Made by a program: the position numbers and the translations under genes
The notes under the pieces: generated by a model
Database searches by the model: none
What the model was told of the DNA's origin: nothing
The model's input: the letters and a program-made list of their open reading frames with translations, nothing else
In this document: positions 1 through 64,000 of the stretch, piece after piece
Numbering within the stretch: position 1 is the stretch's first letter
How the letters are laid out: the number at the start of each line of letters is the position of its first letter
Assembly (NCBI GenBank): GCA_009889515.1
Contig: WUQR01000139.1
Span: 372,001 to 436,000, forward strand
Direction: 5' to 3'
Length of the DNA stretch: 64,000 nucleotides
Source of the DNA: Nitrososphaerota archaeon
Lineage (GTDB): Archaea > Thermoproteota > Nitrososphaeria_A > Caldarchaeales > Calditenuaceae

Positions 1-1852
1 GTATGTCAGGTACCTCTATGACTATAGCAGGAACATGTCGCGGCGAAGCTCTCTCGCGTAGAGCCTTCTTAATCCTATCTATCAACTCATCAGTCAACAT
101 AAATCCTTTAGCCATCTTGACGAAGAGTATTATCCTCTGATCCCCTCTCCAGCTCTGCCCCACGGCAAGACTATCCACTATCTCGGGAAAGCTCTCGAGC
201 ACGCGGTATATCTCAGCTGTGCCTATCCTCACGCCCGAGGGCTTAAGTGTGGCGTCGCTTCTCCCCAAGAATGTTATCCCCCCTGTGTCGCTGTGGAATA
301 TGACATAGTCGCCGTGCCTCCAGACCCGCTTATTAGTATAAAATCTGAAGTATGCGTCTAAATACCTCTCGAACCCCTCGTCATTGAGAAAATATATTGG
401 CATCGATGGTGCCGGGGCTTCGCACACAAGTTCCCCCTCCCTATCTAGGACGGGCTCGCCCTCTTCATTGTAGCACTTTATCTTCATACCTAGGGCAGGA
501 GACTGGATCTGCCCTGCGTACACCGGCAGTATAGGGCTTCCGGCGGCGAAGCATCCATTTATATCTGTACCGCCTGAAATGGAGTTAAAGTGTAAGTCCT
601 TCTTAACCATTGTATAAATCCATTCAAACCCTTCCGGTGAAAGGGCCGAGCCGGTCTGCGATATTTCCCTGAGGGATTCGAGGTTGTGCAGCTCGCCCGG
701 CCGCGCCGCCAAGCCTCTGAGATTGTTTATGTAGCTTGCACTGCAGCCAAAGACCGTTATTTCAAGTTCTTCTACAAGCCGCCACATGGTCCTCCAGTCC
801 GGATAATTTGGGTCGCCATCATAGAGAAAGATTGTGGATCCTACAGCGAGAGCGCTCATCAACCAGTTCCACATCATCCAGCTCGGCGAAGTGATATACG
901 TCACTACATCTTCAGGCTTAAGATCTGTGTGTATGACAAGCTCTTTCAGATGATTTACTAGGACACCGGCTATTGGCTGCACCATACATTTCGGCTTTCC
1001 TGTAGTACCTGATGAGAACATGATATACAAGGGGGAGGAGGCAGGAACATGAGTGTATGATGGTGCACTCTTAGCAGACATGAAATTGTCGATTAAGATG
1101 CTTTTCGGAATGTGGTCTATGCGCGGATTATCCCTCAGATAAGGCACAATAACGATCCGCTTAATAGATGGGATATTTCTCGCAATTTCCCTAACCCTCT
1201 CTAAGACATCATACTCTTTACCCCTATATATGTAGCCGTCGACAGTGAACAAAACCTTAGGCTCCACCTGTCCAAACCTATCAATGACAGAATCAACCCC
1301 CATCTCAGTACCTATCGAGGACCATGAAGCCCCCAGCGACGTGGCGGCTAACATAGCCACGCTCGTCTCGATGATATTGGGCATATATGCGGCGACTCGA
1401 TCATTAACACCTATCCCCTCTTCTAGCAGACCCTTTGAGAGGCCACCTACTAGCCCCCTCAACTCTTGGTATGAAACACTCCTCGAATAGCCGTCTTCCC
1501 TCCTTGATATTAGCGCCGGACGGTCAACCTCGGCTTTCAAGAGATTCTCCGCGAAGTTTAGCCTTGCACCCACAAACCATTTAGCCCCAGGGAATTTATC
1601 TAAATCATCCACAACCATATCATAATGCTCGACTGCTCTTATCCCGACAAACTCCCATACACTATCCCAGAAAGCCGGAATATCCGTAACACTCCATTCA
1701 TAGAGATGGAAGTAGGCGCCCTTCTCAAACGGATCTAGAGATAGACCATTCTTCGCGTTGACAAGCTCCATAAACCGCTTGATGTTCGCCTTCGCCACAT
1801 CTTCATACGCAGGTTGCCAGAGAAGCTTACTCAAGTCTGTTATCAAAACCAT
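1..1852 (-). CDS. aacS: Acetoacetate-CoA ligase, 3' end cut by window edge
   Basis: ATP-dependent activation of acetoacetate to acetoacetyl-CoA by an acyl-adenylate-forming enzyme. I translated the reverse strand from ATG 1852: it is open to base 1, about 617 codons, so roughly 40 C-terminal residues, including the expected catalytic Lys of the NGK motif, lie outside the window. The N-terminus (LLWQP, then a KxNIKRFMEL stretch) is typical of acetoacetyl-CoA synthetases rather than acetyl-CoA synthetases. The phosphate-binding motif SSGTTGKPK is seen, and the C-terminal part ends with the family-typical SPRHVP. A TATA box lies just upstream. In the context of the neighbouring catabolic genes it would capture free acetoacetate for thiolysis. 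A TTG two codons downstream is an alternative start. Family is sure; substrate is probable. Confidence 0.88.
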   Translation of the reverse strand, partial: MVLITDLSKLLWQPAYEDVAKANIKRFMELVNAKNGLSLDPFEKGAYFHLYEWSVTDIPAFWDSVWEFVGIRAVEHYDMVVDDLDKFPGAKWFVGARLNFAENLLKAEVDRPALISRREDGYSRSVSYQELRGLVGGLSKGLLEEGIGVNDRVAAYMPNIIETSVAMLAATSLGASWSSIGTEMGVDSVIDRFGQVEPKVLFTVDGYIYRGKEYDVLERVREIARNIPSIKRIVIVPYLRDNPRIDHIPKSILIDNFMSAKSAPSYTHVPASSPLYIMFSSGTTGKPKCMVQPIAGVLVNHLKELVIHTDLKPEDVVTYITSPSWMMWNWLMSALAVGSTIFLYDGDPNYPDWRTMWRLVEELEITVFGCSASYINNLRGLAARPGELHNLESLREISQTGSALSPEGFEWIYTMVKKDLHFNSISGGTDINGCFAAGSPILPVYAGQIQSPALGMKIKCYNEEGEPVLDREGELVCEAPAPSMPIYFLNDEGFERYLDAYFRFYTNKRVWRHGDYVIFHSDTGGITFLGRSDATLKPSGVRIGTAEIYRVLESFPEIVDSLAVGQSWRGDQRIILFVKMAKGFMLTDELIDRIKKALRERASPRHVPAIVIEVPDI

Positions 1853-1863
1853 CTTTAGACTAG

Positions 1864-1874
1864 TTTTTAAATAT
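1864..1874 (-). promoter_or_regulatory. TATA box for aacS
   Basis: On the reverse strand this reads ATATTTAAAAA, a good archaeal TATA box. Its distance to the ATG at 1852 is short, so transcription may begin at or just inside the annotated start. The TTG at 1846 would then be the leaderless start. Confidence 0.5.
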
Positions 1875-2223
1875 TCAGCTCCAGTAAATCATCTATGCCA
1901 TACGAGGTATGGATAGAAATGGATCGACATCAAAGTATCTCCAAAAAGAATATGAGACATAAACCGAGAAGATCATCGCATAGCCATTAGCGGCGTTTAC
2001 AACTTTCAAGATTCCAACTAATACGGGAGGCCCAATCGCTATTGAGAAGGGATAGGATCATAGAGGGGGTCTTACCAGCACCATACACAGGCGCTGTAAC
2101 TACATTTTTCGATAGGCAGTATTTTTAAAAAAAGGCATATTACTAATGCAGAACTCACCGCCTAAAACCCAAACCAATGTAGGCGTGTCACTAATCAACA
2201 GTGATGCACATCTGAGGTGGGCT

Positions 2224-2242
2224 TAAATAAAAGTTATTTATA
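2224..2242 (+). promoter_or_regulatory. TATA region and start choice for the PhlG-like gene
   Basis: Two overlapping AT-rich elements, TTAAATAAAAG and TTATTTATA, form the promoter. They lie downstream of the ATG at 2217, which therefore cannot be used. The ATG at 2280 has a GGTGA ribosome-binding site at 2263-2267 and is the supported start. Confidence 0.55.
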
Positions 2243-2279
2243 CCGCAATAGCGCTCAGTCAAAGGTGAGAAGTGATACC

Positions 2280-2909
2280 ATGTCTGAAAATTTAGAATTA
2301 ACGGTTGACCAGATCGATCGCCTTCTAGACCCAGGCTATTTGCCCCTAGAAAGCGGATATATTCGCTTATCAAACGGATATTACCTTGTAGCCGTACTCA
2401 CGAGAATGCCCTTTTGCGATAGAAAAATGATAGAGTGGTGGTTCGCCTATGGCCTTTCTCCTAAAGAGCATACTCAAATATACAAACTTTGGCATCCCGT
2501 GGATCACATACATGGTGTTTGGGATGACCGTTGGACTCCAGGCAATTACATTGGAGCCAGTCACATAGTGGACGAAACCCTCGGAGGCAAACCACCTGTA
2601 GTAAAACTGAGGATCCACTTTCAAGATCCAGCAAATTTTTATGATGTATCAAAGTTTGAGAAGGCACGAGCAACAGCTATCTGTGCCCGTCTGTATATCC
2701 GTGGGGAAGGAACAGAGCTCGAGGCCGGCTTCATGACCCACTTTGTCCGGAATATCGATGTGGGTTGCGAAATGCGCAGCCGCTTCTGGCTAAACCCAAC
2801 GTACACCAGCTACGATATAGCTAAAAACCTCTTTCAGCATTGCGCAGAAGAAATGAGAAACCTTTCCGTCCTCCTACCCTACCTATACAATATTGGGGCG
2901 AGAAAATAA
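2280..2909 (+). CDS. Phloretin/diacetylphloroglucinol hydrolase-like C-C hydrolase
   Basis: Predicted 209-residue zinc hydrolase of the DAPG hydrolase (PhlG) family, whose known members cut the carbon-carbon bond between an acyl side chain and a phloroglucinol ring (DAPG hydrolase, phloretin hydrolase). Seen: an N-terminal WWF segment at 53-55, YKLWHPVDH at 68-76, a VDE motif near 97-99, and a C-terminal block with a THF His followed by CEMRSRFWL, which carries His and Glu residues in the places expected for zinc ligands. The protein is shorter than bacterial PhlG (about 290 residues). It stands alone and is divergent from aacS. It would feed phloroglucinol-type rings into the neighbouring pathway. 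Family assignment comes from motif memory; substrate is inferred. Confidence 0.62.
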   Translation: MSENLELTVDQIDRLLDPGYLPLESGYIRLSNGYYLVAVLTRMPFCDRKMIEWWFAYGLSPKEHTQIYKLWHPVDHIHGVWDDRWTPGNYIGASHIVDETLGGKPPVVKLRIHFQDPANFYDVSKFEKARATAICARLYIRGEGTELEAGFMTHFVRNIDVGCEMRSRFWLNPTYTSYDIAKNLFQHCAEEMRNLSVLLPYLYNIGARK

Positions 2910-3003
2910 CCATCCACTCAAACCTCTATTTTTAACCCTATTGAACGCAAGGAGATTAGGAACACCGCACATAAAATTTTGTTGACACGTCTATAAACCA
3001 TTT

Positions 3004-4023
3004 TTAAAGGCCTAAGATATTTTTCGCATTTAAATGATAGATTCTTGTTTTTTCCTCATCCGACAATGGCAACGCATTTATGCGGTCTACAGCCTTTGCT
3101 GTATGTTCATAAGGATAGTCTGAAGCGAACAGAACTTTGTCGTAACCCATTGTCTGAACAGTGCATATTAGAGCTGAATTGTGGGATTCGCCACTTGTAC
3201 CTACATAGACATTATTTTTGAAGTATTCACTGGGCTTCTTTGAAAGTTTCATCTTCACTCCCTGAGTAACCCATGGTCTTACAAACGGAAAGTCAAGCCG
3301 ATTAAGAAGGAAAGGCATGGCCTCGCCCAAGTGTCCCAATACGAACTTTAGATTGGGATACTTATCAAAAACTCCGCTTAAAATTAAACGCATCATACAT
3401 AAAGCCGTATCAAAGGTAAAGCCGAAAGCAGGTCCAGCCAAAGCATATCCGTAACTCTTTCTAAGCTCTCTGATCAAGGGAATGGTTGGGTGTAAAAATA
3501 TGGGAACACCTAACTTCTCAGCTTTTTCCAGTATAATCCAAAATTTTTTATTGTCAAGATATGTTCCACGTATATTGGAGTGGGTTTTCCATCCTTTAAG
3601 CCCCAACTCTTTCACAGCCCTTTCAAGCTCATCTGCAGCCTCTCCGGGGTCTTGAGGCGCAAGGGCGGCTAAACCGACAAATTTGTCTGGATTTTTCTCC
3701 ACAATTCTGGACAACTCATCATTAACCTTTTTTGCGAGTTTAGTACCTAGTGGAGGGTTAAACTGTTCGCATCCCGGTGCAGAAAGACTCAAAACCTGCA
3801 TTTTCACTCCTGCCTCGGCCATATCCTTAAATCGCTTCTCACTCAAGTCAAGAAGTCTTTCTAGAAGTTGTCCTGTGTGAGGCTCTAACACGTTGGGAGC
3901 ATACCACAGCCAATGAATGTTCTTTTCTCTATCCTTTTTGTATTTTGGATAGCTTTTGTTTTTTATCAAAGCTTTAACATACTCTTTTGTATAAAAGTGT
4001 GCTTCAAAATCTATTATCTCCAT
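3004..4023 (-). CDS. Amidohydrolase-family non-oxidative decarboxylase (gamma-resorcylate decarboxylase type)
   Basis: Metal-dependent TIM-barrel amidohydrolase of the ACMSD clan, 339 residues. The strand-1 motif is E7-A-H9 rather than H-x-H. This Glu-x-His form is characteristic of gamma-resorcylate and related hydroxybenzoate decarboxylases. The other expected residues are present: H178 in FLHPT, H231 in GHLGE and D302 in FASDYPYE. A likely role is decarboxylation of a hydroxylated benzoate, for example a trihydroxybenzoate to phloroglucinol. It is the last gene of a minus-strand set behind an ABC transporter, 228 bases after the second binding protein. It could instead be a hydrolase of unknown substrate; the fold and metal site are firm. 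Confidence 0.75.
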   Translation of the reverse strand: MEIIDFEAHFYTKEYVKALIKNKSYPKYKKDREKNIHWLWYAPNVLEPHTGQLLERLLDLSEKRFKDMAEAGVKMQVLSLSAPGCEQFNPPLGTKLAKKVNDELSRIVEKNPDKFVGLAALAPQDPGEAADELERAVKELGLKGWKTHSNIRGTYLDNKKFWIILEKAEKLGVPIFLHPTIPLIRELRKSYGYALAGPAFGFTFDTALCMMRLILSGVFDKYPNLKFVLGHLGEAMPFLLNRLDFPFVRPWVTQGVKMKLSKKPSEYFKNNVYVGTSGESHNSALICTVQTMGYDKVLFASDYPYEHTAKAVDRINALPLSDEEKTRIYHLNAKNILGL

Positions 4024-4251
4024 CCAAAGACACCCTTCTTGACTTTATCAAATGATCAGTATACACAGTTTTCTGCCCTACCGCTTTGTATTTAAGCCTT
4101 TCACCATCGAACTGCTGTGTCGATACGGTCCCAAAACGTAGGAGGGAGGCAACTCTTTGGAAGGGTAAACAGCCTTTCGATTAGATAACAACATCTAGTA
4201 GATGTTTCACTAAAGTTCTTGAAAGGAGAGGTTAGAAAATAAAGGTGGATC

Positions 4252-5604
4252 TTAGCTTAAAAGGAACATCTTGGCTGTTTCAGGTATCTCTGGGCTCTCC
4301 CAATTATAGATTACCTGCATCTCCCAAGGCCACTTGGATCCCTTAACCCATTGAATTGCCACCGGGCTCACAACGACATAATGATCCTTGTACTTCATTA
4401 GATTTTCGAATGGCCGGTATCGCGCCTGCTGTTGTGGTGTTAGAGGTGCCTTAAAATTGACAGGTCCTGCTATAGTGTTAAGGTTGGTTTCGGCTAGGGC
4501 GTCTCTTATTTTTGTTTTGTCAAGGCTTCCTGCCCTTTTAACCGCGTCTATAGCTACCTCCAGTACAGCGTGCGTGAGGCCTAGTACCGGTGTCCACTGT
4601 TTACCGCTGTGAGCTTCCCAAGCCTCAACTAGCTGGCTCGCAGTCTGTCCAGTTATAGATGACTTATAGGGGTGGAAAGGCGACCACCAGGTATATCCTA
4701 TTAGCCCGTTGGGTAGTTCGCCGCCTATTGCCTCTACCCATGAAGGAAACAGCAACGCTCTCGACATGGCCACGATTTTTGGCTTATAACCCAGCTCGTT
4801 ACACTGTCTCCAGAGGGTTGCAAAATCTACAAAAAGCATGTTGCCTGTGAGAATATCCGCTCCCGAACTCTTCCAATTATAGATATATGAAGAATAGTCT
4901 GCCGCACCATAAGGCACTAGCCCAGCATCGATAAGCGTATACCCACGCGCTTTTGCTACTATTTTTATCGATTCTGAAAAACCTCTTCCATCAGGGTCAT
5001 CTGCATTAATCATGGCAACCTTTTTGTTTACTTTATCTCCCATCGAATCAAATAAATCAAAGAACAATATTGCGAAGTCTGGCTCGGCTAAGCCTATGGC
5101 GTAAGACCACTCGTAGGGGGCCCCCATGAGCCAAGACAATAGTATTGTCTGCGAAACTATGCATGGTACTCCATATTTCTCGCATTGCGCACTTATGGGA
5201 TTCGTCATAGCTGGAGAATAAAGCGCCAACATTATGTCAACATTATCTTTAGTTATCAGTTCGGCTGCTATGGTTGCTGCGAGGTCAGGATCGCTTTTTG
5301 TATCTCTTATGATTATTTTTATTGGGATTTTTTTGCCGTATTCTGAGAGATATATTCCACCCAACTTATTGTTGACATAATCCTCCACTTGTTGTGCCAT
5401 CCATGGTGTTGTCTCAGCAAATCCGGCAAGAGTTCCGGTAAGGGGGGCTGGCCATCCAATTTTTATGTATTCTGGAGCGCCTGGCCTCAGCGTTAAGTAA
5501 TAAGAAGCACTCGCGCCTACAGCGGCTATGATAATAACTACGGCCATTATTATTGCATGCATTTTTGTAATAGCTGCTGCAGAAATAGGCATTTTCATGT
5601 CCAT
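4252..5604 (-). CDS. ABC transporter substrate-binding protein, branched-chain amino acid (HAAT) type
   Basis: Extracellular ligand-binding protein of the Peripla_BP_6/LivK class, about 450 residues. An N-terminal hydrophobic helix (residues about 14-40) acts as signal or anchor, and the mature domain starts around IKIGWPAPLTG, the first strand of this fold. It is a clear paralogue of the protein encoded at 9135-10559, sharing KIGWP.PLTG, IKIIIRDTKSDP and a WVKGSKWP/WVKGTKWP tail segment. I chose ATG 5604 over the upstream TTG 5610 because a TATA box at 5620-5630 predicts a transcript starting there. HAAT systems carry amino acids but also aromatic acids, and the flanking decarboxylase suggests the latter. 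The ligand cannot be read from sequence. Confidence 0.85.
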   Translation of the reverse strand: MDMKMPISAAAITKMHAIIMAVVIIIAAVGASASYYLTLRPGAPEYIKIGWPAPLTGTLAGFAETTPWMAQQVEDYVNNKLGGIYLSEYGKKIPIKIIIRDTKSDPDLAATIAAELITKDNVDIMLALYSPAMTNPISAQCEKYGVPCIVSQTILLSWLMGAPYEWSYAIGLAEPDFAILFFDLFDSMGDKVNKKVAMINADDPDGRGFSESIKIVAKARGYTLIDAGLVPYGAADYSSYIYNWKSSGADILTGNMLFVDFATLWRQCNELGYKPKIVAMSRALLFPSWVEAIGGELPNGLIGYTWWSPFHPYKSSITGQTASQLVEAWEAHSGKQWTPVLGLTHAVLEVAIDAVKRAGSLDKTKIRDALAETNLNTIAGPVNFKAPLTPQQQARYRPFENLMKYKDHYVVVSPVAIQWVKGSKWPWEMQVIYNWESPEIPETAKMFLLS

Positions 5605-5619
5605 AAGCAATCGATAACT

Positions 5620-5630
5620 TGTATATAATA
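5620..5630 (-). promoter_or_regulatory. TATA box for the second HAAT binding protein
   Basis: The reverse strand reads TATTATATAC, centred about 22-26 bases before ATG 5604. It implies that this binding protein has its own promoter, separate from the permease/ATPase operon ending at 5852. Confidence 0.5.
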
Positions 5631-5851
5631 TTTTCTCTACTTAAGCCTGCCTCCCACAGACCTATCTTCTGTTGCTAATCTTCCTCCTACTGAATCTGGT
5701 AATAGAACGGCCTTCGCTATAGTAGCAATTTTAGAGTATTTAAAAAAATAGTGTTGATGACGACTAAACGTTAGCTTGTCTTTATAACGGCGTGGTTAGC
5801 AATATCATTTTCCACGCGATATTAAAATATGACACGTTGATGCTTTTAGCT

Positions 5852-6784
5852 TTATAGCGGTGGTTTTAGATTTAGTTTTAATTTTCTAGAAATGGCGCTC
5901 CAGACTCCTTGCGGAAGAGCTATCAGGATCGCGAGTACAATCAGGCCTTCTAAAAGGAGGCTGAGTCCTAGGTATTGGGCAAATAAGTACCCGAACGCTA
6001 CAAATAACGCGCTGCCAATTATTGGTCCTACTATTGTCCCCACCCCTCCGATAACAGCCACGAAAAGGAAGTTTACAGTCCACGAAATGCTGAAGGCTGA
6101 GGTGGGGTGAAGGTACGTATGATGAATAACATTAACAGCTCCTACAAGGGTCGTGATAAGTGAAGCGAGGATGAAGCACGTGGCTTTACACACGAAGGTG
6201 TTTACTCCAAGTCCACAGGCAACATCCTCATCTGCCCCTATGCTTCTTAACCCAAATCCTAACTTTGAATGATATAGCAGGTATACCAAGAAAATTGAAA
6301 TTACTGCAAGGGCTAAGGCAGGATAGTAGATTATAGTCGTAGGAATGCCATAAGCGTCTCTAAATATCAGTCCCTTGCCAGCACCCACAAATTCCCAGCC
6401 ACTAAAGGCAAGTCTAATAACTTCCGCTGCAAGAAAAGTGCCTATTGCAAAGTAAACACCACGTAACCTCAAAAGTGGAAAGGATAGCAGGCCAGCCAAG
6501 CCGGCTCCAAGGAGCCCAGATATTATAACGCTAGCATACATGGGGATTCCAAAATACATGGAAAGAACAGCCGTCGTATAGCCTCCGACCCCTATAAAAA
6601 TTTGTTGGCCAAGAGAGACTATACCCGCGTGCTTGGCCATAAACCCCCAAACTTCTGCAGCAGCCAAATATAGGAAGAACAATATTAGCGCATCTCTTAG
6701 GAAGCCTCCAACCCATAAAGGCAGCGAGGTAAGAACAGCTAGCAAAATGACAATGTAGATGTAACGGCTTTTTAACTCCAACAC
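5852..6784 (-). CDS. livM: HAAT ABC transporter permease, LivM type
   Basis: Polytopic permease of 310 residues, about eight to ten hydrophobic segments, with the LivM hallmarks: the GxVSLGQ segment near residue 57, a GxYFAIGTFLAAE stretch near 108-122, and the cytoplasmic coupling motif around LRSIGADEDVACGLGVN. It pairs with the LivH homologue whose gene ends 1 base upstream, so the two are translated together. The operon order on the minus strand is binding protein, LivG, LivF, LivH, LivM. Membrane import of the ligand bound by the flanking binding proteins is the expected role. Confidence 0.9.
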   Translation of the reverse strand: MLELKSRYIYIVILLAVLTSLPLWVGGFLRDALILFFLYLAAAEVWGFMAKHAGIVSLGQQIFIGVGGYTTAVLSMYFGIPMYASVIISGLLGAGLAGLLSFPLLRLRGVYFAIGTFLAAEVIRLAFSGWEFVGAGKGLIFRDAYGIPTTIIYYPALALAVISIFLVYLLYHSKLGFGLRSIGADEDVACGLGVNTFVCKATCFILASLITTLVGAVNVIHHTYLHPTSAFSISWTVNFLFVAVIGGVGTIVGPIIGSALFVAFGYLFAQYLGLSLLLEGLIVLAILIALPQGVWSAISRKLKLNLKPPL

Positions 6785-6785
6785 T

Positions 6786-7658
6786 CTAAACTTTCCCCCC
6801 GAAGAGCCCTCGAGGTCTCAGATATAGGATGGCTAGTATGACGAGATAGCAGAACATTAGCTGAAATCGTGAACCGAAGAAGAAGCCTCCCAAGACTAAT
6901 GCTTCACCTAGGATAAATCCTCCAATCAAAGTACCTTTCAAACTTCCCAAACCTCCCATAACAACGACACCGAAAGAAAGTAGTACGTACATTGGACCCG
7001 TATCGGGATAAAAAGTGAAAGCCAAGCCCAGCAGTACTCCGGCTATGGCCACCACTAATAGGGCTAATCCGGCGGCATAATTGTAGATGACTTCAGATTT
7101 TATTCCAATCATTTTTGCTGCTTCGGGGTCGAAGGGGACAGCACGCATAGCCTTGCCTAAGTATGTTTTCTTGAAAAAGATGAAGATCAGTCCGAACACT
7201 ATTAAAGCCGAAATGAAGCCTACAGCGTAGCGTGGTGATGGATTCAGTCCAAACAGCTCTATATTTGTAAGAAGGTACGGCGTTATCAAGCTCCTCGCGT
7301 CAGCAGTAAATATTAAGAGCAGAAGGTTTTGGATTACAATGCTCAAGGCAAATGTTACTAGAACCACTTGGTTTGCCCCCATCGCAAGGACTCTGTTTAT
7401 TGTGAATTTTTGGAAAAAGTAGCCCACCGCAAACATTATTGGCGCTACAAAGACTAAACTTAAAAATGGATCCATTCCGAAAGAATTCATAATGGTAAGT
7501 GACAAATATGCGGCTAGGATTGCAAAGTCGCCGTGCGCTATATTGATAACTCTCATTATGCCGGCTAGCACTGATAAGCCGAAAGCTGTTAGAGCGAAGA
7601 GTCCCCCAAGCAATAAGCCATTCAATATGAGATTTATGTAACTGAGTATCTCCATCAT
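6786..7658 (-). CDS. livH: HAAT ABC transporter permease, LivH type
   Basis: Inner permease subunit of 290 residues with eight or so membrane helices. The family signature VINIAHGDF appears at about residues 37-45, a MRAVPFDPEAAKMIGI coupling helix near 170, and FGVVVMGGLGSLKGTLIGG near 230-250. Its start overlaps the end of the LivF gene by 4 bases, which implies translational coupling. The protein length is normal for LivH. Confidence 0.92.
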   Translation of the reverse strand: MMEILSYINLILNGLLLGGLFALTAFGLSVLAGIMRVINIAHGDFAILAAYLSLTIMNSFGMDPFLSLVFVAPIMFAVGYFFQKFTINRVLAMGANQVVLVTFALSIVIQNLLLLIFTADARSLITPYLLTNIELFGLNPSPRYAVGFISALIVFGLIFIFFKKTYLGKAMRAVPFDPEAAKMIGIKSEVIYNYAAGLALLVVAIAGVLLGLAFTFYPDTGPMYVLLSFGVVVMGGLGSLKGTLIGGFILGEALVLGGFFFGSRFQLMFCYLVILAILYLRPRGLFGGKV

Positions 7659-8362
7659 TCTTCCCCTAGGTAAGCTTTCCTAACTTTTTCGTCTTTAAGA
7701 AGTTTCTCTGATGGCCCCTCTATTACAATTCTCCCATTTTCTAGCACAAAGCCCTTATCAGAATTTTCCAAAGCATGGCCTGCGTACTGCTCAACGAGCA
7801 GCACAGTCACTCCTTCGTCACAAATCTTTCTTATCACCTCGTATACTTTTAGCACTATTTTAGGGGCGAGGCCCAGTGAAGGCTCATCCAATATAAGCAG
7901 CTTGGGCTTCGACATTAATGCTCTCGCTATGGCTAGCATTTGTTGTTCACCCCCACTCATAAGACCTGCCAGCTGGTTTTTTCTCTCCTTTAATAGTGGA
8001 AATAGGCTAAACACCCATTCTAACGTATCGTTATATTTTCTCCTCACATCTGAAGCGTAGGCCCCGAGTTCAAGGTTCTCCATTACTGTCATGTTGCCGA
8101 AAAGTCCTCTCCCCTCAGGTACGATGGCTATTCCAAGCCTTATAATTTCAGGTATTGAAAGTTTATCTATCCGCTTCCCCAGAAAAGTTATCGAACCAGT
8201 TTTAGGGGGAAGTGCACCTATTATGGTTTTGCAGAGTGTTGTTTTTCCAGCCCCGTTTGGGCCAATTAATGCTGCTTTTTCCCCTTTGTCCACCTTAAGG
8301 GATATATCCCAAAGTACTTGCAGATCGCCGTAAAACACGTTTACTCCCTCAACCTCTAACAT
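7655..8362 (-). CDS. livF: HAAT ABC transporter ATPase, LivF type
   Basis: Cytoplasmic ATPase of 235 residues. Walker A is GPNGAGKTT, the ABC signature MSGGEQQ, Walker B LLILDEPSLGLAP, and the switch His follows as part of VEQYAGHA in the LivF fashion. The gene follows LivG after 6 bases and overlaps LivH by 4. It powers the transporter together with LivG. Confidence 0.93.
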   Translation of the reverse strand: MLEVEGVNVFYGDLQVLWDISLKVDKGEKAALIGPNGAGKTTLCKTIIGALPPKTGSITFLGKRIDKLSIPEIIRLGIAIVPEGRGLFGNMTVMENLELGAYASDVRRKYNDTLEWVFSLFPLLKERKNQLAGLMSGGEQQMLAIARALMSKPKLLILDEPSLGLAPKIVLKVYEVIRKICDEGVTVLLVEQYAGHALENSDKGFVLENGRIVIEGPSEKLLKDEKVRKAYLGEE

Positions 8363-8368
8363 TACGTA

Positions 8369-9103
8369 TCACCCAATTACCCATTTTTCTCCCAGATAAG
8401 CCTCTATTACTTTACTGCTACTGGATACCACTTCAAAAGACCCTTCAGCAATCTTTTCTCCATAGTTCAATACGATAACGCGTTCAACCACACCCCTTAG
8501 GGCTCTCATAATATGCTCAATCCAAAACACGGTGACGCCGAAGTCGTCTCTAATTCTTCTAATGAGTTCTCTAGCCTGCGCTACTTCTTTCGGATTTAAT
8601 CCGCTTAGAGGTTCATCAAGTAGCAAAAGTTTGGGCTTCGTAGCTAAGGCTCTAGCTATCTCAAGCATTTTTCTTTCTGAGACGTTAAGATTATGGGCGG
8701 GGACATCTTTTTTCTTCTCTAGGCCTACAAACTTTAAGCACTCCAATGCGTGGGAACGGCTTTTACCTAGGCTTTCATCTGCACCATATAATGCACCGAT
8801 CATAACATTTTCAAGCACGCTCATTTCTAGAAACGGCCTAGGAATTTGATAAGTCCGCGCAATGCCCATTTTGCAAATTTTATGCTGAGGAAGACCACTA
8901 ATTTCATGGTCCCTGAACATCACTTTGCCAGAATCTGGTTTATAAAATCCAGAAATAAGATTAAAGAGAGTTGTTTTTCCAGAGCCGTTCGGGCCAATCA
9001 AACCCACTATCTCTTTCTCGCTAATTTTAAAACTTACATTTTTAACGGCCGTCAAGGCTCCGAAACGTTTTGTGAGTCCAATTACTTCAAGCATGCCGAT
9101 CAT
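8369..9103 (-). CDS. livG: HAAT ABC transporter ATPase, LivG type
   Basis: ATPase subunit of 244 residues. Walker A GPNGSGKTT, the LivG-specific GIARTYQIPRPF segment, Walker B LLLLDEPLSGLNP and the IEHIM switch region are all present. The signature motif reads NVSERKMLE in place of LSxGQxR, a looser version that still keeps the helix and Ser. The gene lies 31 bases after the first binding-protein gene, so the operon probably begins at 10559. Start ATG 9103 precedes a second Met two codons in. Confidence 0.92.
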   Translation of the reverse strand: MIGMLEVIGLTKRFGALTAVKNVSFKISEKEIVGLIGPNGSGKTTLFNLISGFYKPDSGKVMFRDHEISGLPQHKICKMGIARTYQIPRPFLEMSVLENVMIGALYGADESLGKSRSHALECLKFVGLEKKKDVPAHNLNVSERKMLEIARALATKPKLLLLDEPLSGLNPKEVAQARELIRRIRDDFGVTVFWIEHIMRALRGVVERVIVLNYGEKIAEGSFEVVSSSSKVIEAYLGEKWVIG

Positions 9104-9134
9104 TTTGAACTTTATTATTTAAATGCTGCCGAAT

Positions 9135-10559
9135 TTATCCTCCGGTGCCGAGAAGTTCTGGGATCGTTTTGAGTTCTGCAGTTTCTGGTATATTATCGTA
9201 CTTCCAGTTATACACTACTTCGAGTTCATAAGGCCACTTTGTACCTTTGACCCATTGGCCTCCAATTACTGGAGTAATGGAATAACTGTTTTGGTATTGT
9301 ATTAGAGCAGGGTACTTTTTATACAATTCCAACTCTTCAGGTGTAAGTATCTCTGTTAGGCTTCTTTTGAAGTTTATATGACCAACGATGGTGTCTAAAT
9401 CGGTATTGGCGATAGCGTCCCTTATCTTCTCCTTATCTAGACTTCCTGCGCGCTTCAGAGCGTCTATTGCATTTTCGAAGGCCGCGTGGGAGAATATTAG
9501 AGGCGTGGACCATTGCTTCCCAGTTGCCCTCTCATACTCTTCAGCAAGTTCTCTTGGAGTTTGCCCTGTAAGAGAAGACCTGAAAGGTGAAACTTTGTGC
9601 ACCCATACTTCGGTTGTGAGACCGATACCTAGGTCTCCGCCTAAAGCCTCAACTGACGATGGGAAGAGGATGGACCTGCCTATGGTGGCTACTTTGGGAA
9701 TGAATCCAAGCTCTCTGCTCTGTCTCCAGAGTGTTGCAAAGTCTGGTGGTATTAGGTTGCCTGTCAGTATCTCTGCACCCTGTGCCTTCCACTCCCGTAT
9801 ATAGGCTGAAAAGTCCAGAGTTCCATATGGTACGACACCTGAATCAATGACTTTGTACCCTCTAGCCTGGGCTAATGCAATTGTAAGTTCTCGGAATGTG
9901 CGGCCGTCTGGATCGTCACTCCATATTCCCGCTACTACTTTGTTGGTTTTTGCCCCGAGTTTATCCCATATCCCAACGAAGATTTGAGCTACATCTACTT
10001 CTGTCCAGAATGCTAAAAATGACCATTCGTATGGTCCACCCTGAAGCCACGCTAAAACGGGGGTGTCATAAACTATGCAAGGCACTTTATACCTCTCACA
10101 GACACCGCTTACTGGAACAGTGGTTCCCGGTGTATGGAGGACAACTATAAGGTCTACTTGTTCACGGGTAATTAGCTCTTCGGCGACTGTAGCCGCGAAG
10201 TTAGGATCGCTCTTTGTGTCTCTGATTATGATTTTGATAGGTACCTTCTTGTTATATGCTGATAGGAAGACTCCTCCATCGCGATTAACGACCTGTTCAA
10301 TCTGTTGTGCAACCCATGGGTCTGGCTCTCCGAATGATGCTATTGGGCCTGTGAGTGGAACTGGCCATCCAATTTTTATTACCTCGGGGGCGGCTGGGGC
10401 TTGTACAACCATCACATAGTACAAAACTGCGGCAACGGCAGCCACAACGACTATGGATGCAAGGATTATCGCGGTGACTTTAGTTATTGCAGCTCTGAGT
10501 GGAAGCGAGTGCTGGTTTTTGATTCGAGACATGTCGTTTGTTAGGATATGTGCCTGCAT
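9135..10559 (-). CDS. ABC transporter substrate-binding protein, HAAT type (first copy)
   Basis: First gene of the minus-strand transporter operon, 474 residues. A basic N-terminus is followed by a hydrophobic helix (about 28-49), and the mature Peripla_BP_6 domain starts at VIKIGWPVPLTGP. It parallels the binding protein at 4252-5604 over the whole length, so the two arose by duplication. A TATA box at 10572-10581 fits transcription starting near 10551. The Met at 10532 (MSRIKNQ) is therefore an alternative start, giving a shorter signal region. The ligand is unknown; an aromatic acid or polyphenol fragment is my guess from the neighbours. Confidence 0.86.
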   Translation of the reverse strand: MQAHILTNDMSRIKNQHSLPLRAAITKVTAIILASIVVVAAVAAVLYYVMVVQAPAAPEVIKIGWPVPLTGPIASFGEPDPWVAQQIEQVVNRDGGVFLSAYNKKVPIKIIIRDTKSDPNFAATVAEELITREQVDLIVVLHTPGTTVPVSGVCERYKVPCIVYDTPVLAWLQGGPYEWSFLAFWTEVDVAQIFVGIWDKLGAKTNKVVAGIWSDDPDGRTFRELTIALAQARGYKVIDSGVVPYGTLDFSAYIREWKAQGAEILTGNLIPPDFATLWRQSRELGFIPKVATIGRSILFPSSVEALGGDLGIGLTTEVWVHKVSPFRSSLTGQTPRELAEEYERATGKQWSTPLIFSHAAFENAIDALKRAGSLDKEKIRDAIANTDLDTIVGHINFKRSLTEILTPEELELYKKYPALIQYQNSYSITPVIGGQWVKGTKWPYELEVVYNWKYDNIPETAELKTIPELLGTGG

Positions 10560-10571
10560 TTAAACATTAAT

Positions 10572-10583
10572 GCATATATTTGT
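10572..10583 (-). promoter_or_regulatory. TATA box of the HAAT operon
   Basis: The reverse strand reads ACAAATATATGC, a strong archaeal TATA element. It lies in the 221-base divergent region shared with the DRE-TIM gene, whose own candidate elements (CCTTAAAG, then ATTTATTTTA) are at 10729-10747. Confidence 0.5.
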
Positions 10584-10780
10584 TTACATCCATGGTCGCT
10601 GGCGTGAACTGTAACTTACAAATTCAACAATTGGCGTATATTAATTTGTCAAAAGTATAATGCTGGTCTTTTAGCATCCTAGTGAACCGGTTTTAATCAA
10701 AAAACAGTGCATAGCCGGCTCCTCCTTAAAGAACATTTATTTTACACCTTTATGGGCGTTTGGTGAGGTGCATGTAGTCT

Positions 10781-11989
10781 ATGGGGGAAAAGTGGTGGGT
10801 AACACCGCTTAACGAGCTCCCTGATGTAAGAAGAGACTGGTCCATTCCTGACCGCGTACATATTCATGATATAACTTTACGTGATGGTGAGCAGACTCCG
10901 GGAGTAACTCTGACGAAAGAGGATAAGATTCGAATAGCTATCGCGTTGGATGAGATTGGTGTCTCACGCATCGAGGCAGGTATGCCCGTAGTTTCAGAAG
11001 AAGACAAAAAAGCCATAAGGGAATTGGTGCGTCAAGGATTAAGGGCACAGGTAACTTGTCTTTGTAGAGCTAAAAAAGAAGACATAGATGCTGCTTTGGA
11101 TACCGAGGTAAAAGCGATTGTGACGGACACACTTATCAACCCCAAGAGCATCAAAGCATTGTTCAAGTGGGGTGAGGAGGAAGCAATTCAAAAGTATATC
11201 GAGATCCATGAGTATGCAAAGGAACATGGACTCTATGTCTCATTCATGGCTGTAGATGCTGCCAGGGCCGATCCATCATTTGTTGAGAGAGCTGTGACGC
11301 AGGTTGTCAAAGAGGCTAAATGTGATTCAGTGGTCATAGCCGATACGTTCGGTATGTGTCTTCCTGATGCAGTAAAGCTTAGGGTCAGACAAGTCAGAAA
11401 ATGGGTAGGCAGCGGGGTCTCAATAGAGTGGCATACCCATAATGATTTCGGGCTTGGCGTTGCGAACTATCTGGCAGCTATTCAAGCGGGTGCTGAGTAT
11501 GTACACTGTTGTGTAAATGGGCTTGGAGAGAGGACGGGCAACCCTGCTACAGAGGAGGTTGCATTAGCGTTGAAACTCTTAATGGGTGTAGATACCGGAA
11601 TCAAGCTCGAGAAGATCTATGAGGTGTCAAAACTCGTGGCGGAAATAACGCGGTTTAAGCCTTCACCAACGAAGGCCGTGGTAGGCGACAACCAGTTCAC
11701 TTTCGAATCAGGTTTGGTAGTATTCATGTGGAAAATGTGCGAAGAGGCAGGCCTTCAGCTAGGTATGTTGCCATACCTGCCATCATTAGTGGGGCGCCCG
11801 CCGGTCAAGATAGTAGTCGGTAAGAAGAGTGGTGCCACAAGTATAGAGTATAAACTGAAGGAGTTCAACATTAAATTGTCAGAGTCGGAGATAGCCAAGC
11901 TAGTTGATCTTGTTAAGGAGGAAGCTATAAGGCTAAGACGAGCGCTTACAGACGAGGAATTTCTAAATATTGTGAAGAAACTCAAATGA
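10781..11989 (+). CDS. DRE-TIM metalloenzyme, homocitrate/isopropylmalate synthase-like
   Basis: 402-residue TIM-barrel enzyme of the HMGL-like/DRE-TIM family, which makes or breaks carbon-carbon bonds next to acyl-CoA. Motif TLRDGEQTPG covers 32-41. Metal ligands D30, H218 and H220 (HTHNDFG) and N254 (GERTGN) are all visible. It is as short as an NifV-type homocitrate synthase and lacks the LeuA regulatory domain seen in true leucine-pathway enzymes. Ribosome-binding site GGTGAG precedes ATG 10781. The next gene, a 3-hydroxyacid dehydrogenase, starts 22 bases on, and no leucine or lysine genes are nearby. I infer a catabolic condensation or retro-Claisen cleavage, but an ordinary (iso)homocitrate synthase cannot be excluded. 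Confidence 0.75.
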   Translation: MGEKWWVTPLNELPDVRRDWSIPDRVHIHDITLRDGEQTPGVTLTKEDKIRIAIALDEIGVSRIEAGMPVVSEEDKKAIRELVRQGLRAQVTCLCRAKKEDIDAALDTEVKAIVTDTLINPKSIKALFKWGEEEAIQKYIEIHEYAKEHGLYVSFMAVDAARADPSFVERAVTQVVKEAKCDSVVIADTFGMCLPDAVKLRVRQVRKWVGSGVSIEWHTHNDFGLGVANYLAAIQAGAEYVHCCVNGLGERTGNPATEEVALALKLLMGVDTGIKLEKIYEVSKLVAEITRFKPSPTKAVVGDNQFTFESGLVVFMWKMCEEAGLQLGMLPYLPSLVGRPPVKIVVGKKSGATSIEYKLKEFNIKLSESEIAKLVDLVKEEAIRLRRALTDEEFLNIVKKLK

Positions 11990-12011
11990 TTAATGGTGTG
12001 CGGGAAAGAAA

Positions 12012-12998
12012 ATGAGTTCTGCGCCGAAGACAGTAATAATAGGCTCTGGTTTAATGGGAACTGGTATAGCAGTAGTTTACTTGACAGCGGGATACGAAGT
12101 TACACTGGTTGATGTTGATGAAGAAATCCTTAAAAAAAGTGTAAAAAACATTAAAAACATTTTGGAGGACCCCTCCTTATTTGGTGCTCTAAAGCATGGG
12201 AGTAGCAACGATTTTTTAGAAAGAGTATCGACAACCACTTCCCTACAGAGTGCTGTTAGAGGGAGTGTCGAAATTGTAACTGAGGCAGCGCCGGAGGTAC
12301 TTGAGTTAAAAATTAGGCTATTCAAGGAGCTTGACGATTTTTGTGGAAAAGATGTTATTCTAGCTACGAATACCTCGTCGTTTAAGATTTCGGAGATTGC
12401 GAAGGAAGTAAGACACAAAGAGAGGGTTGTGGGAACGCATTGGTGGAACCCTCCATACCTAATGCCCTTGGTTGAAATAATAAAGACAGATTATAACGAG
12501 GACATCATAAAAAAAGTTGTAGATCTATTTACTAAAAAGCTAGGAAAAGAGGTGGTGGTGTGTAAGGACTCACCTGGTGGTATTGGTGTTCGTCTGCAGG
12601 CAGCATTGTTCGCAGAAGCTATGAGAATGTTGGATGAAAATCTTGCCTCTCCCTCGGATATAGATAAAGTAGTTAGACTTACAGTGGGTTTAAGGTATCC
12701 CATGCTGGGTCCCTTTCAGATCGCTGATCTGGGGGGACTCGACGTTTTCTTGCAGGCGCTAGAGTATCTCGCTCAAAGGTTGGGGGAAAGGTTTACCCCT
12801 TCAGCAAGACTTGCGAGATATGTTGCAAATGGACTACTTGGAGTTAAGAGCGGTAGAGGTTTTTATGCGTATCAGCAGGTTGCTATAAGCGAAATAGTAA
12901 AGAGAAGAAACAAAGCTCTTCTTGAAATCTTGAAGCTGCAACGGGCCGAAGATCTATCAAATTATTTCTTAGCTAATGATTCCAATAGTTCCAGCTAG
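12012..12998 (+). CDS. 3-hydroxyacyl-CoA dehydrogenase-family NAD-dependent 3-hydroxyacid dehydrogenase
   Basis: 328 residues: N-terminal Rossmann domain with GSGLMGTG at 11-18 and an acidic residue at the end of strand 2 (VDVDE), implying NAD. The C-terminal helical domain is complete. The catalytic region is H143-WWNPPYLMPLVE155. The NPPYLxPLVE form is shared with L-carnitine dehydrogenase and L-gulonate 3-dehydrogenase (lambda-crystallin), which use free 3-hydroxy acids. 3-hydroxybutyryl-CoA dehydrogenases have NPVPxMKLVE instead. Together with the DRE-TIM gene just upstream it suggests oxidation of a free beta-hydroxy acid followed by cleavage. Substrate is inferred; family and cofactor are firm. 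Confidence 0.8.
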   Translation: MSSAPKTVIIGSGLMGTGIAVVYLTAGYEVTLVDVDEEILKKSVKNIKNILEDPSLFGALKHGSSNDFLERVSTTTSLQSAVRGSVEIVTEAAPEVLELKIRLFKELDDFCGKDVILATNTSSFKISEIAKEVRHKERVVGTHWWNPPYLMPLVEIIKTDYNEDIIKKVVDLFTKKLGKEVVVCKDSPGGIGVRLQAALFAEAMRMLDENLASPSDIDKVVRLTVGLRYPMLGPFQIADLGGLDVFLQALEYLAQRLGERFTPSARLARYVANGLLGVKSGRGFYAYQQVAISEIVKRRNKALLEILKLQRAEDLSNYFLANDSNSSS

Positions 12999-13275
12999 TT
13001 GTTGACCAGATTTGTTAAATTTTTCAAGGGGTTTTTGTAGAGTATCCTATACTCGTTGGGAAGAGATGCTTTGATCGGAAACGCACCTTCATTCTCGTGC
13101 CCAGGAGGATCTGTTGGTGATGGTTTTATGGCTAAGATTGAGCTGCAAGGCCGACTGGGCCTATATAGTGGTAATGTGTATACGTGTTCTGCAGTAGTGA
13201 AAGTTAGTTCTAGGCTTTAAATGAACTTCGTAAAACTTCAAATATTGGGTATTGCGTGAAAATCTACGATCAAAA
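12999..13275 (+). other. 277-base gap with a possible 54-residue ORF
   Basis: Between the dehydrogenase and the cupin one plus-strand frame is open from TTG 13056 to TAA 13220 (54 codons). Its middle reads SFSCPGGSVGDGFMAK, with third-position use like the neighbours. An AT-rich element near 13015-13022 could promote it. I recognise no family. It may be a small gene, the tail of a degraded one, or chance. Confidence 0.2.
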
Positions 13276-13626
13276 ATGAAGCTCGTCAAGTTGGAAGAGG
13301 CAAAACCCTACGACCCGCCTAAACACTTTAACATGGTGGCTCTGAGACTCCATCACAGAGACACTACTGGCACGAAGTCGTTTTGGGTCGGCTTGTCTCA
13401 CTATTTGCCCGGCGGAGGTGCTGAATCTTCGGTGAATGATTCTGATAAAGTATACGTCATGCTCTCAGGCAAGCTTACCATCATTACGGAGGATGGTAAG
13501 GAAATAGTGTTGGAACCCTTCGATTCGCTTTACATAGAGGCTGGCGAGAAGCGAGCAATCATCAATAAGACTAACTTGCCTGCTACTATGTTGGTTATCA
13601 GCGCATACCCTGAGAAGAAGGGATGA
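13276..13626 (+). CDS. Small cupin-domain protein
   Basis: Single-domain cupin of about 116 residues from ATG 13276. A TTG at 13252 would add eight residues, but the homologous part starts at MKLVKLEEA. Seen: a double-stranded beta-helix pattern with the LSGKLTIITEDG turn, EPFDSLYIEAGEKRAIINKT and a terminal VISAYP strand. Only part of the usual metal-binding His set is obvious, so it may bind metal weakly or act as a sensor or isomerase. The stop codon is followed 7 bases later by the SDR, so they share an operon. Function in the pathway is unknown. Confidence 0.75.
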   Translation: MKLVKLEEAKPYDPPKHFNMVALRLHHRDTTGTKSFWVGLSHYLPGGGAESSVNDSDKVYVMLSGKLTIITEDGKEIVLEPFDSLYIEAGEKRAIINKTNLPATMLVISAYPEKKG

Positions 13627-13633
13627 TGAATAG

Positions 13634-14470
13634 ATGAGCGACTCCTATCTAGATGAGTACCAGAAATCGCTGGACGAGAGGATAAAAAGCGGATCTATGG
13701 GCTACCGTAAGCTCTTCGATCTTTCAGGGCGAGTTGCTGTGATAACTGGAGGCGGGGGAGGTCTAGGTAGGCCAACAGCTTTGGGACTGGCCGACTTTGG
13801 GGCGGACATAGTGGTAGTAGGGCGGAATATGGATAAACTGGAGCGTGTGAGAAAAGAGGTCGAGCAGCTGGGGAGAAAATGTCTCCCCGTACCATGCGAC
13901 GTAACTAAGCCTGACGATGTTAAGAACATGGTTAAGGAGGCTGTCGATAATTTTGGAAAGATAAATATTCTCGTCAATTATGCTGGAATTAATATTCTAA
14001 GGCCAGCCGAAGAATATCCTCTCGAGGATTGGAAGACTGTAATGGATGTAAACGTTACAGGAGTGTTCCTATCATGCCGAGAAGTGGGAAAAGTAATGAT
14101 ACGGCAGAGACAGGGTAAAATAATTAATGTCTCCTCCGTTAGAGGAGCTTTTGGTCTTCCAAGAAATTATGTGGCATATTGTACCAGCAAGGGTGCCGTC
14201 AACATGCTTACCAAGCAGCTTGCCTGTGAGTGGGCGAAGTTCAATATCCAAGTCAATGCTATAGCCCCGACAGTCATAGCCACTCCATTAACGTCTCACA
14301 TTATGAGAGATCCAGAGCTTTCAAAGAGTATGTTGTCAAGAATATTGCTGGGTAGGTGGGGGGTGCCAGACGATTTGATAGGGGCTATCGTTTATTTTGC
14401 TTCTGATGCGTCAAATTTTGTCACTGGCCAGATACTATACATTGACGGTGGAGTGACTAGCTGGACGTAA
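13634..14470 (+). CDS. SDR-family NAD(P)-dependent oxidoreductase
   Basis: 278-residue short-chain dehydrogenase. Cofactor motif TGGGGGLG at 38-45, R64 after strand 2 (VVVGRN) suggesting NADP, CDVT at 88-91, catalytic Ser 167/168 (INVSS), Y182 and K186 (YCTSK). The usual NNAG is NYAG at 115-118. An N-terminal extension of about 25 residues precedes the domain. Closest families by eye are gluconate 5-dehydrogenase and other reductases of the classical SDR group. Phloroglucinol reductase, which makes dihydrophloroglucinol, also belongs to the SDR superfamily, and the setting (cyclase-family hydrolase converging 5 bases away) makes that role attractive. This is an inference, not a motif-level call. 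Confidence 0.82.
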   Translation: MSDSYLDEYQKSLDERIKSGSMGYRKLFDLSGRVAVITGGGGGLGRPTALGLADFGADIVVVGRNMDKLERVRKEVEQLGRKCLPVPCDVTKPDDVKNMVKEAVDNFGKINILVNYAGINILRPAEEYPLEDWKTVMDVNVTGVFLSCREVGKVMIRQRQGKIINVSSVRGAFGLPRNYVAYCTSKGAVNMLTKQLACEWAKFNIQVNAIAPTVIATPLTSHIMRDPELSKSMLSRILLGRWGVPDDLIGAIVYFASDASNFVTGQILYIDGGVTSWT

Positions 14471-14475
14471 TATTA

Positions 14476-15357
14476 TCACGCTTTGGATTTTTTGACTATT
14501 GCAACTAGCCTAACTATTGATGCGTCTCCGCCAACCCATCTTATCGGTAACCCTATTATGAAGCATCGTTTGCCCGTTACTTTGTCTATGTCTCCGCCAA
14601 CGTTTTCCCAGCCGACGATCCCATGTGTCAGCAACAGTCTGTGGCATGGCTCCCAGTATGGAAAGTCTTCACGGACATCTCTTCCAGTCTCTTTTTTATA
14701 TTCATCAGCCAGCCATGGTACTACGACGTTTCTTTCGTCTCCCCCATCTTGGTACCAGACTTCTCTCGTCCCCAGGGGGTGGTCTAAGGCTTGTGTATCT
14801 ATGCCGACCGCCTTCACCCCTTTCTTTACGAACCACTCGCCTGCCTCTTTATAGAAACCAGGGGCATAACAGAAGTATTTCACTGTATCTCCCCAATACT
14901 TATGCCAGCCCGTGTTTACGATAACTATGTCGCCCCGCTCAATAGGTGGATCGGCTTTTTCTAAATCTTCAGCTGTTATTACATCCCACTTTCCTTTAGG
15001 AATAGATACGACCACTCCATCACCCATGTATCTTTCAATAGGCACTTGGTCTATGGAGGGAAATCCTTCTTCAACATGTACTGGCGCGTCTGCGTGGGTA
15101 GAGACATGCATCACTGTAGTTATCACTTGGGACAGGACACGTGATTTAGCGTGGTAGTGCATTCTTTCAACCCTTATGTCTGGGAAGTATGGCCAGAGAG
15201 GAACACCGGGGCCGAATGGATGGGATAAGTCATAAACCTCTACCTCTTCGCCGAATAATTTGAGAATTGGTTTTATGAGTACTTCTTCGGGTTTACCTAT
15301 ATACTTGGGATCCAGCATTCCGTGAATATATTTTGTATCAACTTCAAACTTGGGCAC
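14476..15357 (-). CDS. Cyclase-family metal-dependent hydrolase
   Basis: 293-residue member of the cyclase/kynurenine formamidase-like family. The family motif is H84-xxx-H88-x-D90-x-P-x-H94, preceded by DLSHPFGPGVPLWP at 43-56. A GIDTQALDHPLG segment and a TGWHKYW strand are also typical. It is larger than bacterial KynB (about 210 residues), in the range of cyclases that open carbocyclic diketones. By my recollection the dihydrophloroglucinol cyclohydrolase of Clostridium belongs to this family. It converges on the SDR with a 5-base gap. Role as a ring-opening hydrolase is inferred; a formamidase or amidase role is the alternative. Confidence 0.8.
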   Translation of the reverse strand: MPKFEVDTKYIHGMLDPKYIGKPEEVLIKPILKLFGEEVEVYDLSHPFGPGVPLWPYFPDIRVERMHYHAKSRVLSQVITTVMHVSTHADAPVHVEEGFPSIDQVPIERYMGDGVVVSIPKGKWDVITAEDLEKADPPIERGDIVIVNTGWHKYWGDTVKYFCYAPGFYKEAGEWFVKKGVKAVGIDTQALDHPLGTREVWYQDGGDERNVVVPWLADEYKKETGRDVREDFPYWEPCHRLLLTHGIVGWENVGGDIDKVTGKRCFIIGLPIRWVGGDASIVRLVAIVKKSKA

Positions 15358-15427
15358 GGACGATTTAATAGTGCACTTTTATTTAATTCTATCGCATCTC
15401 CACCATGCATCGTTTTTATCTGCACAG

Positions 15428-15814
15428 TTAGCAGCTCCTCGGAGGTTGTTCATCCACCCATACTGTCTTGTACTCGCTTTTTCTCGGGATGATGCATAGG
15501 AACTCGGCATCCTCTTCGCCGTCGTTGTAGTATGCGTGCACTGTCCCCGCGGGTATCAGTATTGCATCTCCCCTACTCACGACGACCTCCCTATCACCCA
15601 GCTTGACCCTATACCTCCCCCTCAGCACGTACTGGATATGCTCAATATCCGGGTGCATGTGAGGGGGAATCATTCCACCCCGCTTAATCCTGAACTTTCT
15701 CAGCTCAAAATTGGGCGCGCCATCACGCCTATCAATAAGCCACTGGATAAAAGTATCCACCGCGTTATCCACAGGCTCCTCAGGAACAGAAGACGAGCCC
15801 TTCACCACAGACAT
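15428..15814 (-). CDS. Cupin-domain protein
   Basis: About 128 residues, one cupin domain with both metal motifs: PHMHPDIEH and, 35-40 residues on, PAGTVHAYYN. A mononuclear metal site is therefore likely. The reading frame opens at 15832, but a TATA box at 15841-15850 is too close to that ATG. The Met at 15814 (MSVVKGSS) is 26-30 bases from the box and is the better, leaderless start. The gene is GC-rich like the DNA to its right, so it probably belongs to the host backbone and not the catabolic island. Function unknown. Confidence 0.78.
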   Translation of the reverse strand: MSVVKGSSSVPEEPVDNAVDTFIQWLIDRRDGAPNFELRKFRIKRGGMIPPHMHPDIEHIQYVLRGRYRVKLGDREVVVSRGDAILIPAGTVHAYYNDGEEDAEFLCIIPRKSEYKTVWVDEQPPRSC

Positions 15815-15840
15815 AAGCCCCAACCCCATCACCCCTCCCT

Positions 15841-15850
15841 AATATTTAAG
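15841..15850 (-). promoter_or_regulatory. TATA box for the cupin gene, decides its start
   Basis: The reverse strand reads CTTAAATATT. Spacing to the ATG at 15814 fits a leaderless transcript; spacing to the ATG at 15832 does not. Confidence 0.6.
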
Positions 15851-16046
15851 CCCGCAGTCTTACCTCGAGTTTCGTGGTAATATTTCGAATAGCGGTAAGA
15901 TCAAAGACCCCCACAACCATTAGAGAATGGAGGAGGAAAGCCCCAACGTAGAATATAGTGTGAAGAACACACAACAAATCTCTCTTCAACACTCAACCTC
16001 ACTACACTTACACGTCAATGCGAATACGTGGCGAGATAATATAAGG

Positions 16047-16121
16047 CGCCTGGGCCGGGATTTGAACCCGGGTCCGGCGGGCGACAGCCGCCGATACTAG
16101 ACCTGGCTATACTACCCAGGC
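16047..16121 (-). tRNA. tRNA-Asp (GTC)
   Basis: The reverse strand folds as a cloverleaf. The acceptor GCCTGGG pairs with CCCAGGC. The anticodon stem GGCGG/CCGCC encloses CTGTCGC, giving anticodon GTC. The T arm is CCGGG/CCCGG around TTCAAAT. The discriminator is G and CCA is not encoded. No intron. A TATA-like ATAATAACATA lies about 26 bases upstream, near 16141-16151. The 3' end points toward the AT-rich island. Confidence 0.95.
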
Positions 16122-16376
16122 TTTTTGCCTCCGTTGCTATGTTATTATGTGGTTGTTTTTAAGTTTCACCGGGCCTTAGGGCCGATTTAATGGGTGGACT
16201 GGCTTTTGCGGGGCATTCCCCATTTAGAGGCTGTGAAGGCGATTTTACAGGGGGTTTGGCAGTATCTGAGCGGTGGCGTTGTCGTCTTGGAGGCTGGATT
16301 ATCGTGAGAAGAGCGTTAGGCGTGCAGTGTGCTGTGCTGGAAAGGAAAATATGCCACCGTGGACTAGTGCCTATTC

Positions 16377-18482
16377 GTGGCGCCTGTCAGTTTTCTTCCT
16401 TCAGAGAGGCTGTGGTCGATTAGTGCTGGGGAGCTCCACTATGTCTTGAAGGTGGCTGATGACGGGTCGCTTATTAACGTGCATTTTGGTGGTCGTGCGG
16501 AGTTTGGAGAGTCAATCCAGCTGGGGGGCCACTTCCCCTTTGAGCCTGGGCTGCACCTGTTGCGCGAGGAGTATAGCACATTTGGAGGTCTCAGGTTCAT
16601 GGAGCCGTGTCTCAAGGCTGAGCTTCCGGGAGGGGTGAGGGACTGTGTCCTAAAATACGAAGGTCACAGACTGATCGATGAGAATGGACTCTCAATAACG
16701 CTCAAAGATATTGGATACAATCTCCTGGTTGACCTTCACTATCGCGCATACCCCCAGTACAATTTGGTTGTGAGGTGGGCTGAGATCCGCAACGCGGGGC
16801 CTGGGCCCGTCATCCTCGAGGAGGTCCTCTCTGGGGCTGTCTCGCTTCCGCGGAGAAGCAGCTGGCGTATGACTTTTCTGGCGGGCCACTGGGCTGGTGA
16901 GACGAAGATTGTTCAGGAGGAGCTTAGGGCTGGCAAGAAGGTCTTGGAGAGTAGGCGTGGTGTAACCAGTCACCAGCTTAACCCCGCTGTGTTCTTTGAT
17001 GCGGGTGATGCGGGTGAGGAGGAGGGTGAGGTGTGGGGCTGTCTGCTGGCTTGGAGTGGTAACTGGAAGTGTGTCTCGGAATATGTGGGGCATGACCAGC
17101 TCAGAGTCTCGATGGGTGTAAACGACTTCGACTTCAGCCTCTATTTGGGGCCGGGAGAGACCTTCAAGACCCCTAAAATGGTCCTGACACACAGTGAAGG
17201 TGGTTTCGGAGCGCTGAGCAGGTCCCTCCACCGTTTCGAGAGAGATGTAGTCCTGCCGCGAAACAATGCCAAGAAGCCGCGCCCAGTAGTCTACAACACT
17301 TGGGAGACACTGTATTTCAATGTCAACGAGGAGAACCTGAAAAGGCTGGCCGACCTTGCAGCGGAGATCGGCGTAGAGGTCTTCGTGGTTGATGATGGCT
17401 GGTTTAAGGGTCGAAATGATGACAGGGCGGGGCTCGGAGACTGGGTTCCAGACCCTAAGAAGTTTCCCCGCGGGCTTGGCCCAGTGATTGAGCATGTCAA
17501 GTCTAAGGGTATGATCTTCGGAATCTGGGTTGAGCCCGAGATGGTAAACCCCAACAGTGACCTATACAGGCTTCACCCAGATTGGGTGTATCACTTCCTT
17601 GGAAGGCCGAGAAGTGAGATGAGAAATCAGCTTGTCCTAAATCTGTGTAGAGAGGATGTGAGAGAGTATGTTTTTGGATGGCTCGATAGATTGCTAACGG
17701 AGAATGATATTGGATTCGTCAAGTGGGATATGAATAGGAGCTTTAGCGAGCCTGGCTGGCCGGACGCTCCTCGCGAGAGGCAGAGGGAGATCTGGGTTAG
17801 GCATGTCCAAGCAGTATACGAGATTCTTGAGGAGCTCAGGAGGAGGCATCCGAACGTGATCTTTGAAGGCTGCTCCGGTGGAGGTGGTAGAGTCGATCTT
17901 GGGGCAATGGAGCGGTTTGACCAGTTCTGGACAAGCGATAACACCGACGCCCTTGACAGGCTATTCATACAAGAGGGGTTCACGATGGCTTATTGTCCGA
18001 AGACCATGGGGGCGTGGGTGACAGGTGTTCCGAACTTCCTTACCAACAGGTTCCTCTCACTCGAGTTCAGGTTCCACTCTGCGATGATGGGAGCCCTAGG
18101 TATCAGCGTCAACCTACTAGAGCTAAGTAAGAATGAGATTGAAGAGGTTAAGATGCATATAGACTTCTATAAGAAGGTTAGGCATATTGTGCAGGATGGA
18201 GACCTCTACAGGCTTAAGAGTCCGAGGACCGGAGAGTTCGCCGCCTTCCAGTATGTTACACCTGAGAAGACAGAGTCGTTACTTTTCGCCTTCACTCTAC
18301 AGCAAGGGTTTGGAAAGCGAATGCCGAATATACGGCTCCGCGGACTGGACCCAGATCTTGCCTACGAGCTTGACGGTAGCGGCCAAGTGTTCAGCGGTTC
18401 ATACCTTATGAGCTATGGCTTAGACCTCGGAATTAGGGGTGATTACAAGAGCATGGTGGTTTACCTCAAGGCAAGGAAGTAG
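16377..18482 (+). CDS. Alpha-galactosidase, glycoside hydrolase family 36
   Basis: 701-residue GH36 enzyme that would release alpha-linked galactose from oligosaccharides by a retaining mechanism. The N-terminal beta-sandwich covers roughly residues 1-300, then the TIM barrel. Nucleophile D451 lies in KWDMN, and acid/base D521 in TSDNTD. VDDGWF near 340 and WVEPEMV near 383 are further family motifs. A GTG start at 16377 fits an AAAATAT element 26 bases upstream. No signal peptide is seen, so it is probably cytoplasmic. The length matches archaeal and bacterial GH36 proteins. It stands alone, upstream of an alcohol dehydrogenase. Confidence 0.9.
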   Translation: MAPVSFLPSERLWSISAGELHYVLKVADDGSLINVHFGGRAEFGESIQLGGHFPFEPGLHLLREEYSTFGGLRFMEPCLKAELPGGVRDCVLKYEGHRLIDENGLSITLKDIGYNLLVDLHYRAYPQYNLVVRWAEIRNAGPGPVILEEVLSGAVSLPRRSSWRMTFLAGHWAGETKIVQEELRAGKKVLESRRGVTSHQLNPAVFFDAGDAGEEEGEVWGCLLAWSGNWKCVSEYVGHDQLRVSMGVNDFDFSLYLGPGETFKTPKMVLTHSEGGFGALSRSLHRFERDVVLPRNNAKKPRPVVYNTWETLYFNVNEENLKRLADLAAEIGVEVFVVDDGWFKGRNDDRAGLGDWVPDPKKFPRGLGPVIEHVKSKGMIFGIWVEPEMVNPNSDLYRLHPDWVYHFLGRPRSEMRNQLVLNLCREDVREYVFGWLDRLLTENDIGFVKWDMNRSFSEPGWPDAPRERQREIWVRHVQAVYEILEELRRRHPNVIFEGCSGGGGRVDLGAMERFDQFWTSDNTDALDRLFIQEGFTMAYCPKTMGAWVTGVPNFLTNRFLSLEFRFHSAMMGALGISVNLLELSKNEIEEVKMHIDFYKKVRHIVQDGDLYRLKSPRTGEFAAFQYVTPEKTESLLFAFTLQQGFGKRMPNIRLRGLDPDLAYELDGSGQVFSGSYLMSYGLDLGIRGDYKSMVVYLKARK

Positions 18483-18528
18483 GACAGAATATGCCGCCGA
18501 CTAACTATTTTCATATTGTTGGTGAGGT

Positions 18529-19545
18529 TTGAAGGCTGTAATCCTTAGACAGGAGGAGTCCAATCTACTGATTGCCAGTGTGCAGGAGCCTTCGCGTCCG
18601 GGGCGAGGCGAGGTCGTGGTCAAGGTGGAGGCTGCGGGTGTCTGTTACCGCGACCTCCTCAATCAGCGGGGGATGATGCCGAGGGCCAAGCGTCCAGTCG
18701 TGATGGGGCACGAGTTTTCAGGGGTTGTCGTCGAGCTGGGTGAGGGTGTAGAGGGCTTGGAGGTTGGTGATAGGGTGGCTGGCCTACCACACACCACATG
18801 CGGCAGATGCAGATACTGTCTGGAGGGGAGGGAGAATCTATGCAGAAACAGGCTCCAGCTAGGTGAGGAGAGGGACGGCTCTTGGGCCGAGTACATAGTA
18901 GTAAATGCGAGAGACTTGGTTAAGGTTCCAGACACGGTCGACTTAGCAGATGCCTCAATAACCGGCTGTGTCTTGGGAATGATAATTCATGCGTTAAGAG
19001 ACCAAGCGAAGGTTAGGGCAGGTGAGACGGTACTAGTTACAGGTGCTGGGGGCGGGGTCGGAATCCACGCGGTCATGATATCCAAGCTACTGGGGTGCAA
19101 GGTGGTCGCCAACACCTCAAGCAGCTCCAAGGCAGAGAGTATCAAGAAGGCCGGGGCAGACCACGTCATAATAGGTGTTGAGCAGCTCTCCGCGAGGGTA
19201 AGAGAGATAACGGGGGGCGAGGGTGTCGACGTTGTTTTAGAGTGTGTGGGCACCCCAACATTTGAGCAGTCGCTAAGATCGACGGCGTGGGGAGGCCGCG
19301 TAGTCGTGATTGGAAACGTCTCAGTCGGTAATGTAAAGGTACCTCTAGGCTACATGATACTTAGAGAAAACATGGTGGTCGGCGCCGTAGGCTCTACGCG
19401 AAGGAACATGGAAGAGGCTCTGGAGCTTTGGGGGTCTGGCCGCCTCAAACCAGCAATCACGCGATTACCGGTCGAAAGGGCATCAGAGGCGCTAGGCATC
19501 GTCGAGAGGAGAGAAAATATTGGAAAAGTGGTTTTAGTGTTCTGA
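18529..19545 (+). CDS. Zinc-dependent medium-chain alcohol dehydrogenase
   Basis: 338-residue MDR enzyme. Catalytic zinc ligands C39, H61 and E62; structural zinc lobe C91, C94, C97 and C105. The nucleotide-binding GAGGGVG lies near 167-173. The overall pattern, including the GVCYRDLLNQRG segment, is close to archaeal acryloyl-CoA reductases and related quinone-reductase-like MDRs, so the substrate may be an enoyl-CoA rather than an alcohol. Start TTG 18529 is preceded by GGTGAGG. It lies 46 bases after the GH36 gene and may be co-transcribed. Substrate uncertain. Confidence 0.85.
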   Translation: MKAVILRQEESNLLIASVQEPSRPGRGEVVVKVEAAGVCYRDLLNQRGMMPRAKRPVVMGHEFSGVVVELGEGVEGLEVGDRVAGLPHTTCGRCRYCLEGRENLCRNRLQLGEERDGSWAEYIVVNARDLVKVPDTVDLADASITGCVLGMIIHALRDQAKVRAGETVLVTGAGGGVGIHAVMISKLLGCKVVANTSSSSKAESIKKAGADHVIIGVEQLSARVREITGGEGVDVVLECVGTPTFEQSLRSTAWGGRVVVIGNVSVGNVKVPLGYMILRENMVVGAVGSTRRNMEEALELWGSGRLKPAITRLPVERASEALGIVERRENIGKVVLVF

Positions 19546-19580
19546 GTGGAGAACAGTGATGCTTGGAGTTGTCAAATAGG

Positions 19581-19590
19581 GTTAAATAAG
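19581..19590 (+). promoter_or_regulatory. TATA box of the nuoBCD block
   Basis: GTTAAATAAG, centred about 37 bases before TTG 19623. It predicts a short leader and shows that the block starts with nuoB; there is no room for nuoA between it and the alcohol dehydrogenase. Confidence 0.5.
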
Positions 19591-19622
19591 GCGTGAACCG
19601 CTAGAACGGCTGAGAACCGTAA

Positions 19623-20267
19623 TTGGCCCACTTCTGCACGTTCGCGGGCTCTAGGCGGAGGATAGGCCTCTTCAATCTCACACTAGGCTCTTCACGGGTT
19701 GTTGTGGAGTCTATAGCCAAGGAGGAGGTTCCCCCGCAGAGAATCCCCGAATCGGTCAGAAGGTATGGGGTAGGCAGGCTTAACGACGCGGGAGGAGGGA
19801 ACTTCATTATTCAGTGGTTTAGGAGGCGGTCCCTCATCAAATATATAGTGAACTGGGGCCGTCTCTCATCCCTCTTCCCAGTCCACCTCACCACGGCCTG
19901 CTGCTCGGTCGAGTTCGCCGGGACAGTAGGCTCCAGATACGATCCCGAGAGGTTTGGAATATTGAACGCGGTCGGCTCACTACGGCAGTCCGACCTCCTC
20001 ATCGTGGAGGGGACAGTGACTACTAAAATGGCCCAGAGGGTCAGGATAATCTATGACCAGATGCCTGAGCCGAAGTATGTGATTGCGATGGGTGCCTGCG
20101 CCATATCTGGCGGCCTCTATGCTAAAGACTCCTACAATGTCCTCCAAGGAGTTGACGACATAGTCCCCGTAGATGTCTACGTACCCGGATGCCCACCAAA
20201 CCCTCAGACACTCATACAAGGTTTTGTACTGCTTCGTGATAAGATATTGAACGAGGATCTAGTATGA
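19623..20267 (+). CDS. nuoB: Complex I subunit B (NuoB)
   Basis: Subunit carrying the terminal N2 iron-sulfur cluster at the membrane interface. The four ligands are visible: C93-C94 (TACCSVEF), C159 (MGACAISGG) and C190 (PGCPPNP). At 214 residues from TTG 19623 its pre-cluster extension is about 30 residues longer than usual, so a GTG at 19704 is a possible start. Its stop overlaps nuoC by 4 bases. Only B, C and D subunits appear here; the membrane arm and NADH or ferredoxin modules must be elsewhere if complex I is complete. Confidence 0.93.
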   Translation: MAHFCTFAGSRRRIGLFNLTLGSSRVVVESIAKEEVPPQRIPESVRRYGVGRLNDAGGGNFIIQWFRRRSLIKYIVNWGRLSSLFPVHLTTACCSVEFAGTVGSRYDPERFGILNAVGSLRQSDLLIVEGTVTTKMAQRVRIIYDQMPEPKYVIAMGACAISGGLYAKDSYNVLQGVDDIVPVDVYVPGCPPNPQTLIQGFVLLRDKILNEDLV

Positions 20268-20764
20268 GCGGGGAGCAGAGTGTCAACCCCAAACTCGCAG
20301 CAATCCTTGAGAGGCTCAAGCAGGTCTTAGGCGATAAGCTTAAGGGGGTTACAGTCGATAAGAAGATAATCAAGGTTGAGGTGGCTTCTGGGGCGCTGGT
20401 TGAGGCGGCGGCGATCTTGAAGGAGATGGGCTTTGATCATGTGAAGGGCGTGACTGGAGTTGACTTGATTGCACTCAAACAGAGTGAAAACGCGATAGAG
20501 CTAATCTACCATGCGGGAGCCTATCTTGATAACGATCTAGCCCCCTACGTCGTGAACCTAGCCACCAAGCTTCCCCGCGACAAGCCAGTGTCGCCGTCCC
20601 TTGTTAAAGTCTGGCCCAGTGCTGAGTACCACGAGCGCGAGACCTACGAGATGCTCGGAGTGGTATTCGAGGGGCATCCAAAGCTTAAGCGACTTTTGCT
20701 CCCGGAGTGGTGGTCAGATATTCCGCCGCTCAGGAAGGATTACAGGCCACCTGGAAGAGAATAA
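20264..20764 (+). CDS. nuoC: Complex I subunit C (NuoC, 30 kDa)
   Basis: 166-residue peripheral-arm subunit. The family signature is seen as YHERETYEMLGVVFEGHP near 124-141, followed by LLLPEW and RKDYRPP at the C-terminus. It overlaps nuoB by 4 bases (ATGA type), so the two are coupled. It is not fused to NuoD, unlike the NuoCD of enterobacteria. Function is structural support of the NuoB-NuoD electron-transfer interface. Confidence 0.92.
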   Translation: MSGEQSVNPKLAAILERLKQVLGDKLKGVTVDKKIIKVEVASGALVEAAAILKEMGFDHVKGVTGVDLIALKQSENAIELIYHAGAYLDNDLAPYVVNLATKLPRDKPVSPSLVKVWPSAEYHERETYEMLGVVFEGHPKLKRLLLPEWWSDIPPLRKDYRPPGRE

Positions 20765-20823
20765 CACAACTCATAAATCTCTCAAAGAGCATCACCACCC
20801 CCAGAGTGGGGCAGGAGAGAGAG

Positions 20824-21012
20824 TTGAGCCCGAGACTAGTCATCATTTTGCTCGCTATTCTCGTCACCTTCATTGGTGTGGGGGGAGCCTTTCTCTGGGG
20901 AGTCTTTGCAGGAGTTAGAGCTGTTCTGGGTGTACTATTCCGTTTAGGCATCATTCTAATACTTGTAGTACTCGTCCTTGCCTTTCTCTTGATGAAGCAG
21001 GGTAAGAGATAG
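20824..21012 (+). CDS. Small two-helix membrane protein between nuoC and nuoD
   Basis: 62 codons from TTG 20824, preceded by a purine-rich GGAGAG. Two strongly hydrophobic segments (about residues 4-24 and 32-56) are joined by a [11 protein letters not shown]-like loop. The end KQGKR is basic, so both ends should be cytoplasmic. The frame is open further upstream to 20707, but that part overlaps nuoC and reads as shadow. The gene sits 59 bases after nuoC and 57 before nuoD. It is not a recognisable NuoA (wrong length, no acidic helix residues). It could anchor the hydrophilic B-C-D module. Unrecognised. Confidence 0.6.
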   Translation: MSPRLVIILLAILVTFIGVGGAFLWGVFAGVRAVLGVLFRLGIILILVVLVLAFLLMKQGKR

Positions 21013-21069
21013 AAAAGTGGTTGTTGTGGAGAATAACACTATAATAGAGGCGGTGTGGAGGAGATTTGG

Positions 21070-22293
21070 ATGCAGGCGGAGGATCGGGAGGCAAGGGAGC
21101 TATACATATACGACACTGGCGAGGGGCTTGTCTTCTCCTACGGCCCACAGCACCCCGGCACAGGTCATTTCAGACTAATCGTTAGAGTCTTGGGTGATAC
21201 GGTGCTTGAGGCGGAGCCTGACCCTGGATTCGTCCACAGGGGTGAGGAGAAGATGTGCGAGTCAAAGACCTGGATAACCAATATCCCACACCTTGAGAGG
21301 CCAGTCATCCTCGACTCCGCCGGAATACTATACCCGTACTGCCTAGCCGTTGAGAAGCTGATGGGCGTCGAGCCCCCACCACGCGCAAAATACCTCCGAG
21401 CCCTGATGGCCGAGCTCAACAGGATTGGAAGCCACTTCTACTACTTCGCCCTCTATGGAGTCTTCCTGGGGCTTCCCACACCTTTCCTCTGGTGCTTCGG
21501 AGACCGCGAATTCATCGTCGACCTAGTCCAATTCATTGGAGGCCAGAGAATCACACACTCCTACTTTGTGCCCGGCGGTGTTAGGAACGACGTCCTTGCG
21601 AGGGTTCCACCCAAGCTCGTACAACACTTCAGGACATGGTATACAGAAGCTACAGGTAAGAGGCCGAGCGAGTCTGAACTCACAGACGACTTCCGCAAAT
21701 ACGCCTTACACGTAGCCGACTTCATAGACAGCCGGCTGGACTACTACTGGGACCTGATACTCGACAACTCAATATTCATAAGCAGGACACGCGGGGTCGG
21801 TAGGCTGACACCCGAGGAGGCCGCGGCACTAGGAGCCGTCGGAGTCACCATAAGAGCCTCAGGCTTGAAAAGAGATGTACGGGTTGACGAGCCCTATGAC
21901 GCATACAGCGAGGTGAAGTTCGAGGTTCCAGTGCTTACTGACGGTGATGGTTACGCCAGGGCTGTAGTAGCCTTCAGAGAGATGAAGGAGAGCCTCAAGA
22001 TTATTAGACAGCTTATTGAAGGGCTTCCGGACGGGCCCTTCAAGCTCAAACAACACCCGATAAACATCAGGGTCCCCGCCGGAGAGTCCTTCGCGAGGGC
22101 CGAAGCCGCCCACGGCGAGATGGCCTACTACATCAGGTCGGACGGCTCAGATAAACCATACAGGGTAAGAATACTTGCACCATCATTCAGGAACCTGATC
22201 GTCATACCATATACTGGACGTGGAAAAAGGATTGCAGACATACCTGTCATCTACTGGTCCAACAACTTCTGGCCTGTCGAGTGGGATAGATAA
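21070..22293 (+). CDS. nuoD: Complex I subunit D (NuoD, 49 kDa)
   Basis: 407-residue homologue of the large subunit of [NiFe] hydrogenases and partner of NuoB in quinone reduction. The N-terminal motif is GPQHPGTGHFRL, where most complex I has HPxxHG. HRGEEKMCE follows, and the C-terminal DIPVIYWSNNFWPVEWDR block ends in the conserved DR. No CxxC nickel ligands exist, so it is not a hydrogenase. ATG 21070 has GGAG 9-13 bases upstream and is preferred to GTG 21055. It converges with the Thr-rich surface-protein gene, 30 bases away. Confidence 0.93.
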   Translation: MQAEDREARELYIYDTGEGLVFSYGPQHPGTGHFRLIVRVLGDTVLEAEPDPGFVHRGEEKMCESKTWITNIPHLERPVILDSAGILYPYCLAVEKLMGVEPPPRAKYLRALMAELNRIGSHFYYFALYGVFLGLPTPFLWCFGDREFIVDLVQFIGGQRITHSYFVPGGVRNDVLARVPPKLVQHFRTWYTEATGKRPSESELTDDFRKYALHVADFIDSRLDYYWDLILDNSIFISRTRGVGRLTPEEAAALGAVGVTIRASGLKRDVRVDEPYDAYSEVKFEVPVLTDGDGYARAVVAFREMKESLKIIRQLIEGLPDGPFKLKQHPINIRVPAGESFARAEAAHGEMAYYIRSDGSDKPYRVRILAPSFRNLIVIPYTGRGKRIADIPVIYWSNNFWPVEWDR

Positions 22294-22323
22294 TCTATAA
22301 AATAAAAAGTTTGTAGGTTTACT

Positions 22324-23364
22324 CTACCGCTTTCTCTTTAAAATATAGACCACTGCTCCTGCGACAACAGCTAACACAACTAGGACAATGGCAATTATAG
22401 CTACATCAAACTGTGCAGGCTGTGGCTGAGTCTCTGTCCTTGTAGTAACTTGTGGTGTCGTGGTGGCTGTCTGCGTTGTCTGTGTCTGAGTCGCTGTTGT
22501 TGTAGGTGTTGTGGTTGTTGCTGGCGGCGTGGTGGTCTCTTCAAGAGTTACGGTCTCGACAACTGTTACAAGCCTAGTTACAGTACTTCCTTCTTTTACC
22601 ATTGTACTCACGTATGTGCTGGGTTGTAGAGTGACGGTCTGAAGAGTGGTTGAACCTCGGAACGTTGTTGTCAGCGTCTCAGATACTCCCTCAATGGTAC
22701 TCGTGTAGGTGGTAGTGAATGGCTCTATCTCCATTGTGATTCCTGGAATAGTGTAGGTGGCTGCTGAAATTGTGACAGTGTAGCCTGGAAACGCTAGATA
22801 GAAGGTGGCTGGGGCGGTCTCGAAGATGACCGTATTCAATAGCGAGATTATGTTCTCTCCACACGTCTCCCTGAGTTCACCCAGCGCAGGGAAAGTGGTT
22901 GCATATCCTAGGATTGTAGTTGCATAGCCGGGGCCGGCGCCAGTATATGTGGTTGTCCAGCCTGAGTCAGTGTAGGCTGTAGAGAAGACAACTGTCTGTT
23001 CCCTAATCACGGTTGACAGCGTCGTTCCCGGAAACTCAAACGTCCCTCCTTCGATCGTCACAGTCTGCTCAGGAATCTCTCTCAACGCTCTGAAGACAAC
23101 TACGCACGTCCTACCCGACTCTAAACGAACGTCAATAAGCACATAGCCCGGGATAACCATAGTGATTGTTCTTTCACCACCCTCAACCAAGATGGTGGTT
23201 GTAATTGTCGTACCTCCCATGGTCTCCAGCACAGTAGAAGTCCTAGTCCTAGTGATCACATTTTGTGAAAAAACACCAGCTGTGAGCCCCACGATGATCA
23301 GAGAGAATATCAGAACGAATCGTATACTCAAGAGGGTCTTACTAGAATAATCGAAAGAAGACAC
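22324..23364 (-). CDS. Thr-rich secreted surface protein with C-terminal membrane anchor
   Basis: About 346 residues. An N-terminal signal-like helix ends near GVFSQ. A beta-rich, Thr/Ser/Val-rich middle follows with several repeats of an YTIPG/FPGTTLST flavour. Then comes a Thr-Pro-Gln stalk of about 40 residues and a C-terminal membrane helix ending KRKR. This is the layout of archaeal stalked cell-surface proteins. The open frame begins at ATG 23394, but that codon is inside the promoter (TATA about 23395-23404). GTG 23364, or TTG 23331 right before the signal helix, fits better. No known domain is recognised; a role in adhesion or as an S-layer accessory is a guess. Confidence 0.65.
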   Translation of the reverse strand: MSSFDYSSKTLLSIRFVLIFSLIIVGLTAGVFSQNVITRTRTSTVLETMGGTTITTTILVEGGERTITMVIPGYVLIDVRLESGRTCVVVFRALREIPEQTVTIEGGTFEFPGTTLSTVIREQTVVFSTAYTDSGWTTTYTGAGPGYATTILGYATTFPALGELRETCGENIISLLNTVIFETAPATFYLAFPGYTVTISAATYTIPGITMEIEPFTTTYTSTIEGVSETLTTTFRGSTTLQTVTLQPSTYVSTMVKEGSTVTRLVTVVETVTLEETTTPPATTTTPTTTATQTQTTQTATTTPQVTTRTETQPQPAQFDVAIIAIVLVVLAVVAGAVVYILKRKR

Positions 23365-23394
23365 TAATCTGCACCATGTAATTAGGGGGTGCAT

Positions 23395-23404
23395 GGTATA
23401 TATT
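23395..23404 (-). promoter_or_regulatory. TATA box for the Thr-rich surface protein
   Basis: The reverse strand reads AAATATATACC. It falls 30-35 bases before GTG 23364 and overlaps the ORF's first ATG, which excludes that ATG as the start. Confidence 0.45.
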
Positions 23405-23426
23405 TGTTTCTATACCCCGTTAAACA

Positions 23427-23436
23427 CTTATTAAAG
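23427..23436 (+). promoter_or_regulatory. TATA box for inositol-1-phosphate synthase
   Basis: CTTATTAAAG, centred 26 bases before ATG 23458, indicates a leaderless transcript and fixes the start. The ATG at 23389 lies upstream of it and cannot be used. Confidence 0.6.
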
Positions 23437-23457
23437 AGGAAGTGTCTGACGAGTGAT

Positions 23458-24537
23458 ATGGGGAAAATTAAGGTCGCCATAGTGGGTGTGGGGAACTGCG
23501 CCTCCTCGCTCGTCCAAGGCGTCGAGTATTACAAAGACGCGCCTGACGACGAGTTTGTCCCCGGCCTCATGCATGTGAGGCTAGGCGGTTATCACGTATC
23601 TGACATAGAGTTCGTGGCGGCCTTCGATATTGATGAGAGGAAGGTGGGGAAAGACTTATCTGAAGCAATTTTCGCCCCTCCTAACAATACTCGAAAGTTC
23701 GCCGATGTCCCCAGACTGGGCGTCGAGGTCATGAGGGGAATGACCTTTGACAGCATTGGGAAATATCTTAAAGATGTTATTAAGAAGGCACCCGGCGAGA
23801 CGGTTGATGTCGCCTCTGTCCTGAAGGAGACTGAGGCCGACGTAGTTGTCAACTTCCTCCCAGTCGGCAGCGAGGCTGCGACTAAGTGGTATGTTGAGCA
23901 GGCTCTTGATGCGGGTACTGGGTTTGTGAACGCTATACCCGTGTTTATTGCGCGGGAGAGGAGGTGGCAGAAGATATTCGAGAAGAGAAATGTTCCGATA
24001 GTGGGTGATGATGTTAAGAGCCAGCTCGGTGCCACGATCCTCCACAGGGTCTTGGCGAAGCTATTCGTGGACAGAGGAGTCAAAATCGACAGAACCTACC
24101 AGCTAAACTTCGGCGGAAACACCGACTTTCTAAACATGCTTGAGCGGGAGAGGCTTCAGTCGAAAAAGATTTCTAAAACCTCAGCCGTAGAGTCGCTGAT
24201 TCCCTACAAGCTGAGCGAGTCCGACATACATGTTGGGCCCAGCGACTATGTCCCGTGGCTTGGGGACAGGAAGTGGGCGTACATCCGCCTCGAGGGAAGA
24301 AACTTCGGTGACTCTCCACTGACTGTGGAGGTGAAGCTGGAGGTCTGGGACTCTCCCAACTCTGCAGGCGTCGTAATTGACGCGATAAGATGTGTTAAGA
24401 TAGCCAAGGAGAGAGGGATCGGGGGGCCGCTCATATCGGCGTCGGCCTACCTCATGAAGTCTCCACCAATCCAATACCCAGATGACGTCGCGCGGACAAT
24501 GCTTGAGGAGTTTATAGAGGGGAAGCGGGAGAGATAA
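23458..24537 (+). CDS. ino1: myo-Inositol-1-phosphate synthase
   Basis: Converts glucose 6-phosphate to L-myo-inositol 1-phosphate with internal NAD redox. In archaea the product feeds inositol phospholipids and, in many thermophiles, di-myo-inositol phosphate. About 359 residues from ATG 23458. The Rossmann start [14 protein letters not shown], the VVNFLPVGS and GDDVKSQLG segments, and [11 protein letters not shown] are all family hallmarks of the archaeal/actinobacterial type. It converges on a membrane glycosyltransferase gene 4 bases away. Assignment is firm. Confidence 0.93.
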
Positions 24538-24541
24538 TACA

Positions 24542-25645
24542 TCAGCCACGTAGCGGGGTCTCAATTTTAGTTTTTTTGATGTCGTTGCGGTATACTGCAA
24601 CCATCATTAGTGCTAGGGATGCTGCCCTGATCAGCGTCATGACCTGAGGTGGCGAGGGTGGCATGACTGGGTTGTAGTCGCCGAACCACGTCAATATTAT
24701 GGCGACGTTGCTTATCTCTAGGCTCGGCCAATATGGAAGCACGGACCTCGGAACTGCGGCCCAGAATGGGATGAGCCAGATAACCATCTGAGGAGTGAAG
24801 ATATAGGACATGATCAGCCAGGATGAGACTGCGAGAAACATCCGCGGAAGAACCGGGCCCCTCATTAGCGCTGCCTGAAGGACTAGGAAGGCGCCCAGCA
24901 GTGTTCCGAGCATCTTAGCTGTGGGTGAGAACTGGTCCCAGAATATCCAGATATACCAGGCATTCTCCAGCCCCCATCCACTGTGATACTCTATGAATTG
25001 GACGAGCCCTGCAGGGTTTAGGACCGCCTGAGCGAGATATAGCGGAGCCGCACCCGCTATGAATCCCAGCAAATAATCAAGCCTCTCACGCCCCCTCGTC
25101 TCAATGAATACTATTGGTATGAGGAGGGCTGTGTAGAGTTTGAATGCGAAGCCCAGACCAGCCGCCAGCCCACCGATAAAATATCTCTTCCTTAGCATAA
25201 GTACAGTTGACAAGCCTGCGAGAGCTGCGGCATAATGGTCAAAATTGTATATTCCGTATAAGACAAGACTGGGGGAGGCTGCGAAGACGAGGCCAAGCCA
25301 GCCCGAGCCACTAATTCTAGAGATACGTATAATGGACCATGCGATCGCGATGTATGCTGGTAGGCTGAGATAAAAGAATGCCTGATAATATCTTATAGTG
25401 TCTCCTGAGCTGAGCAGGGCTGATGCATAGATTGAGAGGCAGGAGGCGGGGGGATACTCGAAGAAGAATTGGAAGCAGGGCGCGGAGCCGGCCCTAAGCA
25501 TATCTCCGCTCTCGGGCCTGTACCAGAAGCTGACTATGTCACTGTATATGCTCCATCCAAGCTGGGGAAAGTGTATGAACCCACTGGCAATCCACGAGGC
25601 GACACAAACAGCATAGACTAGAATCTCCCTCCTATCTACACTCAT
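24542..25645 (-). CDS. Polytopic GT-C-type glycosyltransferase
   Basis: 367 residues with about ten membrane helices. An early loop carries the charged SDIVSFWYRP region and FFEYPPAS, and FNFDHY-like acidic residues sit in a later loop (YNFDHYAAALAG). FEYPP after a polyprenyl-transferase-like first loop is typical of GT87/mannosyltransferase-like enzymes that use lipid-linked sugars. It could glycosylate a lipid, or the S-layer, on the outer face of the membrane. It ends 4 bases from inositol-phosphate synthase, so a link to inositol lipids is possible, but the genes converge. Family level only. Confidence 0.7.
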   Translation of the reverse strand: MSVDRREILVYAVCVASWIASGFIHFPQLGWSIYSDIVSFWYRPESGDMLRAGSAPCFQFFFEYPPASCLSIYASALLSSGDTIRYYQAFFYLSLPAYIAIAWSIIRISRISGSGWLGLVFAASPSLVLYGIYNFDHYAAALAGLSTVLMLRKRYFIGGLAAGLGFAFKLYTALLIPIVFIETRGRERLDYLLGFIAGAAPLYLAQAVLNPAGLVQFIEYHSGWGLENAWYIWIFWDQFSPTAKMLGTLLGAFLVLQAALMRGPVLPRMFLAVSSWLIMSYIFTPQMVIWLIPFWAAVPRSVLPYWPSLEISNVAIILTWFGDYNPVMPPSPPQVMTLIRAASLALMMVAVYRNDIKKTKIETPLRG

Positions 25646-25763
25646 CTAAAATGTTTAGCCTCATCACGCCTCATTTAAGGCTATTTAGCCCCTCGACTGC
25701 CAATCATGGCTCGGGTTAGATTTAAATCACGCCGGGGGAAAACTAGCCTTAAGTGGTTTAGGC

Positions 25764-26210
25764 TTGGCGCGGATGCATGCGAGGAAAAGAGGCCGCTCAG
25801 GGTCTAAGAGACCCATAAGTAAGGTGCCTCCACCCTGGCTCACAGTCTCCCCAGACGAGGTAGAGGCGCTGGTCGTGAAGTATGCAAAAAGCGGTATCCC
25901 ACCCAGCCAGATAGGCGTTATACTCCGTGACCAACACGGTATCCCCCTCGTCAAACCGATAGTGGGCAAGAAGATGCTTAAGATTCTAGAGGAAAACGGC
26001 CTCGCTCCGGAAATACCTGAAGACCTCTCAAACCTCATCGCAAGGGCTAGGAGAATGCACGTACACCTGCAAACACACCGATCAGACCGCTACAACAGAA
26101 AGAGGCTCCAGCTAGTGGAGGCCAAGATACACAGGCTCGTGAAGTACTACAAGTCCACCGGTGTACTGCCCGAAAACTTCGAGGTAAAAACACTCTACAA
26201 ATACGAATAA
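25764..26210 (+). CDS. rps15: Small-subunit ribosomal protein uS15
   Basis: 148 residues of the archaeal/eukaryotic uS15 (S13e) form, with an N-terminal extension not found in bacteria. [10 protein letters not shown] opens the protein, [12 protein letters not shown] follows near 23-34, and [13 protein letters not shown] near 92-104 binds 16S rRNA. The family start MARMH argues for TTG 25764 and not the ATG three codons later. Promoter elements GATTTAAAT (about 25719) and CCTTAAG (about 25746) precede it. It stands alone. Confidence 0.95.
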
Positions 26211-26270
26211 GCCCTCGTTCTACACTCGCCACACACGTAATTGTATGAGCACGCGCCGCGTGACTGCTTT

Positions 26271-26819
26271 TCACCCGACATAGCTTGAGACTACTTTCTC
26301 GATTATTAGGAGTTCTAGGGCGTCTGCTGGGTCGGGTGCTGGGACTACTTCCAGCAGCTCTTTACTTATGTTGTAGATTTCCATTAGAGTCGCTGGGGAC
26401 GCTACTTGTCTGAAGGGCTCGATAGTTCCGCCTAGCTCCTCTACTATTTTGTAGAGTAGTGTCTCCGGGTCCGTGTCGCCTGTAGTTATTGCTGCTGCGA
26501 CTATCTTGTCCTCGCCGCCTCTGATGCCTGCGACTTTGAGGGCGTCTTGGATCTGTCTCTGGCATGATAGTCTTAGGAGGTATTCTACCTCGATACGCTT
26601 GGACCTTGCTGTCCCGGCTAAGGTGGTTGTGGCAGCGGCTGCGAATGCTGCGACTAGGTGGCGGGCTGACACAACTATCTCTGGCCTGCAGAACTGTATT
26701 CCCGACGAGCCGCTGAGACGCATTTCATCTAGGAGCTTCAGTGGATTCTTCTTTACGTTGGTTATCAGTGCTGCAGCAAACCTGTAGGGCCCGTAGCTGG
26801 ACCTAATTACAGCCGCCAT
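26271..26819 (-). CDS. cgi121: KEOPS complex subunit Cgi121
   Basis: 182-residue regulatory subunit of KEOPS, which makes the t6A modification on ANN-decoding tRNAs. Cgi121 binds the tRNA 3' CCA end and the Bud32 kinase. Seen: the alternating helical pattern with FCRPEIVVSARHLVAAF (about 43-59), SKRIEVEYLLRLSCQRQI and a GDTDPE loop, all in the right order and at normal length. Its ATG lies inside the last codons of the ubiquitin-like gene (17-base overlap), so it is translated by coupling. Other KEOPS genes are not in the window. Confidence 0.85.
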   Translation of the reverse strand: MAAVIRSSYGPYRFAAALITNVKKNPLKLLDEMRLSGSSGIQFCRPEIVVSARHLVAAFAAAATTTLAGTARSKRIEVEYLLRLSCQRQIQDALKVAGIRGGEDKIVAAAITTGDTDPETLLYKIVEELGGTIEPFRQVASPATLMEIYNISKELLEVVPAPDPADALELLIIEKVVSSYVG

Positions 26820-27075
26820 GGATCATCGGCACAATAGTGACCCTGTCATCATCCGATACCTCCACCTCATACCGGTAGACTGAGCGCGCATCCACGTCGT
26901 TTACGAGAATTAGGAACCCTGGTCTTATTTCCCCGCCCTCATCAAGGACTTGGCGCCTTACTGTCTCGGGTAGGAGTTTTAGAGCGGCTTTAAGCGGCTT
27001 CCTCTCACCTAGCCTGACTTCGATGAGCCGGTCCTTCACCTCTGTGCGGAGGTGTCCGTAGAGTTGGACGATCAA
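26803..27075 (-). CDS. Ubiquitin-like small modifier / sulfur carrier (MoaD-ThiS-Urm1 fold)
   Basis: 90-residue beta-grasp protein. It begins VQLYGHLRTEVKD, typical of archaeal MoaD/SAMP proteins, and ends VTIVPMIHGGCN. The diglycine is followed by two residues (Cys-Asn) instead of being terminal. The extra codons are those that also encode the start of Cgi121, so they may be a by-product of the overlap. If functional, the protein would need trimming before adenylation by an E1-like enzyme. The start is TTG 27075. Possible roles are tRNA thiolation, molybdopterin synthesis or protein conjugation; tRNA work fits its KEOPS partner. Confidence 0.78.
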   Translation of the reverse strand: MIVQLYGHLRTEVKDRLIEVRLGERKPLKAALKLLPETVRRQVLDEGGEIRPGFLILVNDVDARSVYRYEVEVSDDDRVTIVPMIHGGCN

Positions 27076-27197
27076 GCCGAACTACACCCCTAAAACTCTC
27101 AGAGAGGAGACATGCTCTTCACCGGGCAGATAGCCCTCAGCGCAGGTCGGTTTCATCACGTCAAGAAGATTTCCTAAGCGTTGATTTAGCCTTTACC

Positions 27198-27704
27198 TCA
27201 GTTGGCAACAGTGGTATAGGTCCTATTCCTATATACTAGCGGCTTTGAATCCGGCATTCTTATAGCAACGCTTAAAACCTCACAGAGTATCAGGTCGTGG
27301 TCTCCAGCCTCGTAAATCCTATACCTCCTACAGATCATGTAGGCTGGAGTGTCGCGGAGGATTGGGACTTTCTCGGGCCCCTCCTCATAATCCACGCCCT
27401 CAAACTTATCGCGGGTCTTCTTCCTGCCGGCAAAAATCTCACTTAACTCTGCCTGCCCGCTTGAGAGGAGATGTATCGCGAATATTTCTGCCTCTCTGAA
27501 GGCTTTGTAGGAGTTTGCCGACCTGTCAACGGCTATCATGACGAGGGGTGGATTTAAGGAGACTGAGGTGAAGGAGCTGACAGTAATGCCGTATGCAAGT
27601 CCGCCTACCCTTGTGGTGACAACCGTCACGCCCTGAGGGTATAGCCTCATGAAGGCCTTTAGACCCTCCTGTCTCGCCGCAAGATCTCCCAGCCCAACAT
27701 CCAA
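27198..27704 (-). CDS. Flavin reductase-like FMN-binding protein
   Basis: 168 residues of the split-barrel flavin reductase family (DIM6/NTAB). GVTVVTTRVGGLAYGITVSSFTSVS (in two pieces, about 25-49) with SLNPPLVMIAVDR forms the FMN site, and a GDHDLILCEV strand follows. Such proteins reduce free flavin or act as flavin-dependent reductases. It follows the NAD-kinase-like gene after 7 bases, starting at TTG 27704, so the pair is an operon. That links it to pyridine-nucleotide handling. Specific substrate unknown. Confidence 0.85.
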   Translation of the reverse strand: MDVGLGDLAARQEGLKAFMRLYPQGVTVVTTRVGGLAYGITVSSFTSVSLNPPLVMIAVDRSANSYKAFREAEIFAIHLLSSGQAELSEIFAGRKKTRDKFEGVDYEEGPEKVPILRDTPAYMICRRYRIYEAGDHDLILCEVLSVAIRMPDSKPLVYRNRTYTTVAN

Positions 27705-27711
27705 TACCTAT

Positions 27712-28746
27712 TCACTCCGTTGTTTTCGGTTCTCCAATACGATTACTCTCGGGAATATAATATATCTTCTGTCTCGCATCTCTTGTGAGTGGTCTACGAG
27801 CGAGAAGCCTCTTCGAGACCAGTATGTTAAGTGCGTGGCGGAGGGTCCTCTCGGGTAGCATAGTCTTTTTGAGGAGCTGGGAATAGGTGAGAGGCCCTTC
27901 ATACTCTATTGTCTTTAGTATGAGTTTCGCTGACGGTGGCGTGTCTAACAGCTCCTCCGCCAGATGTATCTTCTTCTCAATCTTGCTGAATATGGGGGAA
28001 GGGCCGTTAAGCCTGATGAATTTGATGGGCGGCTCATAGGCCTTGATCGTGAGGCTCTCCTCGACAGGGACGCGGAGAAGCCCGTCAACTATGACCTCCG
28101 CCCCGCCCCGCGACGAGACGCTCTCCACAGATATGGCTGACTGGTCGCTGACGATTAGGGGTCTACGCGTCATGTCTATCGAGTTTACGGGTACAATAGC
28201 TAGGGCCTTGGCTGCATGGTGTATCAAGGGTCCTCCCGCTGAGAGTGAGTATCCGCTTGAGCCTAGGGGGGTGGAGACGATTAAGCCATCGGCCAAGTCG
28301 CGCCAGAGGAGCTCTCCATCCACATAAAGGCTATACTCCACAAGTGTAGCGCTTATCTGCGAGAAGAGTGCTGCCTCGTTTACGGCTATGGCAAGGTTTT
28401 GGTCGTCGATCGTCACTCTTAACGCGGTTAGACTCTCTGTCATGAACTGCCCCTTCTCAATCCTTTCCAAGGCGCTTGGGAGTTCGTCAAGCATCACCTG
28501 TGATAGGAATCCTCGCGTAGCCTCGCGGCTGACTGCTAAGACCCTCACCTCTCTATCGCTAACTGTGTGGAGAGTCTGAAGAATATCTCTATCGTCACCA
28601 ACGACTACAAGTACGTCACCTTTCTCGAGTCTGACATCGTCTAGAGATTCACAAACCTTAACACCCTGTAGCCTGTCCTTCAGAACTTCTTCCACCTCGC
28701 GCCTAACTCCGATGCTACGCCCAGAGACCTTAACTATGATCTCCAT
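27712..28746 (-). CDS. NAD-kinase-like protein with degenerate GGDGT motif and C-terminal winged helix
   Basis: 344 residues. Residues 1-255 follow the NAD kinase fold, with N123-E124 (AVNEAAL) and DGLIVSTPLGSSGYS at 153-167, and a SAGGP just after. The phosphate-binding GGDGT is replaced by V49-G-D-D-R53; one Gly and the Asp remain. Residues about 270-335 form a helix-turn-helix with a wing (YSQLLKKTMLPERTLRHAL, then a KRLLARRP wing strand), a fusion absent from ordinary NAD kinases. It could be a true kinase with an unusual site, or a nucleotide-responsive DNA-binding regulator. First gene of the operon with the flavin reductase. Fold sure, activity open. Confidence 0.8.
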   Translation of the reverse strand: MEIIVKVSGRSIGVRREVEEVLKDRLQGVKVCESLDDVRLEKGDVLVVVGDDRDILQTLHTVSDREVRVLAVSREATRGFLSQVMLDELPSALERIEKGQFMTESLTALRVTIDDQNLAIAVNEAALFSQISATLVEYSLYVDGELLWRDLADGLIVSTPLGSSGYSLSAGGPLIHHAAKALAIVPVNSIDMTRRPLIVSDQSAISVESVSSRGGAEVIVDGLLRVPVEESLTIKAYEPPIKFIRLNGPSPIFSKIEKKIHLAEELLDTPPSAKLILKTIEYEGPLTYSQLLKKTMLPERTLRHALNILVSKRLLARRPLTRDARQKIYYIPESNRIGEPKTTE

Positions 28747-28847
28747 GTCGTCCTGACATTATATTCTTAGGGAGGCTTATCAATTTTGGGCATTCCGGCA
28801 ATATTACAGCTGAGCGATGTTTTGAATCATTTTTTGCCAGTTTCGTT

Positions 28848-28859
28848 AGCTATAAAACG
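28848..28859 (+). promoter_or_regulatory. TATA box of the second HAAT operon
   Basis: GCTATAAAAC, centred 30 bases before ATG 28886. It implies a very short leader or none and lies in the 139-base region divergent with the NAD-kinase-like gene. Confidence 0.55.
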
Positions 28860-28885
28860 AGGGGCTATAACCTACTTCGCTGGAA

Positions 28886-30202
28886 ATGGATCGACGGCGG
28901 GCTCTCTCAAGTCTATTAAAGACCGGTATTATCGCCGCTGGTGCGGCAGGTCTAGGGGCTGTTGCCGGATACTTGTCAGGCAGCTCAATCGGAGCGCAGC
29001 CTCCACAGGGACGCGAACCAGGTGTGAAACCCATCAAGATCGGGTTCCAAGTACACAGAACTGGGATCGGGGCACCATACGGTTTCTGGTATGAGAGGGT
29101 GGCCAACGCCGCTGTCTCCTACATAAACAAGATCGGCGGGATAGCTGGGCGGCCGGTTGAACTCATAGCTGAGGATGACGAGACAAGTCCCGCCAAGGGT
29201 GCGCAGGTCGTCGAGAGGCTTGTGCTAGCCCACAATGTAGACTTCATCCTCGGGGCCCTCTTCTCGGACGTGGTGCTTGCATCCGGCCCTAGGGCTGGCG
29301 AGCTTAAGAGACCCTACTTCGCAGTCAGTGAGGGAACCCATGTACCTTTCGGCAAGCTGAATAGGTGGTGCTTCCAGCCAGGAATAACAGATGTCCCTGG
29401 CCAAGTGACTGCCGTGGCTAAGTGGATCTTCGAGAACCTGGGGAAGAGGGTCGCGATGATCTACCCTGACTATGCGTTTGGGCATGATCATAGGGATGCC
29501 CTCACCAAGGCGGCGGAGAGGTATGGTGCGAGGATTGTTGAGAAGATTCCCATCCCGCCGGGTGAGACCAGCTTTACGAAATACTTCACCCGGATTCCGA
29601 GAGATATTGATGTGCTTTACCATGTGATGGTTGGCGACGTGCTTACTTTTATCAGGGAGCTTGGGGTCTATCTTGGGCGTGATAGGCCTGAGTTGTTCGG
29701 ATTTATAGACAGCATTGAGGCTGTTCCACTCTCCGCTCCAGGGTTGGAGTATCTTGAGGGGACTTATTTCTGGGAGGCTTTTCCAAGGTATGCTGACGGC
29801 TACGACACCCCCTATGCAAGGTTCTATAGGGAGTCGGTTGGTGTTGACGAAAGTGGCGCCGACAAGTCAGATCCTTCTCGAGTCTCCGCATTTAGCCACA
29901 TGTTTGGGGTCTGGGAGACCCTCTTCGTAATTAAGGAGGCTGTGGAGCAGAGCGGCTACAGCGAGCCGACTCGCAGCGACTATGAGGCCTTTATCAAGAC
30001 GCTCGAGTCTATGGATTGGTTCAATGAGGGTCTGTGGCACCCACAAGGAGACAAGCGTTTCAACGGCAAACTACACCAGTCATTTGGGCATCAGTTCATA
30101 TCGGTTGTGAGAAATGGCAGACTAGTGGTTGTCCACAGGACTGAGATAGAAGATTCATTCTACGAGCATCCGAACGATTATACTAAGCAGCCGTTGTTCT
30201 AG
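28886..30202 (+). CDS. HAAT-type ABC substrate-binding protein
   Basis: 438-residue Peripla_BP_6 protein, first gene of a complete transporter operon. The N-terminus MDRRRALSSLLKTG plus a Gly/Ala-rich hydrophobic stretch resembles a twin-arginine signal, so export may be by Tat. The mature domain starts at IKIGFQVHRTG. Typical strands include VELIAEDDETSPAKG and VDFILGALFSD. It is not closely similar to the two binding proteins at 4-10 kb. Permease LivH follows 2 bases on. The ligand could be an amino acid, amide or urea-like compound; no assignment possible. Confidence 0.88.
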   Translation: MDRRRALSSLLKTGIIAAGAAGLGAVAGYLSGSSIGAQPPQGREPGVKPIKIGFQVHRTGIGAPYGFWYERVANAAVSYINKIGGIAGRPVELIAEDDETSPAKGAQVVERLVLAHNVDFILGALFSDVVLASGPRAGELKRPYFAVSEGTHVPFGKLNRWCFQPGITDVPGQVTAVAKWIFENLGKRVAMIYPDYAFGHDHRDALTKAAERYGARIVEKIPIPPGETSFTKYFTRIPRDIDVLYHVMVGDVLTFIRELGVYLGRDRPELFGFIDSIEAVPLSAPGLEYLEGTYFWEAFPRYADGYDTPYARFYRESVGVDESGADKSDPSRVSAFSHMFGVWETLFVIKEAVEQSGYSEPTRSDYEAFIKTLESMDWFNEGLWHPQGDKRFNGKLHQSFGHQFISVVRNGRLVVVHRTEIEDSFYEHPNDYTKQPLF

Positions 30203-30204
30203 AA

Positions 30205-31074
30205 TTGCTCCCTCTAGAGCATCTGGGGCTGGCGGTAGTTGATGGCCTAGTCAACGGCTCAGTTATGGCGTTCATAGCCCTCGGACTTGCTATCGTCTTC
30301 GGTATAATGAATGTCGTGAATCTGACCCATGGCGAGCTATACATGCTCGGTGCGATGATAAGCTGGCTCATGGTACAGGCTGCTCTCCCATATGCCTCTG
30401 CTTTGGTCGCGGCCCCCCTTCTTGTCGGGGGGCTGGCCGTTGCTATAAACATGTTCATTCTCCAGAGGTTTGGGCATGAGCCCGGCCAAACGGTTCTCGC
30501 AACCTTTGGACTCCTCCTCATCCTTCAGCAACTGGGCTTAGCCATACTGGGGCCTGCTCCGCGCTCGATCTCACCCCCCTTTAACCCCATCATAGAGTTT
30601 TCTGGCTTCAGCTACTCGGGCTTCAAGCTCTTCGCAGGCCTATTCTCGCTTATGGCCTGTCTCCTCGTCTGGCTTGGTGTTGAGCGGAGTAGGATTGGCC
30701 CCCTTCTGCGGGCTGCTCAGGAGAACAGGCTGATGGCAGAGTCTCTAGGCATAGACACTAGCAAGGTGTTTTTGATTGGCTTCGCCCTGGCCGGCTCATT
30801 AGTGGGGTTTGCCGGTGCTCTAACCTCACCCTTCAGGCAGATACACTTCCTCATGGGGTTTGACGCCCTTGCCGTGTCGTTTGTTGTTGTGGTTTTGGGG
30901 GGTGTGGGTAGGATTGGCGGGACTATTGCGGCAGGTGTTGGGCTGGGCCTGCTAGAGAGTCTCGCTGCCCTCTTCCTCGCGCCTACAGTGGCAAGGGTCC
31001 TTACACTGACTCTGGCCCTGATATACGTCGTAGCTAGGAGGCTCGGCTCGATTAGGGGGGTGTGGAGGTATTGA
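30205..31074 (+). CDS. livH: HAAT permease, LivH type
   Basis: 289 residues, about eight membrane helices. The signature NVVNLTHGELYMLGA falls near 37-50, a LRAAQENRLMAESLGI coupling helix near 170-185, and VVVVLGGVGRIGG near 228-240. The start is TTG 30205, 2 bases after the binding protein's stop. Its 3' end overlaps LivM. Forms the membrane channel with LivM. Confidence 0.92.
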   Translation: MLPLEHLGLAVVDGLVNGSVMAFIALGLAIVFGIMNVVNLTHGELYMLGAMISWLMVQAALPYASALVAAPLLVGGLAVAINMFILQRFGHEPGQTVLATFGLLLILQQLGLAILGPAPRSISPPFNPIIEFSGFSYSGFKLFAGLFSLMACLLVWLGVERSRIGPLLRAAQENRLMAESLGIDTSKVFLIGFALAGSLVGFAGALTSPFRQIHFLMGFDALAVSFVVVVLGGVGRIGGTIAAGVGLGLLESLAALFLAPTVARVLTLTLALIYVVARRLGSIRGVWRY

Positions 31075-32021
31075 GGCCGCGGCCCACAATTATAGCATCG
31101 CTCACAATCCCGATAATCCTAGCAGTAGCCTACCCATTCCTTCCAGAGTATCAAAAAGCCTTGGTAGCCCGAATCATGATACTGTCCATCTACTCCTACG
31201 GCTATGCCGTGTGTTTCCAGATGGTTGGCATCATGAGTCTGGGGCATGCGGCTCTATTCGCAGCCGGCATGTACGGCGCTGGCCTCTACGCCTACTACAT
31301 CTCGCCAGACCCCTTCGTGGCACTGGCTGTTGGTGTCGCATCCTCGGTGCTCCTCTCCATGCTTTTGGGCGTACTCGCTATGCGTGTCGGCGGAGCCTAC
31401 CTGATGATAGGGACCCTTCTCGCGTCACAGGCGCTCTACCTAGTCGCACTGCACTTTAACGAGATAACTGGGGGTGAGCAGGGGCTGGTCCTGAGAGGCG
31501 AGGCCACCATCACAGGAGCCCTCAAACCCTTACTCTCCGAGCTGGACGCCCGCTACATGGTCTCACTAATTGCACTAACTGTCGTGGTAGCAGGTATAAC
31601 CATCCTCTCCTCCTCACGCCTGGGCCGCATGTTGCTGGCTGTTAGAGATGACGAGGAGAAGCTGGAGAGCCTCGGCTACAACACCTCCATCCTCAAACTC
31701 CTAGCCTTCTCGATCTCTGGCGCCCTATCCGGTGCCTCAGGCTCCCTCCTAGCACTCCTATACAGCTATGTCGGGGCTGGATATGCTGGAGTCCTCAACT
31801 CCGTGGAGCCTGTCCTATGGGTGCTCGTGGGCGGCCCCTACGTGGAGTTCGGGCCTTTTCTCGGAAGCCTCTTGGTGAACCTGTTGGCGGACACTGCGCG
31901 AGGCCTCCTGAGGGGGCATGTGCTGGTTGTTGGGGCCGGGCTTGTAGCCTTCGCCCTCGCGACAGGGAGGCTGCGGTGGGCCTACCAAATACTGGGAAGG
32001 TGGAGGAGCCGTGCAGCCTAG
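31062..32021 (+). CDS. livM: HAAT permease, LivM type
   Basis: 319-residue permease. MVGIMSLGHAALFAAGMY near 51-68, GAYLMIGTLLASQ near 109-121 and the coupling stretch LAVRDDEEKLESLGYN near 192-207 identify it. GTG 31062 overlaps LivH by 13 bases. A TTG at 31071, with GGAGGT just ahead but very close, is an alternative. Normal length. Confidence 0.92.
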   Translation: MEVLRPRPTIIASLTIPIILAVAYPFLPEYQKALVARIMILSIYSYGYAVCFQMVGIMSLGHAALFAAGMYGAGLYAYYISPDPFVALAVGVASSVLLSMLLGVLAMRVGGAYLMIGTLLASQALYLVALHFNEITGGEQGLVLRGEATITGALKPLLSELDARYMVSLIALTVVVAGITILSSSRLGRMLLAVRDDEEKLESLGYNTSILKLLAFSISGALSGASGSLLALLYSYVGAGYAGVLNSVEPVLWVLVGGPYVEFGPFLGSLLVNLLADTARGLLRGHVLVVGAGLVAFALATGRLRWAYQILGRWRSRAA

Positions 32022-32727
32022 ACCCCTACTCTCACTCCAAGATATCTCAAAGTCCTTTGACGGTGTCCAGGCCCTGGCGGGGGTCTCCCTCGAGGTAGGT
32101 GATACAGGGATCCTCGGAATAATAGGTCCAAACGGTGCGGGCAAATCCACCTTAGCCGGTGTCATTGTAGGCTCCCTCAAGCCCGACAGCGGCAGAATAT
32201 TCTTCCTAGGCAGAGAGATTACCGGTCTCCCCGTGAGGAAAAGAGCCCGCCTAGGAATAGCCAACACCCACCAAATACCGCGGTCCTTCCCCTCGCTCAC
32301 AGTCTACGAGAACCTCGAACTAGCCGCCCTCCACACCTCCGGCAAGGACGTTAGGCAGCGGATAATCGAAACGGCGGACTTACTAGGCCTCCAACCAGTA
32401 TTGGAACTTAAAGCCTCCCAACTCTCTCACGGCCAAATAAGGCTATTAGAGATAAGCATGGCCCTCATCTCGCGGCCGCGGTTGCTGGTGATGGATGAGC
32501 CTACCCAAGGCCTAACCGGTCTAGAGGTGCACACCCTCGTAGAGATCCTTAGAGGCTTGGCGGAGAGGCTGGCGATAATCATCATCGACCATAGAGTCGA
32601 TTTCGTGGTCTCGCTCTCATCGAGGATCGCTATCATGAGTCGTGGAAGGATTGTGGCGCTTGGCAACGCAAGGGACAGTTGGGTTACTGAGAAGATTGAA
32701 GAGGTGTATCTGAGAGGGGGGTCCTGA
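32011..32727 (+). CDS. livG: HAAT ATPase, LivG type
   Basis: 238 residues. Walker A GPNGAGKST, LivG-type IANTHQIPRSFP, signature LSHGQIRLLE, Walker B LLVMDEPTQGL, then IIDHRVDFV with the switch His. The gene starts inside the end of LivM (11-base overlap), and its stop overlaps the ATG of LivF by one base (TGATG). Energises the transporter. Confidence 0.93.
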   Translation: MQPRPLLSLQDISKSFDGVQALAGVSLEVGDTGILGIIGPNGAGKSTLAGVIVGSLKPDSGRIFFLGREITGLPVRKRARLGIANTHQIPRSFPSLTVYENLELAALHTSGKDVRQRIIETADLLGLQPVLELKASQLSHGQIRLLEISMALISRPRLLVMDEPTQGLTGLEVHTLVEILRGLAERLAIIIIDHRVDFVVSLSSRIAIMSRGRIVALGNARDSWVTEKIEEVYLRGGS

Positions 32728-33428
32728 TGCTGGAGATAAGTGGACTGGTGTCAGGATACTACGGGCTCAAGATTGTGAGAGGCATCTCCCTCAAGGTAGA
32801 GAAGGGTGAGGTGCTGTTTGTTATGGGTAGAAACGGGGTTGGTAAGACGACACTGCTGAAGACGGTCGTAGGACACATAAGACCTATGAGCGGAAGGGTA
32901 GTGATAGACGGCCATGATGTCACGGGCTGGAGCCCCCACGCGATAGCGCGGATGGGTGTGGGATATGTCCCCCAAGACAGGGGGGTATTCGCTAGGCTGA
33001 CCGTCGAGGAGAATCTCCGGATAGCGGAGGGATTAAACGGAGAGATCTTGAAAGAGGCCTTCAAGCTATTCCCCGAGCTAGAGCCCCTCAGAGATAGGAA
33101 GGGAGGCAAGCTCAGCGGTGGTGAACAGCAGATACTTGCGGTAGCGCGAGCCATAGCCTCCAGGCCAAAGCTCTTGGTGATGGATGAGCCTGCCACAGGG
33201 CTTGCTCCACCTATAATCCGGCGGATGGTAGAGGCTGTTAAGCAACTCACCAGTCAGGGCGCGTCAGCCATAATTGCAGAACAGAATCCGGCCCTAGTCT
33301 TCGAGCTAGCAGACAAGCTAGCACTTATGGAGGCGGGAGAGATAAAAGCGATCATTGGGCGTGACCGCTTGGCGGAGAGCCAGCAACTCCTCCGAAGCGC
33401 GCTAGGCCTATCCTATCAGGACAGATAA
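32727..33428 (+). CDS. livF: HAAT ATPase, LivF type
   Basis: 233 residues, last gene of the operon. Walker A GRNGVGKTT, GYVPQDRGVFARLTVEENL, signature LSGGEQQ and Walker B LLVMDEPATGLAP, then IIAEQNPALV. Complete and normal. It converges on the Gfo/Idh gene 13 bases away. Confidence 0.93.
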   Translation: MLEISGLVSGYYGLKIVRGISLKVEKGEVLFVMGRNGVGKTTLLKTVVGHIRPMSGRVVIDGHDVTGWSPHAIARMGVGYVPQDRGVFARLTVEENLRIAEGLNGEILKEAFKLFPELEPLRDRKGGKLSGGEQQILAVARAIASRPKLLVMDEPATGLAPPIIRRMVEAVKQLTSQGASAIIAEQNPALVFELADKLALMEAGEIKAIIGRDRLAESQQLLRSALGLSYQDR

Positions 33429-33441
33429 TAGATAAACGCTT

Positions 33442-34581
33442 TTAGGGTATCTGCTCCCAGCGCCCAGTCTCCGCAGACCTCAAGACAGCGTCTAGTATCT
33501 GATTGTTCTTGAGACCGTCGAGGAATGTGGCGCCCATCGGTGCGACTGGCTTATCATTCACTATGCAGTCGAGGAAGTGGTGTATTTCGTGGACGAAGGT
33601 GTGCTCCCAGCCAATTATGTGTCCCGGGGGCCACCAGTTGGCGATGTAGGGGTGGGCGGGCTCTGTGACAAGTATTCTCCGGTACCCCTGCGTCTCGGCA
33701 TCACCCCTCCTCTCGAACAGCTCAAGCTCGTTGAGCCTCTCCAAGTTGAATACGAGCGTCCCCTCCGAGCCGTGGATCTCAACCCTTAGGAGGTTCTTGC
33801 AGCCTGCCCCGAACCGGGTCGCCTCCACAGAACCGATAGCGCCATTCTTGAACTTGACGAGGGATATGAAGGCGTCGTCCACAGTAACCCTGCCCTTTTG
33901 CGAGGGATTCTCGGGGAGTGGTCTCTCTTCAATGAAGGTCTTGGTCAGCCCCATAACCGCCTCAACCTCACCCACCAGATAGCGCGCCAAGTCAAACACG
34001 TGGGAGCCGAGGTCGCCGAGCGCGCCGCTGCCAGCCACCTCTCGTCTAAGCCTCCAGACTAGGGGGAATGACGGGTCCATTATCCAGTCTTGGAGGTAGG
34101 CTCCCCGGAACTGTAGGACCTTACCTATCACGCCCCTCTCGATCAGGCGTTTAGCGAGCACGATTGCGGGGACGAACCTGTAGTTGAAGGCTACCATGTG
34201 TTTGACGCCCGCCTTCTCCACCGCCCGGTACATCTCCTCAGCCTCCTTCGCATTCATGGCCAGTGGTTTTTCGCAGAGGATGTGCTTGCCGCGTTCGGCA
34301 GCTTCTATGCATGGGTCTTTGTGCAGGTTGTTTGGGAGTCCGTTGTCAACGAGCTCGACTTCAGCGTCCTGTACTAGCTTGTGCCAGTCGGTGTAGTATC
34401 GCTTGTATCCGAATCGTTCAGCCGCTGCCTTCACCTGCTGCTCAGTCCGTCCATATATTGCTACGAGCTTGGGGAGGGCGGGGACTTGTTGCATCATCCT
34501 CGGCATCTTGATGAAGGCGTTGCTGTGAGCCTTGCCCATGAAGGCGTAGCCCAGCATGCCTACGCCTATCTCCCTGACCAT
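33442..34581 (-). CDS. Gfo/Idh/MocA-family NAD(P)-dependent oxidoreductase
   Basis: 379 residues. N-terminal Rossmann domain begins GVGMLGYAFMGKAHSNAF, and the family motif CEKPLAMNAKEAEEM sits near 99-113, with the catalytic Lys in EKP. The C-terminal alpha/beta domain carries GALGDLGSHVFDLARYL, whose His is typical for substrate binding. Acts on a sugar or cyclitol hydroxyl. It follows a TIM-barrel isomerase-like gene by 18 bases, so the two form a carbohydrate-processing pair, possibly for inositol or a rare sugar. Substrate unknown. Confidence 0.88.
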   Translation of the reverse strand: MVREIGVGMLGYAFMGKAHSNAFIKMPRMMQQVPALPKLVAIYGRTEQQVKAAAERFGYKRYYTDWHKLVQDAEVELVDNGLPNNLHKDPCIEAAERGKHILCEKPLAMNAKEAEEMYRAVEKAGVKHMVAFNYRFVPAIVLAKRLIERGVIGKVLQFRGAYLQDWIMDPSFPLVWRLRREVAGSGALGDLGSHVFDLARYLVGEVEAVMGLTKTFIEERPLPENPSQKGRVTVDDAFISLVKFKNGAIGSVEATRFGAGCKNLLRVEIHGSEGTLVFNLERLNELELFERRGDAETQGYRRILVTEPAHPYIANWWPPGHIIGWEHTFVHEIHHFLDCIVNDKPVAPMGATFLDGLKNNQILDAVLRSAETGRWEQIP

Positions 34582-34599
34582 CCCTAACCACCCTCCCGA

Positions 34600-35562
34600 C
34601 TACCACCAGACCTTCTCCAGCCGCTTCTTGATGAGTAGTGGTTTTAGGAAGGCCGCGGTCTTCTCAACACCGTCCTCCCTACTCATCACTGGGTCTTCAT
34701 GCTCATAGCTCAAGACGTGGTCGTAGCCCACTTCAGCTAGGGCTGTTATCACCCTCTTCCACGGGACGTCGCCCCAGCCGGGTATCCTGAAGCGGAAGCC
34801 CCTGGTCGGCCTTGTCCAAGACCCTGTAGGGATGGAGCCGGAGACCGGGAGGTTCTCCTTCACAAGCTCTCCATCCTTCGCGTGGCTATGGTATATCCTG
34901 TCACCCAGCCTCTTGATGAAGACCACAGGATCTATAAGCTGCCAGACGAGATGGCTTGGGTCAAAATTGAATCCAAACTCTCTCTTACCGTTTAACACCT
35001 TTATCGCCTGCTCGGCCGTCTCGATGTTGTAGACGACCTCCTGGGGATGGACCTCGTGGGCGAACTTGACCCCATTAGCTGCGAAATGGTCTAGGACCTC
35101 TCCCCAGCGCTCCGCGAATAGGGTGAAGTAGCTCTCGTAGATCCTCTCATACTCTGCTGGGAAGATATACCATGCGCCCCAGTTCGGACAACCTATAAAC
35201 CCGTTCACAACACTGACATCCAGCAGCTTTGCAGCCTCCGCGGTCTTCTTCATCCTCTCAATGCCATACTTGATCTTCTCCTCTGGCGAGCCCTTGAAGA
35301 AGGCGTCAGTCGAGGAATCGTGGGGCCCCAGTATCAGCTGCCCCTCCAAGTGGTTGGAGATGCCCGAGATTGTCATGTTATATTTTTCCACAAGCCTCTT
35401 AACCTCCTGCGCACCACCATTCAACACCTTATCAATGTTTAGGTGATTGCTCCCGCGCCAGGCGGCAAGTTCAACAGCCTCATAACCCAGGCCCGAGACA
35501 TACCGCAACACCTTTTCGAGGGGCTCCTCATTATATAGGACAGTAAAAATGCCTAACTTCAT
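34600..35562 (-). CDS. Sugar phosphate isomerase/epimerase-like TIM-barrel protein
   Basis: 320 residues of the xylose-isomerase-like/AP-endonuclease-2 fold. The first strand is MKLGIFTVLYNE. Metal-ligand candidates are the Glu and His in KFAHEVHPQE, the FNFDPSHLVWQ segment, the HAKD motif and SYEHED near the C-terminus. ATG 35562 is chosen because the frame upstream of it (to 35637) overlaps the promoter of the divergent LUD gene. It lies 18 bases before the Gfo/Idh gene. The pairing recurs in inositol and keto-sugar catabolism, but the exact step cannot be read. Confidence 0.86.
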   Translation of the reverse strand: MKLGIFTVLYNEEPLEKVLRYVSGLGYEAVELAAWRGSNHLNIDKVLNGGAQEVKRLVEKYNMTISGISNHLEGQLILGPHDSSTDAFFKGSPEEKIKYGIERMKKTAEAAKLLDVSVVNGFIGCPNWGAWYIFPAEYERIYESYFTLFAERWGEVLDHFAANGVKFAHEVHPQEVVYNIETAEQAIKVLNGKREFGFNFDPSHLVWQLIDPVVFIKRLGDRIYHSHAKDGELVKENLPVSGSIPTGSWTRPTRGFRFRIPGWGDVPWKRVITALAEVGYDHVLSYEHEDPVMSREDGVEKTAAFLKPLLIKKRLEKVWW

Positions 35563-35587
35563 AGCAAGTATACTGAGTGCGAGGAGG

Positions 35588-35598
35588 GTATATATCCT
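35588..35598 (+). promoter_or_regulatory. TATA box of the LUD operon
   Basis: GGTATATATCC lies about 28 bases before TTG 35621. It sits inside the longest open frame (from 35549), so the true start must be downstream of it. Confidence 0.55.
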
Positions 35599-35620
35599 TT
35601 CCAAGACAAGTCCGCAACAG

Positions 35621-36229
35621 TTGGCGGAGAGAAACAACTCGCAGCGTGAAGCAAAGTTAGCTAAGCGTGGAGCGAGACTCGAGGTGGAGGGGTTTCTGGA
35701 GAGGTGTAGAAATAATGGGTTTCAGGTTGTACACGTCCATAGCGTGGATGCTCTCGTAGACGTGTTGGCCGACTGGGCCTCTAGCTGGGGTGTGAGAAGA
35801 ATTGTCATGGGAGGGCTTTCTAAAGGGCTGGCGTTAAGGATACGCTCAGGGCTTGCGGGAAGGGGCGGCTACACGGTTTTGGAGATAGATAGGGTGGAGA
35901 TGGAGATTGAAGAGTATAGAAACAATTCGCTAGGGGTCTTCCGCGCCAAGGCTGGAATCTTGGAGACTGGTGGCGTCGTAATATTCGACGACTGGGCGTC
36001 GAACCTCGCATCACTAGTACCTGAGTACTCCGTCGCTCTCTTGGAGGAGAGTGAAATCCTCCAAAACTACCGTGATCTTGCGAGCCTAATTCGGCAGTCT
36101 AGGCCCGGCGGAGTAGCCATAATATCGGGTCCCAGCAGCACCTCAGACATCGAGCTGACACACGTCATCGGCGTACACGGCCCAGTCGGTTGCGGGTGTA
36201 TTGTGGCGGGGGTCGAGCTCGATGAATAA
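35621..36229 (+). CDS. lutC: LUD-domain protein, LutC type
   Basis: About 202 residues of the LutC/YkgG family, the small subunit of the LutABC lactate-oxidation complex. ISGPSSTSDIE and GVHGPVGCGCIV near the C-terminus are the LUD signature. A central RAKAGILETGGVVI stretch fits too. I place the start at TTG 35621, where the TATA box predicts leaderless translation; ATG 35549 is upstream of the promoter. It overlaps the next gene by 8 bases (ATGAATAA). Oxidation of lactate or another 2-hydroxyacid together with the fused LutB-LutA is the likely role. Confidence 0.82.
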   Translation: MAERNNSQREAKLAKRGARLEVEGFLERCRNNGFQVVHVHSVDALVDVLADWASSWGVRRIVMGGLSKGLALRIRSGLAGRGGYTVLEIDRVEMEIEEYRNNSLGVFRAKAGILETGGVVIFDDWASNLASLVPEYSVALLEESEILQNYRDLASLIRQSRPGGVAIISGPSSTSDIELTHVIGVHGPVGCGCIVAGVELDE

Positions 36230-38321
36230 GTCTAGAGTCCTCGAGGCGTTGGGGAAGAGGTGGGAGATTGAGACGCGCTGGCGCAGCATGCTAACTATGC
36301 ATCTGAGGAGCAGGGATAGTATGGGGAGGCTGGAGCGTGGATATCTGGCGGGTCTCTTCGAGTCGCGGGAGAAGACGGTCAAGGAGCTTGAGAGGCTCAT
36401 AGCTCTAACTGTCGAGTCTGCCAAGAAGGAGGGGGGAAACGTCTATGTCGCCAAGACGGTGGAGGATGCGCGAAGATACATCGTCAGTCTAGCCGAGAGT
36501 AGAGGGGTCAAGTGCGTAATCAAGTCTAAGTCCATGACGACTGAGGAGATAGGGCTTAACGAGGCGCTGCTCAGCCGGGGAATCGAGGTCGTCGAAACAG
36601 ACCTAGGCGAGAGGATCGTCCAGCTGGCCGGTCAGAGGCCCTCGCACATCATCGCACCAGCAGTCCACCTTAGCCGGGATGCGATTGCGAGACTAGTTAG
36701 TGAGAAAAGGGGGGCTAACCTTCCGCCACAGCCGGAGGCGATAACGAGATTCTTCCGCCAAGACCTCTGGGCCGACTTCAAAAGGGCGGGGATGGGTATT
36801 ACAGGTGCCAACGTTGTGGTTGCAGAGACCGGGCAAGCAGTACTGGTAACTAACGAGGGGAATGGAAGGCTTGTCGCAACTATGCCTAGAATACTCGTCT
36901 CTATTGCTGGTGTGGAGAAGATAGTTGAGACTTGGGATGACGCCTTCAACGTGTTGAGGGTGTTGCCTGTAAGCGCTGTGGGAAGAGACGCGACGAGCTA
37001 CATCACAGTTATAGGCCCCCGCGGAATGTCGAGACATGTCAAGGTGCCAGAATACCACCTCGTGCTCTTGGATAATGGGCGCGTGGGCGCGAGCAGGGAT
37101 CCTTGGCTTAAGGATGCGCTCAGATGCATTAGGTGCGCCGCCTGCTTGGACGTCTGCCCCACTTTCCGCATATTGGGTGGCCATGTCTTCGGAGACATTT
37201 ACTCGGGCCCGATGGGTGTTCCATGGACTGCAATAACGAAGGGCATCAAAGACGCATCCGTGATAGCAAAGTATTGTGTCTCGTGCAGCCTATGCCTACA
37301 CGTCTGCCCTGTCCAGATAGACATCCCAATGACGATATCCTGGATTAAGCATGCAGCTGGGGAAAAAACTCTACGGGAGAGAATACTGACGACTTATGAG
37401 TTTTACGCCAAGCTGGGCTCGCGCCTGCCACGTCTCTTCAACTGGCTCCAGGGTAGCAGGGTGTCTAGAAGGCTCATGGAGGGTCTGCTGGGCATAGATA
37501 GGCGGAGGCTGATGCACAGGTTCAGGGGAGGCAGCCTCTACGGAATCCTAGGAGAAAGATATCTCAGCAGGAGAGACGCCGACATTGTGTACTTCCCAGA
37601 CACGTATGCCGCCTATATAGACTGGGGGATAGGGGTACTGGTGGTTAGGGTCCTAGAGGCTTTAGGGTTCACAGTAGCTGTCCCGAGAACGTATGGCTCT
37701 GGAATGCCTTCCATCCAGTATGGCTTCCTCTCAAAGGCTAAAAAGGTCGCCGAAAAGAACGTCGAGAAGCTGAAAAGCTACGTAGAGTCTGGTGCGAGGA
37801 TTGTCTGCTCAGAGCCCACAGCCGCCTACTGCCTCCGCGAAGCATATCCAAAGATACTAGACACGGCCGCCTCACAGCGGGTTGCGGAGTATACTTGGGA
37901 GCTCACTAGCTTCATAGCTGCTGAAGCCAAGTCCCTATCGCCGGGCACCGGCCTACAATCCAACACCTACGTCTTCTACCACCACCCATGCCACTCGAGA
38001 CTCCTATCACCCGGCAGGCCTTCTGAAGACCTTCTGAAGAAAGTGGGGCTGAACGTGCTTTCATTCGACTACGGCTGCTGCGGCATTGCCGGAACCTGGG
38101 GGATGAGGCGGGGTGCTGAAGGCTTCCTCATAAGCGCGGAGATAGGCCGGAGGGTCGCGGAAATCATACTGGGGACAGGCTGCATGGAGATTGCAACCGA
38201 GAGCAGCGTCTGCGCACAACAGCTCAGACAATTCACCGGGTTAAAAGTGAGACACACGATCCGATATATAGCCGAAACCCTCGGAATCCAGCACCGCGAC
38301 CAAGACGTGCTAAACTTTTAA
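36222..38321 (+). CDS. Fused LutB-LutA protein: LUD domain, ferredoxin domain, CCG domains
   Basis: About 699 residues from ATG 36222. Residues 1-290 are a LUD domain of LutB type (KSMTTEEIGLNEAL, GITGANVVVAETG). Two 4Fe-4S motifs follow: CIRCAACLDVCP starting near 301 and CVSCSLCLHVCP near 352. The C-terminal 250 residues are of the LutA/GlcF/HdrB CCG type, with HHPCHSR near 586 and YGCCGIAGTWG near 616. The first CCG half is degenerate, with SEPTAAYCL where CCG would be. In Bacillus these are two proteins. The fusion should carry electrons from a 2-hydroxyacid to a carrier. Translationally coupled to lutC. Confidence 0.85.
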   Translation: MNKSRVLEALGKRWEIETRWRSMLTMHLRSRDSMGRLERGYLAGLFESREKTVKELERLIALTVESAKKEGGNVYVAKTVEDARRYIVSLAESRGVKCVIKSKSMTTEEIGLNEALLSRGIEVVETDLGERIVQLAGQRPSHIIAPAVHLSRDAIARLVSEKRGANLPPQPEAITRFFRQDLWADFKRAGMGITGANVVVAETGQAVLVTNEGNGRLVATMPRILVSIAGVEKIVETWDDAFNVLRVLPVSAVGRDATSYITVIGPRGMSRHVKVPEYHLVLLDNGRVGASRDPWLKDALRCIRCAACLDVCPTFRILGGHVFGDIYSGPMGVPWTAITKGIKDASVIAKYCVSCSLCLHVCPVQIDIPMTISWIKHAAGEKTLRERILTTYEFYAKLGSRLPRLFNWLQGSRVSRRLMEGLLGIDRRRLMHRFRGGSLYGILGERYLSRRDADIVYFPDTYAAYIDWGIGVLVVRVLEALGFTVAVPRTYGSGMPSIQYGFLSKAKKVAEKNVEKLKSYVESGARIVCSEPTAAYCLREAYPKILDTAASQRVAEYTWELTSFIAAEAKSLSPGTGLQSNTYVFYHHPCHSRLLSPGRPSEDLLKKVGLNVLSFDYGCCGIAGTWGMRRGAEGFLISAEIGRRVAEIILGTGCMEIATESSVCAQQLRQFTGLKVRHTIRYIAETLGIQHRDQDVLNF

Positions 38322-38345
38322 TCCAGAGCATAGACGCTATCAGCC

Positions 38346-38915
38346 GTGAAGGAGGTAATCCTCCCCTACCAGAATAGGGAATACTACGAGATAGAGGTTG
38401 AGGGCATCAGGCGTAGGCTCCCACTCCTCAAAGTAGCAGAGGACACGTGGATAGCCTATTTCGACAGCCTAGGAGACAGGGAGTTCATATCCAAGTGCGC
38501 CGAGAAGCTCTCAGAGAGGCTAAGGGAGTGCGACATACTGGTCACGTCGGAGAGCAAAGGCATACCGCTAGTTCACGAGATCGCCAAAATCCTAGACCAC
38601 AAGAGATACATAGTGGCGAGAAAAGAGTTGAAGCCCTTCATGATAAACCCGCTGGTCACCGAGTGCAAGCCAGTGACCAGCAAGGCCCCGATAAAGCTCT
38701 GCATTGATGGACGCTACGTCCCATACATCAAGGATAAAAATGTGGGGATTGTGGATGACATAGTGAGTACAAGGGAGACCCTCTCCGCATTGGAGAAGCT
38801 CGTCGTTATGGCTGGTGGGAGGGTCCGCAAGAAGGCTGCAATCCTCTTGGAGGGTGGAGTGTTCGAAGATGTGGAATACCTAGGGATTCTCCCGATATTC
38901 AAGGCGACAGTCTGA
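38346..38915 (+). CDS. Type I phosphoribosyltransferase (adenine PRT-like)
   Basis: 189 residues. The PRPP-binding motif VGIVDDIVSTRETL spans 133-146, and the PPi loop TSESKG is near 67-72. The order and length match archaeal adenine or hypoxanthine/guanine phosphoribosyltransferase-like proteins used in purine salvage or its control. GTG 38346 starts 24 bases after the LutBA stop, so it may be read through from that operon. Base specificity cannot be told by eye. Confidence 0.82.
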   Translation: MKEVILPYQNREYYEIEVEGIRRRLPLLKVAEDTWIAYFDSLGDREFISKCAEKLSERLRECDILVTSESKGIPLVHEIAKILDHKRYIVARKELKPFMINPLVTECKPVTSKAPIKLCIDGRYVPYIKDKNVGIVDDIVSTRETLSALEKLVVMAGGRVRKKAAILLEGGVFEDVEYLGILPIFKATV

Positions 38916-39053
38916 AGTAATAGGCAGAGGAGCTCCACTCTGAGGCTCTCGACATTCCCAGTATATTACACCTGGATATAATATAGTAGTCTGATGCATT
39001 AGAATCGTCTCAATAGTTAAAGATGCTGGTGCAAGGGTTGCCTCGCTCGCGAG

Positions 39054-40244
39054 ATGCTGGAGTTAAAGCATGTGTCAAGCTGGGAACTAAGCGGGAGTTG
39101 GAAGTATTCGCCACACGCTTGGGGGTCATCGCTGCACCGCCTATGCTCGAGGACTGGCTCATTCCCACCTGCCATGGCACACTACTATATCGTAAAATAC
39201 TCCCAACCGGGCGATGTGGTCCTAGACCCCTTCTCGGGGAAGGGGACCGCCCCTCTTGAAGCCTGCGTTACAGGCCGGGTGGGAGTGGGTAACGATTTGG
39301 CGCCAGAGGCGTATGTGCTAACACACGCGAAGGTACAGCCAATCACATACAGCCAGGTGGAGGAGTGGGTTTCGAGAAATAGGGAATATCTCGAGAGGGG
39401 AGTCGATGATGACGTTCCCGAGGAGGTTCAAGTCTTCTATCACAGGAAAACCCTCAGGCAAATCCTAGCTGCGCGGGAGCTCTTAATGGATGACTACTCT
39501 AGGACTGGAATGTTCATCAAGGCGCTAATCCTCGGAATACTACACGGCTCAAGCAGTCTTAGCCTATCGGTGAAGTGTTCACACTCATTCTCCATGTCTC
39601 CAGGATACGTTGCCAGGTCTAAAAGAATATTAGGGCTGAAGAAGCCTCTCAGAAGCCTGCCCAAGTGCCTTCTAATGAAGGCGAGAAGGGTCCTCCAGTC
39701 CCACGTCCACCTCGTGGATGGCGCGGCATACAGCCATGACGCGAGAAGCCTCCCAATACAGGACGAGTCTGTCGACTTCGTCATCACATCACCACCCTAC
39801 CTTAACATGCAGACATACGCTTGGGACAACTGGCTAAGACTATGGTTCTTAGGAGAAGACTATAAGAGTGTAGCGGAGAGGCTCTTCCACTCAAACTCCC
39901 TTCAAAAATTCGCAGTCTTCATGGACGAGGTCTTCAGGGAAATATTCAGGGTATTGAAATGGGATAAGGCATGCGTAGTCGTGCTAGGCGTTGTCAAGAA
40001 GAATGGCGAGCGTATAGACCTAGCCGAGTTTGTGGAACCAATAGCTGTTAGGGCAGGCTTCGGTGTGAGGCGGATTGTCTACGACAACATACCCAAAGAA
40101 AACAAGTATTTAATGTATCTTGACGCGAAGCAGGGTGTTAGTGGTGAAGTAATACTGGAGCTTGAGAAAGGAGAAGCGGTTGAGAACAAAGTAAACATTA
40201 ATTGGGGTGGTGAGGCCCGGCTTAGGGGTGTTGCCCTGACTTGA
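39054..40244 (+). CDS. DNA methyltransferase of the TSPPY (N4-cytosine/N6-adenine) type
   Basis: 396 residues. The AdoMet-binding motif VLDPFSGKGT spans 56-65, and the catalytic motif TSPPYLN is at 245-251, so motif I precedes motif IV. TSPPY favours N4-cytosine methylation. The region between them (about 100-230) is a likely recognition domain. The end is normal and there is no frameshift. TATA-like AGTTAAAG at 39014-39021 precedes it. Its stop overlaps the start of the next gene by 4 bases. Solitary archaeal methylases of this type can belong to restriction systems or regulate chromosome functions. Confidence 0.85.
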   Translation: MLELKHVSSWELSGSWKYSPHAWGSSLHRLCSRTGSFPPAMAHYYIVKYSQPGDVVLDPFSGKGTAPLEACVTGRVGVGNDLAPEAYVLTHAKVQPITYSQVEEWVSRNREYLERGVDDDVPEEVQVFYHRKTLRQILAARELLMDDYSRTGMFIKALILGILHGSSSLSLSVKCSHSFSMSPGYVARSKRILGLKKPLRSLPKCLLMKARRVLQSHVHLVDGAAYSHDARSLPIQDESVDFVITSPPYLNMQTYAWDNWLRLWFLGEDYKSVAERLFHSNSLQKFAVFMDEVFREIFRVLKWDKACVVVLGVVKKNGERIDLAEFVEPIAVRAGFGVRRIVYDNIPKENKYLMYLDAKQGVSGEVILELEKGEAVENKVNINWGGEARLRGVALT

Positions 40245-41368
40245 TACTTGAGACTCACGGCGAAGTATGTAGGCTCGGCTACCTCCGCTTGATAGTTGGG
40301 GCAGCCAAGACCGAGTCCCACGGCAGAGAGGTCTCTCCGGGATTTATCGCCGCCGTGTTGGAGGAGAGCTTGAAAAAGCTTGAAGAGGGGCATCAGGTAG
40401 GGCAAGACGTCATAGGTTTGATACGGAGCCCGGTGGCTGCGAGAAACTATGTCTCCTTTGCAGCAGAGCTGGGTCTCATCAACCGGCAAACACAAAGACT
40501 CGGAGAGAATGGAATCATCTACGCCTTCACACGGAGCATATCACCTATTGACGCATACCTCAAAGGAGAGACGAAGCTAACACTCCTAGACTTGATCTCA
40601 CTCAAACCGGTGGACAAGGTCTTCTTCACTTGGCTACTACTCACACAAGACTACCTAATACTCCCAGGCATAATCAGGTGGGCATTAGAACACGAGACCT
40701 TCGCGAGAATAGACGCTATGAACTACGTCATGGAGGAACTCTACCCCCAAGCTCTAGCATCGCTGCTAACGGCGGCAGGGAAAAGGGCGCGGGGAGAGAT
40801 TCTCTCTAAGATAGAGATGGCTAAGAGGTTCAGGGAGGAGAGGCTGAAATACGCCACAAAGGCCCTCTGGATTAGAAGCAGCCTCTACGCCAAGTACCGA
40901 CACGTGGTCCCACCCAGGCTCGAATGGCTCGTCGACTTGGGGATACTCAACAGATACAGGAGAGGGCGGTACACAGTCTCTGACCAGATTCTAAGCCATA
41001 AGGAGGTGGTGGCTAAGGCGCTCACCTACCCGCCATCACGACTCCGCGAAAACATTTTCACAATGCTAGCACCGCTCTTCATCCCCTACACAGGCCGGCC
41101 CTCTAGGGAGGCGTTAAACAGAGAGCTAGTCCAGACATTCAACACAATGTCAGCCTGGCTAGGCGGGCCGGTAAAGGTAAGCCTACTAGAGATGGCGGTC
41201 TGCATGAGACTACTCGAAAACAACCAAATAGCAACGCCAACAATGGTCCGAGACACAATAAACAAACTCTCAATCCTATACCCCGACAAAATATTCCTCA
41301 CACCCGGACCCGACGAAAACCTCTACCTAACCAAAATAAGCCTGGGCCCAAAAGAAATAGCCCAGTAG
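40241..41368 (+). CDS. Unrecognised protein coupled to the methyltransferase
   Basis: 375 residues from TTG 40241, overlapping the methylase gene by 4 bases. It reads as mainly helical. Two segments have winged-helix character: around residues 70-100 (FAAELGLINRQTQRLGENG, then IIYAFT) and around 225-250 (RLEWLVDLGILNRYRRGRYTV). There are no membrane helices or signal, no Walker motifs, and no clear PD-(D/E)xK or HNH site visible. The tight coupling suggests a partner of the methylase: restriction subunit, specificity factor or regulator. A family I do not recognise is the honest call. Confidence 0.75.
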   Translation: MILETHGEVCRLGYLRLIVGAAKTESHGREVSPGFIAAVLEESLKKLEEGHQVGQDVIGLIRSPVAARNYVSFAAELGLINRQTQRLGENGIIYAFTRSISPIDAYLKGETKLTLLDLISLKPVDKVFFTWLLLTQDYLILPGIIRWALEHETFARIDAMNYVMEELYPQALASLLTAAGKRARGEILSKIEMAKRFREERLKYATKALWIRSSLYAKYRHVVPPRLEWLVDLGILNRYRRGRYTVSDQILSHKEVVAKALTYPPSRLRENIFTMLAPLFIPYTGRPSREALNRELVQTFNTMSAWLGGPVKVSLLEMAVCMRLLENNQIATPTMVRDTINKLSILYPDKIFLTPGPDENLYLTKISLGPKEIAQ

Positions 41369-41376
41369 CGGGCTTA

Positions 41377-41392
41377 ATCACAATATTGTGAT
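41377..41392. repeat. Perfect 16-base palindrome between convergent units
   Basis: ATCACAATATTGTGAT is an exact inverted repeat placed between the end of the methylase-partner gene and the 3' flank of 16S rRNA. It could be a dimeric regulator's site, a transcript-end hairpin or a chance palindrome. There are no T tracts beside it. Confidence 0.5.
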
Positions 41393-41460
41393 CGTAATCG
41401 TATACAGGCTTAGAGAGAAGCCTATCTGTGGAATGTATTTAGAAAAATGTAGGGGTGATG

Positions 41461-41477
41461 TGTGGGCCGCTTCCGTG
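41461..41477 (-). repeat. 3' half of the pre-16S processing stem
   Basis: These 17 bases are the exact reverse complement of 43003-43019, so the primary transcript brackets 16S in a long helix. In archaea such stems are cut by the splicing endonuclease at a bulge-helix-bulge. Confidence 0.8.
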
Positions 41478-41484
41478 AGATTTT

Positions 41485-42975
<1,491 letters not shown>

Positions 42976-43002
42976 TCCGGCCAATTTTATTGGCGGGGTC
43001 TG

Positions 43003-43019
43003 CACGGAAGCGGCCCACA
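43003..43019 (-). repeat. 5' half of the pre-16S processing stem
   Basis: Partner of 41461-41477. On the transcript it lies about 28 bases before mature 16S. A single C bulge and a short AGA/TCT helix follow inside, which could form part of a bulge-helix-bulge. Confidence 0.8.
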
Positions 43020-43022
43020 TTG

Positions 43023-43053
43023 GACCTGAGGATCGTTTATGGTCCCTCAGGTC
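43023..43053 (-). other. Leader hairpin of the 16S transcript
   Basis: GACCTGAGG and CCTCAGGTC form a 9-base-pair stem with a 13-base loop, just upstream of the processing stem in the rRNA leader. It may be a box or assembly element of pre-rRNA. Function unknown. Confidence 0.45.
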
Positions 43054-43170
43054 TTCACCCCTATTATAGCCAGAGCCGGATGTCACCGCCTCATCGCTGA
43101 GGTGTTTTACACCTGCCTTGGCGGTGGCGCCGCCTATGAGCCCTGGCCCAAGTGTATGTGTAGATGGGCT

Positions 43171-43180
43171 ACTTATAAGT
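43171..43180 (-). promoter_or_regulatory. Promoter of 16S rRNA
   Basis: ACTTATAAGT is a self-complementary TATA box with purines (GCAAAG) upstream on the reverse strand as a BRE. It predicts a start near 43149 and a leader of about 175 nt. The divergent epimerase has its own element, ATAATTATAT at 43205-43214. Confidence 0.55.
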
Positions 43181-43240
43181 CTTTGCAGGCTGGGAGCGTG
43201 CTGATAATTATATTGATGCCTCCGCGCTCACCTCTGTTGA

Positions 43241-44149
43241 TTGATACTTGTCGTAGGTGGTCTCGGCTATATCGGCAGGCGGGTTGTCGAGTCCCTGGCT
43301 TCTATGGGCGAGGGTGTTCGGGTCCTGGATAAGGCTGAAGCTGGTGGACACTTGCCGGAGGGTGTGGAGATCGTTAGGGGAGACGCCGCGGAATTCTCCA
43401 CAGTCCTAGAGGCCATGCGCGGGGTTAGAGGTGTGGTGAACCTTGCAGCATACATCGACGTACACGAATCACTGCTTCATCCACAGAAGTATCTCCAAAA
43501 CAACTTCACCGTGCACCTGAACGTCCTCGAGGCTGCGAGGCGCTTGGGAGTGGAGAAGGTTGTGCTCGCCTCGAGTGCAGCTGTCTATGGAGACGCTCCC
43601 CCTCCTCTTAGAGAGGACGCAGAGGTCAGACCTACGAACCCATACGGCCTCAGCAAACTCTGTTGTGAACTCCTCTCCCAAAACTACCACGCGAGCTTCG
43701 GCACCGACGCGACAATCCTACGATACTTCAACGTGCTTGGAGAGGGTGGCCGAAACGTCCTGAAGATATTCGTAGAAAACGCTGTGGATGGAAGGCCGCT
43801 AGTAGTCAGGGGCCGATGGATCGGGGGCGAGTTCGTCCCCGCATCAAGAGACTTCATCTATGTCGGGGATGTGGCTGATGCGACCGTCAAAGCACTCTTC
43901 CTCGAGCCCGGCGTCTACAAGCTGAATATCGGGTGTGGTAAGCCTGTTAGCGTAAGGGATTTGGCGGAACTAGTCCTCAGGGAGACGTGTAGTGGGGCGG
44001 AGATATTGCTGGAGGAGCTTTCACAGCACGAACCCCTGATGAGCTGGGCCGACATAGCTAATGCGAGACAGATACTTGGGTGGATGCCCAGAACCAGCCT
44101 CGAGTCTATAGTGAAAAAATACGTTGAGTGGTATAAAGGCAAAAAATAG
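43241..44149 (+). CDS. NAD-dependent sugar-nucleotide epimerase/dehydratase (GalE-like)
   Basis: 302-residue extended SDR. The start VVGGLGYIGRRV holds the NAD-binding GxxGxxG; catalytic SSAAVYG and YGLSK (Tyr-xxx-Lys) are intact, and RYFNVLG and SRDFIYVGDVADA follow in order. UDP-glucose 4-epimerase or a related UDP-sugar enzyme is likely, serving glycan synthesis. TTG 43241 follows an AT-rich promoter by about 30 bases. It ends 36 bases before the convergent pilin gene. Substrate not resolved. Confidence 0.88.
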   Translation: MILVVGGLGYIGRRVVESLASMGEGVRVLDKAEAGGHLPEGVEIVRGDAAEFSTVLEAMRGVRGVVNLAAYIDVHESLLHPQKYLQNNFTVHLNVLEAARRLGVEKVVLASSAAVYGDAPPPLREDAEVRPTNPYGLSKLCCELLSQNYHASFGTDATILRYFNVLGEGGRNVLKIFVENAVDGRPLVVRGRWIGGEFVPASRDFIYVGDVADATVKALFLEPGVYKLNIGCGKPVSVRDLAELVLRETCSGAEILLEELSQHEPLMSWADIANARQILGWMPRTSLESIVKKYVEWYKGKK

Positions 44150-44185
44150 GTGGAGTGTGGAGGTACTCGGTTAGATTATCGTTTC

Positions 44186-44800
44186 TTATGCCAAGTCCAT
44201 GACCGGGTCTAGGGACGGCGGCAACCTCCTCTCAACCTTAAGCACAGAGCCAATCACCGGCTTCAACTGAATAGTGAAGACCTCCGTCGGTTGTAGAGAC
44301 TGCATCTCACTGATACCGACAGTTATCGACCAGAGCTCTCCAAACTCGATCAGATGGTCCCCATCACCTACAATCTGCTTTACGATGACGCCGGGGGAGC
44401 TGAAGGATATCACAGGTGCGGTTGCATTGCTCGTGTATACGTTCTCGATGCTTGTCCTCGGGTCGTGATAGGTTACCACGAGAGAGCCGACCCGCAAGTC
44501 AATAGGCCTCTTCCCTACAGCAACCTTGAAGAATATTGTAACGTTAGCCACCTGCCTGCTCCCTGAGTTAAGGTCGCTCCTAGCTATCACCGAGCCTACC
44601 GTCTCTATCGCCGAGGTTGCCTCGTCGATTCCAGCTTGGACCACCTCTCCACTTTTCTGTGTAGTGAAGAGTCCGAGGTTTAAGACGGCGAACGAGAAGG
44701 CAGCTGCTACGATGACGAAGCTGATCAGTATTATCGCTGTCTCGAGGCCTGTCAGCGCTGCTTTGCGTGTTGTATGGGGTTTGTATGTTGCGGCTGTCAT
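44186..44800 (-). CDS. Archaellin-like type IV prepilin
   Basis: 204 residues with a class III signal: a basic TRKAALTG leader, then the hydrophobic helix LETAIILISFVIVAAAFSF, which is the archaellin/pilin polymerisation core. Cleavage by an FlaK/PibD-type peptidase after the Gly is expected. The rest is a beta-rich domain with N-glycosylation-type sites (NVT, NAT). It is alone, without other archaellum genes nearby. A TATA box at 44828-44837 (reverse strand CTATTTATAC) is centred about 32 bases before ATG 44800. Archaellin is more likely than adhesive pilin, but both are open. Confidence 0.82.
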   Translation of the reverse strand: MTAATYKPHTTRKAALTGLETAIILISFVIVAAAFSFAVLNLGLFTTQKSGEVVQAGIDEATSAIETVGSVIARSDLNSGSRQVANVTIFFKVAVGKRPIDLRVGSLVVTYHDPRTSIENVYTSNATAPVISFSSPGVIVKQIVGDGDHLIEFGELWSITVGISEMQSLQPTEVFTIQLKPVIGSVLKVERRLPPSLDPVMDLA

Positions 44801-44827
44801 ACTGCGGAATATAGTGTATTTTCAGTA

Positions 44828-44837
44828 GTATAAATAG
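44828..44837 (-). promoter_or_regulatory. TATA box of the archaellin-like gene
   Basis: The reverse strand reads TATTTATACT. Its spacing to the start predicts a leader of only a few bases. Confidence 0.6.
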
Positions 44838-44900
44838 TTATGCTTAATGTTGTAGAAAAGCTTAAATATCAATTACTATTCTCATCATACAAAGTGCATA

Positions 44901-45296
44901 CTACTCTTTACGTACCTGACTTATCATCTTTCTATTAAGGACGACCCAGTACTCGACATTGGCTCCAGGCTCGAGCTTTGCCCTCAGCTCCTCCTCTGCT
45001 GGAAGCGGTATCTCGACTATTTCTAGGGTGTCTTTATCCATCACCGAGACCACCTCGCCCACCGTTACGACCTGCCCCGACCTCTTCTCGATTATCGGTA
45101 TCTCGACCCTCTGGTCCGAAGGGCCAACTATGTTCCGTTTGACGCCGTCGAAAATGCCTATGGCCACCACCCTAACCTTTGCCGACCCGTGCTTCCCTGT
45201 CTTAGACTTCTCAACCTCGACCACGCGGCACGGCTCGCCATCAATTACGATGTTGCTGCCCTCCTTGATTGATCCAAGCTCGGCTGGCCTGCTCAA
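44901..45296 (-). CDS. eif5A: Translation factor aIF5A
   Basis: 131 residues. The hypusine loop SKTGKHGSAK (31-40) contains K35, the residue modified by deoxyhypusine synthase. The C-terminal OB domain follows. It relieves ribosome stalling at proline-rich and other difficult stretches. The start is TTG 45296: the family N-terminus MSRPAELGSIKEG matches, and a TTTTAAGC box on the plus strand (45319-45326) lies 26 bases away, so the transcript should be leaderless from a TTG. Confidence 0.95.
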   Translation of the reverse strand: MSRPAELGSIKEGSNIVIDGEPCRVVEVEKSKTGKHGSAKVRVVAIGIFDGVKRNIVGPSDQRVEIPIIEKRSGQVVTVGEVVSVMDKDTLEIVEIPLPAEEELRAKLEPGANVEYWVVLNRKMISQVRKE

Positions 45297-45474
45297 ATCT
45301 TATCCCAACCACGATATGTTTTAAGCCACTATTTTAGCGCTGTCTGGCCTTGCGGTATGGCTTTTCCACGCGTGGGGGTGGTGAAGGATTAAATAGCCGA
45401 TGGGGGCTGGTGTCTGCGAGGGTTGAGTAGAGGGGGTTTAGTTTGGCCTTGCAGAGGCGATAAGTCAGCGGAAT

Positions 45475-46824
45475 ATTGAGGTAGAGAAGATAGATTGCAG
45501 CTATCAACCCTTCAAAATCTTCAGCGCACTGTCAAAAGAATATGAGCGCACCTATCTGCTAGAGTCTGTTTCCGGGCCGAGAAAGTTGGCCGAATTTTCC
45601 TTTATTGGCTGGGATCCAGTCGCGACTCTAGTCGTCGAGGATGGTGTGCTTGAGGTTTTCGATAAGTTGGAGGGTGTGAGGCTCAGGGTAGACGCTGAAA
45701 ACCCGATTCGGATTCTTGGAGAGCTCGTTCTAAGCTCCAAGAATAGAGAGAACAGATTCAGGTTTCTAGGCGGGGCCGTTGGATATGTCTCCTTCGAGAC
45801 TGTGAAATACTGGGAGGATATCCAGTTCAGAGAGAAGGCGGGACACGACTTTCCAGAGATGGAGTTCGGGATCTACGACCGGGGTATTATATTCGACCAC
45901 CGGATGAATGAGGCATACATCTATGGCCGTGATCCGAGCGCAGAGTGGGAGGAGGTCAAAAGGTTGGTGAGGGATGAGGGGGATGAGGAGCCTCTACGTG
46001 CCGTCAGCGTTAGGTCAAGCATTTCGAAGGAGGAGTTCGAGGAGATGGTGGTTAGGGCGAAGGAGTATATTGCTGCTGGGGATGTTCTCCAGGTCGTCCC
46101 TTCTAGGAGGATTGACGTAGAGGTGGCGGGGAGTTATCTGGGATACTATAGGGAGTTGAGGCGGATTAACCCTTCACCATACATGTATGTGTTTAGGCTG
46201 GATGATAGGTGGATTGTTGGGACTAGTCCTGAGATGCTGGTTAGGGTCGAGGGGTCTCGGGTTGAGACATTTCCGATTGCGGGTACCAGGCCGATGACTG
46301 GGCGTGCAGAAGAGGATGATAGATTGATGGAGGAGCTTAGGAGAGACGAGAAGGAGCTGGCCGAGCATGTAATGCTGGTTGACTTGGCGCGTAACGATCT
46401 TGGCCGGGTCTGCAGGTATGGGACCGTGAGGGTTGCCTCGCTGATGGAGGTGCATAGGTACAGCCATGTCCAGCACCTCGTCTCCCACGTAGTTGGAGAA
46501 CTAAAGCTTGGCTTGAGCGCAATAGACGCCCTCGAGGCCACCTTCCCCGCCGGGACCGTGACTGGCGCTCCTAAGCTCAGGGCCATCGAGATAATTGATG
46601 AGCTTGAGCCTGTGAGGCGTGGACCCTATGCGGGCTGTGTAGGATATATTTCCTTCAACGGCAGTGCTGATTTCGCTATAACCATTAGGACGCTTCTAGG
46701 CCACTCTGGCACGAGGGCGAGTATTCAGGTGGGTATGGGGGTGGTTGCAGACAGTAAGCCTGAGGCAGAGTGGTATGAGACGGAGCATAAGGCGGCTGCA
46801 CTTCTCTCAGCGATGGCGAGGTGA
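45475..46824 (+). CDS. trpE: Anthranilate synthase component I (TrpE), unusual start
   Basis: Uses chorismate and ammonia to make anthranilate, the first tryptophan step. The catalytic region is complete: LARNDLGRV, TFPAGTVTGAPK and GPYAGCVGYISF. Canonical starts give only 412 residues from TTG 45586, but the same frame continues upstream with clear TrpE N-terminal sequence (YQPFKIFSAL, YLLESVSGPRK). That frame is open back to a stop at 45439. It contains no ATG, GTG or TTG. ATT 45475 (then EVEKIDC) aligns with the usual first residues. A one-base loss near 45448 that removed a TTG from frame is the alternative. Confidence 0.88.
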   Translation: MEVEKIDCSYQPFKIFSALSKEYERTYLLESVSGPRKLAEFSFIGWDPVATLVVEDGVLEVFDKLEGVRLRVDAENPIRILGELVLSSKNRENRFRFLGGAVGYVSFETVKYWEDIQFREKAGHDFPEMEFGIYDRGIIFDHRMNEAYIYGRDPSAEWEEVKRLVRDEGDEEPLRAVSVRSSISKEEFEEMVVRAKEYIAAGDVLQVVPSRRIDVEVAGSYLGYYRELRRINPSPYMYVFRLDDRWIVGTSPEMLVRVEGSRVETFPIAGTRPMTGRAEEDDRLMEELRRDEKELAEHVMLVDLARNDLGRVCRYGTVRVASLMEVHRYSHVQHLVSHVVGELKLGLSAIDALEATFPAGTVTGAPKLRAIEIIDELEPVRRGPYAGCVGYISFNGSADFAITIRTLLGHSGTRASIQVGMGVVADSKPEAEWYETEHKAAALLSAMAR

Positions 46825-46829
46825 GGGTG

Positions 46830-47420
46830 ATGGTGCTAAAGGTGCTGGTGATAGATAACTTCGACTCATTTGTCTACAATATAGTCCAGTATCTCGGAGA
46901 GCTGGGCTCATACCCAATAGTCTTCAGAAACAATAAGCTGACCCTCGAGGAGGCCTTCAAACTCGACCCCGATGCGATCATCATATCACCCGGGCCAGGC
47001 CATCCAGCTGATAGGAGGTTCTTCGGCGTCTCAGGCGACATTATCTTGGAGATGGGTAAGGAGCGCCCAGTTCTGGGAGTGTGCCTTGGGCATCAGGGGA
47101 TTGTCTGTGTCTTTGGAGGGCGGGTAGAAAGGGCTTCTAGGCTGATGCACGGGAAGGTGAGTATGGTGCGGCATAGCGGCTCGGGAATCTTCGAAGCCGT
47201 TAAGAACCCACTCCGAGTCGCCCGCTACCATTCACTGGCTGTCAAGCCCCCGCTCCCAGAAGCCTTGGAGATCACGGCCGTCGCCCTAGACGACGCCGAG
47301 ATAATGGCCCTAGAGCACAGGAAGTATCCAATCTACGGCGTCCAATTCCACCCAGAGTCAATAATGACGGAGGAGGGGCACAAAATACTGGAAAACTTTC
47401 TCAAAACCGCCAAGAGATAG
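46830..47420 (+). CDS. trpG: Anthranilate synthase component II (TrpG), glutamine amidotransferase
   Basis: About 196 residues of class I amidotransferase supplying ammonia to TrpE. Catalytic triad: C85 in GVCLGHQ, H174 and E176 in FHPES. The N-terminal VIDNFDSFVYNI and SPGPGHP are typical. ATG 46830 has GAGGTGA five bases upstream. GTG 46821, which overlaps the trpE stop, is a possible but weaker start. Coupled to trpE; no other trp genes follow. Confidence 0.94.
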   Translation: MVLKVLVIDNFDSFVYNIVQYLGELGSYPIVFRNNKLTLEEAFKLDPDAIIISPGPGHPADRRFFGVSGDIILEMGKERPVLGVCLGHQGIVCVFGGRVERASRLMHGKVSMVRHSGSGIFEAVKNPLRVARYHSLAVKPPLPEALEITAVALDDAEIMALEHRKYPIYGVQFHPESIMTEEGHKILENFLKTAKR

Positions 47421-47463
47421 CTGAGAAGAGGATATTTAGAGTTCCACGACCATTGTCTTATGG

Positions 47464-48696
47464 ATGAGTGAGTCGGGCGATTCGATTCGAGGGTCATGGG
47501 GAGACGAGCTTTCGGGCCTGCGTATAGCCCACTGTCTAACTGGGAGCATCTCAGTATACAGGGCTCCAGACATCGCGAGGGCCCTAATCAGGCACGGCGC
47601 CGACGTCATTCCAGTAATGACACCTGACGCTTCTAAACTGCTAAACCCCCAACTAATGGAGTGGGCCACTGGAAACACTCCCATAGTCGAGATAGGTGGC
47701 CGTGTGGAGCACGTCGAGCTTACAGAGGGGAAGGGACGGGTGGACCTAGTGTTAGTCGCACCGGCCACCGCGAACACCCTCGTCAAAATGAGTCTGGGAG
47801 TCTCAGACAATCCAGTCACACTTGTATGCTCCGCCGCGCTCGGGTCTAGGATTCCGGTCGTGGTTGCGCCAGCGATGCACGCCTCCATGACGAATAATCC
47901 AGCTGTGGTGGAATCGCTTAGACGTCTAAAAGAAATGGGGGTTGGGGTAGTTGAGCCGGTGGTGGAGGAGTCAAAGGCCAAGCTGGCCCCCGAGACGCAC
48001 ATAGTTGACGAGGTTATCTACCATCTTTCTCCCAAGCCATTAAAGGGTAGGCGCTTCGTAGTGAGCGCCGGGCCTACTCGAGAATACATTGACAGGGTTC
48101 GCTACATCTCAAACCCTAGTAGCGGGTTGATGGGCATCGAGATGGCTAGAAGTCTGCGGATGCTTGGAGGCGAGGTCTCTCTGGTGCTGGGCCCCACACA
48201 CATCGAACCTCCCACAGGCCTCAAGGTCAGAAGAGTCGAGTCGAGCAAAGAGATGGAGAAGGCTGTCTTAGAAGAGGCGGAAGGGGCAGAAGCATTCTTC
48301 TCGGCAGCGGCCGTAGCAGACTACAAACCAGTCCGCACAATCGACGAGAAGATCGAGACCGCCACCCACCCCAAGATTGTCTTAGAACTTGAGGCGACAC
48401 CCAAGATACTCGATTCAGTCAGGAAGAAGTTCCCAGAGATCGAGATTATACCTTTCAAGGCAGCCTACGGGCTAGGCGAAGGCTTGGCGAAGGTTGTAGA
48501 GAGCCTATCCCATCTAAACCCACTGATGGTCGTTGTCAACGACGTCTCCCGCAGGGACATCGGCTTCGCCTCAGCATTCAACGAGGTGACAGTAGTCGGA
48601 CGGTCAGGAAAAATCTACCCGATATCAAAGGCCAGAAAATCAACAGTCGCCCGAAACATAGCGAAGCTCTACTTGGCCGAGAAGGGATTGACATAG
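47464..48696 (+). CDS. coaBC: Bifunctional phosphopantothenoylcysteine decarboxylase/synthetase (CoaBC)
   Basis: 410 residues, coenzyme A biosynthesis. The N-terminal flavin-dependent CoaC domain (about 1-190) has HCLTGSISVYRAP, the VLVAPATANTLVKM region and the substrate clamp APAMHASMTNNP. The C-terminal CoaB domain starts at RRFVVSAGPTREYID and holds RYISNPSSGLMG and FFSAAAVADYKP. It starts 43 bases after trpG, so it may share the transcript. Complete and normal. Confidence 0.94.
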   Translation: MSESGDSIRGSWGDELSGLRIAHCLTGSISVYRAPDIARALIRHGADVIPVMTPDASKLLNPQLMEWATGNTPIVEIGGRVEHVELTEGKGRVDLVLVAPATANTLVKMSLGVSDNPVTLVCSAALGSRIPVVVAPAMHASMTNNPAVVESLRRLKEMGVGVVEPVVEESKAKLAPETHIVDEVIYHLSPKPLKGRRFVVSAGPTREYIDRVRYISNPSSGLMGIEMARSLRMLGGEVSLVLGPTHIEPPTGLKVRRVESSKEMEKAVLEEAEGAEAFFSAAAVADYKPVRTIDEKIETATHPKIVLELEATPKILDSVRKKFPEIEIIPFKAAYGLGEGLAKVVESLSHLNPLMVVVNDVSRRDIGFASAFNEVTVVGRSGKIYPISKARKSTVARNIAKLYLAEKGLT

Positions 48697-48704
48697 CATG
48701 TTAG

Positions 48705-48714
48705 GTAAATATAA
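48705..48714 (+). promoter_or_regulatory. TATA box of tRNA-Asn
   Basis: GTAAATATAA is centred 26 bases upstream of the first base of the mature tRNA. Confidence 0.6.
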
Positions 48715-48735
48715 CACCACCAGCGGACGTTCCTT

Positions 48736-48807
48736 GGGCCCGTAGCTCAGTGGTAGAGCGCCCGGCTGTTAACCGGAAGGTCGTGGGTTCGAATCCCACC
48801 GGGCCCG
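48736..48807 (+). tRNA. tRNA-Asn (GTT)
   Basis: Cloverleaf: acceptor GGGCCCG pairs with CGGGCCC, the D arm is GCTC/GAGC, and the anticodon loop CTGTTAA gives GTT. The T arm GTGGG/CCCAC encloses TTCGAAT. Discriminator G; no encoded CCA and no intron. As a reader of AAC/AAU it is a substrate for KEOPS t6A modification. Confidence 0.96.
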
Positions 48808-48873
48808 GGAGAAAAGATCAGCCACTAGTCTAGGATTAAATATATCACGGCCGGCTATTCCTAGTCCCTCGAA

Positions 48874-49812
48874 TTGAAACAGGTGGTGTACAGCACGGTT
48901 AAGCTGAAGCCGGAACTCAGACGCATGATCGAGGACTATGCCGAAGTGTACGAGGTGGGGGAGGGTGGCGCACCAGACCTAAGCCGCGTGACCGTCTTGC
49001 TCTGCGGGCCCGTCACGGGGCAGGATCTCGATGCCATGAAGAATCTGCGATTCATACAGTGTGTCTATGCAGGTGTTGACTCCCTTCCCTGGAGCCACAT
49101 ACGAGAGGACGTGACCGTGGCTAGCAATGTGGGGTCAAACGCGGACGCAGTCGCGGAGCACGCGTTCGCACTGCTGTTAGCTGCTGCGAAACGCATAACT
49201 TTCTTTGACCAGCGGGTTAGGGGTGGAAACTTTGAAGTTGTAGGAGAGTCGAAAATGCTTCACGGGCGAAGAATATGCATTCTCGGGCTCGGTGCGATCG
49301 GCACTAGGGTGGCTGAGATTGCTAAGGCGTTCAAGATGCATGTTGTGGGCTACGGTAGGTCTCTCAGGAGTGGGGCTGTAGTAGACGAGTTCTACCCTCC
49401 TGAGAGGATCGACGAGGCGTTGAAGGGGTGCGACTACGCCGTAATAGCCCTGCCCCTCACCAAGCACACCCGCGGCCTCATAACTTATGAGAGATTGTGC
49501 CTCATGAAGCGTGACGGGATACTAGTAAACGTGGGTAGAGCGCCCATAGTGGTCAAGGAGGACCTAGTGAGATTCCTCAAGGAGAACCCCTCATTCATAT
49601 TCGCGAACGATGTCTGGTGGAATATTCGAAGCCCATCAGAGGACTCTGACGTATACTCACTCCCTAACACCCTCTCCACGCCTTGGGTAGCTGGGGCGGC
49701 CAGCTCCAGGGAAACCTATGAAGAGATGCTGCGGCAGGCCGTCGAAAATGTTGTAAGATATCTGAAAGGCGAGAAGCCACTAAACATAGTCAGGCACGAA
49801 GACTACCGCTGA
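48874..49812 (+). CDS. D-2-hydroxyacid dehydrogenase family protein with altered catalytic residues
   Basis: 312 residues. The NAD domain (ILGLGAIGTRVAEIAKAF) and overall fold are intact, and the substrate Arg is present as R222 (NVGRAPIV). The usual acid DVFE is DVWW (248-249), and the catalytic His of the PHxAG motif is W271 (TPWVAG). Normal hydride transfer with His-Glu proton relay therefore looks impossible. Either another residue serves or the protein binds NAD for another purpose. TTG 48874 is the only nearby start. It is downstream of tRNA-Asn and stands alone. Related to glyoxylate/hydroxypyruvate reductases by fold. Confidence 0.82.
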   Translation: MKQVVYSTVKLKPELRRMIEDYAEVYEVGEGGAPDLSRVTVLLCGPVTGQDLDAMKNLRFIQCVYAGVDSLPWSHIREDVTVASNVGSNADAVAEHAFALLLAAAKRITFFDQRVRGGNFEVVGESKMLHGRRICILGLGAIGTRVAEIAKAFKMHVVGYGRSLRSGAVVDEFYPPERIDEALKGCDYAVIALPLTKHTRGLITYERLCLMKRDGILVNVGRAPIVVKEDLVRFLKENPSFIFANDVWWNIRSPSEDSDVYSLPNTLSTPWVAGAASSRETYEEMLRQAVENVVRYLKGEKPLNIVRHEDYR

Positions 49813-49830
49813 AAGACAGCCTCCACCAAA

Positions 49831-50253
49831 CTATCCAGTAATTATTCCCAGAGACGGATATCTCGATAAGAAGTGTAGGACAAGCGACTTATACGTGTAG
49901 AACTCGCCCGTAGGAAGGCGGTCCAAACCTCTGAGATCCGAGAGCTTCGCAAACGCGGCCGCCGCCTCCGCCCCCCTAACTAGGTATAGGTCCTCGGCCT
50001 CACCCCTAGCGAAGACAATTGGAAAGATGGGAGCATCCAAGAGCTCGGCGGGCAGCTTCGAAGCAGCCTCCTCCAGATCTCTTCTGGAAAAATAGTGCCG
50101 CCCCCCACCTCTAGTCTCCACGTAGGGTCTCGGCTGGCCTAGAAGCTCCCTTATCGAGGCTCTCCGCGCAGGGAAAATATCCTGTAAGATGCGGGTCTGT
50201 TTTGAGAGCCATGCCTCAACACGCTCATCCCAACCTGGCTCAGCCAAAACCAA
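49831..50253 (-). CDS. UPF0216/DUF61-family protein
   Basis: 140 residues. PYVETRGGGRHYFSRRDLEEA near 43-63 followed by LLDAPIFPIVF is the pattern of the archaeal UPF0216 (DUF61) family, whose function is unknown. TTG 50253 is the start. A TATA box at 50271-50280 is shared with the divergent uS9 gene. Family call from memory of the RHYF motif. Its pairing with a ribosomal protein hints at translation, without proof. Confidence 0.72.
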   Translation of the reverse strand: MVLAEPGWDERVEAWLSKQTRILQDIFPARRASIRELLGQPRPYVETRGGGRHYFSRRDLEEAASKLPAELLDAPIFPIVFARGEAEDLYLVRGAEAAAAFAKLSDLRGLDRLPTGEFYTYKSLVLHFLSRYPSLGIITG

Positions 50254-50270
50254 CAGAACATAAGCGACGA

Positions 50271-50280
50271 ATCTATATAA
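50271..50280. promoter_or_regulatory. Shared near-palindromic TATA box (uS9 and UPF0216 genes)
   Basis: ATCTATATAA is nearly symmetric about CTATATA. Its centre is about 26 bases from TTG 50253 on one side and 37 from ATG 50313 on the other, so one element could serve both directions. No other TATA-like element lies in this 59-base gap. Confidence 0.5.
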
Positions 50281-50312
50281 GTTGGGGCCCCAAACAATCC
50301 TCTTAGCAGAGA

Positions 50313-50711
50313 ATGGTCAAGGCCGAGACAATATTCACAGGCTTCAGGAAAGAGGCGAAGGCGAGGCTACTTCTTAGGCCGGGGACAGGCAGGATATTTA
50401 TAAACGGCATGCTCCTAGACCACCTACCCAACTCCCTTGCCCGGGAAAAGATACTAGCGCCTCTGAGGCTCGACGAGAAATTCGCGAAGAAACACGACTT
50501 CCTGATAAAGGTCAGGGGAGGAGGGGTCATGGGCCAGGCCGAGGCCTGCGCAATGGCTATCGCCCGCGCAATGGCAGCAGCCAGCGCAGCCCTAAAAGAG
50601 AAGATAATATCACTTGATAGACACCTGCTCGTCGGCGACCCCAGAAGGACAGAGCCGAAAAAACCCAACAGGCGGTCAGCACGACGCTTCAAGCAAAAGA
50701 GCTACAGATAG
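50313..50711 (+). CDS. rps9: Small-subunit ribosomal protein uS9
   Basis: 132 residues. FTGFRKEAKARLLLRPGTGRIFING, given in pieces, opens the fold: RKEAKARLLLRPG and GRIFING. VRGGGVMGQAEACAMAIARA at about 69-88 is the conserved core, and the basic tail ends in KSYR, which reaches the decoding site. Length is normal for archaea. Unlike many archaea it is not preceded by uL13 nor followed by rpoN. Confidence 0.95.
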   Translation: MVKAETIFTGFRKEAKARLLLRPGTGRIFINGMLLDHLPNSLAREKILAPLRLDEKFAKKHDFLIKVRGGGVMGQAEACAMAIARAMAAASAALKEKIISLDRHLLVGDPRRTEPKKPNRRSARRFKQKSYR

Positions 50712-51052
50712 CAAAGTAACGGTAGACAGGGTTCCACCCTCCCAAAATACAGCCCCTCTCGACGCATTAGAGTTTCAGATTAGACGACTCTTGAAAGGAA
50801 CTCAGGCTCTGTCGATTAAGATATCTCACGAGGTGCTGGAGGAGGTTAGGGGGCTGCGGCAGTTTTTCCAGCGCTTCTAGGCGAGAGACAAGCAAGGATG
50901 GAAGGGATAACACCTGAGACTAAAGCAATACTAGGATTATCCTCCCAGTCGGTGAATGTTTGGAACCTAGTAGCCATTATCCATAAAATCGGATAATATC
51001 GGCTAAGCAAGCGACGAGCTCTGTAAAAATCCGTTGAGGTGGGTGTTCTTGG
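50712..51052. other. 341-base gap with a possible small ORF and a hairpin
   Basis: After uS9 one plus-strand frame stays open to TAG 50880 and ends EVLEEVRGLRQFFQRF. It has no start codon outside uS9; the only ATG (50614) lies inside it, so coding is doubtful. At 50976-50997 ATTATCC and GGATAAT form a 7-base stem that may end a transcript. The remainder shows nothing. Confidence 0.25.
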
Positions 51053-52561
51053 TCAGCGAGGAGTATAGAGTAGCTCTGCAGTGTCTCGCATCTTCTCGTC
51101 CAAGCCATTTTGCTGTATTATGTCGCGTAGAATATAGTATGATGGGCGTGGCCTCCTCTTCTTAGTAGAGGAGTCGTAGGTGATTACGCCGAACCTCATA
51201 GCGAACCCGCGTGCCCACTCAAAGTTGTCTATGTAGCTCCAGTGCAGATACCCTCTGACATCCGCCCCATTCTTGACGGCATCTTCCACCGCAGCTATGT
51301 GGGAGAACAGGAACTGTGGCCTAATCCTGTCATACCTGTCGGCCGTTCCGTTCTCAGTTACTATCATGGGCTTCCCATATCTCTGAAGCATGAGTAAGAC
51401 GTTCCGAAGACCCTCTGGGTAGATTTCCCAACCAAACTCTGAGGTAGGCCTCCCAGCCAGCGAGAACGAGGCCGGCTCACAGGCAAACCCATACCCGGGA
51501 ACAACGGTCCATGGCAGGGGGAGGCCCGGTATCGCCGAAGCCCTCACCACAAGTCGCGAATAGTAGTTTACTCCTATCCAGTCGAACTTGTCCTTGAGTT
51601 CTGGTACCTTCTCTGCAGGTTGTAGACCGAGCATCGAGCGGTCTAACTCTCCCCTACTCAGTGTCTCGAAGAACCAGAGGTTGGAGAAATGGTTCATCTT
51701 TTCGGCGGCGGCCTTGTCGGCGTCGCTGTCCTTGTTGAATGGCTCGACTGCTGATGTCGCATAGATTATTCCTACTTGCGAGTTTTTCCCTAGGACCTTC
51801 TTCAATTCATCGTATCCTCGGGCGTGTGCCATTAGCAGGTTTAGCCGCGCTTTGGTCAGTCCCTCGATGCTGAAGAATCCGGGCGGGAAGGCATACTCGG
51901 ACGGGTAGCGGCCATAGCCAATATCTGAGACAACATATGGCTCGTTGAAGGTGCTCCACATGTCAACAAGGTCGGCGAGCTTAGAGCCTACGAAGTGTGC
52001 ATATTTCACAAACTCCACAACATTGGCAGTATCCACCCAGCCCAATGGCCCCTCCCTGAGGGCTGAAGCCCTTGCTCGGAGCGGGTCGTGAACCCAAATC
52101 GGTAGTGTGAAATGGTTTAGGTTTACTATTACCTTGAAGCCCCTGTCCTTCATATCCCTTATCATCTCGCGGTAGTGGTTGAGTGCATCCATGTTGGCCA
52201 GCCTTTCAAGCTCCCCCTCACTCTCTGCAGGTATCTCGACATCCTTCACTATTCCGTTCTCGATTGTTGATTTTGCCTTGACTTCGTGGGTTGTTTTTGG
52301 GAAGATTCTGCTCCACTCTATCCCAATCCTCATCGTGTTCGCTCCAAGCTCCGCTATCAGTTTATGATCCTGCTTGTAGAGATCCCAGTAGCCCGGCCCA
52401 TCCTCAGGCCTATCTCCGCTGACAACCCTATTCATTATGTTAAACGGGTCCGTAACCCAGACATACCAGTCGGTTCCCCTATCTATCGCCGCATCGCTGT
52501 AGCCCATCTCAAACTGGAAGCCCGCCTCGGAAAAACCCCACATAAAATCACGCCTGAGCAT
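51053..52561 (-). CDS. Beta-glycosidase, glycoside hydrolase family 1 (LacS-like)
   Basis: 502 residues, close to the archaeal beta-glycosidases of Sulfolobus in length and layout. Acid/base E207 lies in TFNEP and nucleophile E403 in VTENG. The N-terminal FMWGFSEAGFQFE and the HWSYIDNFEWA segment near the end are typical. It hydrolyses beta-glucosides and beta-galactosides. No signal peptide, so cytoplasmic. ATG 52561 has GAGGGGAG about 10 bases ahead. It is divergent from a Dpp-type binding-protein gene, so imported beta-linked oligosaccharides are a natural substrate. Confidence 0.94.
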   Translation of the reverse strand: MLRRDFMWGFSEAGFQFEMGYSDAAIDRGTDWYVWVTDPFNIMNRVVSGDRPEDGPGYWDLYKQDHKLIAELGANTMRIGIEWSRIFPKTTHEVKAKSTIENGIVKDVEIPAESEGELERLANMDALNHYREMIRDMKDRGFKVIVNLNHFTLPIWVHDPLRARASALREGPLGWVDTANVVEFVKYAHFVGSKLADLVDMWSTFNEPYVVSDIGYGRYPSEYAFPPGFFSIEGLTKARLNLLMAHARGYDELKKVLGKNSQVGIIYATSAVEPFNKDSDADKAAAEKMNHFSNLWFFETLSRGELDRSMLGLQPAEKVPELKDKFDWIGVNYYSRLVVRASAIPGLPLPWTVVPGYGFACEPASFSLAGRPTSEFGWEIYPEGLRNVLLMLQRYGKPMIVTENGTADRYDRIRPQFLFSHIAAVEDAVKNGADVRGYLHWSYIDNFEWARGFAMRFGVITYDSSTKKRRPRPSYYILRDIIQQNGLDEKMRDTAELLYTPR

Positions 52562-52699
52562 ATACGCGCTCCCCTCTCACAGCAAAAATTCTAGATTATG
52601 GTGCTTATTAATAATTTTTGAGAATTATAGCTATAGATGTGCATGAAATAGCATGGCATGCGAATGGATTTGGATGGTAAAATTTATGGTGTATCCGAA

Positions 52700-52711
52700 A
52701 AGATTTATATG
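52700..52711 (+). promoter_or_regulatory. TATA box of the Dpp-type operon
   Basis: AAGATTTATAT, centred 30 bases before ATG 52736, places the transcript start at or next to that codon. It rules out the ATG at 52658. Confidence 0.6.
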
Positions 52712-52735
52712 CTTCCAATACTCAGTTCTTACCGC

Positions 52736-54946
52736 ATGAACAGGAAAACGTCCTATATAGCTATATCCGCCGCGCTGGTGCTTGTTGCCGCTCTGGCCCT
52801 CTCCGCAGTGCCGGTTAGCTATGGCCAGCTGCCACTGCCGGCCGGTGTCCCACGGGGCGATGTCCTAGTAATTGAGAACCACTGGGGAACCTATGCCAAC
52901 CCCAATAACTGGAACCCGATAGCCTCACCTGGTGTGGGTCCTGCGTCTATTGCGCCTGGTGGGAGCGGCTATCAGCAGCTCTGTAAGGCTTTCCTATGGT
53001 ACATCAACACATCTAACAGCATGTTGATTCCCTGGATCGCGGCCGAGCCGCCGATCTACTCGCCAGACTTCACCAGTCTAATCGTGAAGCTGCGGGATGG
53101 TGTGTACTGGAATGACGGCACGCCCTTGACTGCAGAGGATGTCGTATTCACTCTGAAATATCTTAAAGAGGCTCCCGCTCCAATAGGTGTAAACGAGAAG
53201 GCGTCAGTAAAGGACGCAAGGGCTCTAGACAGGCTAACAGTTCTAATAGAGCTTAACTCACCGAACCCGAGATGGCACTACTTCTATGCAGTGATAATAT
53301 ACGGTGCTAGCGGGATTCTACCTAAGCATGTCTGGCAGGGAAAGGATCCACAGAAGTTTGAGGATAATCCGCCTACATGTGCCGGCCCATACAACCTGAG
53401 GGCTGTTGACCCGGCAGGGAACTGGTTCCTGTGGGAGAGGTTTGATAACTGGTGGGGGTCAAAGGTCTTCGGCGTTGTTCCTGCTGCGAAATATGTCCTC
53501 TACATCAACCATGGCCCAGACGAGGCCAAGGCTCTAGCTATGACTAAGCACGAGTTGGACGCTCTGAGGACTTTGCTTCCCGAGCAGGCGGAGCTCGTCA
53601 TAAAGAATAACCCGTATCTGAAGGGCTGGAGGGCTAGCGCGCCATTCGCATGGCCGCTTGACCCCTGTGTGAAGGGTATCGCTTTCCAGACAAAGACTCC
53701 GCCCTTCGATAAGAGGGAGGTAAGATGGGCTCTAGCCTATGCAATCGACTACAGAACGATATATCGAGCATTCGTAGGAATCGACAAGTCCACACCAACA
53801 CCTGCTGCCCTCCCAGTCATACCCCACGCAGCAGACATCGAGACATACTATATACCACTGCTAGACTACCTGAAACAGTATGGATATGACCCAGAACTGG
53901 TCCTCGACATAGCTAGGGAGAACAACGCGTGGTGGGTCGAGAAGTATCCTGTGCTCGGATTCTGGAAGCAAGACCTAGCTAAGGCCGAACAGCTTCTAAC
54001 AGCGCAAGGATTCAAGAGAGGTCCTGACGGCAAGTGGCTATTGCCCGATGGTACTCCGTGGACGATAGAGATTAAGACCACCTCAGGCTTCGAGATGGAG
54101 AGCCAGAGGATAGCGTTCCTAGTCGCAGACCAGTGGAGGGCATTCGGGATCGATGTTAAGGTGACTCCACTAGAGTCGGGGCCATTCTCTACCTCATACA
54201 GCATAGGCGACTTCCAAGTAGGCACCTTCTGGCCTGGCTGCAGCCAGATACTCGACCTGTACGCCAACTGGTTCAACAGATGGAGTAGCAAGTATTGGGT
54301 CCAGAAGAAGGGTGAGGGCGGTCACGGGACAGGCTGGAACACTAAAGATGCCCCCATCCCAGAGCTTGATAGAATAGTTGATGAGCTCGAGAGGACGGAT
54401 CCAAGCTCTCCGAGAGCCTTCGAGCTCTACAGGGAGGCATTGAAGATCTGGGTTAGAGACCTGCCTTGGCTCGGATTCTTCCCGACACCATTCTACACGT
54501 TCCAAGACGGATATGCTTGGGAGAACTGGCCAACATTCCCAGAAAACTACTACATGGATCCCGTCTCATGGTGGAGCCAGCACCTCTTCGTTATACTGAA
54601 GGTCAAGCCGACAGGCAGAGCGCCGACTAAGGATGCGATAATGGATCCGAAGCCATTACAAGTTGCCAACACACCACTCGTCAAGATTGCCTCTGCGGCC
54701 GAGTGGCAGAGCCTAGTAGGCGGTCCTCCACCGGCTGCTGGTGTTACAACCGTCACGTTGAGAGAGACAGTAACCCAGCGTGTAACTGAGCTGAGAACAC
54801 AGGTTGTCACACAAGTGCAGACGCAGACCGTAACTGCCGTTGACTGGGGAATGCTGTCTGGAGTTGCTGCGGCTGTTGGAATTGTATTACTCGTCGTCGG
54901 TATCGCTGTTGGCAGAGCACTAGGTCGGAGGAGACCAGCCCAGTAA
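52736..54946 (+). CDS. Dpp/Opp-type substrate-binding protein with C-terminal membrane anchor
   Basis: 736 residues of the SBP_bac_5 family. Signal peptide from MNRKTSYIAIS to about SYGQ. Family features include LRDGVYWNDGTPLTAEDVVF near 118-137 (quoted in part) and RWALAYAIDYRTIY. A Thr/Val/Gln-rich stalk and a membrane helix end in GRRRPAQ, anchoring it to the cell surface as in other archaea. In archaea this class often binds di- and oligosaccharides (for example cellobiose in Pyrococcus), and the divergent GH1 gene supports a sugar over a peptide. First gene of a five-gene transporter. Confidence 0.9.
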   Translation: MNRKTSYIAISAALVLVAALALSAVPVSYGQLPLPAGVPRGDVLVIENHWGTYANPNNWNPIASPGVGPASIAPGGSGYQQLCKAFLWYINTSNSMLIPWIAAEPPIYSPDFTSLIVKLRDGVYWNDGTPLTAEDVVFTLKYLKEAPAPIGVNEKASVKDARALDRLTVLIELNSPNPRWHYFYAVIIYGASGILPKHVWQGKDPQKFEDNPPTCAGPYNLRAVDPAGNWFLWERFDNWWGSKVFGVVPAAKYVLYINHGPDEAKALAMTKHELDALRTLLPEQAELVIKNNPYLKGWRASAPFAWPLDPCVKGIAFQTKTPPFDKREVRWALAYAIDYRTIYRAFVGIDKSTPTPAALPVIPHAADIETYYIPLLDYLKQYGYDPELVLDIARENNAWWVEKYPVLGFWKQDLAKAEQLLTAQGFKRGPDGKWLLPDGTPWTIEIKTTSGFEMESQRIAFLVADQWRAFGIDVKVTPLESGPFSTSYSIGDFQVGTFWPGCSQILDLYANWFNRWSSKYWVQKKGEGGHGTGWNTKDAPIPELDRIVDELERTDPSSPRAFELYREALKIWVRDLPWLGFFPTPFYTFQDGYAWENWPTFPENYYMDPVSWWSQHLFVILKVKPTGRAPTKDAIMDPKPLQVANTPLVKIASAAEWQSLVGGPPPAAGVTTVTLRETVTQRVTELRTQVVTQVQTQTVTAVDWGMLSGVAAAVGIVLLVVGIAVGRALGRRRPAQ

Positions 54947-55026
54947 ACATCTCAGAATTTTTCTATTTTTCGATTTATCATGCAACATATATATTCAAGC
55001 TGTCATTCTTAAATTAACGGGGGCAC

Positions 55027-56034
55027 TTGAGCAAGCTGCTTATATTCATTGCTTCACGAATTGTGGCCTTTGCACTTACCGTTGTGATAGGCGTAACAGT
55101 AGTCTTCGTAATACCAAGACTACTCCCCTACAACCCCGTCGAGGCACAGATAGGTTTCATCTACTCGATTGGACAGTTTTACGACCCGACTGCAATTGAG
55201 AGTCTAAGACAGACGTTATACGAGCTATATGGCCTGAGGGGAAACCCAGTTGAGCAATATCTAGGCGTCTGGCGCCGATTGCTTACACTAGACTTGGGTC
55301 CATCAATAATGAGCTTTCCAACCCCCGTAGCCACGTTGATAGGCATCGCGCTACCTTGGACCCTCGGCCTACTTACATTCTCTGTACTTATCTCTTGGAC
55401 GCTTGGAAACATAATTGGGACAATTTCAGGCTTCTTCAGTCAAAAGAAATTCTCAAAGGTCTTGACAGGCATGGCCGTTGTCCTTTACCCGGTGCCCTAC
55501 TTCATCCTCGCCCTAGTCCTGATGTTCACATTCGCATTCTTGATACCTATCTTCCCGCTTGGTGGTGGGATAACTATTGTTGGGGTTGGATTCAGCCTAG
55601 ACCTAGTTTTGAACTTGGCAAAGCACGCGGCACTCCCAGCAATATCCATTATTATCCCAGGAGCATTGGGGTGGTGGTTCCTCTCCTCCTTCACACTGAC
55701 AAGCCAGAAGAAAACTGAAGACTATGTAAGATACGCCGAGCTAAAGGGTTTGCCCAACAGCATTGTGTTGAGGCGCTACCTGATCCGGAACATCCTCATG
55801 CCCCAAACCACAGCCTTAGGACTTGCGCTCGGTGGAATCTTCAGCGGAGCACTGTTAACCGAAGTTGTCTACGCATACCCGGGCCTAGGTCGTCTATTAT
55901 ACCAAGCGATAATAAACAATGACTACAACATGATAATGGGAATATCTCTGCTATCCATCCTCGGTGTCTCGCTCGCCACGCTTCTGCTCGATCTGCTCTA
56001 CCCATTAATAGACCCCACTGTAAGGTATAGGTGA
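55027..56034 (+). CDS. Dpp/Opp-type ABC permease, B subunit
   Basis: 335 residues with six membrane helices. The cytoplasmic coupling motif YAELKGLPNSIVLRRYLIRN, then LTEVVYAYPGLGRLLYQAI, is typical of DppB. TTG 55027 is 80 bases after the binding protein. AT-rich elements at 54986 and 55010 could give an internal promoter. It is the paralogue of the orphan permease at 60117. Confidence 0.92.
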   Translation: MSKLLIFIASRIVAFALTVVIGVTVVFVIPRLLPYNPVEAQIGFIYSIGQFYDPTAIESLRQTLYELYGLRGNPVEQYLGVWRRLLTLDLGPSIMSFPTPVATLIGIALPWTLGLLTFSVLISWTLGNIIGTISGFFSQKKFSKVLTGMAVVLYPVPYFILALVLMFTFAFLIPIFPLGGGITIVGVGFSLDLVLNLAKHAALPAISIIIPGALGWWFLSSFTLTSQKKTEDYVRYAELKGLPNSIVLRRYLIRNILMPQTTALGLALGGIFSGALLTEVVYAYPGLGRLLYQAIINNDYNMIMGISLLSILGVSLATLLLDLLYPLIDPTVRYR

Positions 56035-56040
56035 GGCAAG

Positions 56041-56961
56041 TTGACCCTAATTCCGCGCACGGGGGTTGACGCATTAAGATTTCTTGGTATAAGTCTTGCA
56101 AGATTCTCAAGTATTTTCCTCGAAGTTTTCAGGACGAGCCGCGCATTCAGAGTCGGGCTGATCATATTTACGGTGACGATTGTCCTAGGTGTTGCTGTCA
56201 GCTCGTTCTCACCCTTCGACCCCAGGCGCTGGTATCTTGTTCCACCTAACAAGCCGCCGAGCCTAGAGTTCCCCCTAGGCACGACGACGAACGGGCAGGA
56301 TGTATTCTGGCTTCTGACGTGGAGCATCAAGAATTCTCTGATTATTGGTCTAATAACTGCCATGGTTGCCTCGCACGTTGGTCTTATTCTCGGTATGCTA
56401 GCGGGGGCGAGGGGTGGGCTGGCTGACCGAATACTCATGATTTTGACAGACTCCTTCGTGGTTATACCCTCACTCCCGACTCTTATTCTGCTCGCAGTCT
56501 TATTGAGGGATGTGATGACTATCCCCCTCATGGGCCTGATTATAAGTATCTTCTCTTGGCCTTGGCCGTCTAGGCAGGTCAGGGCTATGGTGCTATCTCT
56601 GCGTGAGCGGGACTTTATTGCGACATCAATCTTCTCAGGCTATGGTGTCTTGGGACGTGTTTTCAGGGACTATCTACCCTTCATCCTCCCTTGGCATCTA
56701 GTAAACCTGACGAATACAGTGCTCTTCGCAATATCGAGCGAGGCGGCGCTGGCCGTAATAGGGGTCTCAATACTTAGCGAGGCGACACTCGGAGTCATGA
56801 TATATTGGGCACTCAACTACTCGGCGCTATTCAGGGGTCTCTGGTGGTGGCTCATCTCACCAGTTATAACGATAATACTCATATTCGTCTCCCTCTTCCT
56901 AATCTCGAAAGGCATCTCGGACTATTCTAATCCACGTCTTAGGTGGCAGGCGAGGGGGTGA
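56041..56961 (+). CDS. Dpp/Opp-type ABC permease, C subunit
   Basis: 306 residues. The FPLGTTTNGQDVFWLLTWSIKNSL segment (about 79-102, quoted in two parts: FPLGTTTNGQDVF and WSIKNSL) and VRAMVLSLRERDFIATSIFSG coupling helix identify DppC. Six or so membrane helices. The start TTG 56041 is 6 bases after DppB. Partner of the B subunit in the channel. Confidence 0.91.
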   Translation: MTLIPRTGVDALRFLGISLARFSSIFLEVFRTSRAFRVGLIIFTVTIVLGVAVSSFSPFDPRRWYLVPPNKPPSLEFPLGTTTNGQDVFWLLTWSIKNSLIIGLITAMVASHVGLILGMLAGARGGLADRILMILTDSFVVIPSLPTLILLAVLLRDVMTIPLMGLIISIFSWPWPSRQVRAMVLSLRERDFIATSIFSGYGVLGRVFRDYLPFILPWHLVNLTNTVLFAISSEAALAVIGVSILSEATLGVMIYWALNYSALFRGLWWWLISPVITIILIFVSLFLISKGISDYSNPRLRWQARG

Positions 56962-56971
56962 AAGTCATAGG

Positions 56972-57958
56972 ATGTCGATGAACAATCTTGTATTAGATTG
57001 CAGGGGCGTTACCGCCCACTACGTTTTCGGAAACGGTATTAGGGTGAGGGCGGTGGACAATGTCAGCCTATATGTGAAGAAGGGTGAGATAGTGGGGCTG
57101 GCTGGCGAGTCGGGGTGTGGAAAAACCACTCTGATGAGGACGATATACAGGGATGTGACTCCGCCTCTGAGGGTGTTATCAGGTACGATAAGGCTTCAGG
57201 CGACAAATGGGGAGATGGTTGACCTCTACAGTATAGGCGAGGATAAGCTGAGAGAGATGAGGGCTAGGGTAATCTCCTACATTCCCCAGGGCTCGATGTC
57301 CGTTCTTAACCCAACTTCAAGGATTAGGAGCCAGTTCTTGGAGATTTTCCAGAAGTATGGAGGGGTTAGGAAGGAGGAGGCTCTTCAGCAAGTTAAGGAC
57401 AGGCTACGGGAGCTTGGTCTCCGCGAGAGCATACTAAACTCCTATCCACACCAGCTTAGCGGAGGCATGCGTCAGAGGACTGTAATCGCCCTCGCAACTA
57501 TAATGAACCCGAGCATTGTGCTTGCTGACGAGCCAACCTCTGCCCTCGACGTCGTCTACCAGAGGGGAGTTGTGGAGATGATACAGAAAATCAGAGAGAT
57601 GTATGGAACCTCATTTATTCTCGTTTCGCACGATATGGGTCTTCACTATCAGGTGACGGATAGGATAGCCCTCATGTATGCGGGGAAGATAATAGAGGTT
57701 GGCAAGACTGATGACGTGTTTAAAGAACCCCTCCACCCCTACACTGAGGGCCTTATCAACTCTCTGCCACGCATAGGTGGGTCTAAGAGGCTTGAGGGGC
57801 TTTCAGGCCTCCCGCCCAGCCTCGCCAACCCGCCCCCTGGCTGTAGATTCCATCCACGATGCCCCTACAGGATGGAGAAGTGTTCGAGGGAGGAGCCGCC
57901 ACTCCTCAAGCTCGGAGACAGAGAGGTGGCCTGCTGGCTCTTGGAGGGGAAGGCATAG
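56972..57958 (+). CDS. Dpp/Opp-type ABC ATPase, D subunit
   Basis: 328 residues. Walker A GESGCGKTT, signature LSGGMRQR, Walker B IVLADEPTSALD, switch VSHDMGLH. The C-terminal oligopeptide-transporter domain carries CRFHPRCPYRMEKC, a four-Cys pattern that may bind a cluster. Starts 10 bases after the C permease and abuts the next ATPase with no gap. Confidence 0.94.
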   Translation: MSMNNLVLDCRGVTAHYVFGNGIRVRAVDNVSLYVKKGEIVGLAGESGCGKTTLMRTIYRDVTPPLRVLSGTIRLQATNGEMVDLYSIGEDKLREMRARVISYIPQGSMSVLNPTSRIRSQFLEIFQKYGGVRKEEALQQVKDRLRELGLRESILNSYPHQLSGGMRQRTVIALATIMNPSIVLADEPTSALDVVYQRGVVEMIQKIREMYGTSFILVSHDMGLHYQVTDRIALMYAGKIIEVGKTDDVFKEPLHPYTEGLINSLPRIGGSKRLEGLSGLPPSLANPPPGCRFHPRCPYRMEKCSREEPPLLKLGDREVACWLLEGKA

Positions 57959-58939
57959 ATGAGAGAGAACAGCATACTTAAGGTCGAGAATCTCACAAAA
58001 GTATTCAAGACCGGCGGTATATTTTTTGGGAAAAAGTTCAGGGCGGTTGATGATGTTTCCTTTACGCTTGGAGGAGACTCTGCCAGCATATTCACGATCG
58101 TTGGCGAGAGCGGTTGTGGCAAGACGACGCTTGCTAGAATGATTCTGAGCCTCATAGAGCCAACGTCTGGAAGAATTGAGATTCTGGGTAAGCAGGTGTT
58201 AGAACTCTCTTCAAAGGAGAGGAGCAGATGGCTGCCTAGGGTCGTTCAGCCGGTTTTCCAGAACCCTTTTGAGAGCTTCAACCCCCTCAGGAAGGTGTAC
58301 CCATACCTCATCCATACCGCGGTCAAGGTGGCTGGTGTCGAGGACAGGGATGAGGCTGTGGAGCGGGTGAACCAAGCCCTCGAGGCTGTGAGACTCTCAC
58401 CGGACATCGCAGACAGGTCCCCCTACGAGCTCTCAGGCGGCCAGGTCCAGAGACTATCAATAGCCAGGGCGATCATTCCGAGGCCGAAGCTAATTGTGGC
58501 GGATGAGCCTGTCTCAATGATTGACGCCTCCCTCAGGATGGGTATCCTAAACATATTCAAGCAGCTCAAAGAAGACTTAGGAATCAACTTCATTTACATT
58601 ACACACGACCTAGCCACAGCCTACTACATCAGCGACAGGATAGCGGTGATGTATAAGGGGTCATTCGCGGAGGTTGGAGAGGCTGAGGCCATTTTCAGGG
58701 AGCCGCTCCACCCCTACACCCAGCTCCTCATCGACTCAATACCCAGGGTTGACAGGAAGTGGGCTGGGAGGATTAAGGTGGCGGTAACGGATGTTGAGGA
58801 ATATCTTCTACCGGGCTGCAAGTTTGCAGACAGGTGTCCCTACGTTATGGAGATCTGTAGAAAGAAGGCGCCGCCGCTGATAAGAACTAGTGGTGGAGTG
58901 GAAGTGGCCTGCTGGCTCTACTCTGATGAGAAACACTAG
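57959..58939 (+). CDS. Dpp/Opp-type ABC ATPase, F subunit
   Basis: 326 residues. Walker A GESGCGKTT, signature LSGGQVQR, Walker B LIVADEPVSMID, switch ITHDLAT. The C-terminal CKFADRCPYVMEIC repeats the four-Cys pattern. It starts at the base after the D-subunit stop. Last gene of the operon; its end overlaps the convergent Gfo/Idh gene by 4 bases. Confidence 0.94.
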   Translation: MRENSILKVENLTKVFKTGGIFFGKKFRAVDDVSFTLGGDSASIFTIVGESGCGKTTLARMILSLIEPTSGRIEILGKQVLELSSKERSRWLPRVVQPVFQNPFESFNPLRKVYPYLIHTAVKVAGVEDRDEAVERVNQALEAVRLSPDIADRSPYELSGGQVQRLSIARAIIPRPKLIVADEPVSMIDASLRMGILNIFKQLKEDLGINFIYITHDLATAYYISDRIAVMYKGSFAEVGEAEAIFREPLHPYTQLLIDSIPRVDRKWAGRIKVAVTDVEEYLLPGCKFADRCPYVMEICRKKAPPLIRTSGGVEVACWLYSDEKH

Positions 58940-60012
58940 ACTGTTGGGAGAGATATTCTTGTTTCTCTTCCCGTGTTGGATGACTCGTAGATGGCGTCTA
59001 TTATGGCGTGTAGTATGATGCTCTGCCAGCCTGTTACAGGCGGCTCAGTTTTTTCCTGAACCGACCTGATGAAGGCCTTTGTCATCTCGAGGGGGAGGTC
59101 TACGTTGGGGAGGACGGGTTTAGCGTCGGTTAAGAAGTTTGACGTCCTTGAGTAGAACCCTATGTCTTGGAGTGCTTCATGTCCTTCAGCCTCTAGTCCG
59201 CCCTTGTCGCCTAAAACCCTCAGTCTACCCACCTCCCCCCTATGTGAGACGTTAGCAGCCCAGGCCGTCTCTATGCACAGGGTTAAACCATCCTCAAACC
59301 TCACAAACCCTGCGGCGAAGTCCTCGAGCTCGAACTGGTCAGGATTCCATGACCCCCAGTTAAACTTTACCTCCTCAGGGTTCCTTCCAAACTTCGTGTA
59401 GACCGCGCCACTGGCGGCCACCGGTTTTCGGAAGCCTGTCAGTGCCAGTATGTTGTCGAGCATGTAGCAGCCTATGTCTAGGAGCACACCTCTGCCGCCT
59501 GAGAGCTCCCTGTCGATGAAGGTTGGCTTGCCCGGTATCCCCCTCCGCCTCACGAGGTATCCATACGCGTAGTAGGGCTCCCCAAGGCTGCCCGACTCGT
59601 AGAGTTCTACCCCGTACTTGAGGGCGGGCGAGAACCTCGACCAGAACCCGACCATAAGCACTCTATTATGATGCTTCGCCGCCTTCACTACCTCGACCAC
59701 CTCTTGGAGGTTTGCTCCGAGAGGTTTATCGACCAGTACGTGGACCCCCTTCCTGAGACACTCCAGAGCAATTCTGTGGTGGAGTCCGGAGGGAGTGGCT
59801 ATGCTTACAGCCTCCAAACTCTCCCTCTCAATCATCTCTCTGAAGTCCGAGTACCCTGCGAGGTGAAACTCCCTGCATACGTTCTCAAGCGTTACAGGAT
59901 TGGTGTCGCAGACAGCTACCACTCTTGCCCCAGGCGTTCGGGTGAGGGGTATGAGGTGTCTTCCCCTGCCATGCCCGCCAACACCTATTACTCCAACCCT
60001 AACATCCTCCAA
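58936..60012 (-). CDS. Gfo/Idh/MocA-family oxidoreductase
   Basis: 358 residues. The Rossmann start is GVIGVGGHGRGRHLIPL. The catalytic motif is VLVDKPLGANLQE, with DKP in place of the usual EKP. GRGVLLDIGCYMLDNIL is the C-domain segment, with Cys-Tyr where most members have a His. Likely substrates are glycosides or sugars; the neighbouring transporter and beta-glycosidase suggest an oxidised sugar intermediate. Only about 25-30% like the one at 33442 by eye. Substrate unknown. Confidence 0.87.
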   Translation of the reverse strand: MEDVRVGVIGVGGHGRGRHLIPLTRTPGARVVAVCDTNPVTLENVCREFHLAGYSDFREMIERESLEAVSIATPSGLHHRIALECLRKGVHVLVDKPLGANLQEVVEVVKAAKHHNRVLMVGFWSRFSPALKYGVELYESGSLGEPYYAYGYLVRRRGIPGKPTFIDRELSGGRGVLLDIGCYMLDNILALTGFRKPVAASGAVYTKFGRNPEEVKFNWGSWNPDQFELEDFAAGFVRFEDGLTLCIETAWAANVSHRGEVGRLRVLGDKGGLEAEGHEALQDIGFYSRTSNFLTDAKPVLPNVDLPLEMTKAFIRSVQEKTEPPVTGWQSIILHAIIDAIYESSNTGRETRISLPTV

Positions 60013-60116
60013 GACTAAACACCGCAGTGATTAAGAATCTCATGTAAAATATAAGAGTTGATACATTGAAATATACTTGAAATGCTTGACCTAGAAGTGG
60101 AGAAGCATGTGAAGAT

Positions 60117-61145
60117 ATGGCGCCAATAAGTTGGAAGTACATCTGGCAGAGGGTCTTAGCGGCTTGGCTCAACCTCTTCCTAGGAATCAATATCATCTTC
60201 ATTATTCTACGGCTAGCGCCGTTAGGCGCGGTTGAGGCCCGCCTCCAACAGGCCTTCCAAGTCGGCATTATACGATACCCAGAGGAGGCTGAGAGGCTTC
60301 GAAATGCTTGGCTCAGCTTTTACGGGCTTGAAGGCGACTTATGGTCACACTATCTCGAGGTGTGGAGGAGACTCTTCACCTTCGACTTCGGACCATCACT
60401 AGTTAGCTTCCCAACACCTGTATCTGTGCTGATTCTGAGGGCGCTTCCATGGACAATAGGTCTACTCTCCATGAGCATAATCATCTCATGGCTTGCCGGG
60501 ACCCTAATGGGTATTTTCTCAGGCTCTGCCCCCTCGAAAAGCCTCTCCAAGCTCCTGATAGGGTTATCATCCGTGCTATACCCAATACCATACTACCTCT
60601 TCGGCCTCGTACTAATCTTCCTCTTCGCATACCTGGTGCCTATCTTCCCTCTAGGCGGAGGGGTTAGCGTAGTCCCTCCACGCCTGACCGAAGACCCTCT
60701 ACACAACCTGTCACTTGTCCTCAACATACTTTACCATGCCGCCCTGCCAGCCCTCTCCCTCATAATCCCCGCGAGCCTCGGCTGGTTTTTCCTCAGCGCC
60801 TACTCAGCCACCAGAGTGAAAATAGCTGAGGATCATATCCAATTCATCAGGCTCATGGGTGTGAGGGAGAGCGAGATTAGGAGGAGGCATCTCTGGGGCG
60901 AGGTCAGCCTTACACAGATTACGCTCCTGACCCTCCAGATGGGCCAGATACTCGGTGGAGCCCTCATAACCGAGATTCTCTTCACCTACCCAGGCATGGG
61001 ATACCTCATCTACAGGGCCATCACAGCTTTCGACTATAACCTGCTAGCAGCGATAGCTCTCATCTCATGTATTGTAATAACGTTGTCTGTCTTTATACTA
61101 GACCTCCTAACACCACTCATCGATCCCCGAGTCAGGCACAGATAA
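60117..61145 (+). CDS. Orphan Dpp/Opp-type permease, B-subunit paralogue
   Basis: 342 residues, about six membrane helices. It aligns end to end with the permease at 55027: both share the YLEVWRRL/YLGVWRRL, DFGPSLVSFPTPV, ALPWTIGLL, VLYPIPYY, IFPLGGG and PLIDPRVRHR/PLIDPTVRYR blocks. No C permease, ATPase or binding protein accompanies it; the next gene is on the other strand. It may replace DppB in an alternative transporter using the shared ATPases, or be a duplicate in decay, though the frame is intact. Start ATG 60117. Confidence 0.88.
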   Translation: MAPISWKYIWQRVLAAWLNLFLGINIIFIILRLAPLGAVEARLQQAFQVGIIRYPEEAERLRNAWLSFYGLEGDLWSHYLEVWRRLFTFDFGPSLVSFPTPVSVLILRALPWTIGLLSMSIIISWLAGTLMGIFSGSAPSKSLSKLLIGLSSVLYPIPYYLFGLVLIFLFAYLVPIFPLGGGVSVVPPRLTEDPLHNLSLVLNILYHAALPALSLIIPASLGWFFLSAYSATRVKIAEDHIQFIRLMGVRESEIRRRHLWGEVSLTQITLLTLQMGQILGGALITEILFTYPGMGYLIYRAITAFDYNLLAAIALISCIVITLSVFILDLLTPLIDPRVRHR

Positions 61146-61146
61146 C

Positions 61147-62853
61147 CTAGCTTGCTGTGGCACGAGAAGCCTTACGCCTCCACAGTATGAATATTGAGGC
61201 TGCAGAGAGGGCTAGTAGAACACCGGCTACGACGGAGGAGACAGTTTCAACGTCAACCAGCCTGCCACCCATAAGCACCCCCCTAATCCTAACCTCAAAC
61301 AACATGGGCGAGCTCACCCAGACCAGCCTCCGCTCTACAAGAGTGCCGTCGAGATAGACATTAACTTGGACCTCGCCCGCTACGGGGACTCTTACCTGTA
61401 TAGAGCCGTCATCCTGCCTCTCGCCCTGAAGCTCCTGCCCCCTCCAAACTATAGAGATCCTAGCGTCTCTCAAGATATTTCCAGCCCAGTCCCGGACCCG
61501 TACCCTAAACTCTATATCAACTTTAGTGGCTTGTATCAATACCCGCGTCTCTGTTGTGTTCATTTCCCCACTAGCCACCTCTACACCCATGTAAGATACG
61601 GAATACTGGTGCACTCCCTGGATCAGGTGTAGTGTCGCCCTCCCCTCAGCATCGCTCGTCGCAGTGTAAACCCGTCTCGTTATTGGGTCTAGCAGTGTGA
61701 GGGTTGCATTGGGAAGAGGTTGCCCCCGGGGATTCTGGATGTAGAACAAGGTCTCAACACGATTCACAGTCACTGTAACCCTCTCAGAGCCGGGAACCAA
61801 GTTTACATCCATTGCACTAAGCTGGATACCGCCCTTGGACACAGATATGCGGTAGATTCCTGCACCAGGCCGCCCCTCGCTAAAGGGTATTGCAGAGAAT
61901 GTAACCTCTCCGCCAGTATTGGTTGTCGATGAGCCTAGCACGCCAAGCTTCTCAGACTCTATGACGACCCTGAGGCCCCTAACTGCCGACCCAGCGTCGT
62001 CCTTCACTACAACCACTATGTCTGAGAGGTCAAGCACGTATGTTAGGTTCTGGCTCCTTTCCAGTAAAGCCGTCTCCTTGAGTAGGAGTATCTCCGGTGT
62101 TTGTGGGGAATATCGCTTAGAGGCCTCTATAATGTATGGACCGGCAATCCTTGATGAGGGAATACTATATGTCCGCCCAGCCGCAAGCGATGTGGAAAAG
62201 TTTAGAGCCTCAGAGCTTAGCCTCAGAGTTACATTCACGGCCCCGCCCCTGTAGTCAAGAATATTTACCCCCACCCTGACGATCTCAGCGGTCAGACGAT
62301 ACTCCGAGACCTGTGGAGACACAATTATGGACGTGTTAAGGACAGCAACATCCCCCAGCTTACCAAGTACCCTGTATGGGCCTACTTTGGATAGGTTTGA
62401 GAAGGGCAGGTCGCGTATCGAGATTTTGCCGTTAGGGTCTGTTGAGCCCCTGCGTATAACCGGCCCATTCTCCGATCTAAGCTCAATCGCTACACCGCTA
62501 GCCGGTCTCCCATCTAAATCGTATACCAGCACCTCTACATTCTGCACCATGAGTGTAAGATTTACCTGGGTCTGTGCTGGGAAAGAGACAGTTGCTTGAG
62601 CCACCTCTACACCGTCTACGATGGCTGAAAGATTATATACTCCGGGTGCGATGAGCCTGAACTCCGCAACACCCTGCGCCGTTGTCTCAAACATCCTAGT
62701 AAACGTGGAGTTGGATAGCCTCAGCTCTATACCTCCACGAGGGCTCCCAGAAATGTCAAAAACTCTAACAGTGAGGCTTTCACCCTGCCCATAGCTTAAA
62801 GCCAGCTGAGATAAAACGAGCATTACAGCTAACACTAGTACAGTCAGTCTCAT
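61147..62853 (-). CDS. Secreted surface protein with carboxypeptidase-regulatory-like (Ig-fold) repeats
   Basis: 568 residues. A signal peptide ends near SYGQ, and a C-terminal membrane helix is followed by WRRKASRATAS. Between them are about five repeats of an SpaA/CarboxypepD-reg-like beta-sandwich. Each has a D-x-x-G-xP start and a GxxxFxxxxxGxYxxxV middle: VRVFDISGSPRGGIELRL, VLVYDLDGRPASGVAIEL, VVVKDDAGSAVRGLRVVI and FYIQNPRGQPLPNATLTL. Such stalks hold other proteins away from the membrane. The gene converges with the orphan permease, 1 base away. Binding function is not apparent. Confidence 0.75.
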   Translation of the reverse strand: MRLTVLVLAVMLVLSQLALSYGQGESLTVRVFDISGSPRGGIELRLSNSTFTRMFETTAQGVAEFRLIAPGVYNLSAIVDGVEVAQATVSFPAQTQVNLTLMVQNVEVLVYDLDGRPASGVAIELRSENGPVIRRGSTDPNGKISIRDLPFSNLSKVGPYRVLGKLGDVAVLNTSIIVSPQVSEYRLTAEIVRVGVNILDYRGGAVNVTLRLSSEALNFSTSLAAGRTYSIPSSRIAGPYIIEASKRYSPQTPEILLLKETALLERSQNLTYVLDLSDIVVVVKDDAGSAVRGLRVVIESEKLGVLGSSTTNTGGEVTFSAIPFSEGRPGAGIYRISVSKGGIQLSAMDVNLVPGSERVTVTVNRVETLFYIQNPRGQPLPNATLTLLDPITRRVYTATSDAEGRATLHLIQGVHQYSVSYMGVEVASGEMNTTETRVLIQATKVDIEFRVRVRDWAGNILRDARISIVWRGQELQGERQDDGSIQVRVPVAGEVQVNVYLDGTLVERRLVWVSSPMLFEVRIRGVLMGGRLVDVETVSSVVAGVLLALSAASIFILWRRKASRATAS

Positions 62854-62860
62854 TTTTTCC

Positions 62861-63322
62861 TCAACTCATATTACGGATGGAAGATCTTCCGCCACCATGT
62901 ATGAAGTGGTTCTTTCTAAGGAAGTCCTCGGCATCCATCAAGACTTGCTTCGCCGTCCTGAATGTGAGCTGAGTGAGTGCGTCCGGATATTTTAGCCAAG
63001 CATAAGCCTTATGCTCCTTGCTGAGAGTTACTCGGAACTCGTTGGTCCTCCCCAGAAAAAATGTGACCGTCTTATATACTGTGTCATCGTCGCTTTTGTA
63101 GGTGTAGCTTATTATTCGTTTGAAACCCTCGATGATTTGAACATTCTGCAGGCTCGTCTCTTCTCTAATCTCTCTTAGCGCGGTCTCTATCTCAGACTCT
63201 CCCTCTTCTATGCCGCCTTTTGGGAAATCCCAGTGACCACCGCCATATAACAGTACGAGATAGTAGTTCTCGCCGATTGAGTCGTTGAACACTACAGCCC
63301 CTGACGATCGCTTTATTTTCAT
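62861..63322 (-). CDS. Nudix hydrolase
   Basis: 153 residues. The Nudix box GGIEEGESEIETALREIREE, followed by TSL, has all catalytic Glu residues. The N-terminus MKIKRSSGAVVF and FPKGG are typical of the diadenosine-polyphosphate/mRNA-cap-like (Ap4A hydrolase, MutT) group. It cleaves nucleoside diphosphate derivatives. It lies 7 bases ahead of the surface-protein gene and 47 after the CdvB-like gene, all on the same strand. Substrate not resolved. Confidence 0.9.
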   Translation of the reverse strand: MKIKRSSGAVVFNDSIGENYYLVLLYGGGHWDFPKGGIEEGESEIETALREIREETSLQNVQIIEGFKRIISYTYKSDDDTVYKTVTFFLGRTNEFRVTLSKEHKAYAWLKYPDALTQLTFRTAKQVLMDAEDFLRKNHFIHGGGRSSIRNMS

Positions 63323-63369
63323 CTCTCCACTTGCCTATAGGCGCCTCTTCCGAATAAATCTTTGCGTGG

Positions 63370-63912
63370 CTAGGCTATGTTCCGCTCGCCTCTTCGACTA
63401 GCTATGGCGGCTGCTTCAGCCAATATTCGCTTTGCCTCGTCATCTGTGGCCTCAAACTTTGAGTAGCCTATATCATCAGCCGAGCCGATCTCGAGCGCAA
63501 CATCGTCGATGAGTTCCTGAACCCGTAATACTCGCCCACTGACCTCAGGCAGGGCGCCTTGAAGGTCTTCGCCAATCTTAGACACGATCCCTTTAATCGG
63601 CTGAAGGGCCATCCTCACGTCGCCGAGGTCTTTGACTGTCGCAAGCCTGTATATCACTGCCTCCAGGGAGAGCTGGCATCGTAGGGTGTTATTGAATGTT
63701 TTTCGGAGCTGGGACAGCTCAGAGGCGTAGACTGCCGCCCTCTCCGTGTCGCCTTCCTGATAGGCCTTGACGCATGCTTCGAAGAGGTCTCTGTTTCTCC
63801 TGCTCATCTGGTCTACTCTCGCTGCGAGCTTTTTGTTCAGGACTGAGAGGCTGAGGGATACTTCCTCGATTTTGGACCAGAGCTTTGACTCCCTCGACCA
63901 TGAGAAGCGCAT
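63370..63912 (-). CDS. ESCRT-III/Snf7-like CdvB-family protein
   Basis: 180 residues, mostly long helices, acidic toward the end. SRRNRDLFEACVKAYQEGDTERAAVYASEL (about 39-68, key parts RRNRDLFEAC and GDTERAAVYA) and the LATVKDLGDVRMALQPIKGIV segment are typical of crenarchaeal CdvB paralogues that polymerise at division or budding membranes. No clear C-terminal MIM2 motif (proline-rich) or winged helix for CdvA/CdvC binding is seen, so it looks like a short paralogue. A TATA box at 63935-63944 is 26 bases from ATG 63912. cdvA and cdvC are not in the window. Confidence 0.8.
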   Translation of the reverse strand: MRFSWSRESKLWSKIEEVSLSLSVLNKKLAARVDQMSRRNRDLFEACVKAYQEGDTERAAVYASELSQLRKTFNNTLRCQLSLEAVIYRLATVKDLGDVRMALQPIKGIVSKIGEDLQGALPEVSGRVLRVQELIDDVALEIGSADDIGYSKFEATDDEAKRILAEAAAIASRRGERNIA

Positions 63913-63934
63913 GCAGATACATCTGACAGATTCA

Positions 63935-63944
63935 CATTTATACC
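63935..63944 (-). promoter_or_regulatory. TATA box of the CdvB-like gene
   Basis: The reverse strand reads GGTATAAATG, centred about 27 bases before the ATG. It indicates a leaderless transcript. The last 55 bases of the window hold nothing else visible. Confidence 0.6.
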
Positions 63945-64000
63945 GGGGTCGTCGCCTAGGCGAAAGGACATTCTCCCTGTATATCTAAGAGAATATGAGG

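Follow-up and report, generated by a model that had tools for sequence, protein, structure and literature searches.

A putative NAD(P)-sensing regulator derived from a NAD-kinase paralogue in an archaeal phylum

The locus and the architecture of the fusion protein

The stretch of archaeal DNA that we analysed (the window, 64,000 nucleotides) contains a gene for a NAD-kinase homologue extended by a C-terminal winged helix, which we call the fusion. A flavin reductase-like gene follows it on the same strand, and an operon for an ABC importer diverges from it (Table 1). Next after the flavin reductase come Urm1/ThiS-like and Cgi121 (KEOPS subunit) genes (26271-27075), which accompany the fusion in the window's genus and at the locus L056.

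Table 1. Features of the fusion locus, with positions in the window
Feature	Position	Strand	Basis or remark
Flavin reductase-like gene, 7 bp downstream of the fusion	27198..27704	-	PF01613, E 1.7e-42
NAD-kinase paralogue with winged helix (fusion), proposed NAD(P)-sensing regulator	27712..28746	-	344 aa, ATG start
Winged-helix domain, about residues 268-332 of the fusion	27751..27945	-	sub-threshold profiles and models
NAD-kinase-like domain, about residues 16-260 of the fusion	27967..28701	-	profile and structure matches
Degenerate GGDGT, G50 D51 D52 R53 D54, catalytic Asp kept	28585..28599	-	alignment
Putative degenerate operator TGGCAAAAAATGA	28827..28839	-	GGCAAAAAATGA unchanged in 5 genomes of the genus
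TATA-like box, ABC operon, 10 bp past the putative operator	28850..28857	+	by eye
ABC substrate-binding protein (Peripla_BP_6), proposed target gene	28886..30202	+	profile match
ABC permease 1 of the divergent operon	30205..31074	+	by sequence and position
ABC permease 2	31062..32021	+	by sequence and position
ABC ATPase 1	32011..32727	+	by sequence and position
ABC ATPase 2	32727..33428	+	by sequence and position

In a Pfam scan the fusion matches NAD_kinase_C at residues 123-233 (E 1.1e-23, 83.7 bits against a cut-off of 23.7) and, more weakly, the N-terminal NAD_kinase domain (E 5.4e-6, 27.2 bits, which passes the cut-off of 25.5). All NCBIfam NAD-kinase models stay below their cut-offs, the best with 140 bits against 326, and the sequence matches in the PDB are NAD kinases. 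The MarR matches at residues 268-326 are sub-threshold (17.7 bits against 24.6), and the predicted secondary structure supports a winged helix at the C-terminus. The sensor domains of NadR, NrtR and NiaR are absent from the fusion according to Pfam and NCBIfam, which return NAD-kinase domains, a weak helix-turn-helix (HTH) and otherwise sub-threshold matches.

The full-length AlphaFold model is poor (pLDDT 57, pTM 0.47, from a 6-row alignment), and despite this pLDDT it superimposes on NAD kinases with Z 12.5 over 218 residues (rmsd 4.6). In the same poor model, residues 249-337 match solved ArsR/MarR-type regulators with Z up to 10.9. Modelled in isolation, the winged helix reaches a moderate pLDDT of 72; its matches to winged-helix regulators have Z of at most 7.2, values that may reflect only a common arrangement. 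The best structural matches of the C-terminus are MarR/ArsR/Lrp-type DNA-binding domains, and structure prediction, suggested earlier as a check on this part of the protein, would point to a DNA-binding type of fold, within the quality of poor to moderate models. The original prediction of a NAD-kinase homologue joined to a winged helix is supported by Pfam, secondary structure and structural matches.

In NAD kinases the catalytic Asp, the Asn of NE/ND, the DG motif and GSxxY are motifs of the NAD site, and GGDG(T/N/S/M) is the phosphate-donor motif. The GGDGT of the window protein is broken, as had been claimed; its reading as VGDDR, however, was one residue out of register, the aligned motif being GDDRD. 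Compared with canonical kinases the fusion keeps the catalytic Asp (D52), and Gly2, Gly4 and Thr5 are changed. A loss of the catalytic Asp was considered and rejected, since the alignment register places D52 at the catalytic position. The NE and the DG...GSxGYS block were rightly said to be kept: NE and DGLIVSTPLGSSGYS are both present.

The same holds for the family. We aligned 40 of the 49 fusions (the near-copies L034, L037, L038 and L039 and five genomes of the phylum-wide set were omitted) and 35 separate NAD kinases (omitting 9 near-copies of the window's order and others). GGDG is intact in none of the 40 fusions and in 33 of the 35 separate kinases; for comparison, archaeal NAD kinases have GGDGT in 124 of 127 cases, according to an excerpt of the review PMC8553519. 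The replacements in the fusions are varied (for example GGDRG, GDDRD, GTDSD, GGDKG and GRDRD). On the other hand, the catalytic Asp, the Asn of NE/ND, the DG motif and the Tyr of GSxxY are each found in all 40, together with residues such as D150, N188 and R225 that are common to the fusions and have no counterpart in the separate kinases. Our reading of the alignment is that selection would act on the pyridine-nucleotide site of the fusion and not on its phosphate-donor site.

Two variants were seen elsewhere. In L040 and L041 (genomes G021 and G020, family f3 of the window's order) the NAD-kinase match, the only one found in either genome with the window protein as query, reads GGNGL, which puts an Asn at the position of the catalytic Asp. 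In the separate NAD kinases L175, L176, L177, L179, L183 and L184 (f7, f40 and f44) the usual GSTAY is GSTGH, i.e. the Tyr of the NAD site is a His.

Spread, descent and gene neighbourhoods

A search for a second, canonical NAD kinase in the genome, proposed with the original prediction, found one with an LGGDGT motif (C139:884961-885632). In the window's order, the fusion occurs in 15 of 44 genomes and a separate kinase in all 15 of these. The winged helix has a match in 177 of the 397 genomes of a phylum-wide search; from this search 40 genomes were chosen, and the fusion is present in 34, with a separate kinase in every one of these except G233. Altogether, we confirmed the fusion in 49 genomes of the phylum, 48 of which have a separate NAD kinase. 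Its relatives include proteins of Candidatus Calditenuaceae (order Caldarchaeales), and among the families that carry it are some which we take, from their gene content, to be probable ammonia oxidisers and others that are presumably Sulfolobales-like. The idea that the architecture is a novelty private to the window's genome is therefore rejected, as it is conserved across the phylum.

A tree of 75 kinase domains has a branch with 100/100 support that divides the 40 fusions from the separate NAD kinases. Because of this branch and of the presence throughout the phylum beside a separate kinase, the fusion is an old paralogue, most simply of a single origin, and not a recent accident. Stand-alone relatives of its winged helix (79-99 aa) exist in f20 and f36 (L163-L167); four of the five are in genomes where no fusion was found, and L166 comes from G251, which has one.

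To describe the neighbourhoods we clustered the genes around 44 fusion loci. In families f10, f28, f55 and f6 the fusion lies head-to-head with a gene of cluster c27, and genes of c43 and c44 usually come next. Cluster c27 is NadA, quinolinate synthase (PF02445, E 2e-104), and c43 and c44 are NadC and NadX, so that these loci hold the de novo NAD pathway. When the positions of NadA, found in 61 of 80 genomes, were joined with those of the fusion, 15 of the 61 had the two genes head-to-head: 5 of 5 in f10, 8 of 8 in f28 (counting genomes with NadA), and 1 of 1 each in f6 and f55.

At other loci the gene that diverges from the fusion often encodes a transporter. In f20 it is an amino-acid-permease-like gene and in f49 an SSF symporter. 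In f43 (L134) and in a Calditenuaceae genus (L056) it is an MFS gene (c33) that resembles aromatic-acid/SV2-like carriers, judged by a scan of the L134 copy; the nicotinate carriers NiaP probably belong to this carrier class. In the window's family an ABC importer adjoins the fusion at 7 of 9 loci; in one genus the two diverge, and in another they are read in the same direction. Furthermore, what we take by sequence to be a CTP synthase-like gene is found beside or near the fusion in L137-L141 and L144 (f7 and f44) and in L133 (f40); all of these except L133 also have a PfkB-family kinase nearby, which may phosphorylate a nucleoside or a NAD precursor.

The flavin reductase is a different case. 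The original prediction that it follows the fusion holds, with a gap of 7 bp and a clear PF01613 match, and this co-location is confined to the window's genus (6 loci, cluster c12). In the sister genome G010 only scars are left of the fusion and the ABC operon, and the flavin reductase, the ThiS/Urm1-like gene and the Cgi121-like gene are intact. In this comparison (L066 and L033) the flanking genes are 82-98% identical, with one near each end at 68-71%, and the joint loss of the fusion and the ABC operon may have been one deletion. That the flavin reductase has survived the loss of the fusion argues against it as the regulated partner, and its position is probably incidental. We have therefore rejected the control of redox genes, which had been part of the original prediction: the conserved partners of the fusion are nadA-nadC-nadX and transporters.

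A dyad upstream of nadA and of fusion genes

We counted 5-mer dyads upstream of 34 fusion genes with no preset motif. GGCAA-N3-TTGCC came out on top with 7 loci, where 60 dinucleotide shuffles gave at most 6 loci, with AT-rich words among those shown. Its longer form, TGGCAA-N3-TTGCCA, lies between the fusion and nadA in several of the head-to-head loci. Among 35 dereplicated fusion promoters the dyad is exact in 1 and within one mismatch in 7 (shuffle means 0.03 and 0.32). Note that the fusion promoters of f7, f40, f44, f41, f51, f23 and g13 have no good dyad.

The dyad is also present upstream of nadA genes whose genome has the fusion at another place. In 26 such loci (f7, f40, f44 and f64) the dyad is exact upstream of nadA in 11 and within one mismatch in 22, compared with means of 0 and 0.17 (maxima 0 and 2) when the same loci were shuffled and with 0 and 1 in 360 control genes. 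These nadA-upstream statistics cover 30 of 61 matched loci, and the choice of start is doubtful in L197 and L216. A further 20 nadA-upstream regions of about 900-1500 bp have the dyad within one mismatch in 8 cases, which is less telling because the regions are longer. In a whole-genome scan of 58 genomes, the exact 15-mer TGGCAANNNTTGCCA has 19 sites in 14 genomes, against 4 sites for a reversed-pattern control; 7 of the 19 fall in the gap between nadX and nadA, a short way upstream of the latter, and the nine other sites for which loci were returned are all inside ORFs.

Other families are less uniform. In f23, where the fusion is away from nadA, the site upstream of nadA is exact in G086 and has one mismatch in G113, G163 and G316; the remaining nadA genes of this family have a weaker dyad or none. 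Taken together, the nadA loci of f12, f28 and f23 are mixed, with the dyad at some and not at all of them. Three f20 genomes that have nadA and lack the fusion have no dyad within 2 mismatches. G035, which has the only full nadA gene in the window's order, has no dyad there, though it does have the fusion. What would tie the dyad to the fusion is its occurrence at the fusion's own promoters, the head-to-head arrangement and the small negative control from f20.

The distance to the promoter is rather constant. In 23 of the 26 nadA loci of f7, f40, f44 and f64 the gap between the dyad and a TATA-like box is 41-43 bp, measured with TATA strings that were picked after viewing the sequences. At most nadA loci of f40 and several of f44 there is also a weaker site, closer by 30-31 bp. 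In the families with divergent nadA and in the window, the site is roughly 10-15 bp from the box, judged by eye. A constant phase ahead of the TATA box would be consistent with an activator; a site adjacent to the box would fit either sign of regulation.

The putative operator in the window differs from GGCAANNNTTGCC by 3 mismatches and has one half-site only. It has no other match with up to one mismatch in the 2.1-Mb genome. Its function as an operator is less certain than that of the site at nadA because it is degenerate, and the block in which it lies may be conserved as a promoter.

Proposed mechanism, alternatives and known systems

Good support for the original prediction, in which an enzyme has become a nucleotide-sensing transcription factor, comes from the missing GGDG in all 40 aligned fusions, the separate kinase in 48 of 49 genomes, the DNA-binding type of the C-terminus and the operator at nadA. 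We consider it likely that the fusion is a NAD(P)-sensing transcription factor which arose from a NAD-kinase paralogue and controls NAD synthesis or the uptake of its precursors, as a role of the family as a whole; we are less confident about the exact target in the window. The kinase domain, with its NAD(P)-binding residues kept, would bind pyridine nucleotide with poor or no turnover because the glycine-rich phosphate-donor loop has been lost. The C-terminal winged helix would bind the palindrome TGGCAA-N3-TTGCCA, and NAD(P) occupancy would alter this binding and so set the expression of the NAD supply. The targets would be nadA-nadC-nadX in lineages with de novo synthesis and precursor importers in lineages without it; in the window's genus the fusion would regulate its own gene as well as the divergent ABC importer. 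We infer four elements of this scheme: the binding of the operator by the fusion, NAD(P) as the ligand, the sign of regulation and the substrate of the ABC importer. More tentatively, the NAD kinase, halted short of phosphate transfer because its donor loop is lost, might be the NAD(P) gauge of a family of transcription factors found across the phylum; in the ammonia-oxidiser-like families its site would be in phase with the nadA TATA box, some four helical turns further upstream, and the protein would be an activator or a dual-mode switch and not a simple repressor. We hold this suggestion with a good deal of doubt.

For the window itself, it could be that the regulator is real and has been re-targeted in this genus to a transporter unrelated to NAD, for example one for amino acids or urea. 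The substrate-binding protein does resemble binding proteins of the amino-acid/urea type, and the degenerate operator would fit. However, NadA was found in 2 of the 44 genomes of the window's order, one of these being a fragment of 45 aa on a small contig of G000, and NAPRTase in none of the 44; the order therefore probably imports some other NAD precursor. In addition, the transporter has stayed beside the fusion at most loci of the family (7 of 9) despite rearrangement. We consider re-targeting unlikely. In the window's genus the obvious candidate for the import of a NAD precursor is the divergent ABC importer.

The fusion could also be both enzyme and regulator, that is, it could still phosphorylate NAD, perhaps with another donor, and bind DNA as well, as RbkR does for riboflavin. 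Since the catalytic Asp is retained, as are the NAD-site motifs in all 40 fusions, residual enzymatic activity is possible, and the archaeal precedent of a kinase with an HTH is noted as both gene regulator and enzyme in the part of PMC8305020 available. Against this stand the loop, broken in every aligned fusion with variable replacements, and the separate kinase in all fusion genomes except one, which make a bifunctional protein rather improbable. A divergent NAD kinase with a C-terminal domain for dimerisation or another role away from DNA, the operator at nadA belonging to another regulator, would explain why some fusion promoters have no operator and why some genomes carry stand-alone winged helices, but it is very improbable given that the dyad of the fusion promoters recurs at nadA in separate families, that the two genes lie head-to-head in four families and that the winged helix matches DNA-binding regulators.

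If the fusion is indeed a NAD(P)-sensing regulator, how does it compare with known systems? With NAD kinase itself (NadK/PpnK; PF01513 and PF20143) it shares the fold and the NAD-site motifs; it differs in the missing GGDG loop, the extra winged helix, the separate clade and its co-residence with a canonical kinase. In design, the closest known system would be the archaeal RbkR, in which a riboflavin kinase domain is likewise joined to an HTH and which regulates the pathway of its own coenzyme, as described in an extract of PMC8305020, whereas its coenzyme and kinase family are different and its HTH is N-terminal. According to the portion of PMC6800001 available, the NAD regulators NadR, NiaR and NrtR are bacterial. 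From the same portion, the NadR of enterobacteria is similarly a NAD-liganded regulator with enzyme domains, but these are adenylyltransferase and ribosylnicotinamide kinase domains and its repressor domain is N-terminal. NrtR (Nudix-related) and NiaR regulate NAD synthesis and uptake, and NrtR can lie opposite a nadABC operon much as the fusion lies opposite nadA; their sensors are Nudix-like or nicotinate-responsive (PMC6800001, same portion), whereas that of the fusion would be a NAD kinase. Judged by sequence comparison, the fusion would be an enzyme-derived regulator of the supply of its own coenzyme, working like NadR, NrtR and NiaR with another sensor domain. We were not able to find a prior description of a NAD-kinase-HTH or NAD-kinase-derived regulator in the open-access library that was searched.

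If this is true, a large archaeal phylum gains a candidate NAD regulator together with its operator and target genes, and a core metabolic enzyme would have become a sensor through the loss of one loop. The "NAD kinases" of about 340 aa in these genomes are then probably misannotated.
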